Shown piece after piece: positions 1 through 64,000 of a stretch of DNA of 64,000 nucleotides. The notes below the pieces were generated by a model. It worked only from the letters and a program-made list of their open reading frames with translations, was not told where the DNA came from and did not search any database. The stretch spans positions 913,501 through 977,500 of the forward strand of contig NZ_CP152052.1 in assembly GCF_038637725.1 (NCBI RefSeq). The letters run 5' to 3'. A program made the translations under genes and the position numbers. This stretch comes from Psychrobacillus sp. FSL H8-0483. Lineage in GTDB: Bacteria; Bacillota; Bacilli; Bacillales_A; Planococcaceae. Positions within the stretch are counted from its first letter, which is position 1, and each line of letters opens with the position of its first letter.

Positions 1-1
1 A

Positions 2-580
2 CTCCCGGATAAAGTGTTTTTAATTACATTCGATGATGGTTATTTATCAAATGTGGAATATGCATATCTTTATTTAAAGCGATTAGATTTTAAAGCAATC
101 AGCTTTCTGATTAGTAGTAAAGTGCCCGAGCAAAGTGAAGCGTTTGATTTATGGAAATATCAATATATCGGTGCTAATGACATAATGAGAACGGACGATG
201 TTTTTAATTATCAATTGCATACTCATGATTTTCATCGATTTAATAGTAAAACGAATAAAAGTTACTTAGAATCTGAATCTACTTTTGCGATAAGTAATGA
301 TCTAAATACAGGCTCCACTTTATTAACTTCCTTGCAAAACGCAGAGAATGAAATACTTTCTCTTGCATATCCGTATGGAAAAACATCCGATAAGGCATTA
401 GCTGCTATGGAGGAAAATAACATTCGTTTAGGATTTACGATACGAGAAGGAACTGTAAAAATGTTTGACGACCCTCTTCGCATCAATCGTATTCGAATAC
501 ATTCTCAACATACATTAGAGGATTTCGCAAAAAAATTAACGAACAGCTATAACGAATCTGAAATAGCTTCAACTAAATGA
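2..580 (+). CDS. Polysaccharide deacetylase (NodB family), 5' end cut by window edge
   Basis: The reading frame is open to the window edge and reads LPDKVFLITFDDGY, the start of a NodB-type metal-dependent deacetylase core with the TFDDG motif. A GTG at position 14 is only an internal codon, since the residues before it also match the family. A second conserved patch, LAYPYGKTS, lies near residue 120 and resembles the family's 'fsyPyG' motif. Such enzymes remove N- or O-acetyl groups from cell-wall or capsule polysaccharides. The N-terminal part, where a signal peptide or membrane anchor would sit, is outside the window, so location and substrate cannot be told. Family call firm, specific role unknown. 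Confidence 0.8.
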   Translation, partial: LPDKVFLITFDDGYLSNVEYAYLYLKRLDFKAISFLISSKVPEQSEAFDLWKYQYIGANDIMRTDDVFNYQLHTHDFHRFNSKTNKSYLESESTFAISNDLNTGSTLLTSLQNAENEILSLAYPYGKTSDKALAAMEENNIRLGFTIREGTVKMFDDPLRINRIRIHSQHTLEDFAKKLTNSYNESEIASTK

Positions 581-731
581 TAAGCCCAATCTGTTAATGA
601 GATTAATGTAATCATTTTGTTACACAACTGTAAAGTCACGGCTGTTTTGTTCGTGTTAGTATAGGTATAGAGAAATTTTCAGAAATTAGTTATATGAATT
701 TTTCAATACGTGTCTTTTGGAGGAACAAGTT

Positions 732-1217
732 TTGACTTCTTTGTTTAAAAAAATCATTACTATCTTTAGTTTAACTGTAGTTTTAGCAGCGGGAACATTT
801 GCAGGAAATACAGAAGCAGCAAGCTCTGTAGCATCAACTCAAATCGTATCAAGTGCGAAAAGTCTAATAGGAATTGAATATCGTTATGGTGGAACAACAA
901 AGGCAGGATTTGATTGCTCAGGTTTCCTCAATTACATTTACAGGATAAATGGTGTTTCATTGCCAAGAACAGCAGCAGGAATGTATAGCACAGGGGAAAC
1001 AGTAAAAAAAGCGGATTTAGCCGTGGGAGACTTAGTTTTCTTCAATACATCAGGTAAAGGCGTATCTCACGCTGGTATGTACATAGGTAGTGGAAAGTTC
1101 ATTCATGCTTCTACATCAAAAGGTGTTCGAGTTGATAAATTAAATGACCCTTATTATTGGGGGAACAAATACGTAGGTGCTAAGAAAGTGGCATCTGTAT
1201 ATGTAGCAAAAAAATAA
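732..1217 (+). CDS. Secreted NlpC/P60 peptidoglycan endopeptidase
   Basis: A 161-residue secreted protein: a hydrophobic signal peptide ending near AAAS-type residues (about residue 30), then a single NlpC/P60 domain. The catalytic Cys is C62 in FDCSGF, the His is H113 in VSHAGMYIG, and the third polar residue is H125. Family members cut the D-Glu to diamino-acid bond in stem peptides. I chose TTG at 732 because a GGAGGA ribosome site (719-724) sits 7 bases upstream; an earlier in-frame TTG at 717 overlaps that site. It has no cell-wall binding domain, unlike its paralogue at 46731-47612, with which it shares the catalytic domain. A strong terminator follows. Confidence 0.9.
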   Translation: MTSLFKKIITIFSLTVVLAAGTFAGNTEAASSVASTQIVSSAKSLIGIEYRYGGTTKAGFDCSGFLNYIYRINGVSLPRTAAGMYSTGETVKKADLAVGDLVFFNTSGKGVSHAGMYIGSGKFIHASTSKGVRVDKLNDPYYWGNKYVGAKKVASVYVAKK

Positions 1218-1227
1218 TGATCCATAC

Positions 1228-1264
1228 AACCGTTTCAGTGGAAAAGCTGAAACGGTTTTTTTGT
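1228..1264 (+). terminator. Rho-independent terminator after NlpC/P60 gene
   Basis: An 11-bp perfect stem (AACCGTTTCAG / CTGAAACGGTT) with an 8-base loop, followed by a run of T. Confidence 0.9.
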
Positions 1265-1289
1265 TGTTTAGCACACGTGTTGATTAACC

Positions 1290-1527
1290 AAAAGTACCCA
1301 GTAAATTGCTTATTAAAATGGTGATAACAACCTAGGCACTCTACGTATAGGTGCTTTTGCAGTGCTTGGAACTGAACGAGTTCTACACCATTAACTGGAT
1401 TTCTTGATGCGACAAAGTTGCATCCCTCCAAATTTTACGATAATCGTGTGGTAGTCGTTCATTCGTCACACTCCATAACTACTTGTAAAAGAAGTGCCAA
1501 AGATTTTGGAAAGGAAAGAATAGCCAC
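1290..1527 (-). repeat. Family R3 decayed element, copy 1
   Basis: The reverse complement of this stretch aligns with 18013-18249 over about 230 bases with many substitutions and small gaps. Shared landmarks include CGATAATCG, GATGCAAC..GTCGCATC, AAGAAATCCA, GAACTCGTTC and TTGCTTATTAAAATG. In this copy the hairpin at its centre (about 1405-1425) has lost one arm extension and carries a mismatch. Short open frames across it are not conserved between copies. It fills most of the gap between the terminator and the CdaR gene; I see nothing else in that gap. Confidence 0.6.
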
Positions 1528-1646
1528 AATGTCGATCACTTTCTCCAAGTGTTTCTACCTCTTGGCTACAGTACTTTTCTGGCGTTCTTGAAAATGGACA
1601 TCAAGTGCAGTCCAGTGCATTGCAATGCAATTCTGTGCTGCACTTA

Positions 1647-2732
1647 TCAGTTTTTCCGGATCGTCATCCATAATGCGATTTGTAGTATGATGGCGTCTTG
1701 AAAAATGGTTGGGTTATATCCAGTCAACTCGCGTATTTTATTTAGACGATATGTAAGTGTGTGTCGGTGAATTGCTAATGTATCTGCACATATTGCATGT
1801 TGTTGATTGACATTAAAATATGCTTGTAGTGTGCTAACGAGCTTGTCATCTAAATTGGATAGAACTCGATGTGTAAAATGTTTTGCTTCTGGAGATTCTC
1901 CCTTTTTGAACAATGAAAAAATTTCTGCCTCTTTGAAATGAATAATTGGCTTATGTCGGTCACCAAATTGTAGAGCAATTTTCGCGGTTTGGTAAGCGTG
2001 ATGCACCTGATCAAGAGAATGTACAATCTGTCCAATCCCTATAGGAAGTGCATTATATTTCTTTAATTTTTCCGCTAGCAACGCAACTTTCCGGTTAAAA
2101 ACTTTTTCGTCTAGGTCAGAAGTAAGAATAAAATGTTCGTTTAATTGATAATGTCCAATTAAAATAGAATCGCTATGAAAAAACTGCTCGATTCCTTGAA
2201 AAATATTTTGGTATGATTTTGATTCTGGGCTAATTTCAATCATTATTGCATGGAATGGGGGTTTATTTAGAAAACCTATTTTATTTATTCGTTCGAAAAT
2301 GACTTTTTGAATCGGTTGTCCACTCATTAATTCTTCAAATACCATCTCTTGCATTTTTCGTTTCCATTCTCGTTCGGAAACAATTAGCGCCTGGTGGACC
2401 ATCATTTCGGTTGTAAGCTGGACAAGTGTTGCAATTTCTTCGATTTCTTCTGGATTTCCTGTGATTCCAATGACCCCGACTAATTCCTCTTGAAAAAATA
2501 TAGGTAAATTAATACCTGGCTTCGTCCTAGGAAATAAGTGTTTATTATCCTCTGTAATCCACAAAGGCTTTTTCGTTTGGGCAACGTTAACTGCCCCTTC
2601 ATGAATGCTATCTACACGTAGTTGATCCCCTGAAGCAAGAATCATTCCATTCGTTTGAATAACGTTAATATTTCGGTGAAGCCTCAGCGTCGTCTGTTCA
2701 ACAATTTGTTGGGCAAGTTGTTTTGTAATCAT
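1647..2732 (-). CDS. CdaR-family transcriptional regulator (glycerate module)
   Basis: A 361-residue regulator of the CdaR / sugar-diacid family. The N-terminal sugar-diacid recognition domain spans roughly residues 1-135 (typical 'G.IL...D..R...FHEGA' pattern and GVIGITGNPEEI). A central GGDEF-like region follows, and a PucR-type C-terminal helix-turn-helix sits around residues 305-355 (IHRHTLTYRLNKIRELTG). Such proteins activate genes for glycerate, glucarate or related acids. It is divergent from glycerate kinase and a GntP permease, so glycerate or a close relative is the likely inducer. The start has GGAGG 4 bases upstream. A paralogue lies at 26694-27803 beside glycolate oxidase genes. 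Confidence 0.88.
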   Translation of the reverse strand: MITKQLAQQIVEQTTLRLHRNINVIQTNGMILASGDQLRVDSIHEGAVNVAQTKKPLWITEDNKHLFPRTKPGINLPIFFQEELVGVIGITGNPEEIEEIATLVQLTTEMMVHQALIVSEREWKRKMQEMVFEELMSGQPIQKVIFERINKIGFLNKPPFHAIMIEISPESKSYQNIFQGIEQFFHSDSILIGHYQLNEHFILTSDLDEKVFNRKVALLAEKLKKYNALPIGIGQIVHSLDQVHHAYQTAKIALQFGDRHKPIIHFKEAEIFSLFKKGESPEAKHFTHRVLSNLDDKLVSTLQAYFNVNQQHAICADTLAIHRHTLTYRLNKIRELTGYNPTIFQDAIILQIALWMTIRKN

Positions 2733-2742
2733 AGAACCTCCG

Positions 2743-2796
2743 ATAAGTATAAAATACCACCTGTTATAATACAGAAAACTTATACAATAAGTATAA
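2743..2796. promoter_or_regulatory. Candidate CdaR operator in the divergent promoter region
   Basis: ATAAGTATAA occurs at 2743-2752 and again at 2787-2796, and its inverse core ACTTATAC is at 2778-2785. The last two form a dyad TTATAC-N5-GTATAA (2780-2796). This sits between two divergent starts, where a CdaR-type activator would be expected to bind. The repeats are seen directly; the link to the regulator is inference. Confidence 0.4.
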
Positions 2797-2828
2797 TGTA
2801 AATAAAAATTATTAACACTATAATTTTA

Positions 2829-2842
2829 TGTAAGCGCTTAAC
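2829..2842. promoter_or_regulatory. CcpA catabolite-responsive element (cre)-like site
   Basis: TGTAAGCGCTTAAC matches 12 of 14 positions of the cre consensus TGWAARCGYTWNCW. It lies directly before the ribosome site of the glycerate kinase gene, a position that would block transcription when a preferred sugar is present. Confidence 0.6.
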
Positions 2843-2859
2843 AAAAAGGGGGAGAACCT

Positions 2860-3996
2860 ATGAAAATCGTTGTTAGTCCTGATTCTTTCAAAGGTTCATT
2901 AACAGCAACAGAGGCTGCACAAGAAATGGTAGCTGCAATGAATGAAATTAACCCAATGATCGAAACTGTACTACTTCCTGTAGCAGATGGTGGAGAAGGA
3001 ACACTTGAACCTCTGATTATTGCAACAAATGGGCATACCGTTCATCTCGAAGTACAAGATCCACTTGGCCGACCAATTCGAGTGGAATATGGTGTGCTCG
3101 GAGACGGAAAAACTTGCGTCATTGAAATGGCGAGAGCATCTGGCTTAACGCTTTTAGAGGAGCATGAAAAAAATCCACTGGAAGCCTCTACTTATGGAAC
3201 TGGGGAGCTCATCCGTCATGCACTAGATAGTGGGTACAGAAAATTTGTTGTAGGAATTGGTGGTAGTGCGACAAATGATGGTGGTACCGGAATGTTACAG
3301 GCTTTGGGTATGAAGTTTCGAAATAGAGACGGAGAAGCATTACCACAAGGACCGCAATCATTAAGAGATTTGTATGAAATAGATGTAACTACCTTTGATA
3401 AACGAATAGAGGAATGTCATTTTATCATCGCTTGTGACGTGGATAATCCTTTTATCGGTCCAAATGGAGCAACAGCTATTTTTGGCCCTCAAAAAGGCGT
3501 GACACCTGATTTAGTAGAGACGCTAGATCAAAACTTATTGCATCTCGCCAATAATATTGAACGTCTGACTGGCATCACGCTTCATAATCGAGCTGGAGCA
3601 GGTGCAGCAGGGGGACTCGGCGGTGCATTTCTTGCATTTTTCCCAGTTGAATTAAAACCTGGTATAGAGGTTGTCATGGAAGCTATTAACTTTCATAAAC
3701 AAATAGAGGGTGCTGATTTCATCATTACAGGCGAAGGGAAAACAGATAATCAAACACTTTCTGGTAAGGCGCCTATTGGCATTGCGAATGCTGCAAAAAA
3801 GAAAGGTATTCCTGTAATATTAATTTCTGGTTTTATTGAAGAAGAGAGTTTTTCGGAACTATCTACTTATTTTTATAAACTAGCTAGTGTAGCAGATAGC
3901 GAGATTTCAAAAGAAGAATCGATTCGAAATGCTGCTTTTTATTTACGATTGAGAACAAAAGAAACAATGCAGTTAATAATAGAAAAAGGGGTGTGA
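2860..3996 (+). CDS. glxK: Glycerate kinase (GlxK/GarK family)
   Basis: A 378-residue cytosolic kinase of the type I glycerate kinase family, full length. It opens with the family signature MKIVVSPDSFKGSLTA and has the glycine-rich stretches VADGGEGT, GIGGSATNDGG and AGAAGGLGG, plus TGEGKTDNQT near the C-terminus. It phosphorylates D-glycerate (to 2- or 3-phosphoglycerate depending on subtype), feeding it into lower glycolysis. The start follows a strong AGGGGGAG site. It is followed after 4 bases by the GntP-type permease, so the two form an operon, with a cre-like site upstream and a divergent CdaR regulator. Confidence 0.92.
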   Translation: MKIVVSPDSFKGSLTATEAAQEMVAAMNEINPMIETVLLPVADGGEGTLEPLIIATNGHTVHLEVQDPLGRPIRVEYGVLGDGKTCVIEMARASGLTLLEEHEKNPLEASTYGTGELIRHALDSGYRKFVVGIGGSATNDGGTGMLQALGMKFRNRDGEALPQGPQSLRDLYEIDVTTFDKRIEECHFIIACDVDNPFIGPNGATAIFGPQKGVTPDLVETLDQNLLHLANNIERLTGITLHNRAGAGAAGGLGGAFLAFFPVELKPGIEVVMEAINFHKQIEGADFIITGEGKTDNQTLSGKAPIGIANAAKKKGIPVILISGFIEEESFSELSTYFYKLASVADSEISKEESIRNAAFYLRLRTKETMQLIIEKGV

Positions 3997-4000
3997 GAAA

Positions 4001-5344
4001 ATGTTGTTTTTAGTCATTTTATTAGGCGTTATTTTTGTGGTTGTAGCAACTGCCGTGTTCAAACTTCATCCATTTTTAGCTCTTTTAATTAGTGCGTTTT
4101 TTGTGGGTATTGCTTCAGGTATGCCACTACTTACGGTCGTAGAAAATGTAAACGCTGGTTTTGGCGGGCTGATGACGAGTATTGGTATTGTCATTGTTGC
4201 AGGTACGATTATCGGAGTTATTTTAGAAAAGTCTGGTGCAGCATATCGTATGGCAGAAGTGGTGCTTCGGGTTTTAGGGGAGAAACGTCCACAACTAGCA
4301 ATGTCTATTATAGGGTATATTGTGTCGATACCCGTATTTTGTGACTCTGGGTACATTATTTTATCTAGCTTGAAAAAATCATTAGCTAAGCGTGCGAAAG
4401 TAAAAGTTGCATCGATGGCCATTGCGTTATCCACAGGCTTATATGCAACCCATACGCTAGTACCACCAACACCAGGGCCGATTGCAGCTGCTGGTAACAT
4501 AGGTGCAACAGATTATTTAGGAACCATTATATTAGTTGGTTTATTTGTCGCAATTCCAGCGGTAATTGTTGGTTATCTATGGGCAATAAAAGTAGGTACA
4601 ACAATTGAAGTACAAGCAGATGAGGAAGAAGCGCTAGATTATGAAGAAGTAATTAAGTCATTTGGTAAAATGCCATCTACATTTAAATCATTTCTTCCGA
4701 TCGTATTGCCAATTGTATTAATCGGTATAGGTTCGGTAGCGGCATTGACAGGTAGCGAAACAGGCTTTACGCAATTCCTACGATTTTTAGGGGCACCGAC
4801 AGTAGCATTATTATTTGGAGTGTTTGCTTCATTCCTACTGTTACCGGAAATTAGTGAAAAGACTTTATCGGGATGGATTGGCGAAAGCTTAAAAGAAGCG
4901 GCTCCTATTCTATTAATCACAGGTGCTGGTGGATCATTTGGTACAGTTATTAAAAACTCTGGTGTAGCAGACTTATTGCAGCAAATGGATTTAGGTGCTC
5001 TTGCAAACGGAGCTTGGTTCTTATTAGTACCTTTCTTAATCGCAGCAGCATTGAAAACAGCTCAAGGATCTTCTACAGCAGCACTAGTCATAACTTCCTC
5101 ATTAATTGCACCAATGCTACCAACTATAGGTGTCGAAGGTGCATTACCGTTAGCGCTAGTTGTGATGGCAGTTGGGGCAGGTGCTATGACGGTGAGTCAC
5201 GTAAATGACAGCTACTTCTGGGTCGTGACGCAGTTCAGCGGTATGAAAGTAACGGATGCTTACAAAGCACAAACAATGGCAACATTGTTACAAGGTGTGA
5301 CAACCATTATTGTGACCATGATTCTTTGGTTCATTTTCGTTTAA
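4001..5344 (+). CDS. GntP-family permease (likely glycerate/gluconate:H+ symporter)
   Basis: A 447-residue membrane protein with about 12-14 hydrophobic segments and family patches such as PVFCDSGYIIL, LYATHTLVPPTPGP and AQGSSTAALVITSS. These are typical of gluconate:proton symporters. Family members carry gluconate, glycerate, fructuronate and similar acids. Its place directly after glycerate kinase and under the same CdaR regulator makes glycerate the most likely cargo; this is inference from context. It ends just before a bidirectional terminator. Confidence 0.85.
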   Translation: MLFLVILLGVIFVVVATAVFKLHPFLALLISAFFVGIASGMPLLTVVENVNAGFGGLMTSIGIVIVAGTIIGVILEKSGAAYRMAEVVLRVLGEKRPQLAMSIIGYIVSIPVFCDSGYIILSSLKKSLAKRAKVKVASMAIALSTGLYATHTLVPPTPGPIAAAGNIGATDYLGTIILVGLFVAIPAVIVGYLWAIKVGTTIEVQADEEEALDYEEVIKSFGKMPSTFKSFLPIVLPIVLIGIGSVAALTGSETGFTQFLRFLGAPTVALLFGVFASFLLLPEISEKTLSGWIGESLKEAAPILLITGAGGSFGTVIKNSGVADLLQQMDLGALANGAWFLLVPFLIAAALKTAQGSSTAALVITSSLIAPMLPTIGVEGALPLALVVMAVGAGAMTVSHVNDSYFWVVTQFSGMKVTDAYKAQTMATLLQGVTTIIVTMILWFIFV

Positions 5345-5357
5345 ATAAATATGAGTA

Positions 5358-5403
5358 CAAAAAACGTCTCAAGTGAATGAATATCACTCGAGACGTTTTT
5401 ATT
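5358..5403. terminator. Bidirectional terminator between convergent genes
   Basis: The stem AAAACGTCTC.AGTGA / TCACT.GAGACGTTTT has one mismatch and is flanked by A-rich and T-rich runs, so it can end transcription from both sides. It lies between the permease and the SLH-vWA gene, which point at each other. Confidence 0.85.
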
Positions 5404-5405
5404 AT

Positions 5406-7658
5406 TTATTGAATCGTTACGGTTTTTTCGCCAATTTTATTTCCTTCAGCATCATATGCAATAAATGTACCTTCTGTGAAAAGGGTAAGGTCCGTAATTT
5501 CGTGTATTTCTTTTTCAAGTGCATAATAATTTTGTCCTCTATAAATGAGTTCGTAGTCAATTTTACCATCTAGTGATGTAAATTGAACGATCACTCTAGC
5601 AACTTCCCCACAATTTTCACTTATAAACGTGTTCATGTAAAAGCTTGTTCTAGTAGACTTAATAGTAGCTGATCGGAATCCTTGATCATAATAGGAACAA
5701 CTTGGGATGTTGGTTTCACATGAAATTTCGTCTAGAATTGCTTGATAAGCAGCAGCAATATCAGTACTTTCTGCAACATGATAATAACTACCACCTGTAC
5801 TATTTGCTATTTGTTCCAGTAGTTCTTCGTTCAAAAACTTTTTATCTCCAAGTCCGATTGTATATACAGTAATATTACGGTCTCTAGCCTCTTGAATTAA
5901 TGAAACAATCTTACTTGTACTAGACTTCCCGTCAGTTAGTAAAATAGCTATTTTGGGTGTGTTGTTCGTTGAAAAAGAATCAAATGCCTTATCAAGTCCA
6001 TCTGCAATATTGGTTCCACCAGCTTGTCTAACTTGGTTAAAAGTAGAACTAATAAAGGAAGGAGATCCTTTTCCAAGAAGGTAACCTTTTGAATCAAAAT
6101 GTGCACCAACATTTGTCGGAGCATTAAGTATAGATATTAATTCCTGTGATTTAGAAACGCGAAGTCGGCTTGGATCGCTTCGTTTCATACTTCCAGACGA
6201 GTCTATAATAAATCCAACCTCAAAGTCTCTAGGGCAGCTGTAATCTGCATAAAGCGGACGGTCACCATTTATCTCGTGACTATGAAATTTATTTAAAATG
6301 GAAGTAAGTTCGCTTGTGTATCTTGCATCTCCTTGTGAAATTTTAGCACTAAGGGAAGAATCCCCCCATGGATAAGATTTAATAGAGGTTCTAGCAACTC
6401 CATTTACAAAACTTACTTCATTATTTGAAAAAGAAAGCTGAGCAGAGTCGAAGCGAACCTTTCCATTATAATCTGTTATGATTTGACCACCTGGTCGAAC
6501 AATAGATGCTTTAACAGAGATCGACTCCTTATTAAAAACTTCATGTTCAATACGAAGCTCTGCTTGTGGATCATAACTTATTTTCACAGAAACAGGATTT
6601 TTATAGCAGGCCATATTTACTCCAGTGCTGTTAGTGTCACTAATCTTAAATGAAATTGTATCATTGAGTGATTTTGTTGATTTTAATGCGGTTATTTGTG
6701 CTGATATATCAGGACCGTCTGTGTATAGAGTAGTCGAGCTAGACCATTTCCCACCTTGTTCACCTGTAATAGTTGCTCCTAATTTAGAAGTAACAACAAA
6801 AGGAATAGATTTATCATATGAAATAGTGTTTCCATAGCAATCTTTTAAAATGAGTGTAATGAAAGATGAATCTACTCCGTTTGCAATTAATGTCGGATGC
6901 TGTATGTCCATATCTGCTAGGCGAGAATCATACGTTGGAGAAACGGGTTTTTTATCAGGTTCTTTATCAGAGGGACCTGGAAAAACAATTGTACCTGTAT
7001 CTGGAAAATCAGTAGGTTTATCTATCGCTACATTATCACTTCCAAAAATGGTACCACTTATACCTGATATCTTAAATGTCCGTCGATTAGCAAGTCTATT
7101 TAGAAAAACAGTTGCATCTGCTCTAGTTAATGCTTTAGCTGGATTGAAATCTTCATAGGTTTTCTTTCCACTTGAACCACTAGAAAGATTTTGACTGTAA
7201 AAATACTGTACCGCATAGGGTTCTGTCAGATTCAGACCATCTGCTGCTGCGATGATTCGAGCAAACTGCCCTCTTGTAACTGCTTTATCTCTTTTTTTTG
7301 TGTTTGTATAACCATTTACAGGCATATTCTTACTTTTGAAGTATCGATAATATCCAGCGGAGGTAGGCTCGCCGGGCTTTGTTATATAAGAACCAGTTGC
7401 CTTATAGGAAGTATCGAATTTAGAAAGTACGGATACTAACTGAGATTCAGTTATTGCTTTAGTAGGTCCGAATGTTCCATCAGGGTAACCTTTCATGATC
7501 CCTTTTTTATTGGCCCATACAATCGAAGAATAGGCCCAATAATCCTTATTAATGTCTTTATAGAGATTAGCAGCATTTACTTGTAGCGTAATACTAGGAA
7601 TAAAAAAAAGTAAAGTCATCATAAGAAGTAGTATTGATTGCATTTTCAATTTTTTCAT
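5406..7658 (-). CDS. S-layer-homology surface protein with von Willebrand factor A domain
   Basis: A 750-residue exported protein. A signal peptide (about 1-29) is followed by three SLH repeats at about 30-200 (for example GYPDGTFGPTKAITESQ). Next come a Pro-rich spacer, an Ig-like/invasin-like region at about 240-460, and a vWA domain at about 478-660 with an intact MIDAS motif DSSGS starting at D486 and the distal LLTDGK. The roughly 90-residue tail has no known domain. SLH repeats dock to pyruvylated secondary wall polymer; vWA domains bind metal-dependent protein or matrix ligands, so an adhesin role is likely. It is the last gene of a three-gene minus-strand block. Confidence 0.88.
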   Translation of the reverse strand: MKKLKMQSILLLMMTLLFFIPSITLQVNAANLYKDINKDYWAYSSIVWANKKGIMKGYPDGTFGPTKAITESQLVSVLSKFDTSYKATGSYITKPGEPTSAGYYRYFKSKNMPVNGYTNTKKRDKAVTRGQFARIIAAADGLNLTEPYAVQYFYSQNLSSGSSGKKTYEDFNPAKALTRADATVFLNRLANRRTFKISGISGTIFGSDNVAIDKPTDFPDTGTIVFPGPSDKEPDKKPVSPTYDSRLADMDIQHPTLIANGVDSSFITLILKDCYGNTISYDKSIPFVVTSKLGATITGEQGGKWSSSTTLYTDGPDISAQITALKSTKSLNDTISFKISDTNSTGVNMACYKNPVSVKISYDPQAELRIEHEVFNKESISVKASIVRPGGQIITDYNGKVRFDSAQLSFSNNEVSFVNGVARTSIKSYPWGDSSLSAKISQGDARYTSELTSILNKFHSHEINGDRPLYADYSCPRDFEVGFIIDSSGSMKRSDPSRLRVSKSQELISILNAPTNVGAHFDSKGYLLGKGSPSFISSTFNQVRQAGGTNIADGLDKAFDSFSTNNTPKIAILLTDGKSSTSKIVSLIQEARDRNITVYTIGLGDKKFLNEELLEQIANSTGGSYYHVAESTDIAAAYQAILDEISCETNIPSCSYYDQGFRSATIKSTRTSFYMNTFISENCGEVARVIVQFTSLDGKIDYELIYRGQNYYALEKEIHEITDLTLFTEGTFIAYDAEGNKIGEKTVTIQ

Positions 7659-7682
7659 CTAATCTTTCCTTTCTATTAATCA

Positions 7683-7835
7683 AGGGCTATGTTTTATAAC
7701 GAAAATCCGCGAGACTCCTGCAGTTTAACGGACTGCCAAGACCCCCAAGCGGGATTCTGGGAACAAATCCTACATTCGCCACATCCATGTGGTAACGGAT
7801 TTTCGTGCCTAACAAAATGAATGTTTAACAGAGCC
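7683..7835. repeat. Family R2 element, copy A (MITE-like)
   Basis: About 150 bp with imperfect inverted ends: the left end GGCTATGTTTTA..ACGAAAATCC mirrors the right end GGATTTTCG..TTTAACAGAGCC. It shares ACGGATTTTCG and the ACATCCATGTGG core (in either orientation) with copies near 23016 and 48056. Its right edge overlaps the stop codon (7835-7837) of the SLH gene that follows on the minus strand. It fills the whole gap between the two SLH genes. Confidence 0.6.
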
Positions 7836-9289
7836 TAATCAAAAAAGAGCATATCATCTCGATAATTTTGTTTTAAATCATTTTCTAGAAAGTTTAAAAA
7901 TCGAGCAATCATTGCAGCAGATTGTGCTCTAGTTAAAGATTGATTTGGATTAAATCGATTCTTCTCATCTCCATTAATTAAGCCAAGCTCCGTTGCTACA
8001 TAGACACTTTCCTTTCCGTATGCTGGTATCTTTTTATCATCTGCAAAATTAGTTTTGAATCCAGGACTTGGTGCGCGCCCTTCCAAACCTAAAGCACGAA
8101 CTAAAATAGCTACAGCTTGAGCTCTCGTAATAGGTTGATTTGGTGCAAATTTACTTGGGTTTACTCCATTAATAATGCCTTTCTCAACGGCGCTCTCAAT
8201 ATATAAATAATCAGGAGCTTTAGGATCTAAATCAGAAAAAATTGCTTTAGTAGGAGGCTTTTTATTTTTAGGTTGTTCTAGAACACGAAGATCCACAGCC
8301 TTTAATACTCCTGTTGTAAATTGGTATCTATTCATTGGTGTATTTGGGGAGAAAAATGAACTTGATTCATCAAAAATACCGAGAGAATACAGCTTTTCGA
8401 TATCATCTTTTGCCCAGTGGTTAGATAAATCGCGAAATTTAGGGACAATTAGTCGTTCAATTGTTGGAACTTTTTCTTGATTTAGATTAATAGTACCTTT
8501 TTTATTACTTGCAATTTTTGCATATGGAATATCATATGTATATTCCGAAATCATATTGCTTGAGTTAATAACGGTATGTCCACCAACAAAACTAGATAGA
8601 GAAGGAGGATGTGGTTCATATTGAAGTATTTTCGATTTACTGTCCGAAACTTTGCTCGTGATAAATGCATTTCCTAGACGTGTGTTTATTTCGTAATCCA
8701 TGACTTGTGTTTCAGTAGCACCCCAAAAGTTTTTATATCCTACATCTCTTCCATTAATAAATACGGTAATGGTCTCTTTATTTGTTGAACTTCCTGTTCC
8801 TTTGGAAGTTTTAAGATAAATTTTACGACCGACTATATTACCTGAGTAGTAATCTGTTGCAGGTCGATTATCAATGACAGAAGCCTGAGAAAATTGAAAA
8901 TCATCTAATGTATAGGTATCTGTACCGATTGTCACTTTTTCAGAAAAACTTTTGACAGAAGTATTGGAGGTAGTTTGACCTTTATCTTCAAAAGCTTCTA
9001 AAGTAGAGACATATACAATACTTCTAGTTAATTTATCTCCTAATGCATTGGAGAGATTAAATTTATAAGTTGTCGTTATTAGGTTTTTATTTTCTTTTTC
9101 TGTAATGGTCGCTTTTCCAGAGAATTTAACAGGTGCTCCAGATAAGAAGATTACTTCTTCATATGTATATTCATTTAATACACCTCCATTAAAGTCAGGT
9201 GCTTTTGCATTTGTTGTTTCATTGAATAAAACAAGTGATAAGATAACTGCTGTAAAATAAATAGATAGTTTCTTAATAAATGTGTTCAT
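7835..9289 (-). CDS. SLH-domain exported protein with unassigned N-terminal region
   Basis: A 484-residue exported protein. After a signal peptide (about 1-29) there is a region of about 260 residues, rich in beta-strand pattern and Thr/Ser, that I do not recognise. Three C-terminal SLH repeats follow at about 290-470 (LSNHWAKDDIEKL, NGVNPSKFAPNQPITRAQ, NGDEKNRFNPNQSLTRAQ). The SLH set would anchor it to the wall polymer. It is transcribed with the 547-residue exoprotein upstream; an R2 repeat lies right after it and overlaps its stop codon. Anchor role clear, the function of the N-terminal part unknown. Confidence 0.8.
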   Translation of the reverse strand: MNTFIKKLSIYFTAVILSLVLFNETTNAKAPDFNGGVLNEYTYEEVIFLSGAPVKFSGKATITEKENKNLITTTYKFNLSNALGDKLTRSIVYVSTLEAFEDKGQTTSNTSVKSFSEKVTIGTDTYTLDDFQFSQASVIDNRPATDYYSGNIVGRKIYLKTSKGTGSSTNKETITVFINGRDVGYKNFWGATETQVMDYEINTRLGNAFITSKVSDSKSKILQYEPHPPSLSSFVGGHTVINSSNMISEYTYDIPYAKIASNKKGTINLNQEKVPTIERLIVPKFRDLSNHWAKDDIEKLYSLGIFDESSSFFSPNTPMNRYQFTTGVLKAVDLRVLEQPKNKKPPTKAIFSDLDPKAPDYLYIESAVEKGIINGVNPSKFAPNQPITRAQAVAILVRALGLEGRAPSPGFKTNFADDKKIPAYGKESVYVATELGLINGDEKNRFNPNQSLTRAQSAAMIARFLNFLENDLKQNYRDDMLFFD

Positions 9290-9365
9290 GTTTATATTAT
9301 TTCCCTCTTTTCATGTCAAAGTTGAAGTGGCATGTAAACATAGATGCTCACATGCCACTTTCTAC

Positions 9366-11009
9366 TTAATTGACTAAAATGATACGTCCTTTTACAACAG
9401 ACTCATGAATGATGAATAGTCGATCATTTGGTTCTAATTCATCAATGGTTATTACTTTTCCATCTTTAATAATTGTAGCTTGTTCAACATTCATACTATA
9501 AATTTTGCCTGCTTCTTTCCAAATACCTTGGTACCAGTGGCTTACGTTTTGTACTCGAAGTGTTGTTCCGTGCGCTGCATATTCCAGGCGTCCTACGGAA
9601 ACTAGTTGAGCGATATTAGTCGAAGTACCAACAATATGAGCGGCAACAATTTGGTTGTCTTGAACGTAGAAGTAGCCATATTGGCCAATTCTTTCATCCA
9701 TTTCATTTCTAGGGACTACGGATATTGTTGAACGTCTGAAATCTTCCACCACGTTCGTATCATCACTCATAGTAAGTCTTGTAATTGGAGCAGTAGTCCA
9801 ATAGTTGTTTGATAGTTTCTTCGCATTATTAATGGTAATATTGTATGTCCCAGCGGAGCTAATTTTTCCATAATAAACGGCGTGTTCTGCTAAATTCGGG
9901 CTTTGGAATCCATCATTTGTCACATGCACAATGTTTGCGTATTGGCTTGTATTCGTTCCATCTGTTACGACAAAGGCTGTTCCACTTGATTGAAGACTAT
10001 AGGAGTCAACTAATCTTCCATTACGAATAATGATGGATCCGTCATGATATGGAACAATCCCAATATTTTTTAATCCAATTTTCTTGGTAGTCGTATTGAT
10101 AGAAGTCATAGGCTCATAAAACGTTCGTTCATTCGTCCGCTTTATCACGATCTTTTGAATGATTTCTTTTCCGAATTGACTAACTGTTACATAGTAAACT
10201 TCATCATTGGCATAGTAGCGGAGCTGATCTTGTTCTATTTGTTTATTGCCAACAAAGATTGGTGTTTTGGTTGAATATGTTTTGGAAGAATTACCAACAG
10301 GTATTTGAGATTGCCACTTCCAATCGCGAAATACTTGTTCATCATTTACAATTAACTTGTTTTGAATCGGGTCAATTTGTTTAATAGTACCTTTATAAAG
10401 GTTTTCTATTATAGCACCTTGCGTAATTACTTCAACAGAAGTAAGAATATTAGAGTTATGTTCTTCTATCTTTAACTTCACTCGATCGCCCTCGTATAAA
10501 AGGCTTAGATCAACAAGATTAGTGTCTTTATAAAATTCCGTTTCATTATTTATATAGAAGGTTTTAGATATTCCATTATCAAGTCTGATAGAAATAAAAG
10601 TACCTTTTTTATCAATTTTATTAATTGTTCCAGCAATGGATTTTCCGATAGCATCTGTTTTTTCTTGAGATACATCAATGAAGCCGCGAAGTGCTTTCAC
10701 CTTACGTAAATTGACATCAGCTTCCACTTTCATTCCTAACTTGAATGCATCTATTGTTGTCGATGTAGAATTAATGGAAAGGGAAGCGTATTTATCGATA
10801 TTTAAAGAAATTGTTTTACCACTGTTATTTTGAATGGTAATTGTTTTTATTATTTTATCAACAGCCCCATTAGGTAAAGAAACATTTTCATAAGAGACGT
10901 CTACAAATGTTCCTTTTACAATAGTGGATGCATTTGCTTGAACCGGATAGAGGAAGTAACTATATAGTAGAATTATCATTGGGAGTATGAGCTTGTGTTT
11001 TTTGGACAA
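9366..11009 (-). CDS. Exported protein of unknown function, S-layer neighbourhood
   Basis: A 547-residue protein with a clear signal peptide (residues 1-27, ending at ANA). The rest looks like several repeated small beta domains: phrases such as VKGTFVDVSYE, IAGTINKIDKKGTFISI, YKGTIKQIDPIQNKLIV and VYYGKISSAGTYNITI recur about every 80-110 residues. No SLH repeat, SH3 or LPXTG anchor is visible. Being first in an operon with two SLH proteins suggests a surface or secreted partner. I do not recognise the family and give no function. Confidence 0.7.
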   Translation of the reverse strand: MSKKHKLILPMIILLYSYFLYPVQANASTIVKGTFVDVSYENVSLPNGAVDKIIKTITIQNNSGKTISLNIDKYASLSINSTSTTIDAFKLGMKVEADVNLRKVKALRGFIDVSQEKTDAIGKSIAGTINKIDKKGTFISIRLDNGISKTFYINNETEFYKDTNLVDLSLLYEGDRVKLKIEEHNSNILTSVEVITQGAIIENLYKGTIKQIDPIQNKLIVNDEQVFRDWKWQSQIPVGNSSKTYSTKTPIFVGNKQIEQDQLRYYANDEVYYVTVSQFGKEIIQKIVIKRTNERTFYEPMTSINTTTKKIGLKNIGIVPYHDGSIIIRNGRLVDSYSLQSSGTAFVVTDGTNTSQYANIVHVTNDGFQSPNLAEHAVYYGKISSAGTYNITINNAKKLSNNYWTTAPITRLTMSDDTNVVEDFRRSTISVVPRNEMDERIGQYGYFYVQDNQIVAAHIVGTSTNIAQLVSVGRLEYAAHGTTLRVQNVSHWYQGIWKEAGKIYSMNVEQATIIKDGKVITIDELEPNDRLFIIHESVVKGRIILVN

Positions 11010-11130
11010 TTTATTGCCTCCTTAAAATTTTTAGAATTTATATGTATACCTAATTTATCGGTAGAAAGTCTAATACTTTTATGGAAAAATGAGAATTTAT
11101 GTAATTCAAATGAAACAGAATGATAATATG

Positions 11131-11404
11131 TAAGTTAATTTCATAAATAGTACTTTGTTGTTAAAATACAAACATTTATACTTAAGTTGATTGAAGCGAC
11201 AGGCGGCGACTCCAGCGGGATGAATGAAACAGATAAGCCATCACAAACGACGCGTGAGCTGCGGTGATGGCTTATCGTTCACCCTGCGGAAAGCGTCCGC
11301 CTATAGCGGGAATAACTATACTTTATTTCGTTAAAATATATATTCCTTTAGTTTCCTTTTGTATTGTTCTTGTTTTTTTAAATTGGAATTATGAAATTGA
11401 TTCA
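11131..11404 (-). repeat. Family R1 MITE-like element, full-length copy
   Basis: Read on the minus strand it starts TGAATCAATTTC (11404-11393) and ends GAAATTAACTTA (11142-11131), imperfect terminal inverted repeats. The GC-rich core between (about 11185-11310) has GGCGACTCCAGCGGG on one side and CCGCGGAAAGC-like sequence on the other. The left flank (GAACAATAC.AAAGGAAACTAAA) and right flank (GACAAAGTACTATTT-like) are shared with the copies at 22772 and 24909. It occupies most of the gap between the exoprotein and the aminotransferase. Confidence 0.7.
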
Positions 11405-11446
11405 TGTACTTAAAGTTTTTGAAATTAATTTTAAAAAGGTATTTCC

Positions 11447-11461
11447 AATTTTCTTAAAAGT
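11447..11461 (+). promoter_or_regulatory. CodY box overlapping the aminotransferase promoter
   Basis: AATTTTCTTAAAAGT matches 13 of 15 positions of the CodY consensus AATTTTCWGAAAATT. It ends three bases before a TATAAT -10 hexamer (11464-11469), so binding would cover the promoter. CodY control of branched-chain aminotransferase genes is known in Bacillus (ybgE), which supports the call. Confidence 0.65.
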
Positions 11462-11540
11462 AGTATAATTGCATATAATATATTGCACACAGAAACTAGT
11501 TGCAATTTAATAAATTTTATTGATAGGGGAAAATTACGAC

Positions 11541-12611
11541 ATGAGTAGTCTAAAAATTCAAATTACAAAAAATGAAAACAAGAAAGAAAAAGTACCAGCA
11601 GACCAACTTCTATTTGGTAGAACGTTTACTGACCATATGTTTATTGCAGATTATACAGATGGTGTAGGCTGGCATGATTATCGAATTGTCCCTTATCAGC
11701 CAATAACTTTAGATCCTTCTGCAACTATTTTTCATTATGGGCAAACAGTTTTTGAAGGCATGAAAGCTTATCTAGCAGAAGACGGTGTTGTCCGTTTATT
11801 CCGTCCAGAAGAAAATATGAAGCGTATGAACATTTCATGTGACAGACTGAGCATGCCAAAAATCGATGAAGATCATGCGATTGAAGCATTGAAGCAGTTA
11901 ATTGAGGTTGATAAAGAATGGATTCCAGCTGAACCTGGTACATCTTTATATATTCGACCATTTATGATTGCAACCGAGGCTCATTTGGGGGTTTCCGCTG
12001 CTCTTACTTATAGTTTCATCATTATCATGTCACCTGTAGGTTCTTATTATAAAGAGGGTATTCACCCTGTTAAAATTCTTGTAGAAAATGAATATGTTCG
12101 TGCTGTTGCAGGGGGGACTGGTACTGCGAAAACTGCAGGAAACTATGCTTCCAGTTTAAAAGCACAGGAAGTGGCAGATCGTGAAGGGTACTCACAGGTA
12201 CTTTGGTTAGATGGGATTGAACGAAAATATATTGAAGAAGTAGGTAGCATGAATGTATTCTTCAAAATTGATGGAGAAGTTGTAACTCCTTCTTTAAACG
12301 GTAGTATTTTAGACGGTATTACGCGTAAATCGATTATCCAACTATTAAAGCATTGGAATGTTCCAGTTACAGAGCGTAAAGTTTCCATGGAAGAAATTCG
12401 CGAAGCTTATCTGAATGGAAAGTTAGATGAGGCTTTTGGAACGGGAACGGCCGCTGTTATTTCTCCAATAGGCGAGCTTCGCTGGAAAGGCGAGTTATTT
12501 TATGTGAATAACGGCGAAACTGGTGAGCTTTCATCCAAATTATATGAAACATTAACAGGAATTCAAAAAGGTAATCTTTTAGATCCTTTTGGATGGGTTG
12601 TTGAATTATAA
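11541..12611 (+). CDS. ilvE: Branched-chain amino acid aminotransferase
   Basis: A 356-residue class IV PLP-dependent transaminase that interconverts Leu, Ile and Val with their 2-keto acids. The Schiff-base lysine is K197 in TAKTAGNYASSLKAQ, and the family patches FHYGQTVFEGMKAY, EEVGSMNVFF and GTGTAAVISPI are all present. ATG 11541 is preferred over TTG 11520 because AGGGGA lies about 10 bases upstream of it and the resulting N-terminus fits the family. The gene stands alone behind a promoter with a CodY-like box. Full-length; close to B. subtilis YbgE/YwaA type enzymes. Confidence 0.93.
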   Translation: MSSLKIQITKNENKKEKVPADQLLFGRTFTDHMFIADYTDGVGWHDYRIVPYQPITLDPSATIFHYGQTVFEGMKAYLAEDGVVRLFRPEENMKRMNISCDRLSMPKIDEDHAIEALKQLIEVDKEWIPAEPGTSLYIRPFMIATEAHLGVSAALTYSFIIIMSPVGSYYKEGIHPVKILVENEYVRAVAGGTGTAKTAGNYASSLKAQEVADREGYSQVLWLDGIERKYIEEVGSMNVFFKIDGEVVTPSLNGSILDGITRKSIIQLLKHWNVPVTERKVSMEEIREAYLNGKLDEAFGTGTAAVISPIGELRWKGELFYVNNGETGELSSKLYETLTGIQKGNLLDPFGWVVEL

Positions 12612-12627
12612 GAATAGAGTAAAGGTG

Positions 12628-12656
12628 TCGCTCCTTTCAAATTGGAGCGATCATTT
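12628..12656 (+). terminator. Short terminator-like hairpin after ilvE
   Basis: TCGCTCC / GGAGCGA stem with a 9-base loop, followed by TCATTTT. The T run is short, so this may be a partial terminator. Confidence 0.5.
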
Positions 12657-12690
12657 TATGTCATTTAGCATTGAAACGGGGAGACGAACA

Positions 12691-13476
12691 ATGAAACCAC
12701 TTATTGGTATTTGTGCAAATTATTTAACTGATGATACTGTTGGATTAGCATCTGGAATAGGTGCTAAAAATCAAGAATGGCAACTGCTTGCAGACGATTA
12801 TATTGTTGCAATAGAACGTGCAGGTGGAGTGCCGGTAATTTTACCTATTACGGAGGATTTAGAAACATTAACACCTCTTTTACAAAAGCTAGATGGAATA
12901 TTATTTTCTGGAGGATCGGATATCGATCCAAATTACTATGGAGAATACCCTAGATTTGGACTTGGATTGATTGAACCAAAACGCGATAACCATGAAGTAA
13001 AGTTGGCGCAAAAGGTTTTATTGGAGACATCATTACCTGTACTTGGGATATGTCGTGGGATGCAGTTATTAACTGTTGCAACAGGAGGAACACTTTACCA
13101 AGACTTGCAAACTCAAAAACCTGAAGGAATGAATCATTCTGTCCATAAAGCAGTGAAGCATCATGCATTTCACTCAGTGAGTATTGAGAAAGAATCTCTA
13201 CTCTATGAAATTTATCAATCGGAAGAGCTTGGGGTTAATAGTTTTCATCATCAGGCAGTAAAAGAGCTAGGGCAAGGTTTTAAAGTAACAATGATCGCTC
13301 CCGACGGAATTATAGAGGGGATGGAATGGGAAACAGGTAACCGTTTCGTCGTAGCAGTTCAATGGCATCCAGAAATGATGGAAGGCACAGTTTCAACCAT
13401 TCGACCGCTTTTCCATGCTTTTGTAGAAGCATGTAATGTAGCTAATCTAAAGCTCTCCCTTATACCTAGTGAATAA
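12691..13476 (+). CDS. Class I glutamine amidotransferase-like hydrolase (peptidase C26, PuuD-like)
   Basis: A 261-residue cytosolic enzyme of the gamma-glutamyl-GABA hydrolase family. The nucleophile is C121 in GICRGMQLL, and His226/Glu228 lie in QWHPE. The oxyanion-loop patch LFSGGSDIDPNYYGE is also typical. It probably hydrolyses a gamma-glutamyl amide; the exact substrate is unknown since no putrescine genes are nearby. ATG 12691, with GGGGAG about 7 bases upstream, is the true start; the frame extends further upstream but without a ribosome site. It may be cotranscribed with ilvE if the weak hairpin between them leaks. Confidence 0.85.
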   Translation: MKPLIGICANYLTDDTVGLASGIGAKNQEWQLLADDYIVAIERAGGVPVILPITEDLETLTPLLQKLDGILFSGGSDIDPNYYGEYPRFGLGLIEPKRDNHEVKLAQKVLLETSLPVLGICRGMQLLTVATGGTLYQDLQTQKPEGMNHSVHKAVKHHAFHSVSIEKESLLYEIYQSEELGVNSFHHQAVKELGQGFKVTMIAPDGIIEGMEWETGNRFVVAVQWHPEMMEGTVSTIRPLFHAFVEACNVANLKLSLIPSE

Positions 13477-13503
13477 ACAATTGCCTAAAGAAAGAATCCT
13501 GTC

Positions 13504-14103
13504 TTATGTCAAGCTATACTGACTAAGAGAGGGTTTTTCTTCTTCCATGCGGAAATTCTCGCAATACGTACAATAGTCTTTCGTTTTTATTTCAGGATAT
13601 CTTTCCATTATTGCTGGAAGCAATTGTGTATTAACAAAAGGGTGCTCTGGTTTTTTGTGCTGATAGTAATATTGAAAAGAGCTATAAGGATAATGTTCTA
13701 TTTTATCAACGATAGGTCTTGTTGTATTTAGTGGATTTTGGTGAATATAGCTACTCACATTTAATAAACTCATAGGATCGGAAACCATGCTAGCGAAATA
13801 GCGCGTTTCATAAAGTTGTCCAAAATAGTTATACTTCCGCTTGAAATACTCTGAGTAGCGTTTGTTAATGAGTGCCATCACATCTGAAAGTGGCACTTCT
13901 GGTGAACGAATAAGCAGATGATAATGATTATTCATCATGCAGTAAGCAATGATAGTAAATGGATATTTCTTGAAAGTGAAGTGTAATGCACGAAAAAAGA
14001 GCTTAAAGTCCCCATCATTCAAAAATATATTCTGTCGATTATTTCCCCGCATCGTCACATGATAAAAAATCTCCGGTTGCCAAATTCTTCTCATTCTACC
14101 CAT
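13504..14103 (-). mobile_element. RAYT: REP-associated Y1 (HUH) tyrosine transposase
   Basis: A 199-residue Y1_Tnp (IS200-like) protein. The HUH metal-binding motif is visible as NNHYHLLI, preceded by FYHVTMRGNNRQ and followed by the tyrosine-bearing segment RKYNYFGQLYETRY. Lack of IS200 end structures and the typical N-terminus mark it as a REP-associated transposase. ATG at 14103 follows GGAGGTG by about 11 bases; the frame is open further upstream without a better site. A perfect 23-bp palindrome lies 200 bases upstream (14302-14348) and a related one 4 kb away. Such proteins are usually single-copy and thought to mobilise REP palindromes. Confidence 0.85.
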
Positions 14104-14301
14104 AGAAAATACACACCTCCAATGATTTGATTCCACCATATAACAAAAAAAATAGAACCGCAATTGTCACAATTTGCATTTTCCTGCAACAATTTAGTTC
14201 TTAACTATCAAAACGCTCCAAAAATAAATTGTGACACCTAAAAAGCCCTCAAAATAAAATTCTTAACCTAACCATTTTTTCATTTACGTTCCAAAATGAT
14301 T

Positions 14302-14348
14302 GTTACAGTATTGTTACTGGTGCCTGGCACCAGTAACAATACTGTAAC
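14302..14348. repeat. REP-like perfect palindrome next to the RAYT gene
   Basis: Two perfect 23-bp arms around a single T at 14325, with core GTTACTGGTGCC-T-GGCACCAGTAAC. The same 25-base core recurs at 18303-18333. No gene overlaps it. It lies in the 320-base gap before the response regulator; the rest of that gap shows only A/T-rich promoter-like sequence. Confidence 0.8.
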
Positions 14349-14424
14349 GATACCTTATTAAAATGAGCGTATTAAAATGTTCTAATGTTGTGTGATAAAA
14401 TAGGAGGAAAGAGGAGGCTTCGGA

Positions 14425-15132
14425 ATGACAAAACATGTCTTAATTATTGAAGATGAGGAAAATATTGCTCGTGTTCTACAATTGGAGTTAGAATTCGAAG
14501 GCTACGCGGTAGATATTGCATATACAGGGACAGATGGTCTGATTAAATATAGAGAACAACAGTGGGATTTAGTACTGCTAGATTTAATGTTGCCTGGTTT
14601 AAATGGCTTAGATGTACTAAGACGAATCCGTGCGACAGAATCGGATACACCTGTTATTTTGTTAACAGCTAAAAGTAATTTAGATGATAAAGTGACTGGT
14701 TTGGATTTAGGTGCAAATGATTATGTGACGAAGCCGTTTGAAATTGAAGAGCTGCTTGCCCGGGCTCGTTCAGCAATTCGGTTTACAAAATCCTCTCCAT
14801 CTATTGCTATAAAAGTAGAGAATGTACATACTTTTCATTCACTCATGTTAAACGAACAAACTCGTGAAATCACAAATGATGGTGAGTCGATTAACCTAAC
14901 TCCTCGTGAATATGATTTATTGCTTTACTTAATGAAGCATCCTACCCAAGTGCTAACAAGAGAGCAGCTATTAGATGCGGTATGGGGCTTTGATTATTAT
15001 GGCGACACAAATGTTGTCGATGTTTACATAAGATATGTTCGAAAAAAATTGGAAGAGAATCAAAAGCCTTCTCATATTCAAACAGTACGTGGTGTTGGGT
15101 ATGTACTGAAGGAGCAAAGGAATGAAGCTTAA
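14425..15132 (+). CDS. OmpR/PhoB-family response regulator (YkoG-like)
   Basis: A 235-residue DNA-binding response regulator. The receiver domain (about 1-115) has acidic pocket residues E9/D10, phospho-acceptor D53 in LLDLMLPG, Thr in LLTAK and Lys in VTKPFE. The winged-helix output domain (about 130-230) ends with the classic VVDVYIRYVRKKL and TVRGVGYVL. The start has GAGGAGG upstream. Its 3' end overlaps the histidine kinase by 11 bases, so the pair is translationally coupled. With the PepSY protein that follows, the set resembles B. subtilis ykoG-ykoH-ykoI. Confidence 0.9.
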   Translation: MTKHVLIIEDEENIARVLQLELEFEGYAVDIAYTGTDGLIKYREQQWDLVLLDLMLPGLNGLDVLRRIRATESDTPVILLTAKSNLDDKVTGLDLGANDYVTKPFEIEELLARARSAIRFTKSSPSIAIKVENVHTFHSLMLNEQTREITNDGESINLTPREYDLLLYLMKHPTQVLTREQLLDAVWGFDYYGDTNVVDVYIRYVRKKLEENQKPSHIQTVRGVGYVLKEQRNEA

Positions 15133-16483
15133 AACAAAAATACACCTATTTTCTACTATCCTTACGTTAGTCATCATAAGCATGATGAATATTGGTGTAT
15201 ATTTTTTATTTGAAAAAATGGCTTTTGATACGGAATATAAACAACTTAACACAGATGTAGATGAGTTAATCACTGCATTAAGTAAAATGAAGGAGGAAGA
15301 TGATGCGGCGACTATTTTACGCACATTTATTCCTACTACTGGTGGTATTCGAGTAATTGATAAATACGGAGAATCAGAATTGTTTGTACAAACGATAGAC
15401 GGGGTGAATACTTATATACCAGAGCTTGAGGTAGGAGATAGGTATGCAATTGGAACATTCCAAGGGGCGCCTATTTTAACAATAAGTAAACCAGTCATTT
15501 GGCTGAATGGTGATATTGTAGAAGTTCAGACGATGAAAATACTATTGGATGTGGAAAAGAACTTAGACTTCTTACGCCTTATATTAGTTGGTGTGACGAT
15601 AGCTGGAATGCTTCTCATGACTGCTTCTAGTGTAACGCTCGGTAATATTATCACTAGTCCCATTAAAAAATTAATTAATACAATGTCACAAAGTAGGCTG
15701 TCAGGGAATTATGAAAAAATAGCCGTCCGATCTAAAGGGAAAGACGAGATGGCACAAATGGGTTTTGCTTTTAATGAGATGATGGTGCAACTGGAGCAAA
15801 ATTATAAAAAACAAGAGCAATTTGTATCGGATGCTTCACATGAATTAAAGACACCTCTAACTGTTATAGAGAGCTATGCAAAGCTACTCTCACGTCATGG
15901 CTTTGAGAACAAGGCGATTGCTGAAGAATCCGTACAAGTGATCATAAGCGAAACTGGTAGAATGAAAGAAATGATCTCTCAAATGTTGTTACTGGCAAAA
16001 GGGAATGGTTACAATGTGCATCATTTCCAAGCAATCGATGTATTTGATTTAGTAGAATCTACTTTGCAATCTATGCGAACTGCATATGATCGTAAGTTTT
16101 TACTAAAAGGGGAAGGGCCAATCTATGCAAATACGGATATTGAACAATTAAGACAATTACTTTTTATTATTTTAGATAATGCTCGAAAGTATAGTGAACA
16201 AGAAATCAAAACGTCCATTATAGCTGATGAAATGGGCACGACAATTTCTATTATGGATTTTGGAAATGGCATTTCGAAAAAAGATATAGAGTTTATCTTT
16301 GACCGATTTTATCGTGTAGATGAAGACCGAAATAGAAAAACAGGTGGAACAGGACTCGGTATGGCCATCGCAAAAGATATTGCCATGCGGCTGTCTGCAC
16401 AATTGACGATAGAAAGTACAGTAGGCTTTGGAACGACTATTCATATTTTTATTCCAAATAGTCCAATTCTCAGCGATTTTTAA
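15122..16483 (+). CDS. Membrane sensor histidine kinase (YkoH-like)
   Basis: A 453-residue kinase with two membrane helices (about residues 8-30 and 150-172) flanking an extracellular sensor of about 120 residues. A HAMP domain follows, then a HisKA domain with phospho-acceptor H240 in ASHELKTPLTV and a full ATP-binding domain (DNARKYS, DFGNGIS, FDRFYRVDEDR, TGGTGLGMAIAKD). It phosphorylates the upstream response regulator, with which it overlaps. The sensor shows no named domain; the ligand is unknown. Confidence 0.9.
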   Translation: MKLKTKIHLFSTILTLVIISMMNIGVYFLFEKMAFDTEYKQLNTDVDELITALSKMKEEDDAATILRTFIPTTGGIRVIDKYGESELFVQTIDGVNTYIPELEVGDRYAIGTFQGAPILTISKPVIWLNGDIVEVQTMKILLDVEKNLDFLRLILVGVTIAGMLLMTASSVTLGNIITSPIKKLINTMSQSRLSGNYEKIAVRSKGKDEMAQMGFAFNEMMVQLEQNYKKQEQFVSDASHELKTPLTVIESYAKLLSRHGFENKAIAEESVQVIISETGRMKEMISQMLLLAKGNGYNVHHFQAIDVFDLVESTLQSMRTAYDRKFLLKGEGPIYANTDIEQLRQLLFIILDNARKYSEQEIKTSIIADEMGTTISIMDFGNGISKKDIEFIFDRFYRVDEDRNRKTGGTGLGMAIAKDIAMRLSAQLTIESTVGFGTTIHIFIPNSPILSDF

Positions 16484-16524
16484 TGTTTGTCCATTAAAAT
16501 AGAATTGGAGGAGGGAAAGCGTGA

Positions 16525-17613
16525 ATGAAATTTTTCAAAGTAAAAAGATTTCTATTGATGTTTGTAGTGATAACAGGTGCAGTAGGAATTTTACTTTTAT
16601 TAAAGATCACACAAAATAGCCAACAGTTGATATCTGAAAATGAAGTCCGCTCCCAACTTGAGCATATGTATGACGCAGAAGTAGCAGGCGTTACGATGAT
16701 GAATGATATGTACAAAGCGGTTATTACAAAAAGCGGAGCAGTTTATTTAGTAGAAATGAATGCTGTTACAGGTGAAATTTATTCGCTAGAGCAAACGGAC
16801 ACACTTATTATGGAAAAAGATAATAAAACAGCAGAATCCATAGATACTATCACGGAAGATACAATTCTAATTGTGGAAAAACCACTCATTGAAAATACAA
16901 CACCTAAAGAAACGAATACAAATGTTGAAGAAGTGAAACTTCCGACACAAATAATTATTAGTAAAAAACCAAAAGATACTTCTAAACAGCCATCGGAAAC
17001 AGTTATAGCTACTGAAAATGCTACTGAAAAAACTACTGTAAAATCAGTAAAGCCTCCAACTTCTAAAGCAGAAGAAAAAGCAAAAGAAGAAAAGGAAGAA
17101 AAACAGATTAAAGAAGTTATTAAAGATGCAATTAAAGATGTATTAACTTCTGATTCAAGTAAAACAGAAGAAGTAAAAACAGCAGCAACGAATAAAGAGG
17201 AATCGTCCCAAACTGAACTAGTGAAAGTAGAAGAATCATCTCAAGAGGTAGAACCACCAAAAGTCGCTTCAATAACAGTAGATAAAGAGGAAGTAATAGA
17301 AACAGTTCTTGAAATTAAACCGAATAAACCGGCAACCGTATTAATTTCGGAAGAAGAAGCGATTAAAACAGCACAACAGCAATATAAAGGAACTTTGGAA
17401 AGTAACTCATTTGTGAAAACAAATGAGGGCGGTTATTACTTAATTGTAATGAAAGCGGCACTACCTGAGAACCAATCCAAAGATAGTACCAAAGAAAGTA
17501 TTAAAGAAAGTACCAAGGAAAGTACCAAGGAAAGTACCAAAGAAAAGACGAGCAAAGCAACAATTCAAGTTCACGCAATCTCTGGAAAAATACTTTCTGT
17601 CACATGGGAATAA
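16525..17613 (+). CDS. Membrane-anchored PepSY-domain protein (YkoI-like)
   Basis: A 362-residue protein with one N-terminal membrane helix (about 9-26) and a first PepSY-like unit at about 35-90 (VRSQLEHMYDAEVAGV, YLVEMNAVTGEIYSL). A long Lys/Glu/Thr/Ser-rich linker spans about 95-270, and a second PepSY-like unit lies at about 272-362 (ISEEEAIKTAQQQYKG ending HAISGKILSVTWE). Inside the second unit there is a short KEST-type repeat encoded by 12-base DNA repeats at about 17486-17546. PepSY proteins often accompany two-component systems as signal modulators; it sits 41 bases after the kinase, as ykoI does in B. subtilis. Confidence 0.75.
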   Translation: MKFFKVKRFLLMFVVITGAVGILLLLKITQNSQQLISENEVRSQLEHMYDAEVAGVTMMNDMYKAVITKSGAVYLVEMNAVTGEIYSLEQTDTLIMEKDNKTAESIDTITEDTILIVEKPLIENTTPKETNTNVEEVKLPTQIIISKKPKDTSKQPSETVIATENATEKTTVKSVKPPTSKAEEKAKEEKEEKQIKEVIKDAIKDVLTSDSSKTEEVKTAATNKEESSQTELVKVEESSQEVEPPKVASITVDKEEVIETVLEIKPNKPATVLISEEEAIKTAQQQYKGTLESNSFVKTNEGGYYLIVMKAALPENQSKDSTKESIKESTKESTKESTKEKTSKATIQVHAISGKILSVTWE

Positions 17614-17815
17614 AATTCTCATCAAATTCTAATAAAACTCTAGGTGTATTCTCATTTAACTCAATTACTATTAACTTAGTAAAAGAATAATTGTATTTAT
17701 TGATAAGCAACCTAGAGTGGTAACTTCTAACAACAACGTTTAATTGGGGAATTTCGTTAGGGCAACCAGCTATACCTATAAATATGCGCAACCAACGCAA
17801 CCGACTAATCTAAAA

Positions 17816-17857
17816 AAACACCACATTCTATCTTCCCCGTAGAATGTGGTGTTTTTG
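17816..17857 (+). terminator. Terminator downstream of the two-component operon
   Basis: 13-bp perfect stem ACACCACATTCTA / TAGAATGTGGTGT followed by TTTTT. It lies 200 bases after the PepSY gene, with no gene between. Confidence 0.85.
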
Positions 17858-18012
17858 CTGTATGCGTTCCTTGCTTATTTTTGCAAAGTTAATGCAGGCA
17901 ATAGGGTGATGCTATATAGAAAAGAGATACACTTCCATCCAATCGAAAAGCTAGAGAAGGACTGAGCAGCCCAAATTGTATCTTTGGCTACTTACCGCAT
18001 CAATAGGAAAGG

Positions 18013-18249
18013 GCCTATTCTTTCATTTCCAAAAGCTTTGGTACTTCTATTATAAGTGGCTATGGAGAGTGACGGACGAACGACTACCAAACGATTATCG
18101 AAAAAAAGAGGAGGGATGCGACAAAGTCGCATCCCTCCTCATCAAGAAATCCAGGTAATGGTATAGAACTCGTTCAGTTCCAAGTACTCCAAAAGCAACT
18201 ATTCATAGAGTGCCTTGTGTGTTATCAACATTTTAATAAGCAACTTACC
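18013..18249 (+). repeat. Family R3 element, copy 2, with intact hairpin
   Basis: Diverged inverse copy of 1290-1527, also related to 41935-42055. At its centre is a perfect 15-bp hairpin (18108-18122 / 18126-18140, GAGGAGGGATGCGAC with an AAA loop). The short open frame across it has no protein match I recognise. This is the main content of the gene-free stretch 17614-18434. Confidence 0.6.
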
Positions 18250-18302
18250 CTTCATTCGAATACTAATTCTGTTTAGGGTCTGATGTTGGGTATTATGACA
18301 GA

Positions 18303-18333
18303 AGTGTTACTGGTGCCTGGCACCAGTAACACT
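18303..18333. repeat. Solo REP-like palindrome
   Basis: Perfect 15-bp arms around a single T at 18318, sharing the 25-base core GTTACTGGTGCC-T-GGCACCAGTAAC with the palindrome beside the RAYT gene. Confidence 0.8.
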
Positions 18334-18392
18334 CACCTGATTGTAATCGTCTGGAGAATTACTAAGTAGAAAAGTTTATACTCTCTTACACA

Positions 18393-18429
18393 GAAAAAAC
18401 TGCGCTGCCATGGAGGCAGTGCAGTTTTG
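18393..18429 (-). terminator. Terminator of the proline dehydrogenase gene
   Basis: Stem AAACTGC.CTGCC / GGCAG.GCAGTTT (one G-T pair); on the minus strand it is followed by a run of T. Confidence 0.85.
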
Positions 18430-18434
18430 CTTAT

Positions 18435-19415
18435 TTATCTTTTGTTTTTGTTGTTTTTTGTTAGTCTTCCAAGTGCGAATGCACCGGCAGCAATACCGAT
18501 AAATGTGTTTGTTTTTTTGTTGAATAATTGTTTTACTACTAGGTTCATGTTTTGTGGACGTTCTGCTAGACGACGCATGAAATAACCGTACCAGTCTTTA
18601 CCAAATGGTACGTATGTACAGAAATTATAGCCTTCTTTTGCAAGTTGTTGCTGCATGTCTGTTCGGAATCCATAAAGCATTTGGAATTCAAATTTGTCAT
18701 ATGGAATATCATTTTCTTTTATAAATTGTTTAATGTGGTTAATGACATTATGATCATGTGTTGCGATTGAAGTGAATTTACCGTTTAGTAAGTGCCATTC
18801 GATTAATTCAACATAGTTTTTATCGATTTCTTCTTTTGTTTGGTATGCAACTTCAGCAGGTTCTTTGTAAGCACCTTTTACGATACGAAGGCGGAAGTTT
18901 TTATACTTTTGAATGTCTTCTACAGCGCGATAGAAGTATGCTTGAATTACTGTTCCAACATTATCAAATTCTTTAGAAAGCTCGTCCAAAATGTCGAATG
19001 ATGGTTGCAAATGTTTGGTTGACTCCATGTCGATGTTGATGAAAGTACCATATTTATTTGCAGCTGCTACAATATCCTTTAAGTTTTCTAAAGCAAAATC
19101 ATAGTCAATATCTAATCCAAGCTGTGATGGCTTCAATGAGATATGCGCATCTACTTGATGTTCTTCAATTGCTTCAACTACTGCTATAATTTGAGCTTTT
19201 GCTTCTAAAGCCTCTTCCTTTTCAAAAACAAATTCACCTAAATTATCTACAGTACAAGAAATACCTAATGCATTTAATTTTTTAATGCTTTCCATTGTTT
19301 CTTCAATGTTTGTTCCAGCCACAACATGCTGTGCACCCATTTTCAAACCATATTTTTTTGCTGCCCCATTTAATATTTGATTCTCTGACAAAGCCATAAA
19401 AATATCTTTTAACAT
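18435..19415 (-). CDS. Proline dehydrogenase (PRODH, FAD-dependent)
   Basis: A 326-residue single-domain proline dehydrogenase that oxidises proline to pyrroline-5-carboxylate with FAD. Family patches: SISLKPSQLG-like HISLKPSQLGLD, INIDMES, VIQAYFYRA, LRIVKGAYKEP, IATHDHNVI, FEFQMLYGFR and the C-terminal YVPFGKDWYGYFMRRLAERP, which forms the proline-binding helix with its two Arg. Length fits the Bacillus PutB/FadM type. The expected partner P5C dehydrogenase is not in the window. It stands alone with its own terminator. A 40-residue C-terminal tail after the core is variable. Confidence 0.9.
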   Translation of the reverse strand: MLKDIFMALSENQILNGAAKKYGLKMGAQHVVAGTNIEETMESIKKLNALGISCTVDNLGEFVFEKEEALEAKAQIIAVVEAIEEHQVDAHISLKPSQLGLDIDYDFALENLKDIVAAANKYGTFINIDMESTKHLQPSFDILDELSKEFDNVGTVIQAYFYRAVEDIQKYKNFRLRIVKGAYKEPAEVAYQTKEEIDKNYVELIEWHLLNGKFTSIATHDHNVINHIKQFIKENDIPYDKFEFQMLYGFRTDMQQQLAKEGYNFCTYVPFGKDWYGYFMRRLAERPQNMNLVVKQLFNKKTNTFIGIAAGAFALGRLTKNNKNKR

Positions 19416-19598
19416 AGTGATGCTCCTATCTCTATTTGGATGTCTTATTATACCATGAAAATAATAAATGACGCATCTACTGTCTGGGAATTTGTCTAAT
19501 TGGAAATGGTTTTAGGATAATAGGAGGAGTGATGTCTAATAGTGTAACCACTACTTTTGGGGCAACTCGCTAACAAGTAACCCCAATCCTTCTAATTA

Positions 19599-20708
19599 TC
19601 ATCCTTCAAACGTAAAATGTTCCACTGTATAGCGTTCCATAACCTCTAGATTTGGTTCGTAGCCGATCCCATACCCATTAGGAACTGTAATGTATCCATC
19701 TATGGCAACGACCTCAGGTGTAATCAGATCTTCTTCCCAGTAACGGGAAGAACTTGCGGTATCGCCAGGTAGGATAAAGTTCGGTAGAGACGTTAAAGCG
19801 ACATTATGCGCGCGCCCAATGCCAGCTTCTAGCATTCCCCCACACCAAATAGGTATACCCTTTTCCATACAATAGTCATGAATTTTTTTCGATTCGGTTA
19901 AACCACCCACACGACCAATTTTTACATTAATAATTTTTGTACTACCAAGCTCTATTGCTTTTCGTGCATCCTCTAGCGAAAGAATACTTTCATCTAAACA
20001 AATAGGTGTTTTTAATTCTTTTTGAAGTTTGGCATGATCGATTATATCATCTGAAGCAAGGGGTTGCTCAATCATCATTAAATCGAATTCATCTAGTTGC
20101 TTCAATAATTCTAAATCATCTAATGTATACGCAGAGTTCGCATCCGCCATAAGGGGAACCTCTGGAAAAGCTTCTCGCAAGGAGCGGATTACTTCTACAT
20201 CATATCCGGGTTTAATTTTCACTTTCATTCGTTTGTAGCCCTCTTGGATATACCCACGAACGACTTCAATCAATGCTTCTGTACTCTTTTGAATGCCGAT
20301 ACTAATTCCTACTTCTATTTTCTCAGCTGTTCCTCCAAGCGCATCCGCAAGTGATAGCTTATTACGTTTAGCATATAAGTCCCAAATAGCACCTTCTACT
20401 GCTGCTTTGGCCATATTATTTTTCCGAAGTGGGGAAAATATTTGACTAACCTCATCTGGATGCTTAATTTCTTTATTTAGCACAAGTGGAATTAAGAAAT
20501 CTCGGATTATATGTAAGTTGGTTTGTAAAGTTTCTTCAGAGTACCAAGGAGCAGAAAAAGCAGTGGATTCACCATAGCCGGCATTTCCTAGTTCGTCTGT
20601 TACTTCTAATACTAGAAATTCTTTCTCTTGAAAACTACCGAAGCTAGTTGCAAAGGGTGATTTCATCCTCATTTTCATTTGACGTATTGTTATTTTTTTT
20701 ATGTGCAT
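19599..20708 (-). CDS. Enolase-superfamily N-succinylamino acid racemase / o-succinylbenzoate synthase
   Basis: A 369-residue enzyme of the MenC2/NSAR branch of the enolase superfamily. Visible active-site elements are the KxK pair in MKVKIKPG, metal ligands in [15 protein letters not shown] and CLDES, and the opposing lysine in NVKIGRVGG. Enzymes of this branch make o-succinylbenzoate for menaquinone and/or racemise N-succinyl amino acids. No other men gene is nearby, and the remains of a COG3375-type acetyltransferase lie directly upstream, an arrangement known from Geobacillus-like NSAR operons. I therefore favour the racemase role. Confidence 0.83.
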
Positions 20709-20738
20709 GTCGTTACCCCTTTGGATGTTGTGGAATCG

Positions 20739-21155
20739 TTATTTTTTGACAAATTGATAATAGTTGACCGTTTCATCTGTTTTGCGAACAGCTAATAATT
20801 CATAGTTCTCCGTAAATAATATTTGCATTATTTTTCTAATCTGTAATCGCCATTTGAATGCTAGCTCAGGATTGGTAAGTTTCATTTCTTGAATGTGTTG
20901 AGGAATTGGTACTTCATATGCTTCCTCAGTTGGCCTAAAAAAATACGGTTCCAGTAAAACTGGTTGATTATGTCCAGTAAAGGTGATTTGAAAGGGTTGT
21001 TCAAATTTCCTAATGTCCGGCATCCATTTTTCCTCCACTCGTTATCTACCACTCGATTTACAAACGATCAGAGGGTAAACCACCTGCGTGTTTATCCCAA
21101 CACCATTCATCTTAGCGTAGCATTTGTTACATGTAGTATCGCCAATTCGAAACAT
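20739..21155 (-). pseudogene. Broken GNAT-family (COG3375-like) N-acyltransferase
   Basis: The 99-residue frame at 20739-21038 resembles only the C-terminal third of COG3375 acyltransferases: VPIPQHIQEMKLTNPELAFKW followed by R..IRKIM and a final YQFVKK-type strand. Upstream, the same frame continues through an in-frame TAA (just before the GTG at 21038) into MFRIGDTTCNKCYAKMNG and further family-like sequence up to the RpiR gene. The N-terminal half is missing. Such acyltransferases make the N-succinyl amino acid used by the racemase next door. The short frame could still be translated from its GTG, but full activity looks lost. Confidence 0.55.
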
Positions 21156-21183
21156 AGTGATATTTGCCGTGATGCTTGAATTA

Positions 21184-22038
21184 TTATTGGTCTCCTTCTT
21201 CAAACAGAAAATTACTAGGTATATTTTGATACAATTCTTGCCTATTTCTAAATGCGTCTTTTTGTTCCACTATTAGTCCAGAAACAATGGCATTCATAAA
21301 AGAGAAAAGAGGGGACACTACATCAAAAGTCGATTTATTTTGAGAATAAATAGGAAATAAAACATCGCTATGAACATGAATTGGGGCAAGCATGGAATCA
21401 CTTAAACCAATAATATATGCTTTTTGTTTACGAACAAGTTCGGCAATTTGAATCGTTTCCTTTAGATAACGGTGAAAAGAAATAATTATTACAACAGAAT
21501 TTGCATTCATTTGAGTAATTGTACGAATAACATCTTCTGTTTCAGGACGCATGAAATGTACGTTTTCTTTCACAAGCCCTAAAGAAAAAGAAAGCCAATT
21601 GGCTGCGGAATAAGACGTGCGAAGTCCAAGTACGTAAACGGATTTAGCCTTCGACAGACGCTGAACGGCAGCGTAATAAGAAGCTTCATCTATTTGATTC
21701 ATAGTAGTGAGAATGGATTGTCGATCTTTTTCCATTATTTGTTTATGAAAACTGTTGTTTTGTGGAATATCGGTTTCTGGTTGTTGTGTATTTTTTAAGC
21801 TAAGTTCATTAATAAAATAATGTTCGCGCATTAGCTTTTGTAATTCGGCATATCCAGAGAATCCTATTGTATAGGAGAAACGAATAACTGTAGACTCACT
21901 TATGCCAATTCTAGATCCAAGTTCTGATGCAGAACATAAGGCAATATCTCTTGGATGGTCAAGTACATAGTTTGCCATTTTTTTCTGACTTTTGGACATA
22001 GAAACAAAATGCTCTCGGATGAGATTATGTATGATCAA
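21184..22038 (-). CDS. RpiR/MurR-family transcriptional regulator with SIS domain
   Basis: A 284-residue regulator: an N-terminal helix-turn-helix (about 1-77, with SKSQKKMANYVLDHP and ISESTVIRFSYTIGFSGYAEL) and a C-terminal SIS sugar-isomerase-fold domain (about 115-250), which normally binds a phosphosugar or related ligand. It is read in the same direction as the acyltransferase remnant and racemase and probably controls them, as similar regulators precede NSAR operons elsewhere; that link is inference. Confidence 0.85.
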   Translation of the reverse strand: MIIHNLIREHFVSMSKSQKKMANYVLDHPRDIALCSASELGSRIGISESTVIRFSYTIGFSGYAELQKLMREHYFINELSLKNTQQPETDIPQNNSFHKQIMEKDRQSILTTMNQIDEASYYAAVQRLSKAKSVYVLGLRTSYSAANWLSFSLGLVKENVHFMRPETEDVIRTITQMNANSVVIIISFHRYLKETIQIAELVRKQKAYIIGLSDSMLAPIHVHSDVLFPIYSQNKSTFDVVSPLFSFMNAIVSGLIVEQKDAFRNRQELYQNIPSNFLFEEGDQ

Positions 22039-22163
22039 TGGAATAACTCCTTTTTGAAGGCTTACCGTTATTTTAAATTAAATATGAAGCGATAGCTTCA
22101 TTTATGCTTTTGTCTAATTTATCACAATATTCCATCGAATTCAATCTATTATTTTGGAAGTAT

Positions 22164-22187
22164 ATAAAAACCCCACAAAATGTGGGG
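22164..22187 (-). terminator. Terminator of the 61-residue protein gene
   Basis: 7-bp stem CCCCACA / TGTGGGG with AAA loop; on the minus strand it is followed by TTTTTA. Confidence 0.8.
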
Positions 22188-22194
22188 AAGAGTA

Positions 22195-22380
22195 TTAATG
22201 GGTATTATTTTCTGGAGGGTCAGTCTCTACGATTTGCACTTTGACTTCAGTTTCAGTTTCACTTTCATCTTCATCATTCGTAAAAACAGGACCTCCTTCA
22301 CCAATCATATTAAGGGAAGCAATTACATCTAAATCCTGTCGCATAGCCATTTCTTCCGGGTCAACATGATTTGGATACAC
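22195..22380 (-). CDS. Small acidic protein of unknown function
   Basis: A 61-residue protein starting at GTG with an AGGAGG site 8 bases upstream and its own terminator, so it is very likely expressed. The sequence is acidic in its second half (DEDESETETEVKVQ) and has no signal peptide or membrane segment. I do not recognise a family. Confidence 0.65.
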   Translation of the reverse strand: MYPNHVDPEEMAMRQDLDVIASLNMIGEGGPVFTNDEDESETETEVKVQIVETDPPENNTH

Positions 22381-22596
22381 ACATATTTCCTCCTCTACTC
22401 TTTAAAAATAGTATATTCTTTATTTAGAAAATGAAGTCCCAAAAAAAATTTTTGAGTTTAAAAAGGCCTTAAAATTGAATTTTGAATATCTATTTCGTCT
22501 GTAAATGGCATTCTCTTATAAAATAATAAATTCTGACATTTGAAATAATTTGGAGGATGTTTACAATAATAATTAAATAAAAGGAGTTGATTACAT

Positions 22597-22803
22597 ATGA
22601 CTGTCGAATATCTGGTAAGAGTAATGAATCGAAGTATTCAAAAAGTAGAGGAATCTGTTGAACAGATGGAACGTCATACGAATATAACCAAAACAGAGCA
22701 TCATCAAATTATGCAAGCAGTTTTAGAATTAAGCGATCGTATCAAATTAATTGAAATGCATGTAGATAGAGAGAGTTACCTGAAAAAACACGAACAATAC
22801 TAA
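22597..22803 (+). CDS. Small coiled-coil protein of unknown function
   Basis: A 68-residue charged protein, predicted helical with heptad-like spacing over most of its length (VEESVEQMERHTN, VLELSDRIKLIEMHV). AAAGGAG lies about 9 bases upstream of the ATG. The last few codons fall inside the left flank of an R1 repeat (YLKKHEQY then stop), which other copies of that repeat carry without the rest of the gene. Function unknown. Confidence 0.6.
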   Translation: MTVEYLVRVMNRSIQKVEESVEQMERHTNITKTEHHQIMQAVLELSDRIKLIEMHVDRESYLKKHEQY

Positions 22804-23014
22804 AGGAAACCAAAAAATATATATTTTATATGGAATAAACTATAGTTAATTCCCGCTATAGGCGGACGCTTTCCGCGGGGTGAGCGATAAGCCATCACCG
22901 CCGCTACGCGTCGTTTGTGATGTCTTATCTGTCTCACTCATCCCGCTGGAGTCGCCGCTTGCCGCTTCCATCAACGAAGTGTTAAACGATCGTAATTTTA
23001 TGACAAAGTACTAT
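22772..23014 (+). repeat. Family R1 MITE-like element overlapping the end of the small gene
   Basis: Shares the left flank (GAACAATACTAAAGGAAAC), core (GCTTTCCGCGGGG ... CCCGCTGGAGTCGCCG) and right flank (GACAAAGTACTATT) with copies at 11131 and 24909. The outermost TGAATCAATTTC end is missing here. An R2 element starts directly after it, so the two families lie back to back. Confidence 0.65.
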
Positions 23015-23015
23015 T

Positions 23016-23180
23016 GACTCCTGTTAAAAGATAAAGTTATGATGGACGAAAATCCACTCACTATCCGGGGACGAACTGTCAAACGTCCTCGGGGCAACAG
23101 GATGTTGGTCACGAATCCGTTGCCACATGGATGTCGCGAACTTAGGATTTGTTCCTATAAACTCATCGTGTCTAACTGAT
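23016..23180. repeat. Family R2 element, copy B
   Basis: Contains CTCCTGTTAAAAG, ACGAAAATCC and CGTTGCCACATGGATGT, which match copy A (7683-7835) in inverse orientation. The right boundary is uncertain. Confidence 0.5.
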
Positions 23181-23236
23181 TTAAAGTAAAACAACCATCA
23201 TTTTATCGTTTTTCTTCACATTAATAGTAATAATCT

Positions 23237-23265
23237 TTGACATACGATTCGAAATGATGTAAATT
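23237..23265 (+). promoter_or_regulatory. Sigma-A promoter of guaC
   Basis: TTGACA (23237-23242), a 17-base spacer and TAAATT (23260-23265). A small palindrome GAACGTTC follows at 23277-23284 in the likely leader and could be a regulator site. Confidence 0.6.
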
Positions 23266-23327
23266 ATCCAATGGACGAACGTTCAAATAAATAAAACTAA
23301 TATTATTCGTATTTAGGAGTGTTATAC

Positions 23328-24311
23328 ATGGAAAATGTGTTTGACTATGAGGATATTCAATTAATTCCCGCGAAATGCGTGGTAAATAGCAGATCGGAAT
23401 GTGATACAACGGTAACATTAGGTAAACATATATTTAAATTACCTGTAGTACCTGCGAATATGCAGACGATTATAGATGAAAAAATTGCAAATTACTTAGC
23501 GGAAAATGGTTACTTCTATATAATGCATCGTTTTGAACCAGAAAAACGAGTAACTTTTATTAAAGATATGCAATCACGTGGATTAATCGCATCTATCAGT
23601 GTTGGTGTGAAAGAAGAAGAATATGAATTTATTCAACAATTAGCAAATGAACAACTTACACCAGAATTTATTACAATTGATATTGCACATGGTCATTCCA
23701 ATGCAGTAATTTCAATGATCCAACATATTAAGAAACACATACCAAATAGTTTTGTTATTGCAGGAAATGTAGGAACTCCAGAAGGAGTGAGAGAATTAGA
23801 AAATGCTGGTGCAGATGCAACAAAAGTAGGTATTGGGCCAGGTAAAGTATGTATCACGAAAATTAAAACTGGATTTGGAACGGGTGGTTGGCAATTAGCT
23901 GCACTACGTTGGTGTGCAAAAGCTGCAAGTAAGCCGATTATTGCTGACGGAGGAATTCGTACACATGGTGATATAGCTAAATCAGTGCGTTTTGGCGCAT
24001 CTATGGTCATGATTGGTTCATTATTTGCCGGGCATGAGGAATCACCAGGGGTAATGGTAGAAAAAGATGGTAAACAATATAAGGAATATTTCGGTTCTGC
24101 ATCCGAATTTCAAAAAGGTGAAAAGAAAAACGTTGAAGGCAAGAAAATGTTTGTCGAGTACAAGGGGCCATTAGAAGATACTTTAAAGGAAATGGAGCAA
24201 GATCTACAATCTTCTATTTCTTATGCTGGAGGCAATAAATTAGAAGCAATCCGGAATGTAGATTATGTTGTCGTAAAAAACTCCATCTTCAATGGCGATA
24301 AAGTATATTAA
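23328..24311 (+). CDS. guaC: GMP reductase
   Basis: A 327-residue NADPH-dependent GMP reductase, which converts GMP to IMP plus ammonia in purine salvage. Markers are [17 protein letters not shown] at the start, the active-site loop GPGKVCITK with C175, phosphate-binding [14 protein letters not shown], and [15 protein letters not shown]. It is shorter than IMP dehydrogenase and lacks CBS domains, which fits GuaC. ATG 23328 has AGGAG 8 bases upstream. It is transcribed alone from a clear TTGACA/TAAATT promoter. Confidence 0.93.
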
Positions 24312-24411
24312 TAATAAATTTGGTATATTTTATTTTGAACAGTCAAATGCTACAATAGTCTTGTCATTCATAATTCTATGAATAGCAATTTAAATAAGAG
24401 GAGTGTATCAA

Positions 24412-24840
24412 ATGGCTGTTGATGTATATCTTAATTTTAATGGAAATTGTCGAGAGGCTGCAGAGTTTTACGCAGAAGTTTTTAAGACGGAAAAACCACA
24501 AATTATGACTTTTGGTGAAGCACCTCAAAGTCCTGATTACACGTTACCAGAGGAAGCAAAAGATTTAGTCATGCACACTCGACTAAACCTAAGTGGAAGC
24601 AATGTCATGTTTTCGGATGTTTTTCCTGGTTCTCCTTTTATTTTAGGTAATAATATTAGCTTAGCAATCGTAACTAAAAATGAAGATGAAGTCAGATCTG
24701 CTTTTGAAGCACTTAAAGAAGGCGGAAAAGTGGTCATGGAGCTACAAGAAACTTTTTGGAGCAAATGCTACGGTTCTGTGAAGGACAAGTTCGGTATCGA
24801 ATGGCAACTAAGTCTTGAAAGCGAAGAATTTCAACAATAA
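24412..24840 (+). CDS. VOC-family protein (PhnB/YjdN-like glyoxalase fold)
   Basis: A 142-residue single-domain protein of the vicinal-oxygen-chelate superfamily, PhnB-like subgroup: VDVYLNFNGNCREAAEFYAEVF at the N-terminus and the ending FGIEWQLSL. The classic metal ligands are not all evident, and substrates of this subgroup are mostly unknown. ATG 24412 fits the GAGGAG site 9 bases upstream better than GTG 24403. It has its own terminator. Confidence 0.75.
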   Translation: MAVDVYLNFNGNCREAAEFYAEVFKTEKPQIMTFGEAPQSPDYTLPEEAKDLVMHTRLNLSGSNVMFSDVFPGSPFILGNNISLAIVTKNEDEVRSAFEALKEGGKVVMELQETFWSKCYGSVKDKFGIEWQLSLESEEFQQ

Positions 24841-24847
24841 ATAAAAG

Positions 24848-24894
24848 GAGGGCTGTGCAACAGGTTAAGGTTACTTGGTTGCATAGCCCTTTTA
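24848..24894 (+). terminator. Terminator after the VOC gene
   Basis: 12-bp stem GGGCTGTGCAAC / GTTGCATAGCCC (one mismatch) followed by TTTTA. Confidence 0.85.
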
Positions 24895-24908
24895 TAATTA
24901 TATATATT

Positions 24909-25163
24909 TGAATCAATTTCATAATTCCAATTTACATGAAGAAATACGCACAATACTAAAGGAAACTAAAGAAATATATATATTACACGGAATAAAGTAT
25001 AGTTGATTTCCGCTACGCTAAGCCATCACCGCCGTTCACGCGTCGTTTGTGATGTCTTATCTGTCTCACTCATCCCGCTGGAGTCGCCTCCCGTCGCTTC
25101 AGATCAATAAAGCGATAAATATTCGTATTTTAATAACATTGTACTATTTAGGAAATTAACTCA
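24909..25163 (+). repeat. Family R1 MITE-like element with intact terminal inverted repeats
   Basis: Begins TGAATCAATTTC (24909) and ends GAAATTAACTCA (25163), nearly perfect inverted ends (10 of 12). About 29 bases of the left core arm are deleted compared with the copy at 22772 (CCGCTA joins directly to CGCTAAGCC). It fills most of the 400-base gap between the VOC gene and patA. Confidence 0.75.
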
Positions 25164-25248
25164 TTTACAACAAAATTACTATTATATAAGATGAGTATAA
25201 ACAGTATATTGGTTTATTCTATTAATAAAGAAAGAAGGCTGACAGACA

Positions 25249-26412
25249 ATGTCTCTAAGTTTAAATCCACGAGCGAAAGCATTAAAAGTACCAGGTATCC
25301 GACAGTTCTCTAATCAGTTAGTCCATTTTCCAAATGCTATTAATTTAACAATTGGCCAGCCGGACTTTCCTACACCACAAGCAGTGAAGGAAGCTGGAAT
25401 ACGTGCAGTCGAACAGAATCTTACTGGCTATTCACATAATGCAGGGTTACTAGATCTCCGCCAAGCCGTTAACACTTTTTTTACGAATAAATACGGATTT
25501 TCCTATGACCCTCAAAATGAAATCGTTATTACAAATGGAGCTAGTGAAGCAATTGATACTGTTTTTCGAACGATTTTGGAAGAAGGGGACGAGGTCATTT
25601 TACCCGCTCCTTGCTATGCGGGATATGAACCCGTTATTCAATTTTGTGGAGCTAAAGTTGTCTATTTAGATACGACAGAAACGAATTTCCAACCTTCAGC
25701 AGAAAAGCTTGCCGAACTTATCACGGAAAAAACAAAAGCGGTATTTTTTAATTACCCATCCAATCCAACTGGCGTCGTGCTTACAAAAGAAACGATGGAT
25801 CAGCTAGTGAAATTATTAATAGAAAAAGATGTTTATATTTTAACGGATGAAATTTATAGTGAAAACACATTTTCTGGGAATCATCATTCATTTGCATCTT
25901 ATACAGAATTAAGAGATAAGCTGTTTTATATTCATGGCCTTTCCAAATCACATTCGATGACGGGTTGGCGAATCGGATTTTTAATGGGACCAGCAGAAGT
26001 CATGCAGCAAGTCGTTAAAGTGCATGCATTTAATACAATTTGTGCTTCCTTACCAAGTCAATATGCAGCAATTGAAGCGTTAACTAACTCCAAAGATACG
26101 CCAGATGAGATGAATGTCGAATATGTGAAGAGACGTGACTATGTGTACAATCGTCTCAAGGCGATGGGCCTGCATGTCGAAAAGCCAAATGGAGCATTTT
26201 ATATTTTTCCTTCAATAGAAACTATAGGGTTGAATTCTTTTGATTTTGCAACGAAGCTTTTGCATGAAGGTGGGGTAGCTGTTGTTCCTGGTAGCACATT
26301 TACACCCTTTGGAGAAGGATATATTCGAATTTCGTATGCCTATGGGATGCCAGTTCTAGTAGAAGGATTAGATCGATTAGAGAAATTTATTAAAGTTATC
26401 CAAGAGTCTTGA
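25249..26412 (+). CDS. patA: Aminotransferase PatA (N-acetyl-LL-diaminopimelate aminotransferase type)
   Basis: A 387-residue class I PLP aminotransferase. Close family wording: LTIGQPDFPTP, ITNGASEAIDTVFRTIL, NYPSNPTGV, TDEIYSE and the PLP lysine K233 in SKSHSMTGWRIGF. In B. subtilis PatA takes part in lysine/diaminopimelate synthesis, acting on N-acetyl-L,L-diaminopimelate. The resemblance to that protein is strong over the whole length. The gene is isolated, with an AAGAAGG site before the ATG and a terminator after it. Confidence 0.85.
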   Translation: MSLSLNPRAKALKVPGIRQFSNQLVHFPNAINLTIGQPDFPTPQAVKEAGIRAVEQNLTGYSHNAGLLDLRQAVNTFFTNKYGFSYDPQNEIVITNGASEAIDTVFRTILEEGDEVILPAPCYAGYEPVIQFCGAKVVYLDTTETNFQPSAEKLAELITEKTKAVFFNYPSNPTGVVLTKETMDQLVKLLIEKDVYILTDEIYSENTFSGNHHSFASYTELRDKLFYIHGLSKSHSMTGWRIGFLMGPAEVMQQVVKVHAFNTICASLPSQYAAIEALTNSKDTPDEMNVEYVKRRDYVYNRLKAMGLHVEKPNGAFYIFPSIETIGLNSFDFATKLLHEGGVAVVPGSTFTPFGEGYIRISYAYGMPVLVEGLDRLEKFIKVIQES

Positions 26413-26472
26413 TAGATATCATTTCTATTAATCTTATATCAAAAGGGGCTGTCAGATAAGCCCATAAATTGA

Positions 26473-26516
26473 AGCAGGTGTAGAAAAACGAGTCTTTTTC
26501 TACACCTGTTTTTTGT
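26473..26516 (+). terminator. Terminator after patA
   Basis: 14-bp perfect stem CAGGTGTAGAAAAA / TTTTTCTACACCTG followed by TTTTTT. Confidence 0.9.
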
Positions 26517-26521
26517 AGGCA

Positions 26522-26608
26522 ATTGATTGTAGTGGAAGACGGCGACTCCAGTGGGAATAGCAGATGTTTTCTGCCCCGGAAAGCGTCCGTCTGGAACGGA
26601 AATCAATC
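26522..26608 (-). repeat. Short R1-related element
   Basis: About 87 bp with inverted ends (ATTGATTG.. / ..AATCAAT) carrying GGCGACTCCAGTGGG and CCGGAAAGCGTCCGTC but lacking the middle and long flanks of the full R1 copies. Confidence 0.55.
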
Positions 26609-26693
26609 AAAGTTCAAAAGGAAATGGAATAGTTTGAAAATAAAGACTATAATTATAGTACGTTTTATGGATAAAAAGGTAGGGATGTAGGAA

Positions 26694-27803
26694 GTGTTTA
26701 ATTTTAATGAATTGGGACAGGGAATTATTAATGAATTGAGTCTTTTGATTAAAGAAGAAGTGATTTTGACTGATGCACGAGGGTTTATTCAAGTGAGTAC
26801 TGATCCAACGAGAGTAAACCAGTTTCATGAAGGGGCGCTGCTTTGCATAAAAGCAGAGAAATTACTCCATATGAAAGAATCGGAAGTCTCTAATTTGCGT
26901 GGGGTTCGAAAGGGAGTGGTGATTCCTATAATAATCGATGACAAGCCTATAGCAATATTAGGAATAACGGGTGATCCGAAAAAAATACAACCTCAAGCTT
27001 TACTTATTAGAAGAGTGGTGGAGTTGTTTATACAAGACTCGCTGAAAAGACAAGAAAAGGATGAAAAAATTAGGGAATTTGAATTTTTTATGATCGATTG
27101 GATTACTTCTAATACAAGAGATAAACAGTTTTACAATAGAGCAGAATTATTAGATATCGAAGTTGAGTTATATACACAAGTTGTAATGATTCAAGCATTG
27201 GATGAGAAAAGAAGATTCAAAACAGAGGATGTAGATTTTTTCATGTCCGTCCAGTTAATTCATCCATTACTAAAAGCGAGTAGGTGGGGGCAAGAAAAAA
27301 TCATTCTAGTTTTACCTGAGATGGATCAAACAAAACTGAAAATAGAGTTGGAAAATTTATTGTTGCACGTTAAACGTAAAATGAAAATGGAACTCGCTGT
27401 TGGCATTGGAGAACGCGTAGCGTATAGTGAGTTGGCACTTTCGTTTAATCAATCCGAGCGAGCGGTAAAAGTATCTCAAAAGTATAGACGAATTGTATTT
27501 GAACGAGAATTACTATTCGATTTAATCATACATAGTTTGCCAAAGGATACGAAAGAACGATTTATTGAAAGAACAGTTGCTCCTTTACAAAAAGATCAAG
27601 AATTACTTCATAATTTACGTGTGTGGTTTAGTGAAAATCAATCGATGAAAAATACAGCTCAGAAGCTGCACATTCATAAAAATACATTGGCATATAGACT
27701 TCAAAAAGTTGAAGATATGACAGGCCTTTATATTTCGGAGTTCCATGATGTCTTTCTCATTTATTTGGGAATTCGACTTTTGGATGAAATAAATAGTGAG
27801 TAA
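26694..27803 (+). CDS. CdaR-family transcriptional regulator (glycolate module, YsfB-like)
   Basis: A 369-residue regulator with the N-terminal sugar-diacid recognition domain (FHEGALLCIKAEKLL, IAILGITGDPKKI), a middle region and a C-terminal PucR-type helix-turn-helix (IHKNTLAYRLQKVEDMTGL). It starts at GTG. It precedes glcD and glcF, an order known in Bacillus as ysfB-ysfC-ysfD, so it most likely activates the glycolate oxidase operon and the long gene run behind it. It is a paralogue of 1647-2732. Confidence 0.88.
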   Translation: MFNFNELGQGIINELSLLIKEEVILTDARGFIQVSTDPTRVNQFHEGALLCIKAEKLLHMKESEVSNLRGVRKGVVIPIIIDDKPIAILGITGDPKKIQPQALLIRRVVELFIQDSLKRQEKDEKIREFEFFMIDWITSNTRDKQFYNRAELLDIEVELYTQVVMIQALDEKRRFKTEDVDFFMSVQLIHPLLKASRWGQEKIILVLPEMDQTKLKIELENLLLHVKRKMKMELAVGIGERVAYSELALSFNQSERAVKVSQKYRRIVFERELLFDLIIHSLPKDTKERFIERTVAPLQKDQELLHNLRVWFSENQSMKNTAQKLHIHKNTLAYRLQKVEDMTGLYISEFHDVFLIYLGIRLLDEINSE

Positions 27804-27807
27804 AAAC

Positions 27808-27841
27808 AAAAAAGCATCTATTACTGGATGCTTTTTTGTGT
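27808..27841 (+). terminator. Terminator between the regulator and glcD
   Basis: 10-bp stem AAAAAGCATC / GGATGCTTTTTT with loop TATTACT and a T run. It separates the regulator from the downstream operon. Confidence 0.85.
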
Positions 27842-27896
27842 GCCTGCACAAAATTATGTCTAAAATGTGACGAGAAAATTGTTCTAAAATCTATAT

Positions 27897-27914
27897 ATTC
27901 TAAAAGATTAGAAT
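27897..27914. promoter_or_regulatory. Inverted repeat, candidate CdaR-type operator
   Basis: ATTCTAA-AAGA-TTAGAAT is a perfect 7-bp dyad directly upstream of the cre site of glcD. A partial repeat (GTTCTAAAAT) lies just before it. Its sequence differs from the candidate operator of the glycerate module. Confidence 0.4.
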
Positions 27915-27925
27915 AATAGAATAAA

Positions 27926-27939
27926 TGAAAACGCTTTCC
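27926..27939. promoter_or_regulatory. CcpA cre site before glcD
   Basis: TGAAAACGCTTTCC matches 13 of 14 positions of the cre consensus and lies about 5 bases before the AGGAGGA ribosome site, so it is well placed for carbon catabolite repression of the whole operon. Confidence 0.75.
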
Positions 27940-27957
27940 TTAAGAGGAGGATCGTAT

Positions 27958-29367
27958 ATGGAAGAACACGTTATCGAATTATTAATTGCTATTACGGGAA
28001 AAGAAAATGCTAAAACAACGACAGCCCAAAAGCTTGCTTATTCATATGATGCTACAGCAAACTTTCAAGCGATGCCCGATCTAGTATTATCACCAGCAAA
28101 TACGGAAGAAATACAAGAGATAGTTAAAGTATGCTCTGAACATAAAATTCCTATCATTCCACGTGGATCTGGAACAAATTTAGCAGCAGGAACTGTTCCA
28201 AGCGCAGGTGGAGTAGTCCTACTGTTTAATAGAATGAATCGCATAGTAGAATTTGATGAAGAAAACCTTACCATAACTGTACAACCAGGTGTAATTACGA
28301 AGGATATCAATGAATTAGTTGAGCTTAAAGGTCTTTTTTATCCACCTGATCCAAGCTCCATGAAAATCTCCACTATTGGGGGCAATGTTAGTGAAAATTC
28401 TGGTGGATTAAGAGGATTAAAATACGGTGTGACTAGGGATTATGTGAAGGGATTAACTATTGTATTGCCAAATGGAGAAATTCTGAAAACAGGCGGAAAA
28501 CTTACAAAAGATGTTGCTGGATATGATTTAACTAGTTTATTTGTTGGTTCAGAAGGAACAATCGGTGTAATAACAGAAATTATTCTTTCTTTAATTCCAT
28601 CGCCCCAAACAAAACAAACCTTACTTGTTTTTTATGATCAATTAGAAACTGCTGCTCAGACGGTATCTTCCATAATAGCAGCAAAAGTGGTTCCTGCTAC
28701 TTTGGAGTTTATGGATAAAGGAACTATTGAAAATGTAGAAGAATACATGAAAATTGGTCTTCCAACAGATTGTGAAGCAATGCTTCTTATTGAACAGGAT
28801 GGAGACTTACAAACCGTAGAAAGAGATATGCAATTGGTACATAAAATTTGTATGGAGCACGGAGCGAAATATACCCAGCTAGCACAATCAGCAGAAGAAG
28901 CATTACAACTTAGTACTGCAAGACGGGTAGCATTATCGGTTCTGGCTAGAAAAAGACCTACGACCATTTTAGAAGATGCCACGGTGCCAAGATCTGAAAT
29001 TGCTACTATGGTAAAAGAAATTCAACGAATAGCAGACAAATACAAATTAATGATCTATACGTTTGGTCATGCAGGTGATGGGAATCTACATCCTACTTGT
29101 TTAACAGATGCTCGTGATAAAGAGGAAATGGAAAGAGTAGAAGCAGCTTTCAGTGAAATCTTCGATAGTGCCATTCGCCTAGGGGGAACGATTACGGGTG
29201 AGCATGGTGTAGGAGAAATGAAAGCACCTTACCTTGAATGGAAGATTGGAGTTACTGGAATCGAAGTAATGAAGGGGATAAAACAATCCCTAGATCCATT
29301 AAACATTATGAACCCTGGAAAGATTTTTGCAAAGGATCGTAAACAGAGAGTTGTGGTACAAACATGA
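27958..29367 (+). CDS. glcD: Glycolate oxidase FAD-binding subunit GlcD (YsfC-like)
   Basis: A 469-residue FAD-linked oxidase: a PCMH-type FAD domain at about 30-210 (IIPRGSGTNLAAGTVP, DPSSMKISTIGGNVSENSGG, DVAGYDLTSLFVGSEGT) and a C-terminal oxidase domain (FGHAGDGNLHPT, GTITGEHGVGEMKAPYLEW). It oxidises 2-hydroxy acids such as glycolate or lactate to 2-keto acids, passing electrons to GlcF. ATG 27958 follows AGGAGGA; the frame is open 33 bases earlier but that ATG would overlap the cre site. It overlaps glcF by 4 bases. Confidence 0.9.
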   Translation: MEEHVIELLIAITGKENAKTTTAQKLAYSYDATANFQAMPDLVLSPANTEEIQEIVKVCSEHKIPIIPRGSGTNLAAGTVPSAGGVVLLFNRMNRIVEFDEENLTITVQPGVITKDINELVELKGLFYPPDPSSMKISTIGGNVSENSGGLRGLKYGVTRDYVKGLTIVLPNGEILKTGGKLTKDVAGYDLTSLFVGSEGTIGVITEIILSLIPSPQTKQTLLVFYDQLETAAQTVSSIIAAKVVPATLEFMDKGTIENVEEYMKIGLPTDCEAMLLIEQDGDLQTVERDMQLVHKICMEHGAKYTQLAQSAEEALQLSTARRVALSVLARKRPTTILEDATVPRSEIATMVKEIQRIADKYKLMIYTFGHAGDGNLHPTCLTDARDKEEMERVEAAFSEIFDSAIRLGGTITGEHGVGEMKAPYLEWKIGVTGIEVMKGIKQSLDPLNIMNPGKIFAKDRKQRVVVQT

Positions 29368-30680
29368 CAAGCCTTTTACAAGAAAAAATGCAACAAGCGT
29401 TTGTAACACATGTAGATGATGATCGATTAATGGACTGTATGCGATGTGGGTTCTGTCTCCCAGCATGTCCTACCTATATCCATTCTGGTTTTGATGAAAC
29501 TCAGTCACCACGAGGACGAATCGCATTAATGAAAGCCGTACGAGATGGACAAATCATGTGGGATGGATCCGTAGAAGAATCTTTTGACCTTTGCTTAGGT
29601 TGTAGAGCATGTGAACCTGCATGTCCTGCAGGTGTGCAATACGGCACTTTAATAGAAGAAACAAGGGAAGCTGTACTTTCGGTAAAGCCTCAATCCTTGA
29701 AGGAAAAAGTTATTCGCAAAGGTGCATTTGATAACTTGTTTGCAGATCAAAAGAAAATGCAAACAGCTGTTAATCTCGTAACATTTTATCAAAAATCAGG
29801 CTTACAAAAAGTAGTAAGGAAAATAGGGTTTTTAGAGCTATTTCCACCTTTTATGAAAGAGATGGAAAGTGTATTGCCAGATCCTCCAAAACGAAAAAAA
29901 GAAGAGACGGAAAAAGTAGAAGTAAAGGTGAAAGTCGCTTTTTTTGCAGGTTGTTTAATGGACACGATGTTTAAAGAGACAAATAGAAATACAATAGCAA
30001 TCTTAGAAAAATTAGGTTGTGAAGTACTTATTCCAAAAAACCAGCAATGTTGCGGTGCACTACACGGACATAGTGGAGAAATAGAAAAATCGAAACGTAA
30101 TGCTAAAGCAAATATCGAAGCATTTAACTTAGATGATATTGACTTCATTGTGAACAATGCAGGTGGTTGCGGTGCTTTTTTAGATGAATATGACAAGTTA
30201 TTCACAAATGAGCCAATCATATATGAAAAAGCAAAACAGTTTACTGCAAAGCAAATAGATATATCTTCGTTATTATCAAAACTAGGAATTATTGATTACT
30301 TAGAGAAATTACCTAAAAGTTCATCCACAGGACTTGTCACTTATCAAGATTCCTGCCATTTACGAAACGTAACTGGCGTGAAGGACGAGCCTCGTAAAAT
30401 ATTGAAAGCGGTTCCAGATTGTACGTTTGTGGAGTTACCAGATGCAGAGCTTTGTTGCGGTTCTGCTGGAATATATAATTTACTTCAACCTAAAATGGCA
30501 TCTCTTATATTAGAGTCTAAAATGCAGAAGGTGAAAGAAATTAGTGCAGGCACAGTGATTACAACCAATCCTGGGTGTTTGTTGCAAATGAAGGTAGGAA
30601 TCGAACGAGAAGGGCTATCTTCTACAACGCAAGCATTGCATTTGGTGGATTTTATTTATGGGAAAATGTTTGACCAATAA
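29364..30680 (+). CDS. glcF: Glycolate oxidase iron-sulfur subunit GlcF (YsfD-like)
   Basis: A 438-residue protein with two 4Fe-4S clusters (CMRCGFCLPACP near residue 22 and CLGCRACEPACP near 75) and two CCG domains (FFAGCLMDTMF..QQCCGALHGHSG and SCHLRN..ELCCGSAGIYNLLQP). It receives electrons from GlcD and passes them to the respiratory chain. It is translationally coupled to glcD by a 4-base overlap. No GlcE-type subunit is present, which is usual for the Bacillus form. Confidence 0.9.
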   Translation: MTSLLQEKMQQAFVTHVDDDRLMDCMRCGFCLPACPTYIHSGFDETQSPRGRIALMKAVRDGQIMWDGSVEESFDLCLGCRACEPACPAGVQYGTLIEETREAVLSVKPQSLKEKVIRKGAFDNLFADQKKMQTAVNLVTFYQKSGLQKVVRKIGFLELFPPFMKEMESVLPDPPKRKKEETEKVEVKVKVAFFAGCLMDTMFKETNRNTIAILEKLGCEVLIPKNQQCCGALHGHSGEIEKSKRNAKANIEAFNLDDIDFIVNNAGGCGAFLDEYDKLFTNEPIIYEKAKQFTAKQIDISSLLSKLGIIDYLEKLPKSSSTGLVTYQDSCHLRNVTGVKDEPRKILKAVPDCTFVELPDAELCCGSAGIYNLLQPKMASLILESKMQKVKEISAGTVITTNPGCLLQMKVGIEREGLSSTTQALHLVDFIYGKMFDQ

Positions 30681-30700
30681 AAAAATGGAGGGGTTATTTT

Positions 30701-31714
30701 ATGAAAAGAAAAGGTTGGAAATTAGGTTCGCTAGGGTTAGCTGCAATGCTTTTATTAGGGGCATGTTCATCAAATTCTGCGGAGGGAACAGAAGGTAAAG
30801 AATACAAATTGAAAATGTCGGTAACAGTAAATGATTCCTCTACATGGTATGCGGCTGCTAAAAAGCTGTCAGATGATGTGAACAAAGAAACAGATGGTCG
30901 TATTACAATTGAGGTTTTCCCAAATGAACAATTATCCGGTGGGGATTCTGGAAAAGCTGTAGAAATGCTTTCGAAAGGTTCAACGGATTTAACATTTAAC
31001 TCAACTATCATTTATTCGATCTTAGACGATCGTTTCGGCGTAGCAAGTGCTCCGTTCTTGTTTGATAATACAGACCAAGTAGATAAAGTATTTAAAGGGA
31101 CCGGCGGAGAAGAGATTGCTAAAATCCTCGAAGAAAAAGGAGTTCATCCTTTAGGGTTTGGGGAAAACGGATTCCGTCAAATTACGAATAGTACAAAAGA
31201 AATTAAAGTACCTGCAGATTTAAAAGGATTAAAAATACGAATTCCAGGAATCACGATGTATACAGATTTATATCGCGAACTTGGAGCAGATCCGACAACA
31301 ATGACTTTCTCAGAAGTATTTACATCACTTCAACAAGGAACGATTAGTGGACAAGAAAATCCAATTGACGTTATTTATTCTTCTAAATTAAATGAAGTAC
31401 AGGATTACTTAACGTTGTGGAACTACTCATATGACCCACTTGTTTTAGGAATGAACAAAAAACTATTTGAATCTATGAGTGAAGAGGATCAAGAAATATT
31501 CACAAGACTTGGAAAAGAAGCTGCAGAATACCAAGTGAAAATTGCTCGTGAAAAAGAAACGAAACAAATTGAAGAATTAAAAGCAGCGGGGATAAAAGTA
31601 TATGAACCAACAGAAGCAGATTTAGCTGAATTTAAAGAAGCTGTTCAACCAATTTACGAAAAATACAAAGACATTTGGGGAGCAGATTTACTAAAAGCAT
31701 TTCAAGAACGCTAA
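30701..31714 (+). CDS. dctP: TRAP transporter substrate-binding lipoprotein (DctP family)
   Basis: A 337-residue exported binding protein with a lipobox LLGAC (lipidated C22), so it is tethered outside the membrane. The DctP fold signature is clear: IPGITMYTDLYRELGADPTTMTF-type region with the conserved Arg that grips the carboxylate of the ligand, then EVFTSLQQGTISGQENP. Family members bind C4-dicarboxylates and many other organic acids; the cargo here is not known. It is the first of three TRAP genes and lies 20 bases after glcF. Confidence 0.9.
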   Translation: MKRKGWKLGSLGLAAMLLLGACSSNSAEGTEGKEYKLKMSVTVNDSSTWYAAAKKLSDDVNKETDGRITIEVFPNEQLSGGDSGKAVEMLSKGSTDLTFNSTIIYSILDDRFGVASAPFLFDNTDQVDKVFKGTGGEEIAKILEEKGVHPLGFGENGFRQITNSTKEIKVPADLKGLKIRIPGITMYTDLYRELGADPTTMTFSEVFTSLQQGTISGQENPIDVIYSSKLNEVQDYLTLWNYSYDPLVLGMNKKLFESMSEEDQEIFTRLGKEAAEYQVKIAREKETKQIEELKAAGIKVYEPTEADLAEFKEAVQPIYEKYKDIWGADLLKAFQER

Positions 31715-31731
31715 CACTAGGGGGAATGAGC

Positions 31732-32217
31732 GTGGATCGAGTACTTAAAAGATTAGAAGAGTGGATAGTTGTACTGGTAATGTCCATCATGTCCTTAATT
31801 GCATTTGCTAATATCCTCTCTAGAGGATTAGTTGGTTATTCGCTTTCTTTTACCGAGGAAATTACGATTAATTTATTTGTATTTCTTACCTTTGTAGGAA
31901 CGGCTATAGGTGTGCGGCAAAACGCACATCTTGGCTTTACGCTCATTTATGATCGTGCGAATGGAGTGTTCAAAAAGGGCATTACACTATTAGTTGGTGT
32001 ATTAATGGGAGGCTTATTTTTAGTTCTTGTATATTTTGGGCTTCAAATGATGTTATACCAAATGGAGCTTGGACAAAAAACGCCTTCTCTTGGCTGGCCA
32101 CAATGGTTGTTTTCATTAGCAATGCCTTTAGGAGCACTTCTTTGTTTATATCGCACAGTCCAAGTAACGATTATGGAATTACGTGAAGAAAGCTTGCAAG
32201 GAGGAGAATCAGTATGA
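31732..32217 (+). CDS. dctQ: TRAP transporter small membrane subunit (DctQ family)
   Basis: A 161-residue protein with four membrane helices and family wording FTEEITINLFVFLTFVGTAIG and R.NAHLG. It bridges the binding protein and DctM. GTG 31732 is chosen because AGGGGGA lies 6 bases upstream; the ATG at 31726 would sit too close to that site. Its end overlaps dctM by 4 bases. Confidence 0.85.
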   Translation: MDRVLKRLEEWIVVLVMSIMSLIAFANILSRGLVGYSLSFTEEITINLFVFLTFVGTAIGVRQNAHLGFTLIYDRANGVFKKGITLLVGVLMGGLFLVLVYFGLQMMLYQMELGQKTPSLGWPQWLFSLAMPLGALLCLYRTVQVTIMELREESLQGGESV

Positions 32218-33536
32218 CAGCTATTATTTTGTTTGGATTGTTTATGCTTCTCGTATTTCTCCGAATTCCGATTGCGGTTGCACTGGCTATTTCTTCTATT
32301 GCCATTCTATTTACAGGAAGTGGGATATTCGGTTTAGAGTTAGTGGCAGATATTATGTACACGAGTGTTTCGAAGTTTACTTTACTCGCTATTCCATTCT
32401 TTGTATTAGCTGGAGTAATCATGGAGCAAGCAGGTATTTCAAAACGCCTAATTGATTTTGCTCAATCATTAGTGGGACATAGAAAAAGTGGTATCGTTTT
32501 CGTAACTGTTTTAGTTGCCATTTTCTTCGCGGCAATTTCTGGATCTGGTCCAGCAACCGTTGCGGCAATCGGCGGGATTTTAATACCAGCGTTGATTGGA
32601 AATGGTTATAAAAAGGAGACAGCTGGAGCCCTTGTTGCAAGTTCTGGAGCAATTGGAATTGTCATTCCTCCAAGTATCGCTTTCATCGTATTTGCAGTTG
32701 TAGCTGGTGACCAAATTCCAGTATCCATTGCTCGACTTTTCATCGCAGGTATCATTCCGGGAATTCTACTGGGAATTGGATTTGTTTTAGCTGCAATGTA
32801 TGTTCGATGGAGACAAGAGAAGAAAGAAGGTCCAATAGAAGGTTTTGTCCAAAGACAAAAAGCAACTGGTAAAGAAAAATGGACTGCATTTGTTGATGCT
32901 TTATGGGGACTAATGATTCCCGTTATTATTCTAGGCGGTATTTATGGTGGTTTCTTTACACCAACTGAAGCAGCGGTTGTTGCAGTATTCTACGGATTAT
33001 TTGTCGGATTCTTTGTGTACAAAGAATTATCTCTGAAAAGTCTATTTGATATTTTAGTAGGTGCATCTGTTCAAACGGCAACGGTAATGTTTATCGTTAG
33101 TGCAGCCTCTGTTTTTGCTTATATCATTACAACAGAGCAAATTGCTACTACTCTATCAGATGCGATGTTAGGAGTATCTGATAATAAAATAATTATTCTA
33201 TTAATAGTAAACGTAATTTTACTAATTGCAGGTATGTTTATTGATGCAGTTTCGGCATTTTATATTCTTGTACCAATCTTAGCTCCAGTGATGATTATGC
33301 TTGGTGTAGATCCAACGGTATTTGGTGTATTTATGACGGTAAACTTAGCAATTGGTTTATTTACACCACCAGTAGGATTGAATTTATACGTAGCAACTGG
33401 AATATCCAAAACGTCTCTTGGAGAAATATCACGGGGGGTTGTACCATTTGTAGTTTCTTCCATCATAATCTTGTTAATCATTACGTATGTACCAGTAATA
33501 TCAACATTTTTACCAGATTTGATGAATGTTAAATAA
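32214..33536 (+). CDS. dctM: TRAP transporter large permease (DctM family)
   Basis: A 440-residue membrane protein with about 12 helices and the DctM hallmarks ISGSGPATVAAIGGILIPAL, GVIIPPS-like GIVIPPSIAFIV, FFTPTEAAVVAVFYG and LFTPPVGLNLYV. It is the Na+-coupled translocation channel of the TRAP system. It overlaps dctQ by 4 bases and is followed after about 20 bases by the SDR gene. Confidence 0.92.
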   Translation: MTAIILFGLFMLLVFLRIPIAVALAISSIAILFTGSGIFGLELVADIMYTSVSKFTLLAIPFFVLAGVIMEQAGISKRLIDFAQSLVGHRKSGIVFVTVLVAIFFAAISGSGPATVAAIGGILIPALIGNGYKKETAGALVASSGAIGIVIPPSIAFIVFAVVAGDQIPVSIARLFIAGIIPGILLGIGFVLAAMYVRWRQEKKEGPIEGFVQRQKATGKEKWTAFVDALWGLMIPVIILGGIYGGFFTPTEAAVVAVFYGLFVGFFVYKELSLKSLFDILVGASVQTATVMFIVSAASVFAYIITTEQIATTLSDAMLGVSDNKIIILLIVNVILLIAGMFIDAVSAFYILVPILAPVMIMLGVDPTVFGVFMTVNLAIGLFTPPVGLNLYVATGISKTSLGEISRGVVPFVVSSIIILLIITYVPVISTFLPDLMNVK

Positions 33537-33556
33537 TTTATTAAGGGGATGAAATT

Positions 33557-34318
33557 ATGAGAGTGAAAGGTCAAACAGCAATTATTACAGGGGGAGCAAG
33601 TGGAATTGGAGCAGAGTCTGCTGTTTTTCTTGCAAAAGAAGGTGCAAATATTGTTTTAGTAGACTTAAATTCTTGTGCAAAGACAATTGGTAAAATTCGA
33701 TCTACAAATGCGGATGCTCAAGTATTAGAATGCTTAGGGGACATTCGAGATGCTGAGTTTGTGAAAGCAACAGTAGCTAGAGCATCCGACACTTTTGGTG
33801 AGTTACATATTCTAGTGAATAATGCAGGTACATGCGGGCGTTTGAGTATTGAAGATATGACAATGGATGTATGGGATAGAGATTTAGATACAAATGTAAA
33901 AGCGGCCTTTTTATTTATCCAAGCAGTAGTGTATCCGCATATGATGGAACAGAAATATGGTCGAATTATTAATATTAGCTCGATTTCAGGAATAAACGGA
34001 GGAGTTTCTTCTGGTGAAGGAGACAGCTCCAGAAGATCTGGTCCTGCCTATTCAGCTTCTAAAGGAGCTATCATAGCGTTAACCAAATGGGTAGCAAAAG
34101 AGTTGGGTGAGCAAGGAATTACATGTAACTCGGTAGCGCCGGGTGCAACCGCTACAGGGATAACATCAGGAGTTGCTTATGATTTAAGCAAACAAGTTGT
34201 CAAACGAATGGGTACACCAGGAGATATAGCAGAGGCAGTTCTATATTTCGCCTCACCAGAATCAAGCTATGCAACAGGTCAAGTGCTTCAAGTCGATGGA
34301 GGTTACAATTTTGGATGA
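33557..34318 (+). CDS. Short-chain dehydrogenase/reductase (FabG-like)
   Basis: A 253-residue classical SDR: the cofactor loop GGASGIG, NNAG, and catalytic Ser in INISSIS, Tyr/Lys in YSASKGAII. The acidic residue after the second strand (LVDLNS) suggests NAD(H). It contains a short insert (GGVSSGEGDSSRRSG) before the catalytic Tyr, longer than in FabG. In this operon it probably oxidises a hydroxyacyl or alcohol intermediate. It overlaps the PPC-domain gene by 8 bases. Confidence 0.85.
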   Translation: MRVKGQTAIITGGASGIGAESAVFLAKEGANIVLVDLNSCAKTIGKIRSTNADAQVLECLGDIRDAEFVKATVARASDTFGELHILVNNAGTCGRLSIEDMTMDVWDRDLDTNVKAAFLFIQAVVYPHMMEQKYGRIINISSISGINGGVSSGEGDSSRRSGPAYSASKGAIIALTKWVAKELGEQGITCNSVAPGATATGITSGVAYDLSKQVVKRMGTPGDIAEAVLYFASPESSYATGQVLQVDGGYNFG

Positions 34319-34784
34319 TCGAATCCAAGCAGTGCTTGATACTAGCTCCAATCGCATTGTCGGACGACTCATGAAAGATGTTGATCTATTTGGAGGAATA
34401 AAAGAGGTGTGCAGAAGATTTGATATAGAGGCTGCACAATTTCAATGCATTGGTTCGCTTTCATATGCAACTTATGTACAATTGGAAAAAACAAAAAAAG
34501 GTGTACTTCAATATTCACCAAAGATAGTGACTGATACAGAAGTTGAGCTACTAAATGGAAATGGTTTCGTTGGATATGGATTAGATGGTGAGTTAGATAT
34601 ACACTTTCACGGAATGTTCGTAGATTGTAACCAACATATAAGTGGTGGACACTTTCTAGATGGTGAAAATCCAGTTGCAATCACGGTGGAATTCATTTTA
34701 TTACCTATCGAAGGTGTGCAACTAAAACGTGGCCCAGATCCATTTTTTAATTTACCTGTATTTCAGTTTTCCAAGAAGGAGTGA
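34311..34784 (+). CDS. PPC-domain (DUF296) protein
   Basis: A 157-residue protein with one PPC/DUF296 domain over most of its length: GGIKEVCRRFDIEAAQFQCIGSL-type start and the conserved metal-site region (LDIHFHGMFVD, ISGGHFL) with several His. TTG 34311 is chosen because GGAGG lies 8 bases upstream; the frame is open further back without a site. PPC proteins form trimers; some act as DNA-binding proteins in plants, while bacterial roles are mostly unknown. Finding it embedded between an SDR and an acyl-CoA synthetase suggests a metabolic role, which is inference. Confidence 0.75.
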   Translation: MDDRIQAVLDTSSNRIVGRLMKDVDLFGGIKEVCRRFDIEAAQFQCIGSLSYATYVQLEKTKKGVLQYSPKIVTDTEVELLNGNGFVGYGLDGELDIHFHGMFVDCNQHISGGHFLDGENPVAITVEFILLPIEGVQLKRGPDPFFNLPVFQFSKKE

Positions 34785-34789
34785 GTGGG

Positions 34790-36271
34790 ATGGAAACATT
34801 AGGACAATTAGCGTTAAAATCTGCTGCAGCTTATCCAAATAAGACGGCAATTAAGGATCAATATCGTTCATTTACCTATAAAGATATGATGGACCGAGCA
34901 TACGCGCTTTCTACGTATTTTCATGAAAAAGGTTTGGAAAAAGGCGATCGAATTGCAATTCTAATGTCTAATCGACTGGAGCATATTGAATTAGATGTAG
35001 CTGTTTCTCTTGCTGGGCTAATAAAAGTACCATTAAATTATCGTCTTCATCCAAAAGAACATCAATATATGTTGAATGACGCAAGTCCAAAACTAATTAT
35101 TGGAGATCAAGCATTGATTGACCCTATTGGTTCGTCCATTGAAGTTCTAATAATTGGTGAAGCTTACGAAGATGCGGTGCAGAAGAATTCAGGGAAGCAA
35201 TTTAAAGAAAATGTCGATGAAGATGATTTATTTGCGATTATGTACACATCAGGTACTACAGGTAATCCAAAAGGAGTTATGTTGTCCCATCGTAATATGA
35301 TTGCAGGTGCATTATCCTTGGCACAAGTATGTGAAGTGGATTATGACGATGTGATTGGACATGTTGCTCCATTAACGCATGGTAGTAACTTCTTGTCCCA
35401 TGTGTCTTGGTTATATGGATCTACGCAAGTTGTATTTCACAAATTTGAACCGGAGGAGTTTGTGAATGACCTGAAGAAAGAGGGAGTATCAGTCATCTTT
35501 TTAGTACCAACAATGGTTAATTTAATGATTCAACATCCAAGTTTTGATCCTTCTCAATTATCTACATTAAAAACGATTAATATGGCTGGATCTCCTATTG
35601 CAGCTAGCAAATTAGAACAAGCACTAAATCAAACTGGTTCTATTTTTGCAGAAACTTATGGACAAGTAGAAGCACCGATGTGCATCACCATGATGCCGAA
35701 AAAAGAGCTTGGTTTACGTTTAGAATCATGTGGACGAGTAGGGACTTTTGTTGATGTGAAGATTGTAGATGCTGAAGGCAATGAAGTGAAGGACGGCGAA
35801 GTTGGTGAAATCATTTGTAAGGGATCACTTGTTATGAAGGGATACTGGAATAATGAGAAAGCAACAAATGATACGTTAAAAGATGGCTGGCTGCATACAG
35901 GTGATTTAGGGTGGAAGAGTCCAGAGGGATACGTGCATATTGTCGATAGAAAGAAAGACGTTATAATTTCTGGTGGTGTTAATATATATCCTCGAGAAGT
36001 GGAAGAAGTACTAAACTTACACCAAGGTGTAAAAGAAACTTGTGTTATTGGAGTTCCTGACGATGAATGGGGAGAAAATGTGGTAGCCTATGTTGTTCCA
36101 AATGGTAAGGAAACCGTTACTACAGAAGCATTAATAGCTCTTTGTATAGAAAACTTGGCGAGCTTTAAAAAGCCGAAATCTATTCATATTGTGAATGAAT
36201 TACCGAAGAGTTCCTATGGGAAAATATTAAAACGAGAAATGCGTGACCAATATAAGGAGGTTATTGTATGA
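34790..36271 (+). CDS. AMP-forming acyl-CoA synthetase
   Basis: A 493-residue ANL-superfamily ligase that activates a carboxylic acid to its CoA thioester via an acyl-AMP. Core motifs: phosphate loop YTSGTTGNPKG at 152-162, AETYGQVEAP, TGDLGWKSPEGY, and the C-terminal hinge and lysine region DRKKDVIISGGVNIYPREVE with SSYGKILKREMR. The substrate cannot be read from sequence; the size suits medium-chain or branched acids. ATG 34790 has AAGGAG 8 bases upstream. It overlaps the thiolase gene by 4 bases. Confidence 0.88.
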   Translation: METLGQLALKSAAAYPNKTAIKDQYRSFTYKDMMDRAYALSTYFHEKGLEKGDRIAILMSNRLEHIELDVAVSLAGLIKVPLNYRLHPKEHQYMLNDASPKLIIGDQALIDPIGSSIEVLIIGEAYEDAVQKNSGKQFKENVDEDDLFAIMYTSGTTGNPKGVMLSHRNMIAGALSLAQVCEVDYDDVIGHVAPLTHGSNFLSHVSWLYGSTQVVFHKFEPEEFVNDLKKEGVSVIFLVPTMVNLMIQHPSFDPSQLSTLKTINMAGSPIAASKLEQALNQTGSIFAETYGQVEAPMCITMMPKKELGLRLESCGRVGTFVDVKIVDAEGNEVKDGEVGEIICKGSLVMKGYWNNEKATNDTLKDGWLHTGDLGWKSPEGYVHIVDRKKDVIISGGVNIYPREVEEVLNLHQGVKETCVIGVPDDEWGENVVAYVVPNGKETVTTEALIALCIENLASFKKPKSIHIVNELPKSSYGKILKREMRDQYKEVIV

Positions 36272-37401
36272 CAAACGTTTACATCCATGGGATCGGCATG
36301 ACACAGTTTGGTACATTTGTAGATCGTACAATGAAAGATATGTTGCTTGATGCTTGTATTCAAGCGCTAGAAGATGCAGGTAACCCAAAAGTAGACGCTG
36401 TATACGTAGGGAACTTCATGGGTGGGTCTATTTACAATCAAGAAATATTAGGAGCAATTGTTGCCAATGAACTTGGACTTGGTTTTATTCCTACTGCAAA
36501 AGTGGAAGGAGCATGTGCTTCAGGAGGAATTGCGTTAAGACAAGGTATTCTTGGAATATTGAGTGGGGAATACAATACGGTTCTCGTTGCAGGTGTAGAA
36601 AAAATGAAGCACGCCTCTACTGTTGACGTTACACAAGCGATTAATGCAGCGATGGATAACGATTCCAATGAAAAAAATGCTGGTTTAACATTCCCAGGAT
36701 TCTTTGGAGTACTCGCCAATCGATATTTCCACGAAACAGGAGCTTCTAAAAAGCATTTGGCAATGGTAGCTTTGAAAAATAGGGAACATGCATTAAATAA
36801 CCCATTAGCTCAATTTAGAAAACCTGCAACATTTGATGAGATTATGGAAGCTCGTATGATAACGAATCCATTAGGATTGTTTGACTGTTCACCTATGACG
36901 GATGGAGCAGCAGCAGTTGTTATATCCAAGGAGAAATCAACCATTCATATTCGTTCTTCTGCACAAGCATCTGGTCCTACTCAAATGCAAGATGCGGAAG
37001 ATTTATTATCTATTCCTGCTATACGTGAATCCGGTAGAATTGCCTATGAAAAAGCGGGAGTAGGGCCAAAAGATATTGATGTAGTAGAAATTCATGATTG
37101 TTTTTCGATGACAGAGTTGATTGCAATTGAAGAATTAGGATTTTTTAAGAAGCGAGAAGGATGGAAAGCTATAGAGGAAGGACGAACTAAATCCACTGGC
37201 GATAAACCAGTCAATACAAGTGGAGGTCTACTCTCACGTGGACACCCAATCGGAGCTACAGGTGTTGCACAAATTTACCAATTGGTTCGTCAATTACGTG
37301 GAAATGCAGCAAACCAAGTAGATAATCCAAGACTTGCTCTTGCGCAAAATCTTGGGGGTACAGGTTCTTATTCTACTGTACATATTTTGGAAAGGGTGTG
37401 A
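36268..37401 (+). CDS. Thiolase-like protein of the SCP2/Ltp type
   Basis: A 377-residue thiolase-fold protein. Nucleophilic Cys is C83 in GACASGG; H276 and C278 lie in VEIHDCFSMTE; H326 lies in the GHPIGATG motif. The C-terminal CxG motif of classical thiolases is absent (LGGTGS instead), which is typical for the SCP2-thiolase/Ltp2 group. Such proteins cleave 3-ketoacyl-CoAs or act as retro-aldolases and often need a DUF35 partner, which is encoded next. It therefore probably performs the carbon-carbon cleavage step of this pathway. Confidence 0.85.
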   Translation: MTNVYIHGIGMTQFGTFVDRTMKDMLLDACIQALEDAGNPKVDAVYVGNFMGGSIYNQEILGAIVANELGLGFIPTAKVEGACASGGIALRQGILGILSGEYNTVLVAGVEKMKHASTVDVTQAINAAMDNDSNEKNAGLTFPGFFGVLANRYFHETGASKKHLAMVALKNREHALNNPLAQFRKPATFDEIMEARMITNPLGLFDCSPMTDGAAAVVISKEKSTIHIRSSAQASGPTQMQDAEDLLSIPAIRESGRIAYEKAGVGPKDIDVVEIHDCFSMTELIAIEELGFFKKREGWKAIEEGRTKSTGDKPVNTSGGLLSRGHPIGATGVAQIYQLVRQLRGNAANQVDNPRLALAQNLGGTGSYSTVHILERV

Positions 37402-37408
37402 GACTTGG

Positions 37409-37720
37409 ATGAAAGTGTATAAATGTAATTCGTGTGACTATCAAAGTATATCCAAAAAATACGTTTGTCCGAAATGCTTTAAAGGGAAACTGATAGAGGA
37501 AATAGTAGCTTCAGATGGATCTGTTTATAGTTTTACGGACATTCATATCGCACCAGCTGAATTCGCAGACATTACGCCTTACACAGTTGCACTTGTACAA
37601 TTAAATGCCGCCAATGTAAAAGTGACAGTTCGAGTAGATTCTCCCGTTCAAATTGGAGATAAGGTTAAATTAGATAGGTTTGAAAATAGTACCTATTTAT
37701 ATAAGAAGATATCAGAGTAA
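37409..37720 (+). CDS. DUF35 Zn-ribbon/OB-fold partner of the thiolase-like protein
   Basis: A 103-residue protein: an N-terminal zinc ribbon with four Cys (CNSC and CPKC) at about residues 5-25, then an OB fold (SFTDIHIAP, VRVDSPVQIGDKVKL). DUF35 proteins form stable complexes with thiolases and thiolase-like aldolases. It follows the thiolase gene after 7 bases. ATG 37409 gives the natural zinc-ribbon start; the open frame before it lies inside the thiolase gene. Confidence 0.85.
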   Translation: MKVYKCNSCDYQSISKKYVCPKCFKGKLIEEIVASDGSVYSFTDIHIAPAEFADITPYTVALVQLNAANVKVTVRVDSPVQIGDKVKLDRFENSTYLYKKISE

Positions 37721-37725
37721 GAAAT

Positions 37726-37771
37726 CCCTGTGCTTGGAATAAATGATCCTATTTCAAGCGCAGGTTTTGTT
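37726..37771 (+). terminator. Terminator at the end of the glc-TRAP-thiolase operon
   Basis: Stem CCTG.GCTTG / CAAGC.CAGG extended by AAT/ATT pairs, loop in AAATGATCCT, followed by TTTTGTTGT. It separates the DUF35 gene from the BASS carrier. Confidence 0.65.
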
Positions 37772-37788
37772 GTATGGAGGTTTAATTT

Positions 37789-38763
37789 ATGAAATTTATT
37801 CCAAAAGCGTCGCATATTATTTCGAAATACTTACCTGCTTGGATCATTTTATTTTCGTTTATGGCTTATTTTTTTCCAAACCTTTTTATTCCGATACGCA
37901 GTTTTACAGGTGCAGGATTAGGGATGATCTTTTTGTTGATGGGATTGTCATTATCAACAGAAAAATTGTTATTGGTCATTAAAAAACCAAAGCATGCACT
38001 TTTAGGCGTCTTATTAAAATGGACTGTAATGGTCACAGTTACAATTGTCGTTGCTTATCTATTTTTCAAAGATAACGCTGAATTAGCAACGGGAATTATT
38101 TTAGCTGGCACTGTTCCAAGCGGGACTTCCGCTAATATATATACATTTATTGCTGGTGGGGAAGCAGCATTGAGTATAACAATGGCCACAATGGATACGA
38201 TTATTTCTCCAATTCTTACACCAACTTTAGTACAATTTTTTGCAGGGAAACTTATTCCTATCGCATTTTTGCCCTTGTTTTTAAATATTATCTACATTGT
38301 ATTTCTTCCATTGTTTTTGGGATTATTTCTTCAATGGAAGTTTGCTAAAAAAATAGAAGTAATTAAACCTTATACTGCGGTACTTTCCCAGATTGCACTT
38401 TTTATAGTAGTGTTATCCGTTATTTCTGGTGCCCAAAACTCGCTTCAAACAAATTTGTCCTCATTACCGCTTATTTTTATAGCTGTCTTTTTTCAAGTTT
38501 CTATTCCGATGTTAGCAGGTTATTGGATTTCGAAGCTCTTAAAAGTACCCGAACAAAATGCTCGTGCAATTTTGTTTCACACTGGTATATGTAATACAGC
38601 ATTAGCAGCTACCCTTGCAATGGAACATGTTAGTTCATTAGCAGCGGTACCTTCTGTAGCGAATATGGTCATCAATTTAACTTTAGGTGCTTTTGTAGCA
38701 AACTTTTTTTCGAGTAAAAAGGAAAAAGTGACTGTTTTCTCCCAAGCTAAAAACCCCCAATAA
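37789..38763 (+). CDS. BASS-family sodium-coupled carrier (PanS-like)
   Basis: A 324-residue membrane protein with about 9-10 helices. Family patches: GLGMIFLLMGLSLS, LAGTVPSGTSANIYTFIAGG (the crossover/sodium site) and HTGICNTALAATLA. Members carry bile acids, pyruvate, pantoate or other organic anions. GGAGG lies before the ATG. It is separated from the operon upstream by a terminator but points the same way; it may export or import an acid of the same pathway. Confidence 0.78.
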   Translation: MKFIPKASHIISKYLPAWIILFSFMAYFFPNLFIPIRSFTGAGLGMIFLLMGLSLSTEKLLLVIKKPKHALLGVLLKWTVMVTVTIVVAYLFFKDNAELATGIILAGTVPSGTSANIYTFIAGGEAALSITMATMDTIISPILTPTLVQFFAGKLIPIAFLPLFLNIIYIVFLPLFLGLFLQWKFAKKIEVIKPYTAVLSQIALFIVVLSVISGAQNSLQTNLSSLPLIFIAVFFQVSIPMLAGYWISKLLKVPEQNARAILFHTGICNTALAATLAMEHVSSLAAVPSVANMVINLTLGAFVANFFSSKKEKVTVFSQAKNPQ

Positions 38764-38901
38764 ACGGTTTTGTCGTTTTGGGGGTGGGATTTCTCGTGTT
38801 TCAGATGTTATTTGTTGAGCTCGCAAGTAAGTCGTTGCGTTCATGGTGGATATTGGTAAATCAGTATTAAAAATAAGTCTTTGCGAATGCAAAGAGCTGG
38901 A

Positions 38902-39807
38902 TCATTCAATCTCCAAATGCTCCTTCAATTTTCCGGTAACATTATTCAACTCTTCTTCATCCATCATATAGTACCAGATACCATCCAGAAGCTTGCCTTC
39001 TCCCTTTTCAAAAGACAAAGTATCCATTTGGTTTAGTACATTTTTATATCCTTTTTGTATATCCACCATTTGTTCAAAGGTCATATTTGTTCGGATGTTT
39101 TTTTCGAAGCTTCCCAATACATCCTTGTAATTCCAAAGACTCTTAATGGAAGCACCTTCTTTTAAGATGGCATGGAGTACTTGCTTTTGTCTAGCTTGTC
39201 TTCCAAAGTCACCAAGTGGATCTTCCTTTCGCATCCGAACATAGTCTAGTGCTTGTTCTCCATTTAAATGAATGCTTCCTTCAGTAAAAGTATAACCATC
39301 TTCTTCAAAAGCTATTTCATTATCGACAGTAACTCCACCAATAATATCGACAATTTCTAGAAAACTTTCCATATTTACTTGTATGACGTAGTCAATAGGA
39401 ATATCAAGCAAGCCCTCAACTGATTGCATAGCCATCTCCATCCCGCCAAAAGCGTACGCATGATTGATTTTATCTAGCTTATCTTTTCCGATGATTTCTG
39501 TATACGTATCTCGGGGAATACTAACCATTTTCGTTGAATTAGTCGAAGGGTTAACAGTTAACACGATAATTGTATCAGAGCGGCCTTTGTCATTCTCCCG
39601 TTCATCGACACCAAGCAGGAGTAATGAAAAAGGTTCTTTTTGGACTAATTCCACTTCTGTAGTCCTTAAATCAGAAACCTTTCGTATTTCAGGTTCATGT
39701 ATTGTTTCTATCGTAGTGGAAACATCATTATAGAAAATACTTGCATAGATGACTCCACCAATTATAAGGCAGGAAATAATTGAAATCCAGATGATCTTCT
39801 TAGACAT
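38902..39807 (-). CDS. LCP-family (LytR-CpsA-Psr) cell-wall polymer ligase
   Basis: A 301-residue protein with one N-terminal membrane helix (about 5-25) and an extracellular LCP domain: LLGVDERENDKGRSDTIIVL, VSIPRDTYTEI, INHAYAFGG, and the Arg-rich ALDYVRMRKEDPLGDFGRQ. LCP enzymes move undecaprenyl-linked polymers (teichoic acid, SCWP) onto peptidoglycan. A longer paralogue is at 59839-60891 beside tagO. Confidence 0.88.
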   Translation of the reverse strand: MSKKIIWISIISCLIIGGVIYASIFYNDVSTTIETIHEPEIRKVSDLRTTEVELVQKEPFSLLLLGVDERENDKGRSDTIIVLTVNPSTNSTKMVSIPRDTYTEIIGKDKLDKINHAYAFGGMEMAMQSVEGLLDIPIDYVIQVNMESFLEIVDIIGGVTVDNEIAFEEDGYTFTEGSIHLNGEQALDYVRMRKEDPLGDFGRQARQKQVLHAILKEGASIKSLWNYKDVLGSFEKNIRTNMTFEQMVDIQKGYKNVLNQMDTLSFEKGEGKLLDGIWYYMMDEEELNNVTGKLKEHLEIE

Positions 39808-40044
39808 GAGGAACCTCGATTCTTTTATGGAAAAACGTATTGTTATATGTATGAATGAAACGATGAAATTATTAATAGAAAGTATGTATGTAAAAGCAAG
39901 TTATTAAACATATAAAGGGATAGGAGTTTTCTGAATTAGAAAATAAAGTTTGAATTTTCAAATAGGTTCTGGAGTTAAACATTGCATCTGGTGAAAATGG
40001 ACAATTTAAACCAACAAAGATTGCAACTCTTTCGCATGCAGCTA

Positions 40045-40226
40045 AATTCTTTCCGCTTTAGGCGGAGGCTTTCCGCGGGGTGAGCGATAAGCCATCACCA
40101 CAGCTCACGCGTCGTTTGTGATGTCTTATCTGTCTCACTCATCCCGTTGGAGTCGCCGCTTGCCGCTTCAATTAACAAAGTGATAATGTTCGAATTTTAA
40201 TGACAAAGCAATATGAAATTAACTCA
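40045..40226 (+). repeat. Family R1 MITE-like element, left-truncated
   Basis: Carries the core CGCTTTAGGCGG.GGCTTTCCGCGGGG to GGAGTCGCCGCTTGCCGCTTC and the right flank ending GAAATTAACTCA (40215-40226); the long left flank of other copies is absent. It ends 72 bases before the next gene and fills much of the 490-base gap 39808-40298. Confidence 0.65.
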
Positions 40227-40298
40227 AATAATAAAAAAAATCCTCTCATTTGTAAAAATGGGGGGGTTTTTCTGTATAATAAAAGAGGAGGTGTTTAT

Positions 40299-41351
40299 AT
40301 GAAGCTATTAAGTAAGTCCATGATTATGGTTTTAGCAATAGTTACTTTGCTACCGTCCGTTGCAAGTGCTTCTATTTTTAAGGATGTGCAAGAGCAAGCA
40401 TGGTATTATCCTTATTTATTATCCAATCAAAAACAAGAAATTATTACAGGATATGAAGACGGAACATTTCGTCCACACGAATCTATAACAAGGGCACAAG
40501 CGGCAAAAATTATTAGTAAAATTATTGAACTACCAGAAGTAGGTGACTATAAACCAGCATATAAAGACGTAAGTTTGGAGCATTCAGCATACAATGAAAT
40601 TGCTGCACTCACGAAAGCTGGAATATTTAAAGATGGTGAGTACTTTCATCCAAATAAATCGTTAACAAGGGCTCATCTTTCTAAAATTATTGTGCTAATG
40701 TTTGAGTTTACAGTAGAACAGGATGTGGAATTGCCTTTTCATGATGTACCAGAGGATTACTGGGCAAAACCGTACATAGCTTTTCTTGCGAAAAATGGTA
40801 TTTCCACTGGAGTATCGAAAAATTCGTTTGCTCCTACTCAAGCTGTTACACGTGCGCAAATGATAGTATTGATTGATAAGAGCGCTAAGTTTAAAGAAAA
40901 TCCTAGTGTGAACAATGTATTATACGATCCATTCGTAAAAGAATATAAAACGATTAAGCAAGGTAATGATAAATTTGTATTGGAAACAATTCAACTTGTC
41001 AATGAAGAGCGACAAAAAATGGGTCTGCCTATATTAGTGGAAGATCCCGAACTTAATCAAATTGCATTTGTCAAAGCACAGGATATGGTCATGCATAATT
41101 ATTTTGAACATGAGTCTCCTTTATATGGTGCGCCTTGGGACATGGCAGAGGGATTTGGTTATACGTATAGAACGTTTGGGGAAAACATTGCCCATGGATA
41201 TAAAAATTCTAGTAATGTTGTAACTGCCTGGATGAATTCTAAAGGACATCGTGCCAATATTTTAAATGAAAAGTATACAAATATTGGTGTAGGTATAGCG
41301 TTAGATTCAAATAAAAACTATTATTATGTTCATATGTTTTCAAGTAAATAA
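40299..41351 (+). CDS. SLH-domain surface protein with CAP (SCP/PR1) domain
   Basis: A 350-residue exported protein: signal peptide (about 1-25), three SLH repeats (about 26-200, e.g. GYEDGTFRPHESITRAQ), and a C-terminal CAP domain (about 225-350) with HNYFEHESP, GENIAHG and the conserved GHRANIL. Bacterial CAP proteins are secreted and of unclear biochemical role. ATG 40299 has GAGGAGG 8 bases upstream; the upstream open frame runs into an R1 repeat and is not used. A terminator follows. Confidence 0.88.
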   Translation: MKLLSKSMIMVLAIVTLLPSVASASIFKDVQEQAWYYPYLLSNQKQEIITGYEDGTFRPHESITRAQAAKIISKIIELPEVGDYKPAYKDVSLEHSAYNEIAALTKAGIFKDGEYFHPNKSLTRAHLSKIIVLMFEFTVEQDVELPFHDVPEDYWAKPYIAFLAKNGISTGVSKNSFAPTQAVTRAQMIVLIDKSAKFKENPSVNNVLYDPFVKEYKTIKQGNDKFVLETIQLVNEERQKMGLPILVEDPELNQIAFVKAQDMVMHNYFEHESPLYGAPWDMAEGFGYTYRTFGENIAHGYKNSSNVVTAWMNSKGHRANILNEKYTNIGVGIALDSNKNYYYVHMFSSK

Positions 41352-41397
41352 AAAAAGCATGAAACAGGGGAACTATTCCTCGGTTTCATGCTTTTTT
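41352..41397 (+). terminator. Terminator after the SLH-CAP gene
   Basis: Stem AAAAAGCATGAAAC / GTTTCATGCTTTTT (with GGGG..CCTC upper pairs) and T run. Confidence 0.9.
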
Positions 41398-41460
41398 AAT
41401 TAAGCTCTCAAAGGGCACTAAAAAAGTGTTATTCTAATAAATTGTCTATCAAATAGCCGC

Positions 41461-41592
41461 TAAGAGAATTTAGCGCTTTGGCATTCGCTTTCCGCGGGCG
41501 AGCGACGAGCCTCCTCCTTCGCTACGCTTCGTGCGGGGTCTCGTCTGTCTCGCTTTCCCGCAGGAGTCTCATGCGTCGCGCTAAATTCTCTT
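41461..41592 (+). repeat. R1-related element with perfect 16-bp inverted ends
   Basis: TAAGAGAATTTAGCGC (41461-41476) and its exact inverse (41577-41592) flank a core with CGCTTTCCGCGGG and TCCCGCAGGAGTC. The core matches R1; the flanks differ, so it may be a sister family. It lies in the 760-base gene-free stretch 41352-42110. Confidence 0.65.
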
Positions 41593-41831
41593 AAATTAAA
41601 TACAGCAATAGTACCTACAAAATACTAATTTCTAGTTTTTCAGTGCCTACCCTCAAATTAACATACCCTTAAAATAAGAAACCCCCATTCATTATGTGGA
41701 AAGCGTTGATCTGTTAACTATAACTTTAAAAAAATGCATTTTAGAATAGAATTTTTCACTAATTTCTAATGCTTGTAAACAGTCTTATGACAGAAAAATA
41801 GATAGTATCCAACTTATAAAACAGTAAAAGA

Positions 41832-41857
41832 GCTCCCGAAATTGCATCTTCGGGAGC
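41832..41857. other. Orphan terminator-like hairpin
   Basis: 9-bp stem GCTCCCGAA / TTCGGGAGC with an 8-base loop; on the minus strand a T-rich stretch follows. No coding gene I can support ends here. Confidence 0.4.
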
Positions 41858-41934
41858 CTTCAACGTTAGTAAGAAAGAATCTATTCTCTCATTATCCAAA
41901 ACAGTACTAACCTGTTGCCTAAAGTAGCAGGAAG

Positions 41935-42055
41935 GCGACGGAATGACGAGAGTCACAAGAGTACCGAAAAAGTAGAGGAGGATCGTGACGCTAGTCACGA
42001 TCCTCCTCTACAATAAATCGCGCGGTAATGATGTAACAAAAGTTCATTCCAAAGC
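41935..42055 (+). repeat. Family R3 element, copy 3, with 17-bp hairpin
   Basis: A perfect 17-bp hairpin (41973-41989 / 41994-42010, TAGAGGAGGATCGTGAC, loop GCTA) followed by ACAATAAATCGCGCGGTAAT and TTCATTCCAA, which align with copy 2 at 18108-18190. The stem sequence differs from copy 2 but pairing is kept. Confidence 0.5.
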
Positions 42056-42110
42056 AAATCCGGAAACATCCTCGAACAGGTTTAATACTTAAATGTCGCT
42101 TTTCGCTTGT

Positions 42111-44363
42111 TTAATTAGCGTCCGTATATTCCGGGCCACTAGGTAATAAATCCAGCATACCTAGTCGTTCAAAGCCTTCTTTAATCTTAGTTGTGTACCC
42201 TAATTGATTTTGATCTAAATACGTAGCTTTTGAAACAATTAAATCCTTAATAAATGGTAAGTGACTTGGGTCGATATCCTGCCAAAGTGTATAGGAGTTT
42301 ATTAAATCTTCCAGCGTTAGATGATTATAGTCTCTTCCAACAAATTCTCTTTTCGGAGAAACTTTGTACCATATATCATGATCTGGTCGAATCCACAAAT
42401 TCTTATCTTTATTAATTGCTGTTTGAATACTAGTAGCAGTTGTTAAATATTTAACATCACCAAACTCGTTATAAGCAGTTAGTAGAATATTCATCCCCCC
42501 AAGTACGTGGTTCATAGATGAATGAGTATGAGTAGTGACATTTTGCCCAACAGGGAAGTAGTCAGAGATATAGTAAGAATTACCGTCAACTGGAATATAA
42601 TTTCCTTTACTTTTCTGAGTAGTTAATAGATTAGCATAATTTCTTAGTGCTTCATTATAATTATCATGACCAAACTCTTTTCCACTTTTATATAGGAAAA
42701 GAGCAATCTGCTCATTAAATCTAGTATCTACAAAAGGTGCAGTAATCCCATATAAACTTTTTAAATACGTACTAGTTACTTCCGTCTCCCAATAAGTCTT
42801 ATCACCTTTAAAAACTTGAAGGTTAACAAATGAATTAATTAGTAGATTCTCAAAATATCGTTCTTTATTCTCTTCATAGAGTTTCAATATACGATCTTCT
42901 TTTACCATCAGTAAGTTTCGACCAAATCCATTGTACGAAGAAGGCATTGGTTCGACAGTAACAGCCATCTTATTATATGGTCCATCTGCTGTATACCATG
43001 AGTTTCGCTTGCGGTAGTTCACCGCTGATTCCAGCATCCAACTGTCCATAGAAGCTCTTGTTTTAAATAGAAGTTCATTCGATTTCATAAACCAATAATC
43101 GACAATGTCTGAACCTAAAGATTTAAGTGGTATAACCGTGAGTTGTGCATCTCCAAGCTGAATATCGGAAAATGCATCAACTTCTGCTTTAAGATCTCTT
43201 GTTACACTCTTTGCTTCGTCTGAATATGTGAGTGTAAGTTGCTTCGAACGATATAGCTTACTAAACATAGTTTGATAGACATCGTTTGATACTGTTTTAG
43301 TTTCGACAATACCTTTGGGATAGGTAGTAGGGTCGTATCCAAAAGTGTCATCTTCATTTTTCTCTATTGGATAACGGTCATAACTTATTAACTTAGAACT
43401 CTCAATATTTGATGTTTTCATCAGTAAGTCAAGCTGAATAGGCGTACTGGAATCATTAATTAAACTAGTGAAAACGAGATAGTCATTATTTGGAAAATCT
43501 CTTCTTGTAATTTCTAGAGTTGCCTTTGAATTTACCACTCGATATGTATATACAGTATCAGTTGCATATCCGTATTCAGTAGTTGTTTCACCTAAATATT
43601 TTAAATCGTTTTTAGAGCGAATGTATGTTTTATAACCAGTAGATAGAGGGACCTCAACGATATTTTGTACTTCTCGAACCGTCTCCAACTTGCCATTTGT
43701 TGGTGCTTCGTTAAAAGTAACATCTGATAATGGCTCAATCTTTCCTGTTGCTACCATTGCACGATGTAAAAACACTACAAATGTTCCTCTGTTAACTCCT
43801 GATTTCGGATCGAACGTACCATCTTCTTTACCTGTAGTGATCTTGTGTTGTGCAAGGAGTGTTACACCTTCTTTATGGGACGCGCTAATCTTCGAATCAT
43901 CTTTAAAGGAAATTTCTTCTCCTGTATTTTCTAATTCAAAAGCTCTCGCAATAACGGAAGCCATTTGCTCACGAGTTAACGTATCTCCAGCCCCAAACGT
44001 TTTGTCTGGTTTTCCGTTAAAAATACCTGCCTTATACGTGGCCATAACCCCTTTTAAATAACTAGATTTTGCACTAATGTCTGTAAAAATGGGCTGGTAG
44101 GGAGAATCGGGAAGTTTTAAGGCACTTGTCAATAAATTCGCGGCTTGCCCACGTGATACGTCGACAGAAGGTCTAAAATGTAAATCAGGATATCCATTAA
44201 TAATTTCTAAACCAACTAATTGAGTAACTTCATCTTTGGCCCAATAATTATTATGTATATCAATAAATTTTTGATCTATAGACTCTGCTTGCGTAATAGT
44301 GGTATGGATGCTGAAAATAAAGGATATTGTTAGAAAAAATACAAAAAACTTTCTTATTCTCAA
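42111..44363 (-). CDS. SLH-domain exported protein with large unassigned C-terminal region
   Basis: A 750-residue exported protein. Signal peptide (about 1-28), three SLH repeats at about 30-205 (NGYPDLHFRPSVDVSRGQ, NGKPDKTFGAGDTLTREQ, TGKEDGTFDPKSGVNRG). Residues 225-450 look beta-rich; residues 450-735 look helical with many aromatic residues (THTHSSMNHVLGGMNILL, YNHLTLEDLINSYTLW). The helical part recalls alpha/alpha-barrel glycan-processing enzymes, but I cannot name the family. Wall attachment through SLH is clear; activity unknown. It stands alone, divergent from the amidase gene. Confidence 0.78.
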   Translation of the reverse strand: MRIRKFFVFFLTISFIFSIHTTITQAESIDQKFIDIHNNYWAKDEVTQLVGLEIINGYPDLHFRPSVDVSRGQAANLLTSALKLPDSPYQPIFTDISAKSSYLKGVMATYKAGIFNGKPDKTFGAGDTLTREQMASVIARAFELENTGEEISFKDDSKISASHKEGVTLLAQHKITTGKEDGTFDPKSGVNRGTFVVFLHRAMVATGKIEPLSDVTFNEAPTNGKLETVREVQNIVEVPLSTGYKTYIRSKNDLKYLGETTTEYGYATDTVYTYRVVNSKATLEITRRDFPNNDYLVFTSLINDSSTPIQLDLLMKTSNIESSKLISYDRYPIEKNEDDTFGYDPTTYPKGIVETKTVSNDVYQTMFSKLYRSKQLTLTYSDEAKSVTRDLKAEVDAFSDIQLGDAQLTVIPLKSLGSDIVDYWFMKSNELLFKTRASMDSWMLESAVNYRKRNSWYTADGPYNKMAVTVEPMPSSYNGFGRNLLMVKEDRILKLYEENKERYFENLLINSFVNLQVFKGDKTYWETEVTSTYLKSLYGITAPFVDTRFNEQIALFLYKSGKEFGHDNYNEALRNYANLLTTQKSKGNYIPVDGNSYYISDYFPVGQNVTTHTHSSMNHVLGGMNILLTAYNEFGDVKYLTTATSIQTAINKDKNLWIRPDHDIWYKVSPKREFVGRDYNHLTLEDLINSYTLWQDIDPSHLPFIKDLIVSKATYLDQNQLGYTTKIKEGFERLGMLDLLPSGPEYTDAN

Positions 44364-44592
44364 AAATATTACCTCCTAAAATTATGTCAATAACTATCAT
44401 AACAAATAAATCTATTAAAATGTATGGTCATTTGAAGGGATTATATGAAGTTAATGTATTTAATATCCAAATTTCTTTTTATTGAAACATGGAATTTAGT
44501 GAAAAAATAGCGAATAGAGTAAAAATGTAGGATATTATTTGATGGACATCTTTGATAGTATCTAATAAAGACGGATAGAGAGGAGAACAAAA

Positions 44593-46491
44593 GTGAGAGG
44601 TTTTTTAAAAAAAATGGTTATTGCAAGTCTCGTGCTTATTGCGGCTACTTCGTTTTCTACTAAAGCGAGTGCAAATCAAATATTTTCGGATGTTTCTACT
44701 TCCGATGAAGGATATCAAGAAATTGAATACATATATAACAAAGGAATAATAAAAGGATATACAGTTAATGGTAAGCAATATTATAAGCCAGGCGAAGTAT
44801 TAAAACGTTCTCAAGCAGCAAAAATGCTTGTGGAAGCTAGTAATCAAAAACCTTTAATCGTAAGCAAATCTAGTTTTACAGATGTTAAGGTGGGGACTGA
44901 AGCATCAGGCTACATAGAACGCGCTGTAAAGTCTGGTTTCTTAAAAGGAAATAGTGATGGAACTTTTGGAATTAATAAACCTTTAACAAGAGATGACATG
45001 AGTATTGCTTTAGCAAAAGCATTCAACTTGAGTCTAACAGAATTTGCAAATAAGCCAATTATCTTTACAGATATAGCGGAAACTAGCAATATTGCAAAGT
45101 ATGTGAAAGCTATTTACTATAATGGACTTACGCAAGGGGACGGTAATAAGTATTTGCCTCATAATGGAGTTACACGTAAACATTTTGCACTTTTCGTAGC
45201 TCGTGGAATGGAAGATTCTTTTAAGCTAGAAGTAGGGGGGATAACTACCCCGGATAGCGATCAATCCATTGGAAAAGTAATCGTTACTCTAACTAATGAT
45301 ACATTAAATGTTCGAACTGAGCCAAATACATCTAGTACAATTGTTGGCCAAGTAAATAATGGTGACATTTTAGAAGTTTATGAAAAAATAGGCGATTGGT
45401 TGAAGGTAGATTATCAGGGAGAGTTACATTATATCAGCAGTGATTTTACAGCTTTCTTAGATATCAATGGACAACCTATTAAAGAATCTACTGGACAAGT
45501 TCAGATTACTTCTGCTGAGTTGAATGTAAGAAGTAAACCATTAGCGACTTCTAGTGTAGTTGGGGTGCTTCTCTTAAATGAAAAGGTAGAAACATACGGT
45601 TTATACGATGGATGGTACTTAGTAAAAATGAATGGAGTTCCAGGCTATATTAATGCTAAGTACACAAGTTCAGAAACAGACGGTCCTGAGACTCCAGAAG
45701 AACCTGGTACTCCACCACCGACTGGTTTAGGAAATCTAGCTGGTAAAGTAACAGTTCCTTCATTAAATGTTCGCAGTGGTCCAGGTGCTTCTTATCCAAA
45801 TGTAGGAAAATTAACAAAAGGTATGATGGTTTCTGTACAAAGTATTAATGGTTATTGGGCGAAAGTGAAATATGCAGGTGGAGAAGGTTATACACACAAA
45901 TCATATTTAAAGCTATTGAATCAATCAGGTAGTGTGTTGAAAAATAGAATTATATTGATAGATCCAGGCCACGGTGGTACAGATCCAGGATCTTCTAGTC
46001 AAGGAGTAACTGAAAAAAGCGTTGTTATTAAAGTTGCAAAACTGGTAGAGCAAAAGCTTAAAAGTCAAGGTGCCACAGTTATAATGACTAGAACAGGTGA
46101 TACCTATCCAACACTTCCGGATCGTGTTGCTTTATCAAAATCAACTTTTTCAGAAATTTATGTAAGTATTCATGTAAACGCAATTAATAATGCTTCCGTA
46201 ACTGGTACAGAGACGTTCTATAATCTGACATCAAATGAGAATGGAGCTGAAAGTAAAGTACTGGCTACTAAAATTCATTCTGAAATTGTTAAAAATGCAA
46301 ATATGGTTGATCGCCGAATAAAAGAAGCGGATTTTTATGTTAATAGGATGGTAGATATACCATCTGTTTTAGTTGAACTAGGGTTTATTACAAACCAAGC
46401 AGATCTTAATAAATTGATTAGTGATAAGTTTTTAGAGATATATGCTCAATCTATTTATAACGGGATTGTAGATTATTATTCAGCTCCTTAA
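44593..46491 (+). CDS. SLH-anchored N-acetylmuramoyl-L-alanine amidase
   Basis: A 632-residue autolysin: signal peptide, three SLH repeats (about 30-205), three bacterial SH3 domains (about 222-285, 300-362, 385-440; each with LNVR and a WxKV-like strand), and a C-terminal zinc amidase_3 domain. Zinc and catalytic residues visible are H460 (DPGHGG), E474 (TEKS), H527 (SIHVNA) and E595 (ELGF). It cuts the bond between MurNAc and the stem peptide. GTG start with GAGAGGAG upstream. A terminator follows. Confidence 0.92.
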   Translation: MRGFLKKMVIASLVLIAATSFSTKASANQIFSDVSTSDEGYQEIEYIYNKGIIKGYTVNGKQYYKPGEVLKRSQAAKMLVEASNQKPLIVSKSSFTDVKVGTEASGYIERAVKSGFLKGNSDGTFGINKPLTRDDMSIALAKAFNLSLTEFANKPIIFTDIAETSNIAKYVKAIYYNGLTQGDGNKYLPHNGVTRKHFALFVARGMEDSFKLEVGGITTPDSDQSIGKVIVTLTNDTLNVRTEPNTSSTIVGQVNNGDILEVYEKIGDWLKVDYQGELHYISSDFTAFLDINGQPIKESTGQVQITSAELNVRSKPLATSSVVGVLLLNEKVETYGLYDGWYLVKMNGVPGYINAKYTSSETDGPETPEEPGTPPPTGLGNLAGKVTVPSLNVRSGPGASYPNVGKLTKGMMVSVQSINGYWAKVKYAGGEGYTHKSYLKLLNQSGSVLKNRIILIDPGHGGTDPGSSSQGVTEKSVVIKVAKLVEQKLKSQGATVIMTRTGDTYPTLPDRVALSKSTFSEIYVSIHVNAINNASVTGTETFYNLTSNENGAESKVLATKIHSEIVKNANMVDRRIKEADFYVNRMVDIPSVLVELGFITNQADLNKLISDKFLEIYAQSIYNGIVDYYSAP

Positions 46492-46501
46492 TATTATGGG
46501 G

Positions 46502-46541
46502 CAAAAAACCATTTCGTAATTTTGCGAAATGGTTTTTTGTT
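46502..46541 (+). terminator. Terminator after the amidase gene
   Basis: 11-bp stem AAACCATTTCG / CGAAATGGTTT followed by TTTTG. Confidence 0.9.
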
Positions 46542-46730
46542 GTCTAGGAAATTATTAAAATTTTGTTGTGAATAACATCCTACAAGAGTTTAGCTATCGA
46601 GGTTCTAAAGGCTTATGCATTTACTAAAGCGAAATTTTTGTTATCTATTTGATATATAACTGTAATGTTGGAAGCTATTTAAAGATGATAGTATTACTAA
46701 TAGAAAGAATAAAGGAGAGATTCAAAGAGA

Positions 46731-47612
46731 ATGTTTAAAAAGATTTTGAAAGTTTGTTTACTTAGTTCTTCTATACTTTTAATAAATACTACAGTAGCTG
46801 GTGCTGCTTCTCCTAACGAAATTAAAACGCAAGCTCATACATACATAGGTGTTCCTTATTTATATGGAGGTACTACATCACAAGGATTTGATTGCTCCGG
46901 ATTTGTACAACAGGTGTTTCAAGACTTACAGATAGATATTCCGAGAGATACAAAGTCCCAATATCAATTAGGTACTAGCGTTAGCAAAAGTGATTTAGAA
47001 GTAGGAGATTTAGTATTCTTTAATACAACTGGAAAAGGTGTTTCTCACGTAGGGATATATATTGGTGCTAACCAATTTATTAGTTCCGCTACTTCTAAGG
47101 GAGTAAGTGTTGCTTCTATAAATGATCCATACTATTGGGGAGATAAATACATAGGTGCTAAAAGAGTAGAAGAAGTGAAATCTGCATCGATCGATATGAG
47201 CATTTATGCAAGTCGAGCAGAAGTAGCACAGAAGCTTGCAGATACATTAAAACTATCAAGTACAGACAGCATCATTCGATACAAAGATGTGAAAGCGACA
47301 TCTGACTATTTCCATGCAATTAATGCAGTAACGGAAGCTAAAATTTTCTCAGGTAATGAAGATGGGAAATTCAATCCTTCTAAGCCAATGACAAGAGCAC
47401 ATGTTGCAAAGGTATTAGTGGAAGCATTTGATCTAAAGCCAGGAAAGGGAACTTTTGCATTTACCGATGTTGAAAGTACACATTGGGCAAGCGAGTATGT
47501 GCAAATCCTAGCACAAAATGGAATTACAATTGGAAAACCAGACGGTTCTTATGGTCTTAACGATTACGTAACACATAAACAAATGAAAACATTCTTGGAA
47601 AGAACTAAATAA
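46731..47612 (+). CDS. NlpC/P60 endopeptidase with C-terminal SLH repeats
   Basis: A 293-residue exported protein: signal peptide (about 1-25), NlpC/P60 domain (about 26-140; C55 in FDCSGF, H106 in VSHVGIYIG) and two to three SLH units (about 160-293; NEDGKFNPSKPMTRAH, KPDGSYGLNDYVTHKQ). The catalytic half is clearly paralogous to 732-1217, including the ending DPYYWGDKYIGAKRV. The order is unusual, since the catalytic domain comes first and the anchor second, unlike the amidase next door. Confidence 0.9.
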   Translation: MFKKILKVCLLSSSILLINTTVAGAASPNEIKTQAHTYIGVPYLYGGTTSQGFDCSGFVQQVFQDLQIDIPRDTKSQYQLGTSVSKSDLEVGDLVFFNTTGKGVSHVGIYIGANQFISSATSKGVSVASINDPYYWGDKYIGAKRVEEVKSASIDMSIYASRAEVAQKLADTLKLSSTDSIIRYKDVKATSDYFHAINAVTEAKIFSGNEDGKFNPSKPMTRAHVAKVLVEAFDLKPGKGTFAFTDVESTHWASEYVQILAQNGITIGKPDGSYGLNDYVTHKQMKTFLERTK

Positions 47613-47625
47613 AATACATAAAGAA

Positions 47626-47674
47626 TAATAGCTGGTCCAGAAGTATAAATTTGACTTCGGGCCAGCTATTTTTG
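47626..47674 (+). terminator. Terminator after the NlpC/P60-SLH gene
   Basis: Stem ATAGCTGG.CC / GG.CCAGCTAT with a second inner AGAAGT/ACTTC pairing, followed by TTTTTG. Confidence 0.85.
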
Positions 47675-47927
47675 TGTGTTTTAAATTAAGAAAAGAGCTA
47701 ATCGGGCACTTTTAAGAGATAGATCATTTGAATGTTAAATTTAATCAAAAAGAGAATGTCGTTCAAGAACTCACTATGAAATGATTAATAGACTTTTTCA
47801 GTGACCTCGAAAGTGATGTCATTCATTTCCCTCTACTCTTATTATCCTTCGGTGATGACATGTCAAAAGACTGCCGAAAGCAATCCGAAAATATGGAGAA
47901 CAAGTTGCTTAAAAGAACTTCTATCTA

Positions 47928-48052
47928 GGTGATTCCGTTGCAGACGGACGCTTTCCGCGGGCATGGCTTCAGTCTCCTCGTCGCTTTTGCTCCTGCGGGG
48001 CCTTCAGCTCATGCTTTTCCCGCTGGAGTCGCCGCCTTCCAATCCAATCACC
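47928..48052 (+). repeat. R1-related element
   Basis: Inverted ends GGTGATT / AATCACC around GACGGACGCTTTCCGCGGG and CCCGCTGGAGTCGCCGCC. An R2 element begins directly after it, as also seen near 23015. The two elements fill most of the gap 47675-48208. Confidence 0.6.
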
Positions 48053-48055
48053 ATA

Positions 48056-48202
48056 AAATAAATGTGGCAACGGATTTGCGTATATCGGCTCCGTATTTCG
48101 ACTCAGAAGGGCCTATGACCAGCCAAGAGGAGGCTTGGCAGTTCTTCCGCTGAGAGCGAGCGGATTTTCGACAGGTAACAACATGATTGTTTAACAGAGC
48201 TA
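48056..48202. repeat. Family R2 element, copy C
   Basis: Shares GTGGCAACGGATTT, CGGATTTTCG and the right end TGTTTAACAGAGC with copy A. The middle part is unlike the other copies. Confidence 0.5.
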
Positions 48203-48208
48203 TCTAAA

Positions 48209-48263
48209 AAAATGGGTTGTCAGCAAAAGTCGATTTTCACGACTTTTATGACAAACCCATTTC
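48209..48263 (-). terminator. Terminator of the glucosaminidase gene
   Basis: Long stem AAATGGGTTGTCA / TGACAAACCCATTT (one bulge) with inner AAAGTC/GACTTT pairing; on the minus strand followed by TTTTTTTA. Confidence 0.85.
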
Positions 48264-48269
48264 TAATAG

Positions 48270-50270
48270 TTAATAGGATATCTTCTTAAGGAAATCGCCA
48301 CGTATCCAACCAAAATCTGCTGGGGGTGGTGTGTCCGATAGAACTTTGTACCAAGTGTAGCCGTCAGTTCCTTGTACTTCGTCTACGATTACCACTGGAT
48401 ATCCGAATGCTTCATTTACGCCTAACTCTTTTTGAGCATAAGTATATAGTTTATTTGTACTGGTTACTTCTGGAGTAGCGCGAACGTTTAATATGCTATT
48501 CGGAGTTGTCATTGCCAGTGTTGCTTGCTGATAATCTTTTGAACCAAGTGCCAAGTCTATGCGATACATATGTCCGGCAATTTTAGCACCCCAATATGGA
48601 TCTGATGCATATCTCACATTGACGCCAGTTGTTTTATTGCCAGGGACTAATCCATTTGCATATTTTGCTGATGGAAGCCCGTAATTTGCATTAATAAAAC
48701 GTGTGACAAATGCAAACACGCTATTTTCTGGTTTTGCATACATTGTCGCATTTGGATCAGAATCAAAAACACCAATTCCAAACAGGTTATTGATAGTTTG
48801 TGCATAATTACTAATACCGAAATCACTTTCATGCATTGCTGCAGCTAAAATAAACATCGCATTCACTCGATATGTTGCTTCCATCTCTTTCAAGTAAGTG
48901 CCTAGACCAATTATTTTGGATTTTTGTGTCGCGTTTGCATAACGAGCAATCTTCGTCGCTTCTTTTTCAGCGAGTACATTCATAATGTAACTGTCTAATT
49001 CCTCTGCTGTGTAATTGGTTGTTTGTCTCAGAGATTGGAATTGGAAATAAGAATAGAAAGTTCCTTTTAGAGTTCCTTTTGCATCGTAAAATTGAACACC
49101 GTCATAGCTAAAATAATCAGTGAATGGAACCATGAAATCTGGAGCTGGACCTACCGTATAGTAATCTAGTTTCTTCGTAAGATGATTATAGATATAGTGA
49201 TTTAACATCCCAGATCCATTTTTCACATATCTGTCCCTTGTATCTTCTGTTATTGCTTGAGTCGGGGTTAAATTTACTTCACTATGTTTTGCATATCCTA
49301 TTGTCCCACCAACTTGAACGATTACGTAGTCAGGACCACTTCCTATGTATTTCATCTCTCGACCTTCCGTAGTATACGTAATCTCATTTGTGAGAGTTTT
49401 ATTACTATAGATAGAAGTATAATTTTTACTTGTGTCTGCTGCACTTGCTAGTCCAGAATTCATTTTTACAATCTTATCATTATAAGTGATTACTTGTGTG
49501 CCAGCCGACCATTTAGCTAATGCTTCTTCATAGGAATTATATTTATTTCCTTTCAAGATTTCTCCATTCACCATTGTGTCCAGTCGGTATGTAGGTGGTT
49601 CTACTGGAGGTTCCACAGGTATTTCGGGTGTTGTAGGTTCTTCAACTTCTGGTTTAAGTAGTTCGATTGCTGCCACCATGCGATATAAAAATGCCGATGC
49701 ATGTCCTATCGTTGCGTTTCGTTTTGGATAGAAATAGACACCCGCTTTTTCAGTACTTCCTCGAATAATATTTAAATTTACATTCGCTGATACTGCTTTA
49801 GTAAAAGAAGGGTCAATTTTTGCAGCATCTTTAAAAGTTAGCTGAACTTCTTCTAAAGGTAACTCCAAATATCTGAACACTTTATAGAGCATTCCAGCCA
49901 TTTGTTGACGAGTAATTTCTTGGTTTGGCTTAAATGATCCATCTGGATATCCGCTTAATATTCCGGCTCCAGCAGCGTTTTGGATTTCAATTGTTAAACT
50001 ATTATTCGCTTTTAAATCATTAAATTTATACTTAGTAGAAGGTGGTAATTCAAAAGCTCGAGTAATATATGAGGCAAATTCTCCTCGTGTTACTGCTTTA
50101 TTCGGATTGTAATTTCCTTTTGCATCAGCCCGAATGACATCTTTCGCGATCCAATAGGTTAATTCATGTTTCATTTGGTGAGAATCAACATCGCTTGCAT
50201 ATGCAAGATTTGAAAAATATGTACTAAAAATTAATAATGTTGTTATTGCTAGGACCAAAAGCTTCTTCAC
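48270..50270 (-). CDS. SLH-anchored beta-N-acetylglucosaminidase (GH73-type)
   Basis: A 666-residue autolysin: signal peptide (about 1-25), three SLH repeats (about 28-200), a Pro/Glu linker (about 207-225), a region of about 200 residues with SH3-like strands, a glucosaminidase domain (about 430-580) with catalytic E481 in MHESDFG and the INNLFGIG loop, and a C-terminal SH3 domain (about 590-666; LNVRATPEV). It hydrolyses the glycan backbone after GlcNAc. The SLH set would hold it to pyruvylated wall polymer. Confidence 0.9.
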   Translation of the reverse strand: MKKLLVLAITTLLIFSTYFSNLAYASDVDSHQMKHELTYWIAKDVIRADAKGNYNPNKAVTRGEFASYITRAFELPPSTKYKFNDLKANNSLTIEIQNAAGAGILSGYPDGSFKPNQEITRQQMAGMLYKVFRYLELPLEEVQLTFKDAAKIDPSFTKAVSANVNLNIIRGSTEKAGVYFYPKRNATIGHASAFLYRMVAAIELLKPEVEEPTTPEIPVEPPVEPPTYRLDTMVNGEILKGNKYNSYEEALAKWSAGTQVITYNDKIVKMNSGLASAADTSKNYTSIYSNKTLTNEITYTTEGREMKYIGSGPDYVIVQVGGTIGYAKHSEVNLTPTQAITEDTRDRYVKNGSGMLNHYIYNHLTKKLDYYTVGPAPDFMVPFTDYFSYDGVQFYDAKGTLKGTFYSYFQFQSLRQTTNYTAEELDSYIMNVLAEKEATKIARYANATQKSKIIGLGTYLKEMEATYRVNAMFILAAAMHESDFGISNYAQTINNLFGIGVFDSDPNATMYAKPENSVFAFVTRFINANYGLPSAKYANGLVPGNKTTGVNVRYASDPYWGAKIAGHMYRIDLALGSKDYQQATLAMTTPNSILNVRATPEVTSTNKLYTYAQKELGVNEAFGYPVVIVDEVQGTDGYTWYKVLSDTPPPADFGWIRGDFLKKISY

Positions 50271-50453
50271 TAGCCAATACCTCCCTTTAACTTATAAGCT
50301 ATCTACTATAATATCAGAAATTTGATAGTAAAATAAGGGCATTTTGTCCAATTAATTGTTTTGAAATTGTAATGAAAACTATACGCCAATTAGTCAAATA
50401 GATGTTATAATAGGTTAGCTTTAAAAAGTTTTGAACTAGAAAGGGAATATCGA

Positions 50454-51920
50454 ATGTCACAAATTAAGAAACATATCACAAAGAAGGATCTTGTAACCTT
50501 CCTAGCAGCTTGTTTATTTCTTATTATCAGTATGTTTTTACCACCAAATTTAACAATAATAATTACTTCTATATTTTTTGTGGCTTTTGCGTATATTAAG
50601 CCATTCCAAAGCCTACTGTTCTTAGTTCTCTATGTTTCGATAAGACCAATTTTACTCGAAATAAACCCAGGCCTAAAATTAGCTGGAGATATAATCACAT
50701 TTGCCGTTTTTGCAAAGCTACTTGTTTCAAGTAAATTAAATTTAAAAAGTCTACTTACGTTTAAATGGTTTGAATGGTTATTTTTCGCGTTCTTATTCTT
50801 TGGTTCAATCATTGGATTATTGAATGACGTCAGCATAGCATCTGTTATTTTCCAGTTAAGAACATTTCTTATTATGTATATGCTGTATTATATTTTGTCC
50901 CGCACGATACTACCTGCTTCATGGTTGGAACGTCTTGCGTGGGTTACTCTTTTAACTTCATGGCTAGTTTCTATTCATGGGTTAGTAGAAAAACTATCGA
51001 TGCGTCAATGGCTCCTGCCGGAAGTTTGGAAGTATAAAACGCTTTCTGCCACAAATATTGTAAGAATTTATGGCTTGCCTGGAAATCCAAATTCATTAGC
51101 TTTATTGTTAATGTTTGGAATTGTTGCAGTACTATTTTTAAGTTATTTATATAAGGATAAATCTTATAAGGTTTTCTTGAATGTAAGCTTAGTAATGTTT
51201 ATCGGTATATTTATTTTGACATATTCACGAGGGACATTTATTTCTGCAGCAGTTTTAGGAGCAGTTTTCATTTTCCTGTCTAAAGATTGGAAGCTTATTA
51301 AAAGGCTAGTCATTGCTGGAATAGCATCGATTATCTTGGTTTATTATCCTGTCAACCTAGGGGTATCCCTTTTCCAAAGTTTTGGATTAGAATCTCCTGA
51401 ACGGGGTCCTACAGGTAGTATTGGTGGACGTTTTGAAGAAACATTTAATGAAGATAATCTAGCGTTAATGACACAGAGCGGACGTATCTTTTATTTAAAA
51501 AAGGGCTTTGAAGTATTTAGTGATTATCCATTAACTGGTTCTGGATTTGGAACATTTGGTGGAGCCGCAACATTATCATACGGATCCCCTATATACGATA
51601 ATTATGGAATCCGCTCCGATATATATGGTGGTAAGAACTTCTATTCGGATAATCAATACATTCAAGTAATTGCGGAAACAGGTGTAATTGGAGTTCTATT
51701 GTTTGCAGGTTTCCTAGTAGGTATGCTTCTGTTATTTTGGAAAGAGCGACATACTACGTTTGGGAAGTTTATGATTGCATTATGGTTCTCAACTGGTTTC
51801 TCCGGTTTCTATTATAATATTTGGGAACTGAAGGCCTACACAATTTTCTTCTTTATCATTTTAGGAAGCTTTGCAGCTATGAATAAATGGTATCCCACTA
51901 TTCATTTTAAAGATAAATAA
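50454..51920 (+). CDS. O-antigen ligase / Wzy-like membrane protein
   Basis: A 488-residue membrane protein with about 12 helices and the large external loop typical of the O-antigen ligase/polymerase family. Conserved-type patches are YGLPGNPNSLALLL, LTYSRGTFIS and the loop region with GSGFGTFGG and NQYIQVIAETG. Such proteins polymerise lipid-linked glycan repeats or join them to an acceptor. Close to csaB and tagO, it probably acts on the secondary wall polymer; this is inference. A terminator and a 21-bp repeat array follow. Confidence 0.8.
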   Translation: MSQIKKHITKKDLVTFLAACLFLIISMFLPPNLTIIITSIFFVAFAYIKPFQSLLFLVLYVSIRPILLEINPGLKLAGDIITFAVFAKLLVSSKLNLKSLLTFKWFEWLFFAFLFFGSIIGLLNDVSIASVIFQLRTFLIMYMLYYILSRTILPASWLERLAWVTLLTSWLVSIHGLVEKLSMRQWLLPEVWKYKTLSATNIVRIYGLPGNPNSLALLLMFGIVAVLFLSYLYKDKSYKVFLNVSLVMFIGIFILTYSRGTFISAAVLGAVFIFLSKDWKLIKRLVIAGIASIILVYYPVNLGVSLFQSFGLESPERGPTGSIGGRFEETFNEDNLALMTQSGRIFYLKKGFEVFSDYPLTGSGFGTFGGAATLSYGSPIYDNYGIRSDIYGGKNFYSDNQYIQVIAETGVIGVLLFAGFLVGMLLLFWKERHTTFGKFMIALWFSTGFSGFYYNIWELKAYTIFFFIILGSFAAMNKWYPTIHFKDK

Positions 51921-51923
51921 TGT

Positions 51924-51961
51924 AAAGCAGGAGTCCTCCATGGATTTCCTGCTTTTTTTTG
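51924..51961 (+). terminator. Terminator after the Wzy-like gene
   Basis: 9-bp stem AAAGCAGGA / TCCTGCTTT followed by eight T. Confidence 0.9.
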
Positions 51962-51980
51962 TGGAATAAAAATAGGGAGG

Positions 51981-52260
51981 AGTCAGGATAAATAGAGTCG
52001 AAATCAGCATACACAGAGTTGAAATTACTATAAGTAGAATGAAATGAGCATAAATGGGGTTGAAACCAGTATAAATAGAATTGGAGTCAGCATACATAGG
52101 ATCGAGATCAGCATAAACAGTCGAATCTAGCATAAATATGGTTGAAACCAGCATAAGTAGAATGAAATGAGCATAAATGTGGTTGAAACCAGTATAAGTA
52201 GAATTGAAGTCAGCATACATAGGATCGAAACCAGTATAAGTAGAATTGAAATCAGCATAA
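51981..52260. repeat. Degenerate 20-21-bp tandem repeat array
   Basis: About 13 units of the type GAAACCAGTATAAGTAGAATT or GAAATCAGCATA..AGGATC. A higher-order duplication is visible: 52021-52110 recurs about 123 bases later (for example GAAATGAGCATAAAT at 52041 and 52164). It fills the gap between the Wzy-like and the glycosidase-SLH genes. Minus-strand open frames across it just translate the repeat. Confidence 0.8.
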
Positions 52261-52421
52261 CCTCTCGACTAAAATTCGTAAAGGTAGTCATTTCTTTCCG
52301 ATAATATCCATCTTTTTGAAAATGTATCCATAGTTTCATAGAAAAGTAGATTTTCTTTTGTTATGCTAGGAGCAATACGAAAGGATGGTGTGGAGCTTCA
52401 AAATAATTGGAGCGATAATAC

Positions 52422-54698
52422 ATGATGAAAAAATGGACACAATTTATAGTAGGATCAATTGCTGCAGTATTAATCTTTGCATTACCAGTACAAGCGAACG
52501 CTTTTCAAGAAGTAAATAAGGATTTACCACTTTCGTCAGGTGTTCAATATAAGAATTATACTTACAAGAATACATATACAAATTCGATTAATCACCTAGC
52601 AATTAACTTACAAGATCCATATACTGCACTTAAAATTGGAGTACCATCTCCCATTAATAGTGTAGCGACAACAACTAAGATTGCTAATAGTCATTCTTTT
52701 GAAGGGAATAGAGTAGTAGGGGCAGTGAATGCTGGGTTCTATAATATGTCTACTGGATTTCCCATGTACTTAATCTCTCAAAATAATGAGATTGTCAATG
52801 GTGGTGTACTTTCAGATTCGTATTCGGCTTATGTTAGTTCACCAATTGCTTTTGGGATTAAAGAAGATGGCACGGCAGATATTGAAAGCTTTGATTTTGA
52901 TATTAACCTCTCATACAATAATCAAGACTATGAAATTACTGGTTTAAATAGAGAAAGACAAGAAAATGAAGCGATTATTTTTACGCCTCAAAAAGTAGGT
53001 ACGACTACAGGGTCTAATAAATTTGGATTAGAATTTGTTATCGAAACGGAAGAACCTGTTACGTCTAATTATTTTGGTCAAACATTGACTGGTAAAATCA
53101 CTCAAATAAGAGATTATGGTTCAGAGGACGTCATTAGAGTTCCTAAGAACGGTTTTGTTTTATCGGTAAATGGGAAAAAGTGGATTGACTCCTTTAAAAA
53201 TATGAAAATTGGGGAGCAAGTAAGCGTTAGTTTTGATATAAATAAAAACTGGAAAAATTCGCAGTTCATGCTTGGAAGTGGACCGATGCTTGTAAAAGAC
53301 GGTCAAAGATATATAACAATGAACACAAGTAGTAGTCGAGCAACAGAGTTAGCTCCACGTAGTGCTATAGCGATTAGTGCTGACAAGAAGCAAGTTCATT
53401 TAGTGACAGTAGATGGTCGATTAGGGTCCTTTAGCAAAGGAATGTCTTTAACGCAATTTGCAGATTACCTTGTAAAGTTAGGATTTGACCGAGCGATTAA
53501 TTTAGATGGTGGCGGCTCTACAACTATGGGCATTCGTAATTACGGAAGCAACAATGTTGTGCTTGCGAATCGACCATCTGATGGATATGAACGGAGAGTT
53601 TCTACTATTTTAGAAGCTATAAGTACCGCACCGACAAGTAGCCCAGCTCATATTAATGCTTCTCGAGATAAAGTTGGAACCATGTTACTAGGTTCTTCCA
53701 TTACATTAAAATTAAACTATGTTATGGACGCTTACTATAATAATATTGCGATTGATCCTTCAAAAGTAATTATTTCATCCGAGAACAACTTGGTAAACAT
53801 AAACGGATATACTTACACAGCTTCCAAAGTAGGGCAAGATCGAGTGTTACTAAACTATGAATCTGCAGTCCAGTCGTTCCCTGTGACGATTGTTTCGGAA
53901 CCTGCGACACTTTCTATAGCTTCCTCCGCTAAAACAGTAAATACTGGTGGAACCATTAATTTTTCTGCGACAGCAAAAGATGCCGCTGGTAATGGACTTC
54001 TCTATAATCCAAGCCAATTGAGTTGGAGTGTGGAGGGTAATATTGGTACTATTGCAAGTAATGGAAAGTTCACTGCTAGCAACACTGCAGGAAAAGGAAA
54101 GATAATTGCCCAGCTAGGGACAAAGAAAGTATCTGTTGATGTAGAAGTAACAGAACCTGCATCTTCTCTCCAATCACCTTTTAGTGATGTTTCTAATAAA
54201 AATGTTTATTTAAAAGAAATTGTGTATTTAACAAATAATGGATACATTCATGGGTATGAGGATTCGACTTTTAAACCGGAACAAAATTTAAGTCGTGCTC
54301 ATGCTGCAGTATTGATAAGCCGTGCATTGAAACTTGACTTAACAAGTGTGACGGATCCTGGGTTTAAAGATGTTCCAACCACACATCCTTATTACAGAGA
54401 AATTGCTGCCGTTGCCAATGCAAGAATTGTTGGTGGAAAAGAAAATAATTTATACGATCCACAAGGAACGTTAACAAGAGCACAAATGGCTGCTATTTTA
54501 ACCAATGCATATAAATTAACAGGAACTTCCACTACTAAATTTAGTGATGTGAAGAGTGGATACTGGGCTGAGAAATCCATTTCAGCGTTAGCATTTAATG
54601 ATATTACAACTGGTTATGCAGATGGCACATTTAAGCCAAGTGTCCCAGTCACTCGAATGCATTTTAGCGTATTTTTATATCGATCTATTCATCGATAA
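52422..54698 (+). CDS. SLH-anchored phosphodiester glycosidase (NAGPA domain)
   Basis: A 758-residue exported protein: signal peptide (about 1-27), a phosphodiester glycosidase/NAGPA domain (about 60-400; VVGAVNAGFYNMSTGFP, FMLGSGPMLVKDG, RSAIAIS, NLDGGGSTTM), Ig-like regions (about 410-575) and three SLH repeats (about 585-758; GYEDSTFKPEQNLSRAH, GYADGTFKPSVPVTRMH). The human homologue of the domain uncovers mannose-6-phosphate by removing phospho-linked GlcNAc; bacterial forms trim sugar-phosphodiester polymers. Next to csaB it may trim wall polymer. A second ATG three bases on is possible. Confidence 0.88.
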   Translation: MMKKWTQFIVGSIAAVLIFALPVQANAFQEVNKDLPLSSGVQYKNYTYKNTYTNSINHLAINLQDPYTALKIGVPSPINSVATTTKIANSHSFEGNRVVGAVNAGFYNMSTGFPMYLISQNNEIVNGGVLSDSYSAYVSSPIAFGIKEDGTADIESFDFDINLSYNNQDYEITGLNRERQENEAIIFTPQKVGTTTGSNKFGLEFVIETEEPVTSNYFGQTLTGKITQIRDYGSEDVIRVPKNGFVLSVNGKKWIDSFKNMKIGEQVSVSFDINKNWKNSQFMLGSGPMLVKDGQRYITMNTSSSRATELAPRSAIAISADKKQVHLVTVDGRLGSFSKGMSLTQFADYLVKLGFDRAINLDGGGSTTMGIRNYGSNNVVLANRPSDGYERRVSTILEAISTAPTSSPAHINASRDKVGTMLLGSSITLKLNYVMDAYYNNIAIDPSKVIISSENNLVNINGYTYTASKVGQDRVLLNYESAVQSFPVTIVSEPATLSIASSAKTVNTGGTINFSATAKDAAGNGLLYNPSQLSWSVEGNIGTIASNGKFTASNTAGKGKIIAQLGTKKVSVDVEVTEPASSLQSPFSDVSNKNVYLKEIVYLTNNGYIHGYEDSTFKPEQNLSRAHAAVLISRALKLDLTSVTDPGFKDVPTTHPYYREIAAVANARIVGGKENNLYDPQGTLTRAQMAAILTNAYKLTGTSTTKFSDVKSGYWAEKSISALAFNDITTGYADGTFKPSVPVTRMHFSVFLYRSIHR

Positions 54699-54700
54699 AT

Positions 54701-54738
54701 TTGAGCCCCTCCGCGTTATGTAGAGGGGCTTTTGTTAT
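54701..54738 (+). terminator. Terminator before csaB
   Basis: 8-bp stem AGCCCCTC / GAGGGGCT followed by TTTTG. Confidence 0.85.
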
Positions 54739-54776
54739 GATATAATCAATAATTATGTGTAAAAGGATGAAAGTAT

Positions 54777-55922
54777 ATGAAAATAGGTATTGTAGGAAAT
54801 TACGGAAATGACAATAATGGCGATGAAGCTATTTTATTAAGTATTATTGAGCAATTATTAAGCACGTTCTCTATTAAAAGTAAGGATATTACTGTATTTA
54901 GTAATAACCCGGCTCAAACAGCTGAGCGGTATGGTGTAGAAAGTTACCCGCTTTATTATAAAAATGGAAATGCAGTGAAGACATTTATTAAAACGTATAA
55001 ATTGAATAAAAAATACGTAGCTGCTTTCGACATGCTTGTCATAGGTGGAGGCGGCATTCTGATGGATTTGTATAAACGAGAAGCCCCTTTATATGGTTCG
55101 TATGCAATGATGGCAAAACGATCTGGGACAAGTTATGTAGTTTATGGCTGTGGAGCTGGTCCACTCAATACTTCGCTAGGGAAATGGTTTATTAACTATA
55201 TGTGCAAGCATGCAGATAGTGTCTCTGTTCGAGATCCTCAGTCAAAACAACTTTTAGAATCAATTGGAGTGAAGAAGCCAGTTGCTATTATTGGAGACCC
55301 AGCATTTACGTTGAAACGAGAAGGGAAAGTCCATGCAGCGGCTCCAAGAAAAATAGGTGTGACAGCTGTACCTTACTACAATGCTAATTACTGGCCAGAA
55401 GGCAATGAAGAGAAGTATGATGCTTATATTTCTAGTATGGCAAGAAATTTAGATAATCTTTCTGCGGAACGTGAAGTAGAAATTACCTTCTTTGCTACAA
55501 AATATCCACAGGATGCTGCAGTAACAAAGGATATCCTAGCGAAAATGACATCAAAGGACAATGTAGTGATTATCGATCGTAACTTGCCACCACAAGAAAT
55601 TCTTGCTATTACAAAAGAACAAGATATCGTCATCGGAACAAGACTACATTCACTTATTCTTGCGACAGATACACAAACGCCAATTATCGCGGTTTCTTAT
55701 CATAAGAAAGTGAATGATTTTATGCAGCTTGCAAATCTTGGGGAATATTGTTTTTCAATGGATGCAGTGGAACATGATGCTACGTTATTTGCAGCAGCTT
55801 TTGGTAAGATGGCTCAAGATTGGAAGTCAACTGTAGAGAATACGAAGAAGGTTTCCGCTCATCTAAATCAAGAAGCATTAAAGGGAGTTTCTCAATTTCA
55901 AAAGGCAGTGAATTCAAAATGA
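54777..55922 (+). CDS. csaB: Polysaccharide pyruvyl transferase CsaB
   Basis: A 381-residue cytosolic transferase that adds a pyruvyl ketal to ManNAc of the secondary wall polymer, making the ligand for SLH domains. Typical features: MKIGIVGNYGNDNNGDEAIL, DMLVIGGGGILMD, VYGCGAGPL and the conserved His in IGTRLHSLILAT. Eight SLH proteins in this window depend on such a modification. Its end overlaps the glycosyltransferase start (ATGA), so the two are coupled. Confidence 0.92.
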   Translation: MKIGIVGNYGNDNNGDEAILLSIIEQLLSTFSIKSKDITVFSNNPAQTAERYGVESYPLYYKNGNAVKTFIKTYKLNKKYVAAFDMLVIGGGGILMDLYKREAPLYGSYAMMAKRSGTSYVVYGCGAGPLNTSLGKWFINYMCKHADSVSVRDPQSKQLLESIGVKKPVAIIGDPAFTLKREGKVHAAAPRKIGVTAVPYYNANYWPEGNEEKYDAYISSMARNLDNLSAEREVEITFFATKYPQDAAVTKDILAKMTSKDNVVIIDRNLPPQEILAITKEQDIVIGTRLHSLILATDTQTPIIAVSYHKKVNDFMQLANLGEYCFSMDAVEHDATLFAAAFGKMAQDWKSTVENTKKVSAHLNQEALKGVSQFQKAVNSK

Positions 55923-57013
55923 AAAAAGTCTTTGTCATAAGTAATATGTATCCAACTCAAGACCATATCTCTTTCGGAATTTTTGTGAAAAATCAAGTAG
56001 ATTCCCTAAAAAAGGCTGGAATGGACGTGGAGGTTGGGGTAAATACAAATCCTGCAACAGGTGCGAAAAATGCATTGAAAAAGTATGCAGCCTGGGGTCT
56101 ACGTGTCATGAAAACTGGATTATTTCAAAGTAAAAGGATATCTATCACACATGCACATTACGTTTTTCCATCCGGAATGTTCTCTCTACTATTAAAAAGG
56201 ATGTTTGGCATTCCTTATGTAGTGACAGCTCACGGTGGTGATATTGAAAAAATGGCGAAAAAAAATGCGCGTATTCGTAAATGGACAGGTATGATTTTGC
56301 GAGAAAGTGCTCATGTCATTGCGGTTGGTCCAGTTCTTGCGAAGCAAATAGAAGAAGATTTTAAGATCCCCATTAGTAAAATTACCATTATGAGTATGGG
56401 GGTAAATCGAGAAATTTTTAAACGTGGCGATCAAAATGAAGCTCGTACAGCTCTTCAGTTAAATACGGACGTATACCTATTCACTTTTGTGGGAAATGTT
56501 ATACAACAAAAGGGAGTAGAGGAACTGCTTCAGGCTTTTCAAAAGGTAAAAGAACGGACAGATGTGAAAGTAAAACTAGCTATAATCGGATCTAGAAGAG
56601 ATATGTCTTTTATAGAAAAAATTAAACCACTAGTTAATGAAGATGTTCTATTAATTGATCCAGTGAAACAATCAGAGCTGGTTACTTGGTTCCAGGCAAG
56701 TGACGTATTTGTACTTCCTTCTCATATTGAGGGCTTTGGATTAGTAGCATTAGAAGCAATTGCTACAGGGACACCTGTCATTGCGTCACGTGTGGGAGGA
56801 CTTGTTTCATTGCTTGAGAATGGAGCTGGCCATTTAGTTGAAGTACAAAATGCACAAGCACTTGCAGAGGAAATGCTACGCTCCATTCATGCGACAGACT
56901 ATTACGTGGAAGAAAGTGCAGAAACTGTACTAAACATGCATGATGAAAAAATAATTACAGAAAAGCTAATTGCCATTTACGAATCAGCAATTAAACAGGG
57001 TGACAGACAATGA
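55919..57013 (+). CDS. Family 4-type glycosyltransferase (GT-B)
   Basis: A 364-residue glycosyltransferase: FVISNMYPTQDHISFGIFV at the N-terminus, HAHYVFPSG, VVTAHGGDIEK, and the donor site LPSHIEGFGLVALEAIATGTP with its E-x7-E pattern. It shares the ATGA overlap with csaB and overlaps the flippase gene by 4 bases, so the three genes act together, most likely in building the wall polymer. The open frame upstream of ATG 55919 lies inside csaB. Confidence 0.88.
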   Translation: MKKVFVISNMYPTQDHISFGIFVKNQVDSLKKAGMDVEVGVNTNPATGAKNALKKYAAWGLRVMKTGLFQSKRISITHAHYVFPSGMFSLLLKRMFGIPYVVTAHGGDIEKMAKKNARIRKWTGMILRESAHVIAVGPVLAKQIEEDFKIPISKITIMSMGVNREIFKRGDQNEARTALQLNTDVYLFTFVGNVIQQKGVEELLQAFQKVKERTDVKVKLAIIGSRRDMSFIEKIKPLVNEDVLLIDPVKQSELVTWFQASDVFVLPSHIEGFGLVALEAIATGTPVIASRVGGLVSLLENGAGHLVEVQNAQALAEEMLRSIHATDYYVEESAETVLNMHDEKIITEKLIAIYESAIKQGDRQ

Positions 57014-58530
57014 ATAAGTTTTTAAAAATTATCGGAGCAGTCGCTGTTATAAATATTATTGCTAGATTGTTTGGTTTTTTAAGAGAAATGATTATAGGTT
57101 ATCAATTTGGGACAAGCTATATAGCAGATAGCATTTTTACAGCTTATACTATACCAAATTTTCTATATTTAGTAGTAGGTGGGGCGTTTACCACAGCATT
57201 TATATCTGTCTATAATAAAACCAAGACAAATCAAGGATTGTTTATTAAGCAAACCTTTACAACAGTTTTGGTTACGATAGTAGCATTAATTGCAGTAGTA
57301 CTCCTATTTATTAATCCAACGATCGATTTATTTTTTGGAGATTTGACCGAAAAAGAGCGAGAACTTACTCAAAACTTGTCTTATTGGATGTTACCTTCGA
57401 CTATATTTTTAGTTTTATCTACTTGGTATAGTGGGCTATTAAATGTAAATGCTAAGTTTCATCTATCCAGTTTCTCTATTTTAATTTATAATGCTGCTTT
57501 TTTAATTATTTCATTAGTCCTGTATTATTGGTATGGTCCAGTTGCATACGGAATTGGTGCATTAGTTAGTGCAATACTGATGATTGGATTTTTGATAAAA
57601 GGGTATAAAAAATTGGATAAGTTTCCGATTGGTTTTTCATTTCAACAATCAGAATCGACGAAACAGCTTTGGTTACTAGCACTTCCGATTATGCTCGGAG
57701 GAGCAACTATTCAGTTTTACGCGCTTATTCAGCGTATATTTTCTGCAATGCTTTCAGATGGATTTGTTTCCGCTGTAAACTATGCGTCAAAGCTTACACA
57801 ATTCCCACAAGCTATATTGATGACAGCAGTTACTACTGTCATTTATCCGATGTTAAGTAAAAAAGTTGCGGAGAAAGATGAAACGGCTATAAAGAATTTA
57901 TATACGACTGGACTAAGATATTTAATCATACTATTAGTCCCTGTAACTCTTTTTTCCTATTTTTATGCAGAAAATCTTGTACAAGTTATTTTTGAATACA
58001 AAAAATTCACACCAGAATCTACCGCAATCACAACACCTATTTTAAAGGTTTTCTTATTATCGATGTTTTTTTTAGCGGCAAATACTTATGTAACCAGATT
58101 CTATTATGCAAAAGGGAACTCATATGTACCTGTAATTTTCAGCATTATTAATGTATTTCTTATTAACATTAGTGTTATTTATTTATTCATTGATTCACAT
58201 GGTGCAATGGCGATTGCATGGGGGACATTTATTTCCTCGGCAATAAATTACATCATGCTAGCTATTTATGCGAATCGAAAATTCGAATTGACTTTCTTTA
58301 ATAAATGGAATAAAGATTTTGGGAAGATTTTTATTTCCATTGTATTAATTGGAATAGTTACTTATCTATCAAGTGAGTTTCTAATATTTGAGTATAAATG
58401 GCTAACATTTATAGTAGGATTAAGCATTTTTACTATAAGTTTTGCAGGTATTTTCCTTTTATTTGGAATAAAAGAAGCGAAATCTATTTTAGTGAAACTT
58501 AATGGTATGGTAAAAAGGTTAATTAAATAG
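57010..58530 (+). CDS. MurJ/MviN-like lipid-linked glycan flippase
   Basis: A 506-residue membrane protein with about 14 helices and MviN family wording (IIARLFGFLREMIIGYQFGTS, NFLYLVVGGAFTTAFISVYN, YASKLTQFPQAIL, FYYAKGNSYVPV). Members flip lipid II or related lipid-linked sugars. In the csaB-glycosyltransferase operon it more likely moves the wall-polymer precursor than being the only lipid II flippase; this is inference from context. Confidence 0.82.
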   Translation: MNKFLKIIGAVAVINIIARLFGFLREMIIGYQFGTSYIADSIFTAYTIPNFLYLVVGGAFTTAFISVYNKTKTNQGLFIKQTFTTVLVTIVALIAVVLLFINPTIDLFFGDLTEKERELTQNLSYWMLPSTIFLVLSTWYSGLLNVNAKFHLSSFSILIYNAAFLIISLVLYYWYGPVAYGIGALVSAILMIGFLIKGYKKLDKFPIGFSFQQSESTKQLWLLALPIMLGGATIQFYALIQRIFSAMLSDGFVSAVNYASKLTQFPQAILMTAVTTVIYPMLSKKVAEKDETAIKNLYTTGLRYLIILLVPVTLFSYFYAENLVQVIFEYKKFTPESTAITTPILKVFLLSMFFLAANTYVTRFYYAKGNSYVPVIFSIINVFLINISVIYLFIDSHGAMAIAWGTFISSAINYIMLAIYANRKFELTFFNKWNKDFGKIFISIVLIGIVTYLSSEFLIFEYKWLTFIVGLSIFTISFAGIFLLFGIKEAKSILVKLNGMVKRLIK

Positions 58531-58614
58531 AAAAAAAAATGATATTTATTTGTATACGTGCTATAATACAAATGGTTTTAAAACATTATATATTGTTGAG
58601 GAGGAGGAGAGAAG

Positions 58615-59667
58615 ATGCTTGCCTTTACACTTGTTCTGGCATTTGTCGCATCCGTACTATTTACTCCACTTGTAAAAAGATTAGCATTTCGCTTGGGGGC
58701 AGTTGACACTCCAAATCACCGAAAAGTTCATGCTAGAATCATGCCAAGACTTGGTGGACTAGCAATATTTTTAGCTTTTTTAGTAGCTTTTGCTTTTTAT
58801 CGTCCAGATGGACAATACGATAAAGCGATGCTATTGGGTGCATTAATCATTATTATTACAGGTGTTTTAGATGATATGTTTGAGATTACCGCAAAAGCTA
58901 AATTACTTGGTCAGCTCCTAGCAGCTGGAAGTATTGTTATATATGGTGGATTACAAATACAATTTATTAACTTACCATTTGGTGTATTTGGTGGACAATT
59001 AGAGTTTGGTTATTTCGCTATCCCATTAACCATTTTGTGGATTATTGGTATAACGAATGCAATTAACCTTATTGATGGATTAGATGGTCTTGCTGCAGGT
59101 GTTTCTGCGATCGCACTAATCACGCTTTCAGGTATGGCGATTATGATGGGGAATCCTTTTGTTGCAGCGATGGCAGCAATATTAGCAGCAAGTACTTTAG
59201 GATTTTTGGTATTTAATTTTTATCCGGCAAAAATTTTCATGGGTGACACAGGAGCATTATTTTTAGGATTTATGATCTCTGTCCTAGCCTTACTTGGATA
59301 TAAAAATGTTACTGTTGTAGCATTGGTAATCCCTATTATTATGCTTGGAGTTCCAATTTCAGATACATTCTTTGCTATCGTCCGAAGAATTCGTATGAAG
59401 CAACCTTTATCAGCACCAGACAAATCACACTTACATCATTGCTTATTGAATGTAGGTTTCACACATCGTCAATCTGTGCTTATTATTTATGCAATTGCAG
59501 CCATGTTTGGTATTGCAGCAATCATATTCTCACAGGCAACCGTATGGGGAGCAATTATTTTATTAATGGTGATGCTGTTAGCGATAGAGTTGTTTGTAGA
59601 AGCTATTGGATTAGCAGGAAAGAATTATCGACCACTTATAAACTTTGTAAAAACGATCGGTAAATGA
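58615..59667 (+). CDS. tagO: Undecaprenyl-phosphate GlcNAc-1-phosphate transferase TagO
   Basis: A 350-residue membrane enzyme of the MraY/WecA family with 10-11 helices. It starts wall-polymer synthesis by moving GlcNAc-1-P onto undecaprenyl phosphate. Diagnostic motifs: DTPNHRKVHARIMPRLGGLA, TGVLDDMFEI (DD pair), NLIDGLDGLAAG, PAKIFMGDTGALFLGF and the cytosolic SAPDKSHLHH. GAGGAGGAGGAG precedes the ATG, and TATAAT at 58562-58567 suggests its own promoter. The order tagO - LCP - yigZ - degS - degU matches B. subtilis. Confidence 0.93.
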   Translation: MLAFTLVLAFVASVLFTPLVKRLAFRLGAVDTPNHRKVHARIMPRLGGLAIFLAFLVAFAFYRPDGQYDKAMLLGALIIIITGVLDDMFEITAKAKLLGQLLAAGSIVIYGGLQIQFINLPFGVFGGQLEFGYFAIPLTILWIIGITNAINLIDGLDGLAAGVSAIALITLSGMAIMMGNPFVAAMAAILAASTLGFLVFNFYPAKIFMGDTGALFLGFMISVLALLGYKNVTVVALVIPIIMLGVPISDTFFAIVRRIRMKQPLSAPDKSHLHHCLLNVGFTHRQSVLIIYAIAAMFGIAAIIFSQATVWGAIILLMVMLLAIELFVEAIGLAGKNYRPLINFVKTIGK

Positions 59668-59712
59668 CAATTTCAGTAATATAAGCATATATTGAAAGTA
59701 TTGCGCAGATTT

Positions 59713-59752
59713 TTAGCCTCCTATTCTATAATAGAATAGGAGGCTTTTCTTC
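59713..59752 (+). terminator. Terminator after tagO
   Basis: Perfect stem AGCCTCCTATTCTA / TAGAATAGGAGGCT with a TAA loop and T-rich tail. Confidence 0.9.
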
Positions 59753-59784
59753 TGGAATATTGCTATATATAAATAGTTTTAACA

Positions 59785-59835
59785 AAAAAATAGAGCTAGA
59801 AAGGGTTAACTATCAAACCCTTTCTAGCTCTTTAC
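59785..59835 (-). terminator. Terminator of the LCP gene
   Basis: 16-bp perfect stem AGAGCTAGAAAGGGTT / AACCCTTTCTAGCTCT; on the minus strand followed by TTTTTTT. Confidence 0.9.
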
Positions 59836-59838
59836 TAG

Positions 59839-60891
59839 TTATGATTCATCATCATCGGAAGCATAATCTTTAATTTGATTGGAATTGTTGTCTGAAATAT
59901 TACTCGTTTCAGGTTGAAGTCCAAGGTGGCTTTTTAGTATATCTCTTGTTTCTTCTAAACTCTCTTCCTCTAGCTTCCAATAATAAGTACCGGTTGACAT
60001 ATCATCGTAACCTTCTAGAGTAAGCGTATCAATTTGAGGGACCCCGCCTTTGATATACTCAAAAAAGGATTTCATCTCATCAAACGTCATATCGGTTTTC
60101 ATATTATCTCCTACAGCATCAATAACTTCGCCGTACTTCGTGAATGATGAAGCGGAGCTAGCTTTCTTAACAACCGCTGAAAGAATCATTTGTTGACGTT
60201 TTCCACGTTCTATATCATTATCATATTTTCGCGTTCTTGCTAAGGCTAAAGCTTCTCGACCATCTAACTCCTGTAATCCAGGTTGTAAATTAACCGTTCG
60301 TTGATCATTTTCGTCTTTTTCCACTAATTTATAAGGAACTTCAGCTTCAATTCCACCTAAAGCATTAACGACATCAATAAAAGCGTTAAAATTCATTTTC
60401 ACATAATAATCGACTGGAACTTCCAGTAAATCTTCAACCGTTTCAATCGCGGCTTTTGTTCCACCATATGCATGGGCATGGGTAATTTTATCATTATAGC
60501 CAACCTCGTCAATATATACATAGGAATCACGAGGGATACTGATTAGCTTCACGGTTTTCGATTTATTATTTAATGTAGCAAGCATTAATGCATCCGAGCG
60601 ACTACCTGAATCACCTTGATCACGCTTTTCACTATCATCTATCCCAATAAATAAAACGGAAACATTGTCGTTAATAGGTTCTACTTTCTCAGTGCGCTTG
60701 TCCGACCCCTTGCCGCGATCTCCAGCTACCTCAAATGCTTTGTCTGCAGCCGTTTCCGCTTTTTTCGTCAAATATGCAGCATATGTTGATAAAGAGATTA
60801 ATAAAGAAGCAATTACTATTAAAGAAACTGTTAATATAGTACGCTTTTTAGATCTCCTCTTTTTTTCTTTTTTATATGATTTTCTTCTCAT
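59839..60891 (-). CDS. LCP-family cell-wall polymer ligase (LytR/TagTUV type)
   Basis: A 350-residue protein with a Lys/Arg-rich cytosolic start, one membrane helix (about 20-42) and an LCP domain (LFIGIDDSEKRDQGDSGSRSD, ISIPRDSYVYID, KITHAHAYGG, REALALARTRKYDNDIERG). The acidic, Asn/Asp-rich tail (about 325-350) is low complexity. It transfers lipid-linked polymer to peptidoglycan. Its place next to tagO matches B. subtilis YvhJ (TagV). Confidence 0.9.
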   Translation of the reverse strand: MRRKSYKKEKKRRSKKRTILTVSLIVIASLLISLSTYAAYLTKKAETAADKAFEVAGDRGKGSDKRTEKVEPINDNVSVLFIGIDDSEKRDQGDSGSRSDALMLATLNNKSKTVKLISIPRDSYVYIDEVGYNDKITHAHAYGGTKAAIETVEDLLEVPVDYYVKMNFNAFIDVVNALGGIEAEVPYKLVEKDENDQRTVNLQPGLQELDGREALALARTRKYDNDIERGKRQQMILSAVVKKASSASSFTKYGEVIDAVGDNMKTDMTFDEMKSFFEYIKGGVPQIDTLTLEGYDDMSTGTYYWKLEEESLEETRDILKSHLGLQPETSNISDNNSNQIKDYASDDDES

Positions 60892-61022
60892 TATTTTATC
60901 TCCCTTAATCTAGGTACTATTCAGTCGTACAAATAGCTAAGTATTAGACGTACAATAGATAAATAAGTTTCAATAGATTAGACCTGCCCTTTATTATACA
61001 ACGGATTAGGGAATAGGTAAAT

Positions 61023-61658
61023 TTAATTCACTTCGAACTCTAGAAAATCTTTTTCGACAAGTTCCATTTTTGCTTGGCCGTTTGTTATTTCGGTCATCCA
61101 TTCTGCAAATTTTGCCTCATCCTCAGCTTTGGTGTAGACAAATACTTCGACTAAATCTGCGTAACTAATTTCTTTTAAAGGATAAGAGGAATTTCGCACT
61201 TCATTTTCCACTTTTCCTAGCCATGTATAATCTATAGATACTTTCATTAAATGATGTAGCTGTCGTTCCACCAATTTTGCTGCGTCAATTCCTTCTGTTG
61301 TCGCTTTTCCGTAAGCTCGAATTAAACCTCCACCACCGAGCTTAATACCCCCAAAATAACGTGTTACGACAACTACAGTATCCTTTATACCCTGTTTCTT
61401 TAACACCTCAAGCATAGGAACACCTGCAGTTCCACTTGGTTCTCCGTCATCGTTCGCTTTTTGAATGTTATCGTGCTCGCCAATTATATATGCCGAACAG
61501 TTATGTGTAGCATCTTTATGTATTTTTTTGATATTATTGATAAAATTTTGTGCTTGTAGTTCTGTCTCGGCACGTTCAACGTAAGTGATAAAGCGCGACT
61601 TTTGAATAAGAATCTCGCACTCTCCGTAGCCTTTTACTGTTTTGTAATTATTTCGCAT
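61023..61658 (-). CDS. YigZ/YvyE-family protein
   Basis: A 211-residue member of the conserved YigZ family (UPF0029/Impact N-terminal fold, about 15-120, with ATHNCSAYIIGE, DDGEPSGTAGVPML and RYFGGIKLGGGGLIRAY). A DUF1949 domain follows (about 135-200). Eukaryotic relatives bind GCN1; the bacterial role is unclear. ATG at 61658 with GAAGGGA upstream is preferred over the longer frame. It is read divergently from degS, as yvyE is in B. subtilis. Confidence 0.88.
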   Translation of the reverse strand: MRNNYKTVKGYGECEILIQKSRFITYVERAETELQAQNFINNIKKIHKDATHNCSAYIIGEHDNIQKANDDGEPSGTAGVPMLEVLKKQGIKDTVVVVTRYFGGIKLGGGGLIRAYGKATTEGIDAAKLVERQLHHLMKVSIDYTWLGKVENEVRNSSYPLKEISYADLVEVFVYTKAEDEAKFAEWMTEITNGQAKMELVEKDFLEFEVN

Positions 61659-61797
61659 TATAAAAATTCCCTTCTGTATCGATTGAAACATAGTTGTAAA
61701 CTAATTTTAATTTATTTTTAGTCACTAAGTGCTATAATAGAATTTGTCAGCACTAATGAATGAAGACTCATTTGAATGTACAAAGGAGAAAAAACAG

Positions 61798-62943
61798 ATG
61801 ACGAATAAGAATCTTGAAGTGCAATCGTTAGATGTTATTTTCGATCGAATGGTCGAAGTCATGGATCATTCGAAAAAGGATATATTCATTATAAGCGAAC
61901 AAAGTCGTCAAAGCTTCGAAGAAATGAAAGTAGAGTTAGAAATAATTCGCGGGAACATTGAAACGGTTATTATTGAAGGGGATTCGCTCGAATCAAAATC
62001 CAGATTAGCACGAAATCGTCTAGCTGAAGTCTCCAAGAATTTTGATTCGTATGAAGAACCACAAGTACGTAGTGCATATGAAACTGCTAATGAAATTCAA
62101 ATAAATCTTTTGATTAAACGCAACGAAGAAAGACAACTAAGACAAAGAAGAGATGAATTAGAACGTAGATTACAGGGGATTTTAGAAATGATCGAACGAG
62201 CGGACCAGCTCGTTAACCAAGTAAATATTGTAATGAATTATTTAACTTCTGATTTAAAAGACGTTGGTGAAGCGTTGGAAAATGCGAAGATTAAACAAGA
62301 TTTCACACTAAAGATTATTGAAGCACAAGAGGAAGAACGTAAAAGACTTTCTCGTGAAATTCATGACGGACCCGCGCAAATGTTGGCCAATGTGTTACTT
62401 AGAACAGATTTGATCAACATTACCTATCAACAACGCGGTGGCGACGAAGCGATGAAAGAAATCATTGAGCTGAAAGAAATGGTTCGTAATGCACTTTCTG
62501 AGGTTCGGCGTATAATTTATGATCTTCGTCCAATGGCACTTGATGATTTAGGATTGATTCCAACGCTACGAAAGTACATAATGACTACAGAAGAATACAA
62601 TCCAATGTGTAGAATAAATTTCCAAACCTTTGGAGAAGAACAACGAATACTTCCAAATTTCGAAGTAGCAATCTTTCGCCTTGTCCAAGAATGCTTAACA
62701 AATGGCATCAAACACGGAAAGTTCACAGAAGCATCCGTGAAAATCGAATGGACGAAACAAAAGATGAATATTTTCGTCAAAGATAATGGAGTTGGATTTG
62801 ATCCAAAAGTCGTAAAAGAAAAGTCATTTGGTTTAATTGGAATGCAAGAGCGCGTTGATTTGCTTGATGGGACGATGAAAATTATATCAGCACCTGGTCG
62901 AGGAACATCCATTTTGTTTAGCATACCAATAAATAAGGAATAG
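61798..62943 (+). CDS. degS: Sensor histidine kinase DegS
   Basis: A 381-residue soluble sensor kinase. A long N-terminal sensor and coiled-coil region (about 1-175), a HisKA_3 domain with phospho-acceptor H189 in SREIHDGPAQML (the same position as in B. subtilis DegS), DLRPMALDDLGL, and an ATP-binding domain with VQECLTNGIKHGK, DNGVGFDP and GLIGMQERV. It controls DegU. ATG 61798 is preferred: AAAGGAGA lies 8 bases upstream. TATAAT at 61733-61738 may be its -10 box. Confidence 0.93.
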   Translation: MTNKNLEVQSLDVIFDRMVEVMDHSKKDIFIISEQSRQSFEEMKVELEIIRGNIETVIIEGDSLESKSRLARNRLAEVSKNFDSYEEPQVRSAYETANEIQINLLIKRNEERQLRQRRDELERRLQGILEMIERADQLVNQVNIVMNYLTSDLKDVGEALENAKIKQDFTLKIIEAQEEERKRLSREIHDGPAQMLANVLLRTDLINITYQQRGGDEAMKEIIELKEMVRNALSEVRRIIYDLRPMALDDLGLIPTLRKYIMTTEEYNPMCRINFQTFGEEQRILPNFEVAIFRLVQECLTNGIKHGKFTEASVKIEWTKQKMNIFVKDNGVGFDPKVVKEKSFGLIGMQERVDLLDGTMKIISAPGRGTSILFSIPINKE

Positions 62944-62978
62944 TAACTATAGCCATTTTTAAATAGGAGGAAATGAAC

Positions 62979-63653
62979 ATGACAAAAATTATTATTATAG
63001 ATGACCACCAACTTTTCCGCGAGGGAGTAAAACGTATACTAGATTTCGAAGATACATTCGAGGTTGTGGCAGAAGGCAGCGATGGTAGTGACGTACTTCG
63101 TTTGTACGAACAATACTTACCAGACGTTGTATTAATGGATATTAATATGCCTACGAAAAATGGCGTAGATGCAACAGAAGAGTTAATGGAAAAATTCCCA
63201 GAAGCGAAAGTAATTATGCTTTCCATTCATGACGACGAATCATACGTATCCCATGCATTAAAAACAGGTGCACTTGGATACATGCTAAAAGAAATGGATG
63301 CTGTAGCAATCGTCTCTGCTATTAAAGTGGTAGCAAAAGGCGGATCATACCTACATCCAAAAGTAACTCGTAACCTTGTAGCAGAATTCCGTCGCCTAAG
63401 CGAACGTGAAAATAAAGGAAACTTCCATCAAACCGAAATTCGCCGCCCGTTCCATTTACTAACAAAGCGCGAATGCGAAGTACTTCAACTATTAACAGAT
63501 GGACAAAGTAACCGTACAATCGGAGAAACTCTATTCATCTCTGAAAAAACAGTAAAAAACCACGTATCAAGCATACTTCAAAAAATGAATGTAAACGACC
63601 GCACCCAAGCAGTAGTAACAGGCATCAAAAACGGCTGGGTTGAAGTGAGATAA
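62979..63653 (+). CDS. degU: Response regulator DegU
   Basis: A 224-residue LuxR/NarL-type response regulator: receiver domain with D8/D9, phospho-acceptor D54 in LMDINMP and Lys in YMLKEMD, and a C-terminal LuxR helix-turn-helix ([32 protein letters not shown]). With DegS it controls exoenzymes, motility and competence in Bacillus. ATG 62979 is chosen over 62973 because AGGAGG lies 8 bases before it and only 2 before the earlier ATG. A strong terminator and a repeat array follow. Confidence 0.94.
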
Positions 63654-63665
63654 ATAAAAGTTATG

Positions 63666-63697
63666 AACCCTCTTGCCCTTGGGCAAGAGGGTTTTTG
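63666..63697 (+). terminator. Terminator after degU
   Basis: Stem AACCCTCTTGCCC / GGGCAAGAGGGTT, followed by a T run. Confidence 0.9.
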
Positions 63698-63711
63698 AAT
63701 ACATTAATGTA

Positions 63712-64000
63712 TTGCGCGTATGCGAGTGAATGTTGCGAATAACACCTATAATATTGCGAGTAAGCCCGATAATCTTGCGAGTAACAAAAACATTGCGAAT
63801 ACCGCTCGGAATATTGCGCATAAGCGAGTGAATGTTGCGAATAATGCCCACTATATTGCGAGTAAGCCCGATAATCTTGCGAGTAACAAAAACATTGCGA
63901 TTACCGCTCCAAATATTGCGCGTACGCGAGTGAATGTTGCGAATAATGCCCGCTATATTGCGAGTAGGCCCGATAATGTTGCGCATAACAAAAAATTGCG
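63712..64000. repeat. 102-bp higher-order tandem repeat, running off the window
   Basis: Units start TTGCGCGTA/TTGCGCATA at 63712, 63814 and 63916, exactly 102 bases apart. Each is made of five sub-units beginning TTGCG with lengths 21, 21, 21, 18 and 21 bases (for example TTGCGAGTAAGCCCGATAATC). Copies differ at a few positions. The array continues past the window end. A minus-strand frame across it only translates the repeat. Confidence 0.85.

Follow-up and report, generated by a model that had tools for sequence, protein, structure and literature searches.

Ten plus-strand genes of Psychrobacillus sp. FSL H8-0483, spanning positions 27958-37720 of the window (the whole 64,000-nucleotide stretch of DNA that was analysed), look like an apparently new route for the import and CoA-dependent splitting of a small hydroxy acid. 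Pfam and NCBIfam models assign them to glcD, glcF, dctPQM, a short-chain dehydrogenase (SDR), a PCC/DUF296 protein, an AMP-forming ligase, a thiolase and a DUF35 protein. We propose, with a probability of roughly 0.4, that the operon serves the uptake and CoA-thiolytic degradation of a C4-C6 2,3-dihydroxy or 2-hydroxy-3-oxo carboxylic acid. The analysis establishes gene content, order and conservation, the motif and predicted model fold of PCC, the thiolase residues and a cre-like site; the substrate, order of steps, PCC reaction and regulation are inferred. The features are as follows.

26694..27803, plus strand: CdaR/PucR-type regulator (Diacid_rec and PucR HTH), upstream; Pfam PF05651 1e-30, PF13556 4e-18
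27806..27839, no strand assigned: stem-loop between cdaR and glcD, probable terminator, listed by the scan on the minus strand
27896..27915, no strand assigned: dyad read from the sequence, candidate CdaR operator
27925..27940, plus strand: cre-like (CcpA) site ATGAAAACGCTTTCCT, one mismatch to WTGNAANCGNWWNCAW
27958..29367, plus strand: glcD, FAD 2-hydroxyacid oxidase subunit (glycolate-oxidase-like); TIGR00387
29364..30680, plus strand: glcF, Fe-S subunit; PF02754, Fer4 families
30701..31714, plus strand: dctP, TRAP solute-binding lipoprotein; PF03480 5e-86
31732..32217, plus strand: dctQ, small TRAP permease; PF04290 6e-26 (on the ORF from 31675)
32214..33536, plus strand: dctM, large TRAP permease; PF06808 4e-116
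33557..34318, plus strand: SDR dehydrogenase; PF13561 4e-52
34311..34784, plus strand: PCC/DUF296 protein; PF03479 1.5e-15 (on the ORF from 34269)
34781..36271, plus strand: AMP-forming acyl-CoA ligase; PF00501 2e-83, PF13193
36268..37401, plus strand: SCP2-type thiolase; PF22691 and others
37409..37720, plus strand: DUF35 (zinc-ribbon/OB-fold) thiolase partner; PF01796 3e-10
37727..37764, plus strand: operon terminator; 15 pairs, then a T run (terminator scan)
37789..38763, plus strand: BASS-family transporter beyond the operon terminator; TIGR00841 129 bits, under cutoff

The sequence shows tight junctions throughout. Genes overlap by 4 nt at glcD/glcF, dctQ/dctM, PCC/ligase and ligase/thiolase and by 8 nt at SDR/PCC; gaps measure 20 nt at glcF-dctP and dctM-SDR, 17 nt at dctP-dctQ and 7 nt at thiolase-DUF35. 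The run is flanked by the CdaR-type regulator on its 5' side and a strong terminator on its 3' side, with the dyad and cre-like site ahead of glcD. The sole strong plus-strand terminator listed by the scan lies 3' of DUF35, and the five plus-strand candidates within the run form 5-9 pairs. An earlier note on this DNA had described ten near-contiguous genes of these families with the same regulator, cre-like site, dyad and terminator, and every element is confirmed. The most likely glcD start is ATG 27958 behind GAGGAGG, preferred because the ORF start at 27925 falls within the cre-like site; dctQ starts at GTG 31732 behind GGGGGAA, and TTG 34311 is the most likely PCC start.

In the proposed pathway, DctPQM would import a small (C4-C6) 2,3-dihydroxy or 2-hydroxy-3-oxo acid and the SDR would oxidise the 3-hydroxyl to give a 2-hydroxy-3-oxo acid. 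PCC, as a metal enzyme with an acetolactate-decarboxylase (ALDC) fold, would most likely shift the ketol acid between its 2-hydroxy-3-oxo and 3-hydroxy-2-oxo forms, or alter its stereochemistry. The ligase would then form the CoA thioester of the ketol acid, which thiolase-DUF35 would cleave to an acyl-CoA and a 2-hydroxyacyl-CoA (glycolyl- or lactoyl-CoA), and GlcDF would oxidise the freed glycolate or lactate to glyoxylate or pyruvate. CdaR may serve as substrate sensor and CcpA as repressor. It counts against this scheme that the operon contains no thioesterase or CoA-transferase for the 2-hydroxyacyl-CoA.

Of 42 Bacillales loci, 39 preserve the gene order of the core (dctP-dctQ-dctM-SDR-PCC-ligase-thiolase); the 42 were reached from 52 by removing three Deltaproteobacteria and seven distant paralogues (L097-L103). 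In all 39 loci with all seven genes, dctP to thiolase share order and strand, which is far beyond chance. Alphaproteobacterial plasmids carry a similar set (TRAP, SDR, tandem PCC, acyl-CoA synthetase and thiolase), the enzymes being only distantly related. These came from 30 plasmid records whose DctP resembles the one in locus L134; nine were examined around DctP (eight Alphaproteobacteria, one Thermus); the PLSDB gene tables are incomplete, and genes absent from the plasmid listings were checked by tblastn only.

Relative to this core, glcDF is accessory: it is joined in 32 of the 42 loci and missing from 10, among them a cut contig (L083), a locus that lacks TRAP and SDR as well (L093) and all four loci of the Sporosarcina ureae group. 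The window's genome has no other GlcD match at E<=1e-60, and the glcD ORF from 27925 scores 558.3 bits, just under the TIGR00387 equivalogue cutoff of 567.9. In most joined loci glcDF lies upstream; it sits at the far end on the opposite strand in L081 and L084, and cdaR stands behind it in L072, L073 and L075. Peribacillus keeps a separate glcF-glcD-cdaR locus (identities to their window counterparts 51%, 65% and 32%). The earlier note had read all ten genes as one pathway, to be judged by whether relatives keep its parts linked. The stretch from TRAP to DUF35 holds together, and the CoA activation/thiolase unit stands on its deep synteny and the similar alphaproteobacterial set, whereas glcDF is unlinked in Peribacillus. 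The same note's suggestion that GlcDF acts on a released C2 hydroxy acid fits this accessory distribution.

That Peribacillus locus, together with the S. ureae group, would also suit two adjacent pathways, with cdaR-glcDF as ordinary glycolate oxidation co-transcribed by chance with an independent TRAP-SDR-PCC-ligase-thiolase set. We consider this quite improbable: the repeated joining of glcDF to the core in differing arrangements suggests a shared product, and glcDF and the SDR active site are lost in one and the same group. A further possibility, which we regard as very unlikely, is that GlcDF acts first, converting an imported 2-hydroxy acid to a 2-oxo acid, which would be isomerised by PCC and only then activated with CoA and thiolysed. 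The promoter-proximal position of glcDF would agree with this order, as would the HIBADH-like or Tdh-like dehydrogenase genes found beside PCC in other Bacillota; however, the core is kept in loci without glcDF, and the SDR step would be redundant where both co-occur.

The window SDR keeps the TGxxxGIG, NNAG and YxxxK motifs, and an acidic residue after beta-2 suggests use of NAD. These motifs are intact in 36 of the 40 SDRs; the four that depart from them all come from the S. ureae group, where NNAG and the catalytic Tyr are missing and the rest of the core is kept. Those four enzymes look inactive, so the SDR step would not be needed in that lineage. Since glcDF is absent from the same loci, the two oxidation steps appear to have gone together, which favours one pathway over two.

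The remaining catalytic pair is a thiolase with its DUF35 partner. C83, H276, C278 and H326 of the thiolase (C83, H276-D-C278-F, H326) are invariant in 18/18 sequences, and HDCF, GHP and the nucleophilic Cys recur in 42/42 loci, two of which have GACASA instead of GACASG. Judged by these residues, the enzyme is a true SCP2-type thiolase. Steroid-type retro-aldolases (Ltp2, Sal) carry their catalytic Tyr in YDHF or YDCY (PMC12329534); a retro-aldolase role is rejected here on the strength of HDCF in 18/18, with no YDHF or YDCY.

The nearest solved structures of the thiolase include 7yvy and the acetoacetyl-CoA thiolase 6esq, and it scores 417 bits against PRK06064 (cutoff 420). Taken with a weak SDR match to 3-hydroxybutyrate dehydrogenase (TIGR01963, 163 bits, cutoff 307), this would be consistent with a ketone-body type route, in which the SDR oxidises an imported 3-hydroxy acid (3-hydroxybutyrate, for example), and the product is activated and then cut by an acetoacetyl-CoA-type thiolase, with glcDF and PCC as side functions. 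Such a route is distinctly unlikely: it offers no explanation for the strong conservation of PCC or the frequency of glcDF, and the SDR falls under the cutoff of every NCBIfam model among the matches listed (25 of 231).

PCC belongs to PF03479 (58 bits, gathering score 25), as the earlier note's family label had it, and that note passed over an enzymatic role. The predicted model (pLDDT 94.8) has the ALDC fold by fold matches, and H98, H100 and H114 of the HxHG...GGH motif are invariant in 18/18 sequences; on fold and motif, PCC is probably a metalloenzyme. Sequence-profile comparison with ALDC gave no significant similarity (0.4% probability by hhalign, a score of about 1 bit by hmmsearch), and PF03306, the alpha-acetolactate decarboxylase family, has no match in PCC (PF03479 is its only Pfam match) or elsewhere in the genome. 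Several plasmid annotations are examples of records that still label the family DNA-binding.

The wider surroundings of PCC were surveyed in Bacillota through another 40 stretches, the Peribacillus glc locus among them, drawn from a 67-genome hit list, which with 12 earlier loci gives 52; PCC itself was found by BLAST labels in 35. The distant PCC genes in this survey have no common neighbourhood, which counts against our preferred explanation. Elsewhere in Bacillota, and in Deltaproteobacteria, PCC and TRAP lie instead beside pyruvate/acetoin-dehydrogenase-type genes: E1-alpha, E1-beta, E2, E3 and TRAP accompany PCC in L134, L152, L094, L096 and L048/L091, and part of the set does so in L135, L137 and L092. 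A sigma-54-type activator precedes the L134 genes, and the L134 DctP matches 4p8b at 6e-84, a structure which we take to have been modelled with (S)-2-acetolactate. These neighbourhoods, with the fold and motif, would fit PCC as a true ALDC-like decarboxylase that converts an acetolactate-type 2-hydroxy-3-oxo acid to an acyloin, split by an acetoin-dehydrogenase-type complex, while ligase and thiolase form a parallel route or handle the aldehyde/acid fragment. Decarboxylation of this kind would make the place of PCC in the CoA route awkward. We nevertheless hold this alternative to be unlikely. It leaves the ligase and thiolase without explanation; the E1 genes match pyruvate-dehydrogenase models, so that acetoin specificity is putative; and the closest E1-alpha relative in the window's own genome is 34% identical, leaving no obvious acyloin enzyme, and a direct acetoin route in this organism was rejected on that ground.

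The TRAP transporter is complete, with DctP, DctQ and DctM all present. The nearest solved chain to the window DctP is likewise 4p8b (E 9e-55), and scores of 190 bits for 4p8b, 174 for 7bbr and 168 for 4pdd do not place it clearly in one isofunctional group. The BASS gene is a frequent neighbour, present in 22 of the 42 loci. Its best, weak match is to PanS (161 bits, cutoff 400), and a PanB gene adjoins PCC in L092. Pantoate degradation was considered and is not favoured; it leaves ligase and thiolase without a place.

Control of the operon by CcpA and CdaR is a prediction from recurring sites. Of the 42 loci, 35 hold a cdaR relative (at least 30% identity). The dyad, TATTCTAA-AAGA-TTAGAATA, consists of two perfectly inverted 8-bp arms separated by 4 nt, and recurs in the shorter form TATTC...GAATA in L053 and L054; in the stem-loop preceding it, read on the plus strand, the T run falls inside the stem. 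The cre-like site was compared with WTGNAANCGNWWNCAW, which we take to be the cre consensus, and 2 of 200 mononucleotide shuffles matched it equally well. Sites with at most one mismatch occur in 12 of 23 stretches, the window among them, which include several close relatives and so are not 23 independent cases; the other 11 have 2-4 mismatches. These stretches are the window and the 22 of 42 loci that passed a filter requiring cdaR no more than 700 nt ahead of glcD; the other 20 did not pass it.

If correct, the proposed CoA-thiolysis pathway would give small polyhydroxy acids an outlet through a thiolase, in a carbon route that many environmental bacilli share and that has an alphaproteobacterial counterpart, and its enzymes might run in reverse to make 2,3-dihydroxy acids. 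Likewise, the PCC family, often labelled DNA-binding, gains a testable enzyme role. A bolder extension, which we offer as rather doubtful, is that in this clade bacterial PCC proteins act as metal-dependent ketol-acid isomerases or decarboxylases with an ALDC fold and that this operon is the first pathway to consume a 2,3-dihydroxy acid, whether branched or plain (an acetolactate relative or a tetronate), by thiolysis of 2-hydroxy-3-oxoacyl-CoA to glycolyl-/lactoyl-CoA. Pathways of the same logic would then have arisen on more than one occasion around related TRAP importers, in Bacillota as well as in Alphaproteobacteria; with both oxidation steps gone, the S. ureae group would import the keto form directly. 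The earlier note knew of no described pathway with this exact set; we found none in the open-licence literature, which does not prove that it is unpublished.

Finally, several known systems resemble parts of the operon. The glycolate oxidase GlcDF of the Bacillus cdaR-glcDF locus similarly combines GlcD, nearly at the TIGR00387 cutoff here, with GlcF and a CdaR-type regulator; here, however, the ten genes include no glcE, and glcDF is joined to a TRAP-CoA-thiolase module. Alpha-acetolactate decarboxylase shares its fold with the PCC model, yet has about 250 residues, whereas PCC is a single domain of about 157. Acetoin dehydrogenase operons (AcoABCL-type) have E1-E2-E3 genes, and in other phyla genes of that general type are linked to PCC and TRAP relatives; such genes are absent here.

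Tetronate catabolism proceeds through LtnD, OtnI, OtnK and OtnC (PMC12540250) and has in common with the pathway proposed here an oxidation that turns a hydroxy acid into a 3-oxo intermediate. The two differ in that the ten genes have a CoA ligase and thiolase instead of a kinase and phosphate-decarboxylase; by Pfam and NCBIfam, neither OtnK nor OtnC is among them. In L136, OtnK-like (272 bits, cutoff 350) and OtnC-like (100 bits, cutoff 250) genes, both under cutoff, flank a distant PCC. The case for PCC as an OtnI replacement there is weak, the same genome having five PF01261 matches on other contigs. Thiolase-DUF35 assemblies (benzoylsuccinyl-CoA thiolase BbsAB and the steroid aldolases Ltp2 and Sal) have the same SCP2-type fold and adjoining small DUF35 partner. 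The operon thiolase differs from the steroid aldolases in carrying the HDCF of true thiolases, and in place of a hydratase or HMG-CoA synthase the ten genes supply TRAP, SDR and PCC.

The ten-gene operon (27958-37720, plus strand) is real, deeply conserved, catabolic and built from known enzyme families, and it is undescribed as far as our literature searches go. Within the single 4.14-Mb contig that contains the window, the families and coordinates that the earlier note had given for the genes from glcD to DUF35 were borne out, with two start codons corrected: ATG 27958 for glcD and TTG 34311 for the PCC/PPC (DUF296) protein, hereafter PCC. Neighbouring genes overlap or lie no more than 20 nt apart, and the terminator scan found no strong plus-strand terminator inside the run; the one proposed behind it is present, with 15 pairs, directly after DUF35. 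Also as proposed, glcD is preceded by a dyad, which is perfect (27896-27915), and by a cre-like site (27925-27940). Of 23 intergenic stretches scanned, 12, the window's among them, contain a cre-like site with at most one mismatch; some of these come from close relatives. The gap between the regulator gene cdaR and glcD is much longer in Psychrobacillus vulpis (locus L054) than elsewhere and carries repeated GC-rich stretches, possibly inserted repeat elements.

Of 151 related genomes, 18 encode an orthologue of PCC at 44% identity or more, and 12 further genomes hold a distant PCC match only; a thiolase match of at least 68% identity occurs in 19, the same 18 plus G139. Our survey covered 52 loci, 42 of them Bacillales loci of the window type, from Psychrobacillus, Sporosarcina, Planococcus/Planomicrobium, Ureibacillus, Bhargavaea, Chryseomicrobium, Ornithinibacillus, Pseudogracilibacillus, Alkalibacillus, Tenuibacillus, Paenisporosarcina, Metabacillus, Peribacillus, Priestia and two "Bacillus sp."

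Genes present in the 42 Bacillales loci, scored by preset identity thresholds
Thiolase: 42/42
PCC: 42/42
Ligase: 41/42
DUF35: 40/42
SDR: 40/42
dctP, dctQ and dctM (TRAP importer): each 40/42
cdaR: 35/42
glcD and glcF: each 32/42
BASS-family transporter: 22/42

From dctP to thiolase, 39 of the 42 loci keep one gene order on one strand; these are all the loci with all seven genes. One locus (L083) is a cut contig, another (L074) has no recognised ligase or DUF35, and a third (L093) is without TRAP and SDR. The BASS-family transporter gene lies 3' of the operon and beyond its terminator in the window (37789-38763) and inside the locus in the 22 relatives; its cargo may be a pathway product. The operon of Ureibacillus acetophenoni (L075) occurs in a species whose name hints at acetophenone use, probably by chance.

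The operon consists of two separable modules, cdaR-glcDF and TRAP-SDR-PCC-ligase-thiolase-DUF35. The earlier note had asked whether relatives keep the parts together; in Peribacillus the second module does stand together, and glcDF is unlinked. In P. frigoritolerans the core (L088) lies 3' of an IclR-like gene, named by eye, and a glcF-glcD-cdaR locus (51, 65 and 32% identity to the window genes) lies elsewhere on that contig, at a distance of about 0.47 Mb. Two Pseudogracilibacillus loci carry glcDF at the far end on the opposite strand. In the Sporosarcina ureae group (L068-L071), two other membrane-protein-like genes replace glcDF, and the best S. ureae relative of GlcD reaches only 31% identity. 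Among 40 SDRs, those of these four loci alone are without NNAG and without the catalytic Tyr of YxxxK; TGxxxGIG, NNAG and YxxxK are all present in the remaining 36. Since this one group has lost both oxidation steps and retains TRAP, PCC, ligase, thiolase and DUF35, the pattern suggests that GlcDF and SDR belong to one route and that the group imports an acid already oxidised; it also shows that SDR is dispensable. The altered SDR gene still holds its operon position and may be decaying or re-used.

The thiolase residues C83, H276-D-C278-F and H326 are kept in 18 of 18 sequences, and all 42 loci have the Cys, HDCF and GHP. PMC12329534 gives HDCF as the mark of SCP2 thiolases and YDHF or YDCY as the motifs of DUF35-bound steroid aldolases. 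Judged by this motif, thiolysis would be the expected reaction, and retro-aldol cleavage is not expected.

Elsewhere PCC and TRAP adjoin genes for a pyruvate/acetoin-dehydrogenase-type (TPP) complex. Psychrobacillus sp. NEAU-3TGS (L048/L091) lacks glcDF in the locus and carries, 3' of DUF35, E1-alpha, E1-beta, E2, E3 and a 2-hydroxy-3-oxopropionate-reductase-like gene (307 bits vs a cutoff of 397). Among loci from Bacillota genomes and gut Vescimonas, L134 and L152 have the full E1-alpha, E1-beta, E2 and E3 set with PCC and TRAP, and L135 and L137 have some of it; L134 also carries a threonine-dehydrogenase-like gene, and L137 and L152 carry HIBADH-like genes. The deltaproteobacterial loci L094 and L096 combine PCC and TRAP with E1-E2-E3 and SDR, and in L092 the neighbouring unit holds E1 genes, SDR and a Tdh-like gene; on a Thermus plasmid, a related TRAP lies 3' of E1-alpha, E1-beta and a lipoyl protein. 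Model searches place the E1 genes with pyruvate dehydrogenase; their apparent acetoin specificity is a likeness only. PCC might instead be a true ALDC-like decarboxylase whose acyloin product is split by such a complex, a reading that decarboxylation by PCC would strengthen.

Eight alphaproteobacterial plasmids (Skermanella, Sulfitobacter, Martelella, Loktanella, Roseinatronobacter, Alloyangia, Octadecabacter, Paracoccus), chosen around a DctP 48-54% identical to that of L134, encode acyl-CoA synthetase and thiolase near DctP in all eight cases. SDR and a tandem PCC protein were each found in seven, Loktanella being the exception for SDR and Skermanella for PCC; the Martelella PCC is split over two frames. 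Six have a regulator annotated as IclR. In these stretches tblastn found no glcD or glcF, and no separate DUF35 was found. Identity to the window enzymes is only 30-37%, so the same set seems to have been assembled either separately or very long ago. A hydroxy-acid dehydrogenase, PCC and TRAP therefore keep turning up together, and the enzymes that cut the carbon-carbon bond are either ligase-thiolase or a TPP complex.

Other PCC settings were also seen. The alphaproteobacterial tandem PCC proteins of L149, L153-L156 and L158 (230-281 aa) are barely detected by Pfam, and in the three read (L149, L154, L155) the HxHG...GH motif is confined to the first half. In Psychrobacillus and Lysinibacillus (L097-L103, 4800-12400 region), a distant paralogue, not found in the window's own genome, stands divergent to a block of conserved genes. 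These encode an FMN lactate-oxidase-like enzyme, enoyl-CoA hydratase, an aminotransferase and a MetQ-type ABC transporter, plus what looks by eye like a CoA-transferase; family tests covered four genes of L097. This is a further case of PCC adjoining a 2-hydroxy-acid oxidase. In L139 and L140 (Bacillota; families tested on L139), PCC lies among split transketolase halves, two zinc alcohol dehydrogenases, a PFL2-family glycyl-radical enzyme and its activase-like gene, with TRAP genes as well; this would be a further unassigned route.

The nearest solved chain for the DctP of the window (E 9e-55), L048 (3e-57) and L134 (6e-84) is 4p8b, probably the structure of a receptor from Ralstonia eutropha with 2-acetolactate modelled into it. 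In locus L136, a PCC relative adjoins genes resembling 3-oxo-tetronate kinase (272 bits) and 3-oxo-tetronate-phosphate decarboxylase (100 bits), both below cutoff. Both acetolactate and 3-oxo-tetronate belong to the 2-hydroxy-3-oxo acids, the common thread behind our best explanation. The PCC relative of L094 lies near a gene above the TIGR00465 ketol-acid reductoisomerase cutoff (309 vs 226); this gene may simply serve biosynthesis. A review (PMC5812351) reports that receptors of the TRAP type have been found for 2-acetolactate and for pantoate/erythronate, and PMC11668362 places pantoate or erythronate in several receptors near the isethionate receptor.

In the CoA route that we propose, the TRAP importer, recognised by family, would take up a putative acid, and SDR would oxidise its 3-hydroxyl. 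PCC might then catalyse a ketol shift, an epimer change or, less likely in this operon, a decarboxylation. The ligase, likewise of recognised family, would activate the product with CoA; thiolase-DUF35, its catalytic residues in place, would thiolyse the presumed substrate; and GlcDF, whose family score is nearly at the glycolate-oxidase cutoff, would oxidise the released glycolate or lactate. An enzyme freeing the 2-hydroxy acid from CoA is absent from the operon. PCC is the weakest link of this route, and its likely enzymatic role is the most interesting part of the operon. PMC9118988 describes engineered reverse beta-oxidation from glycolyl-CoA to 2,3- and 3,4-dihydroxybutyrate, which is the reverse direction of the thiolysis proposed here.
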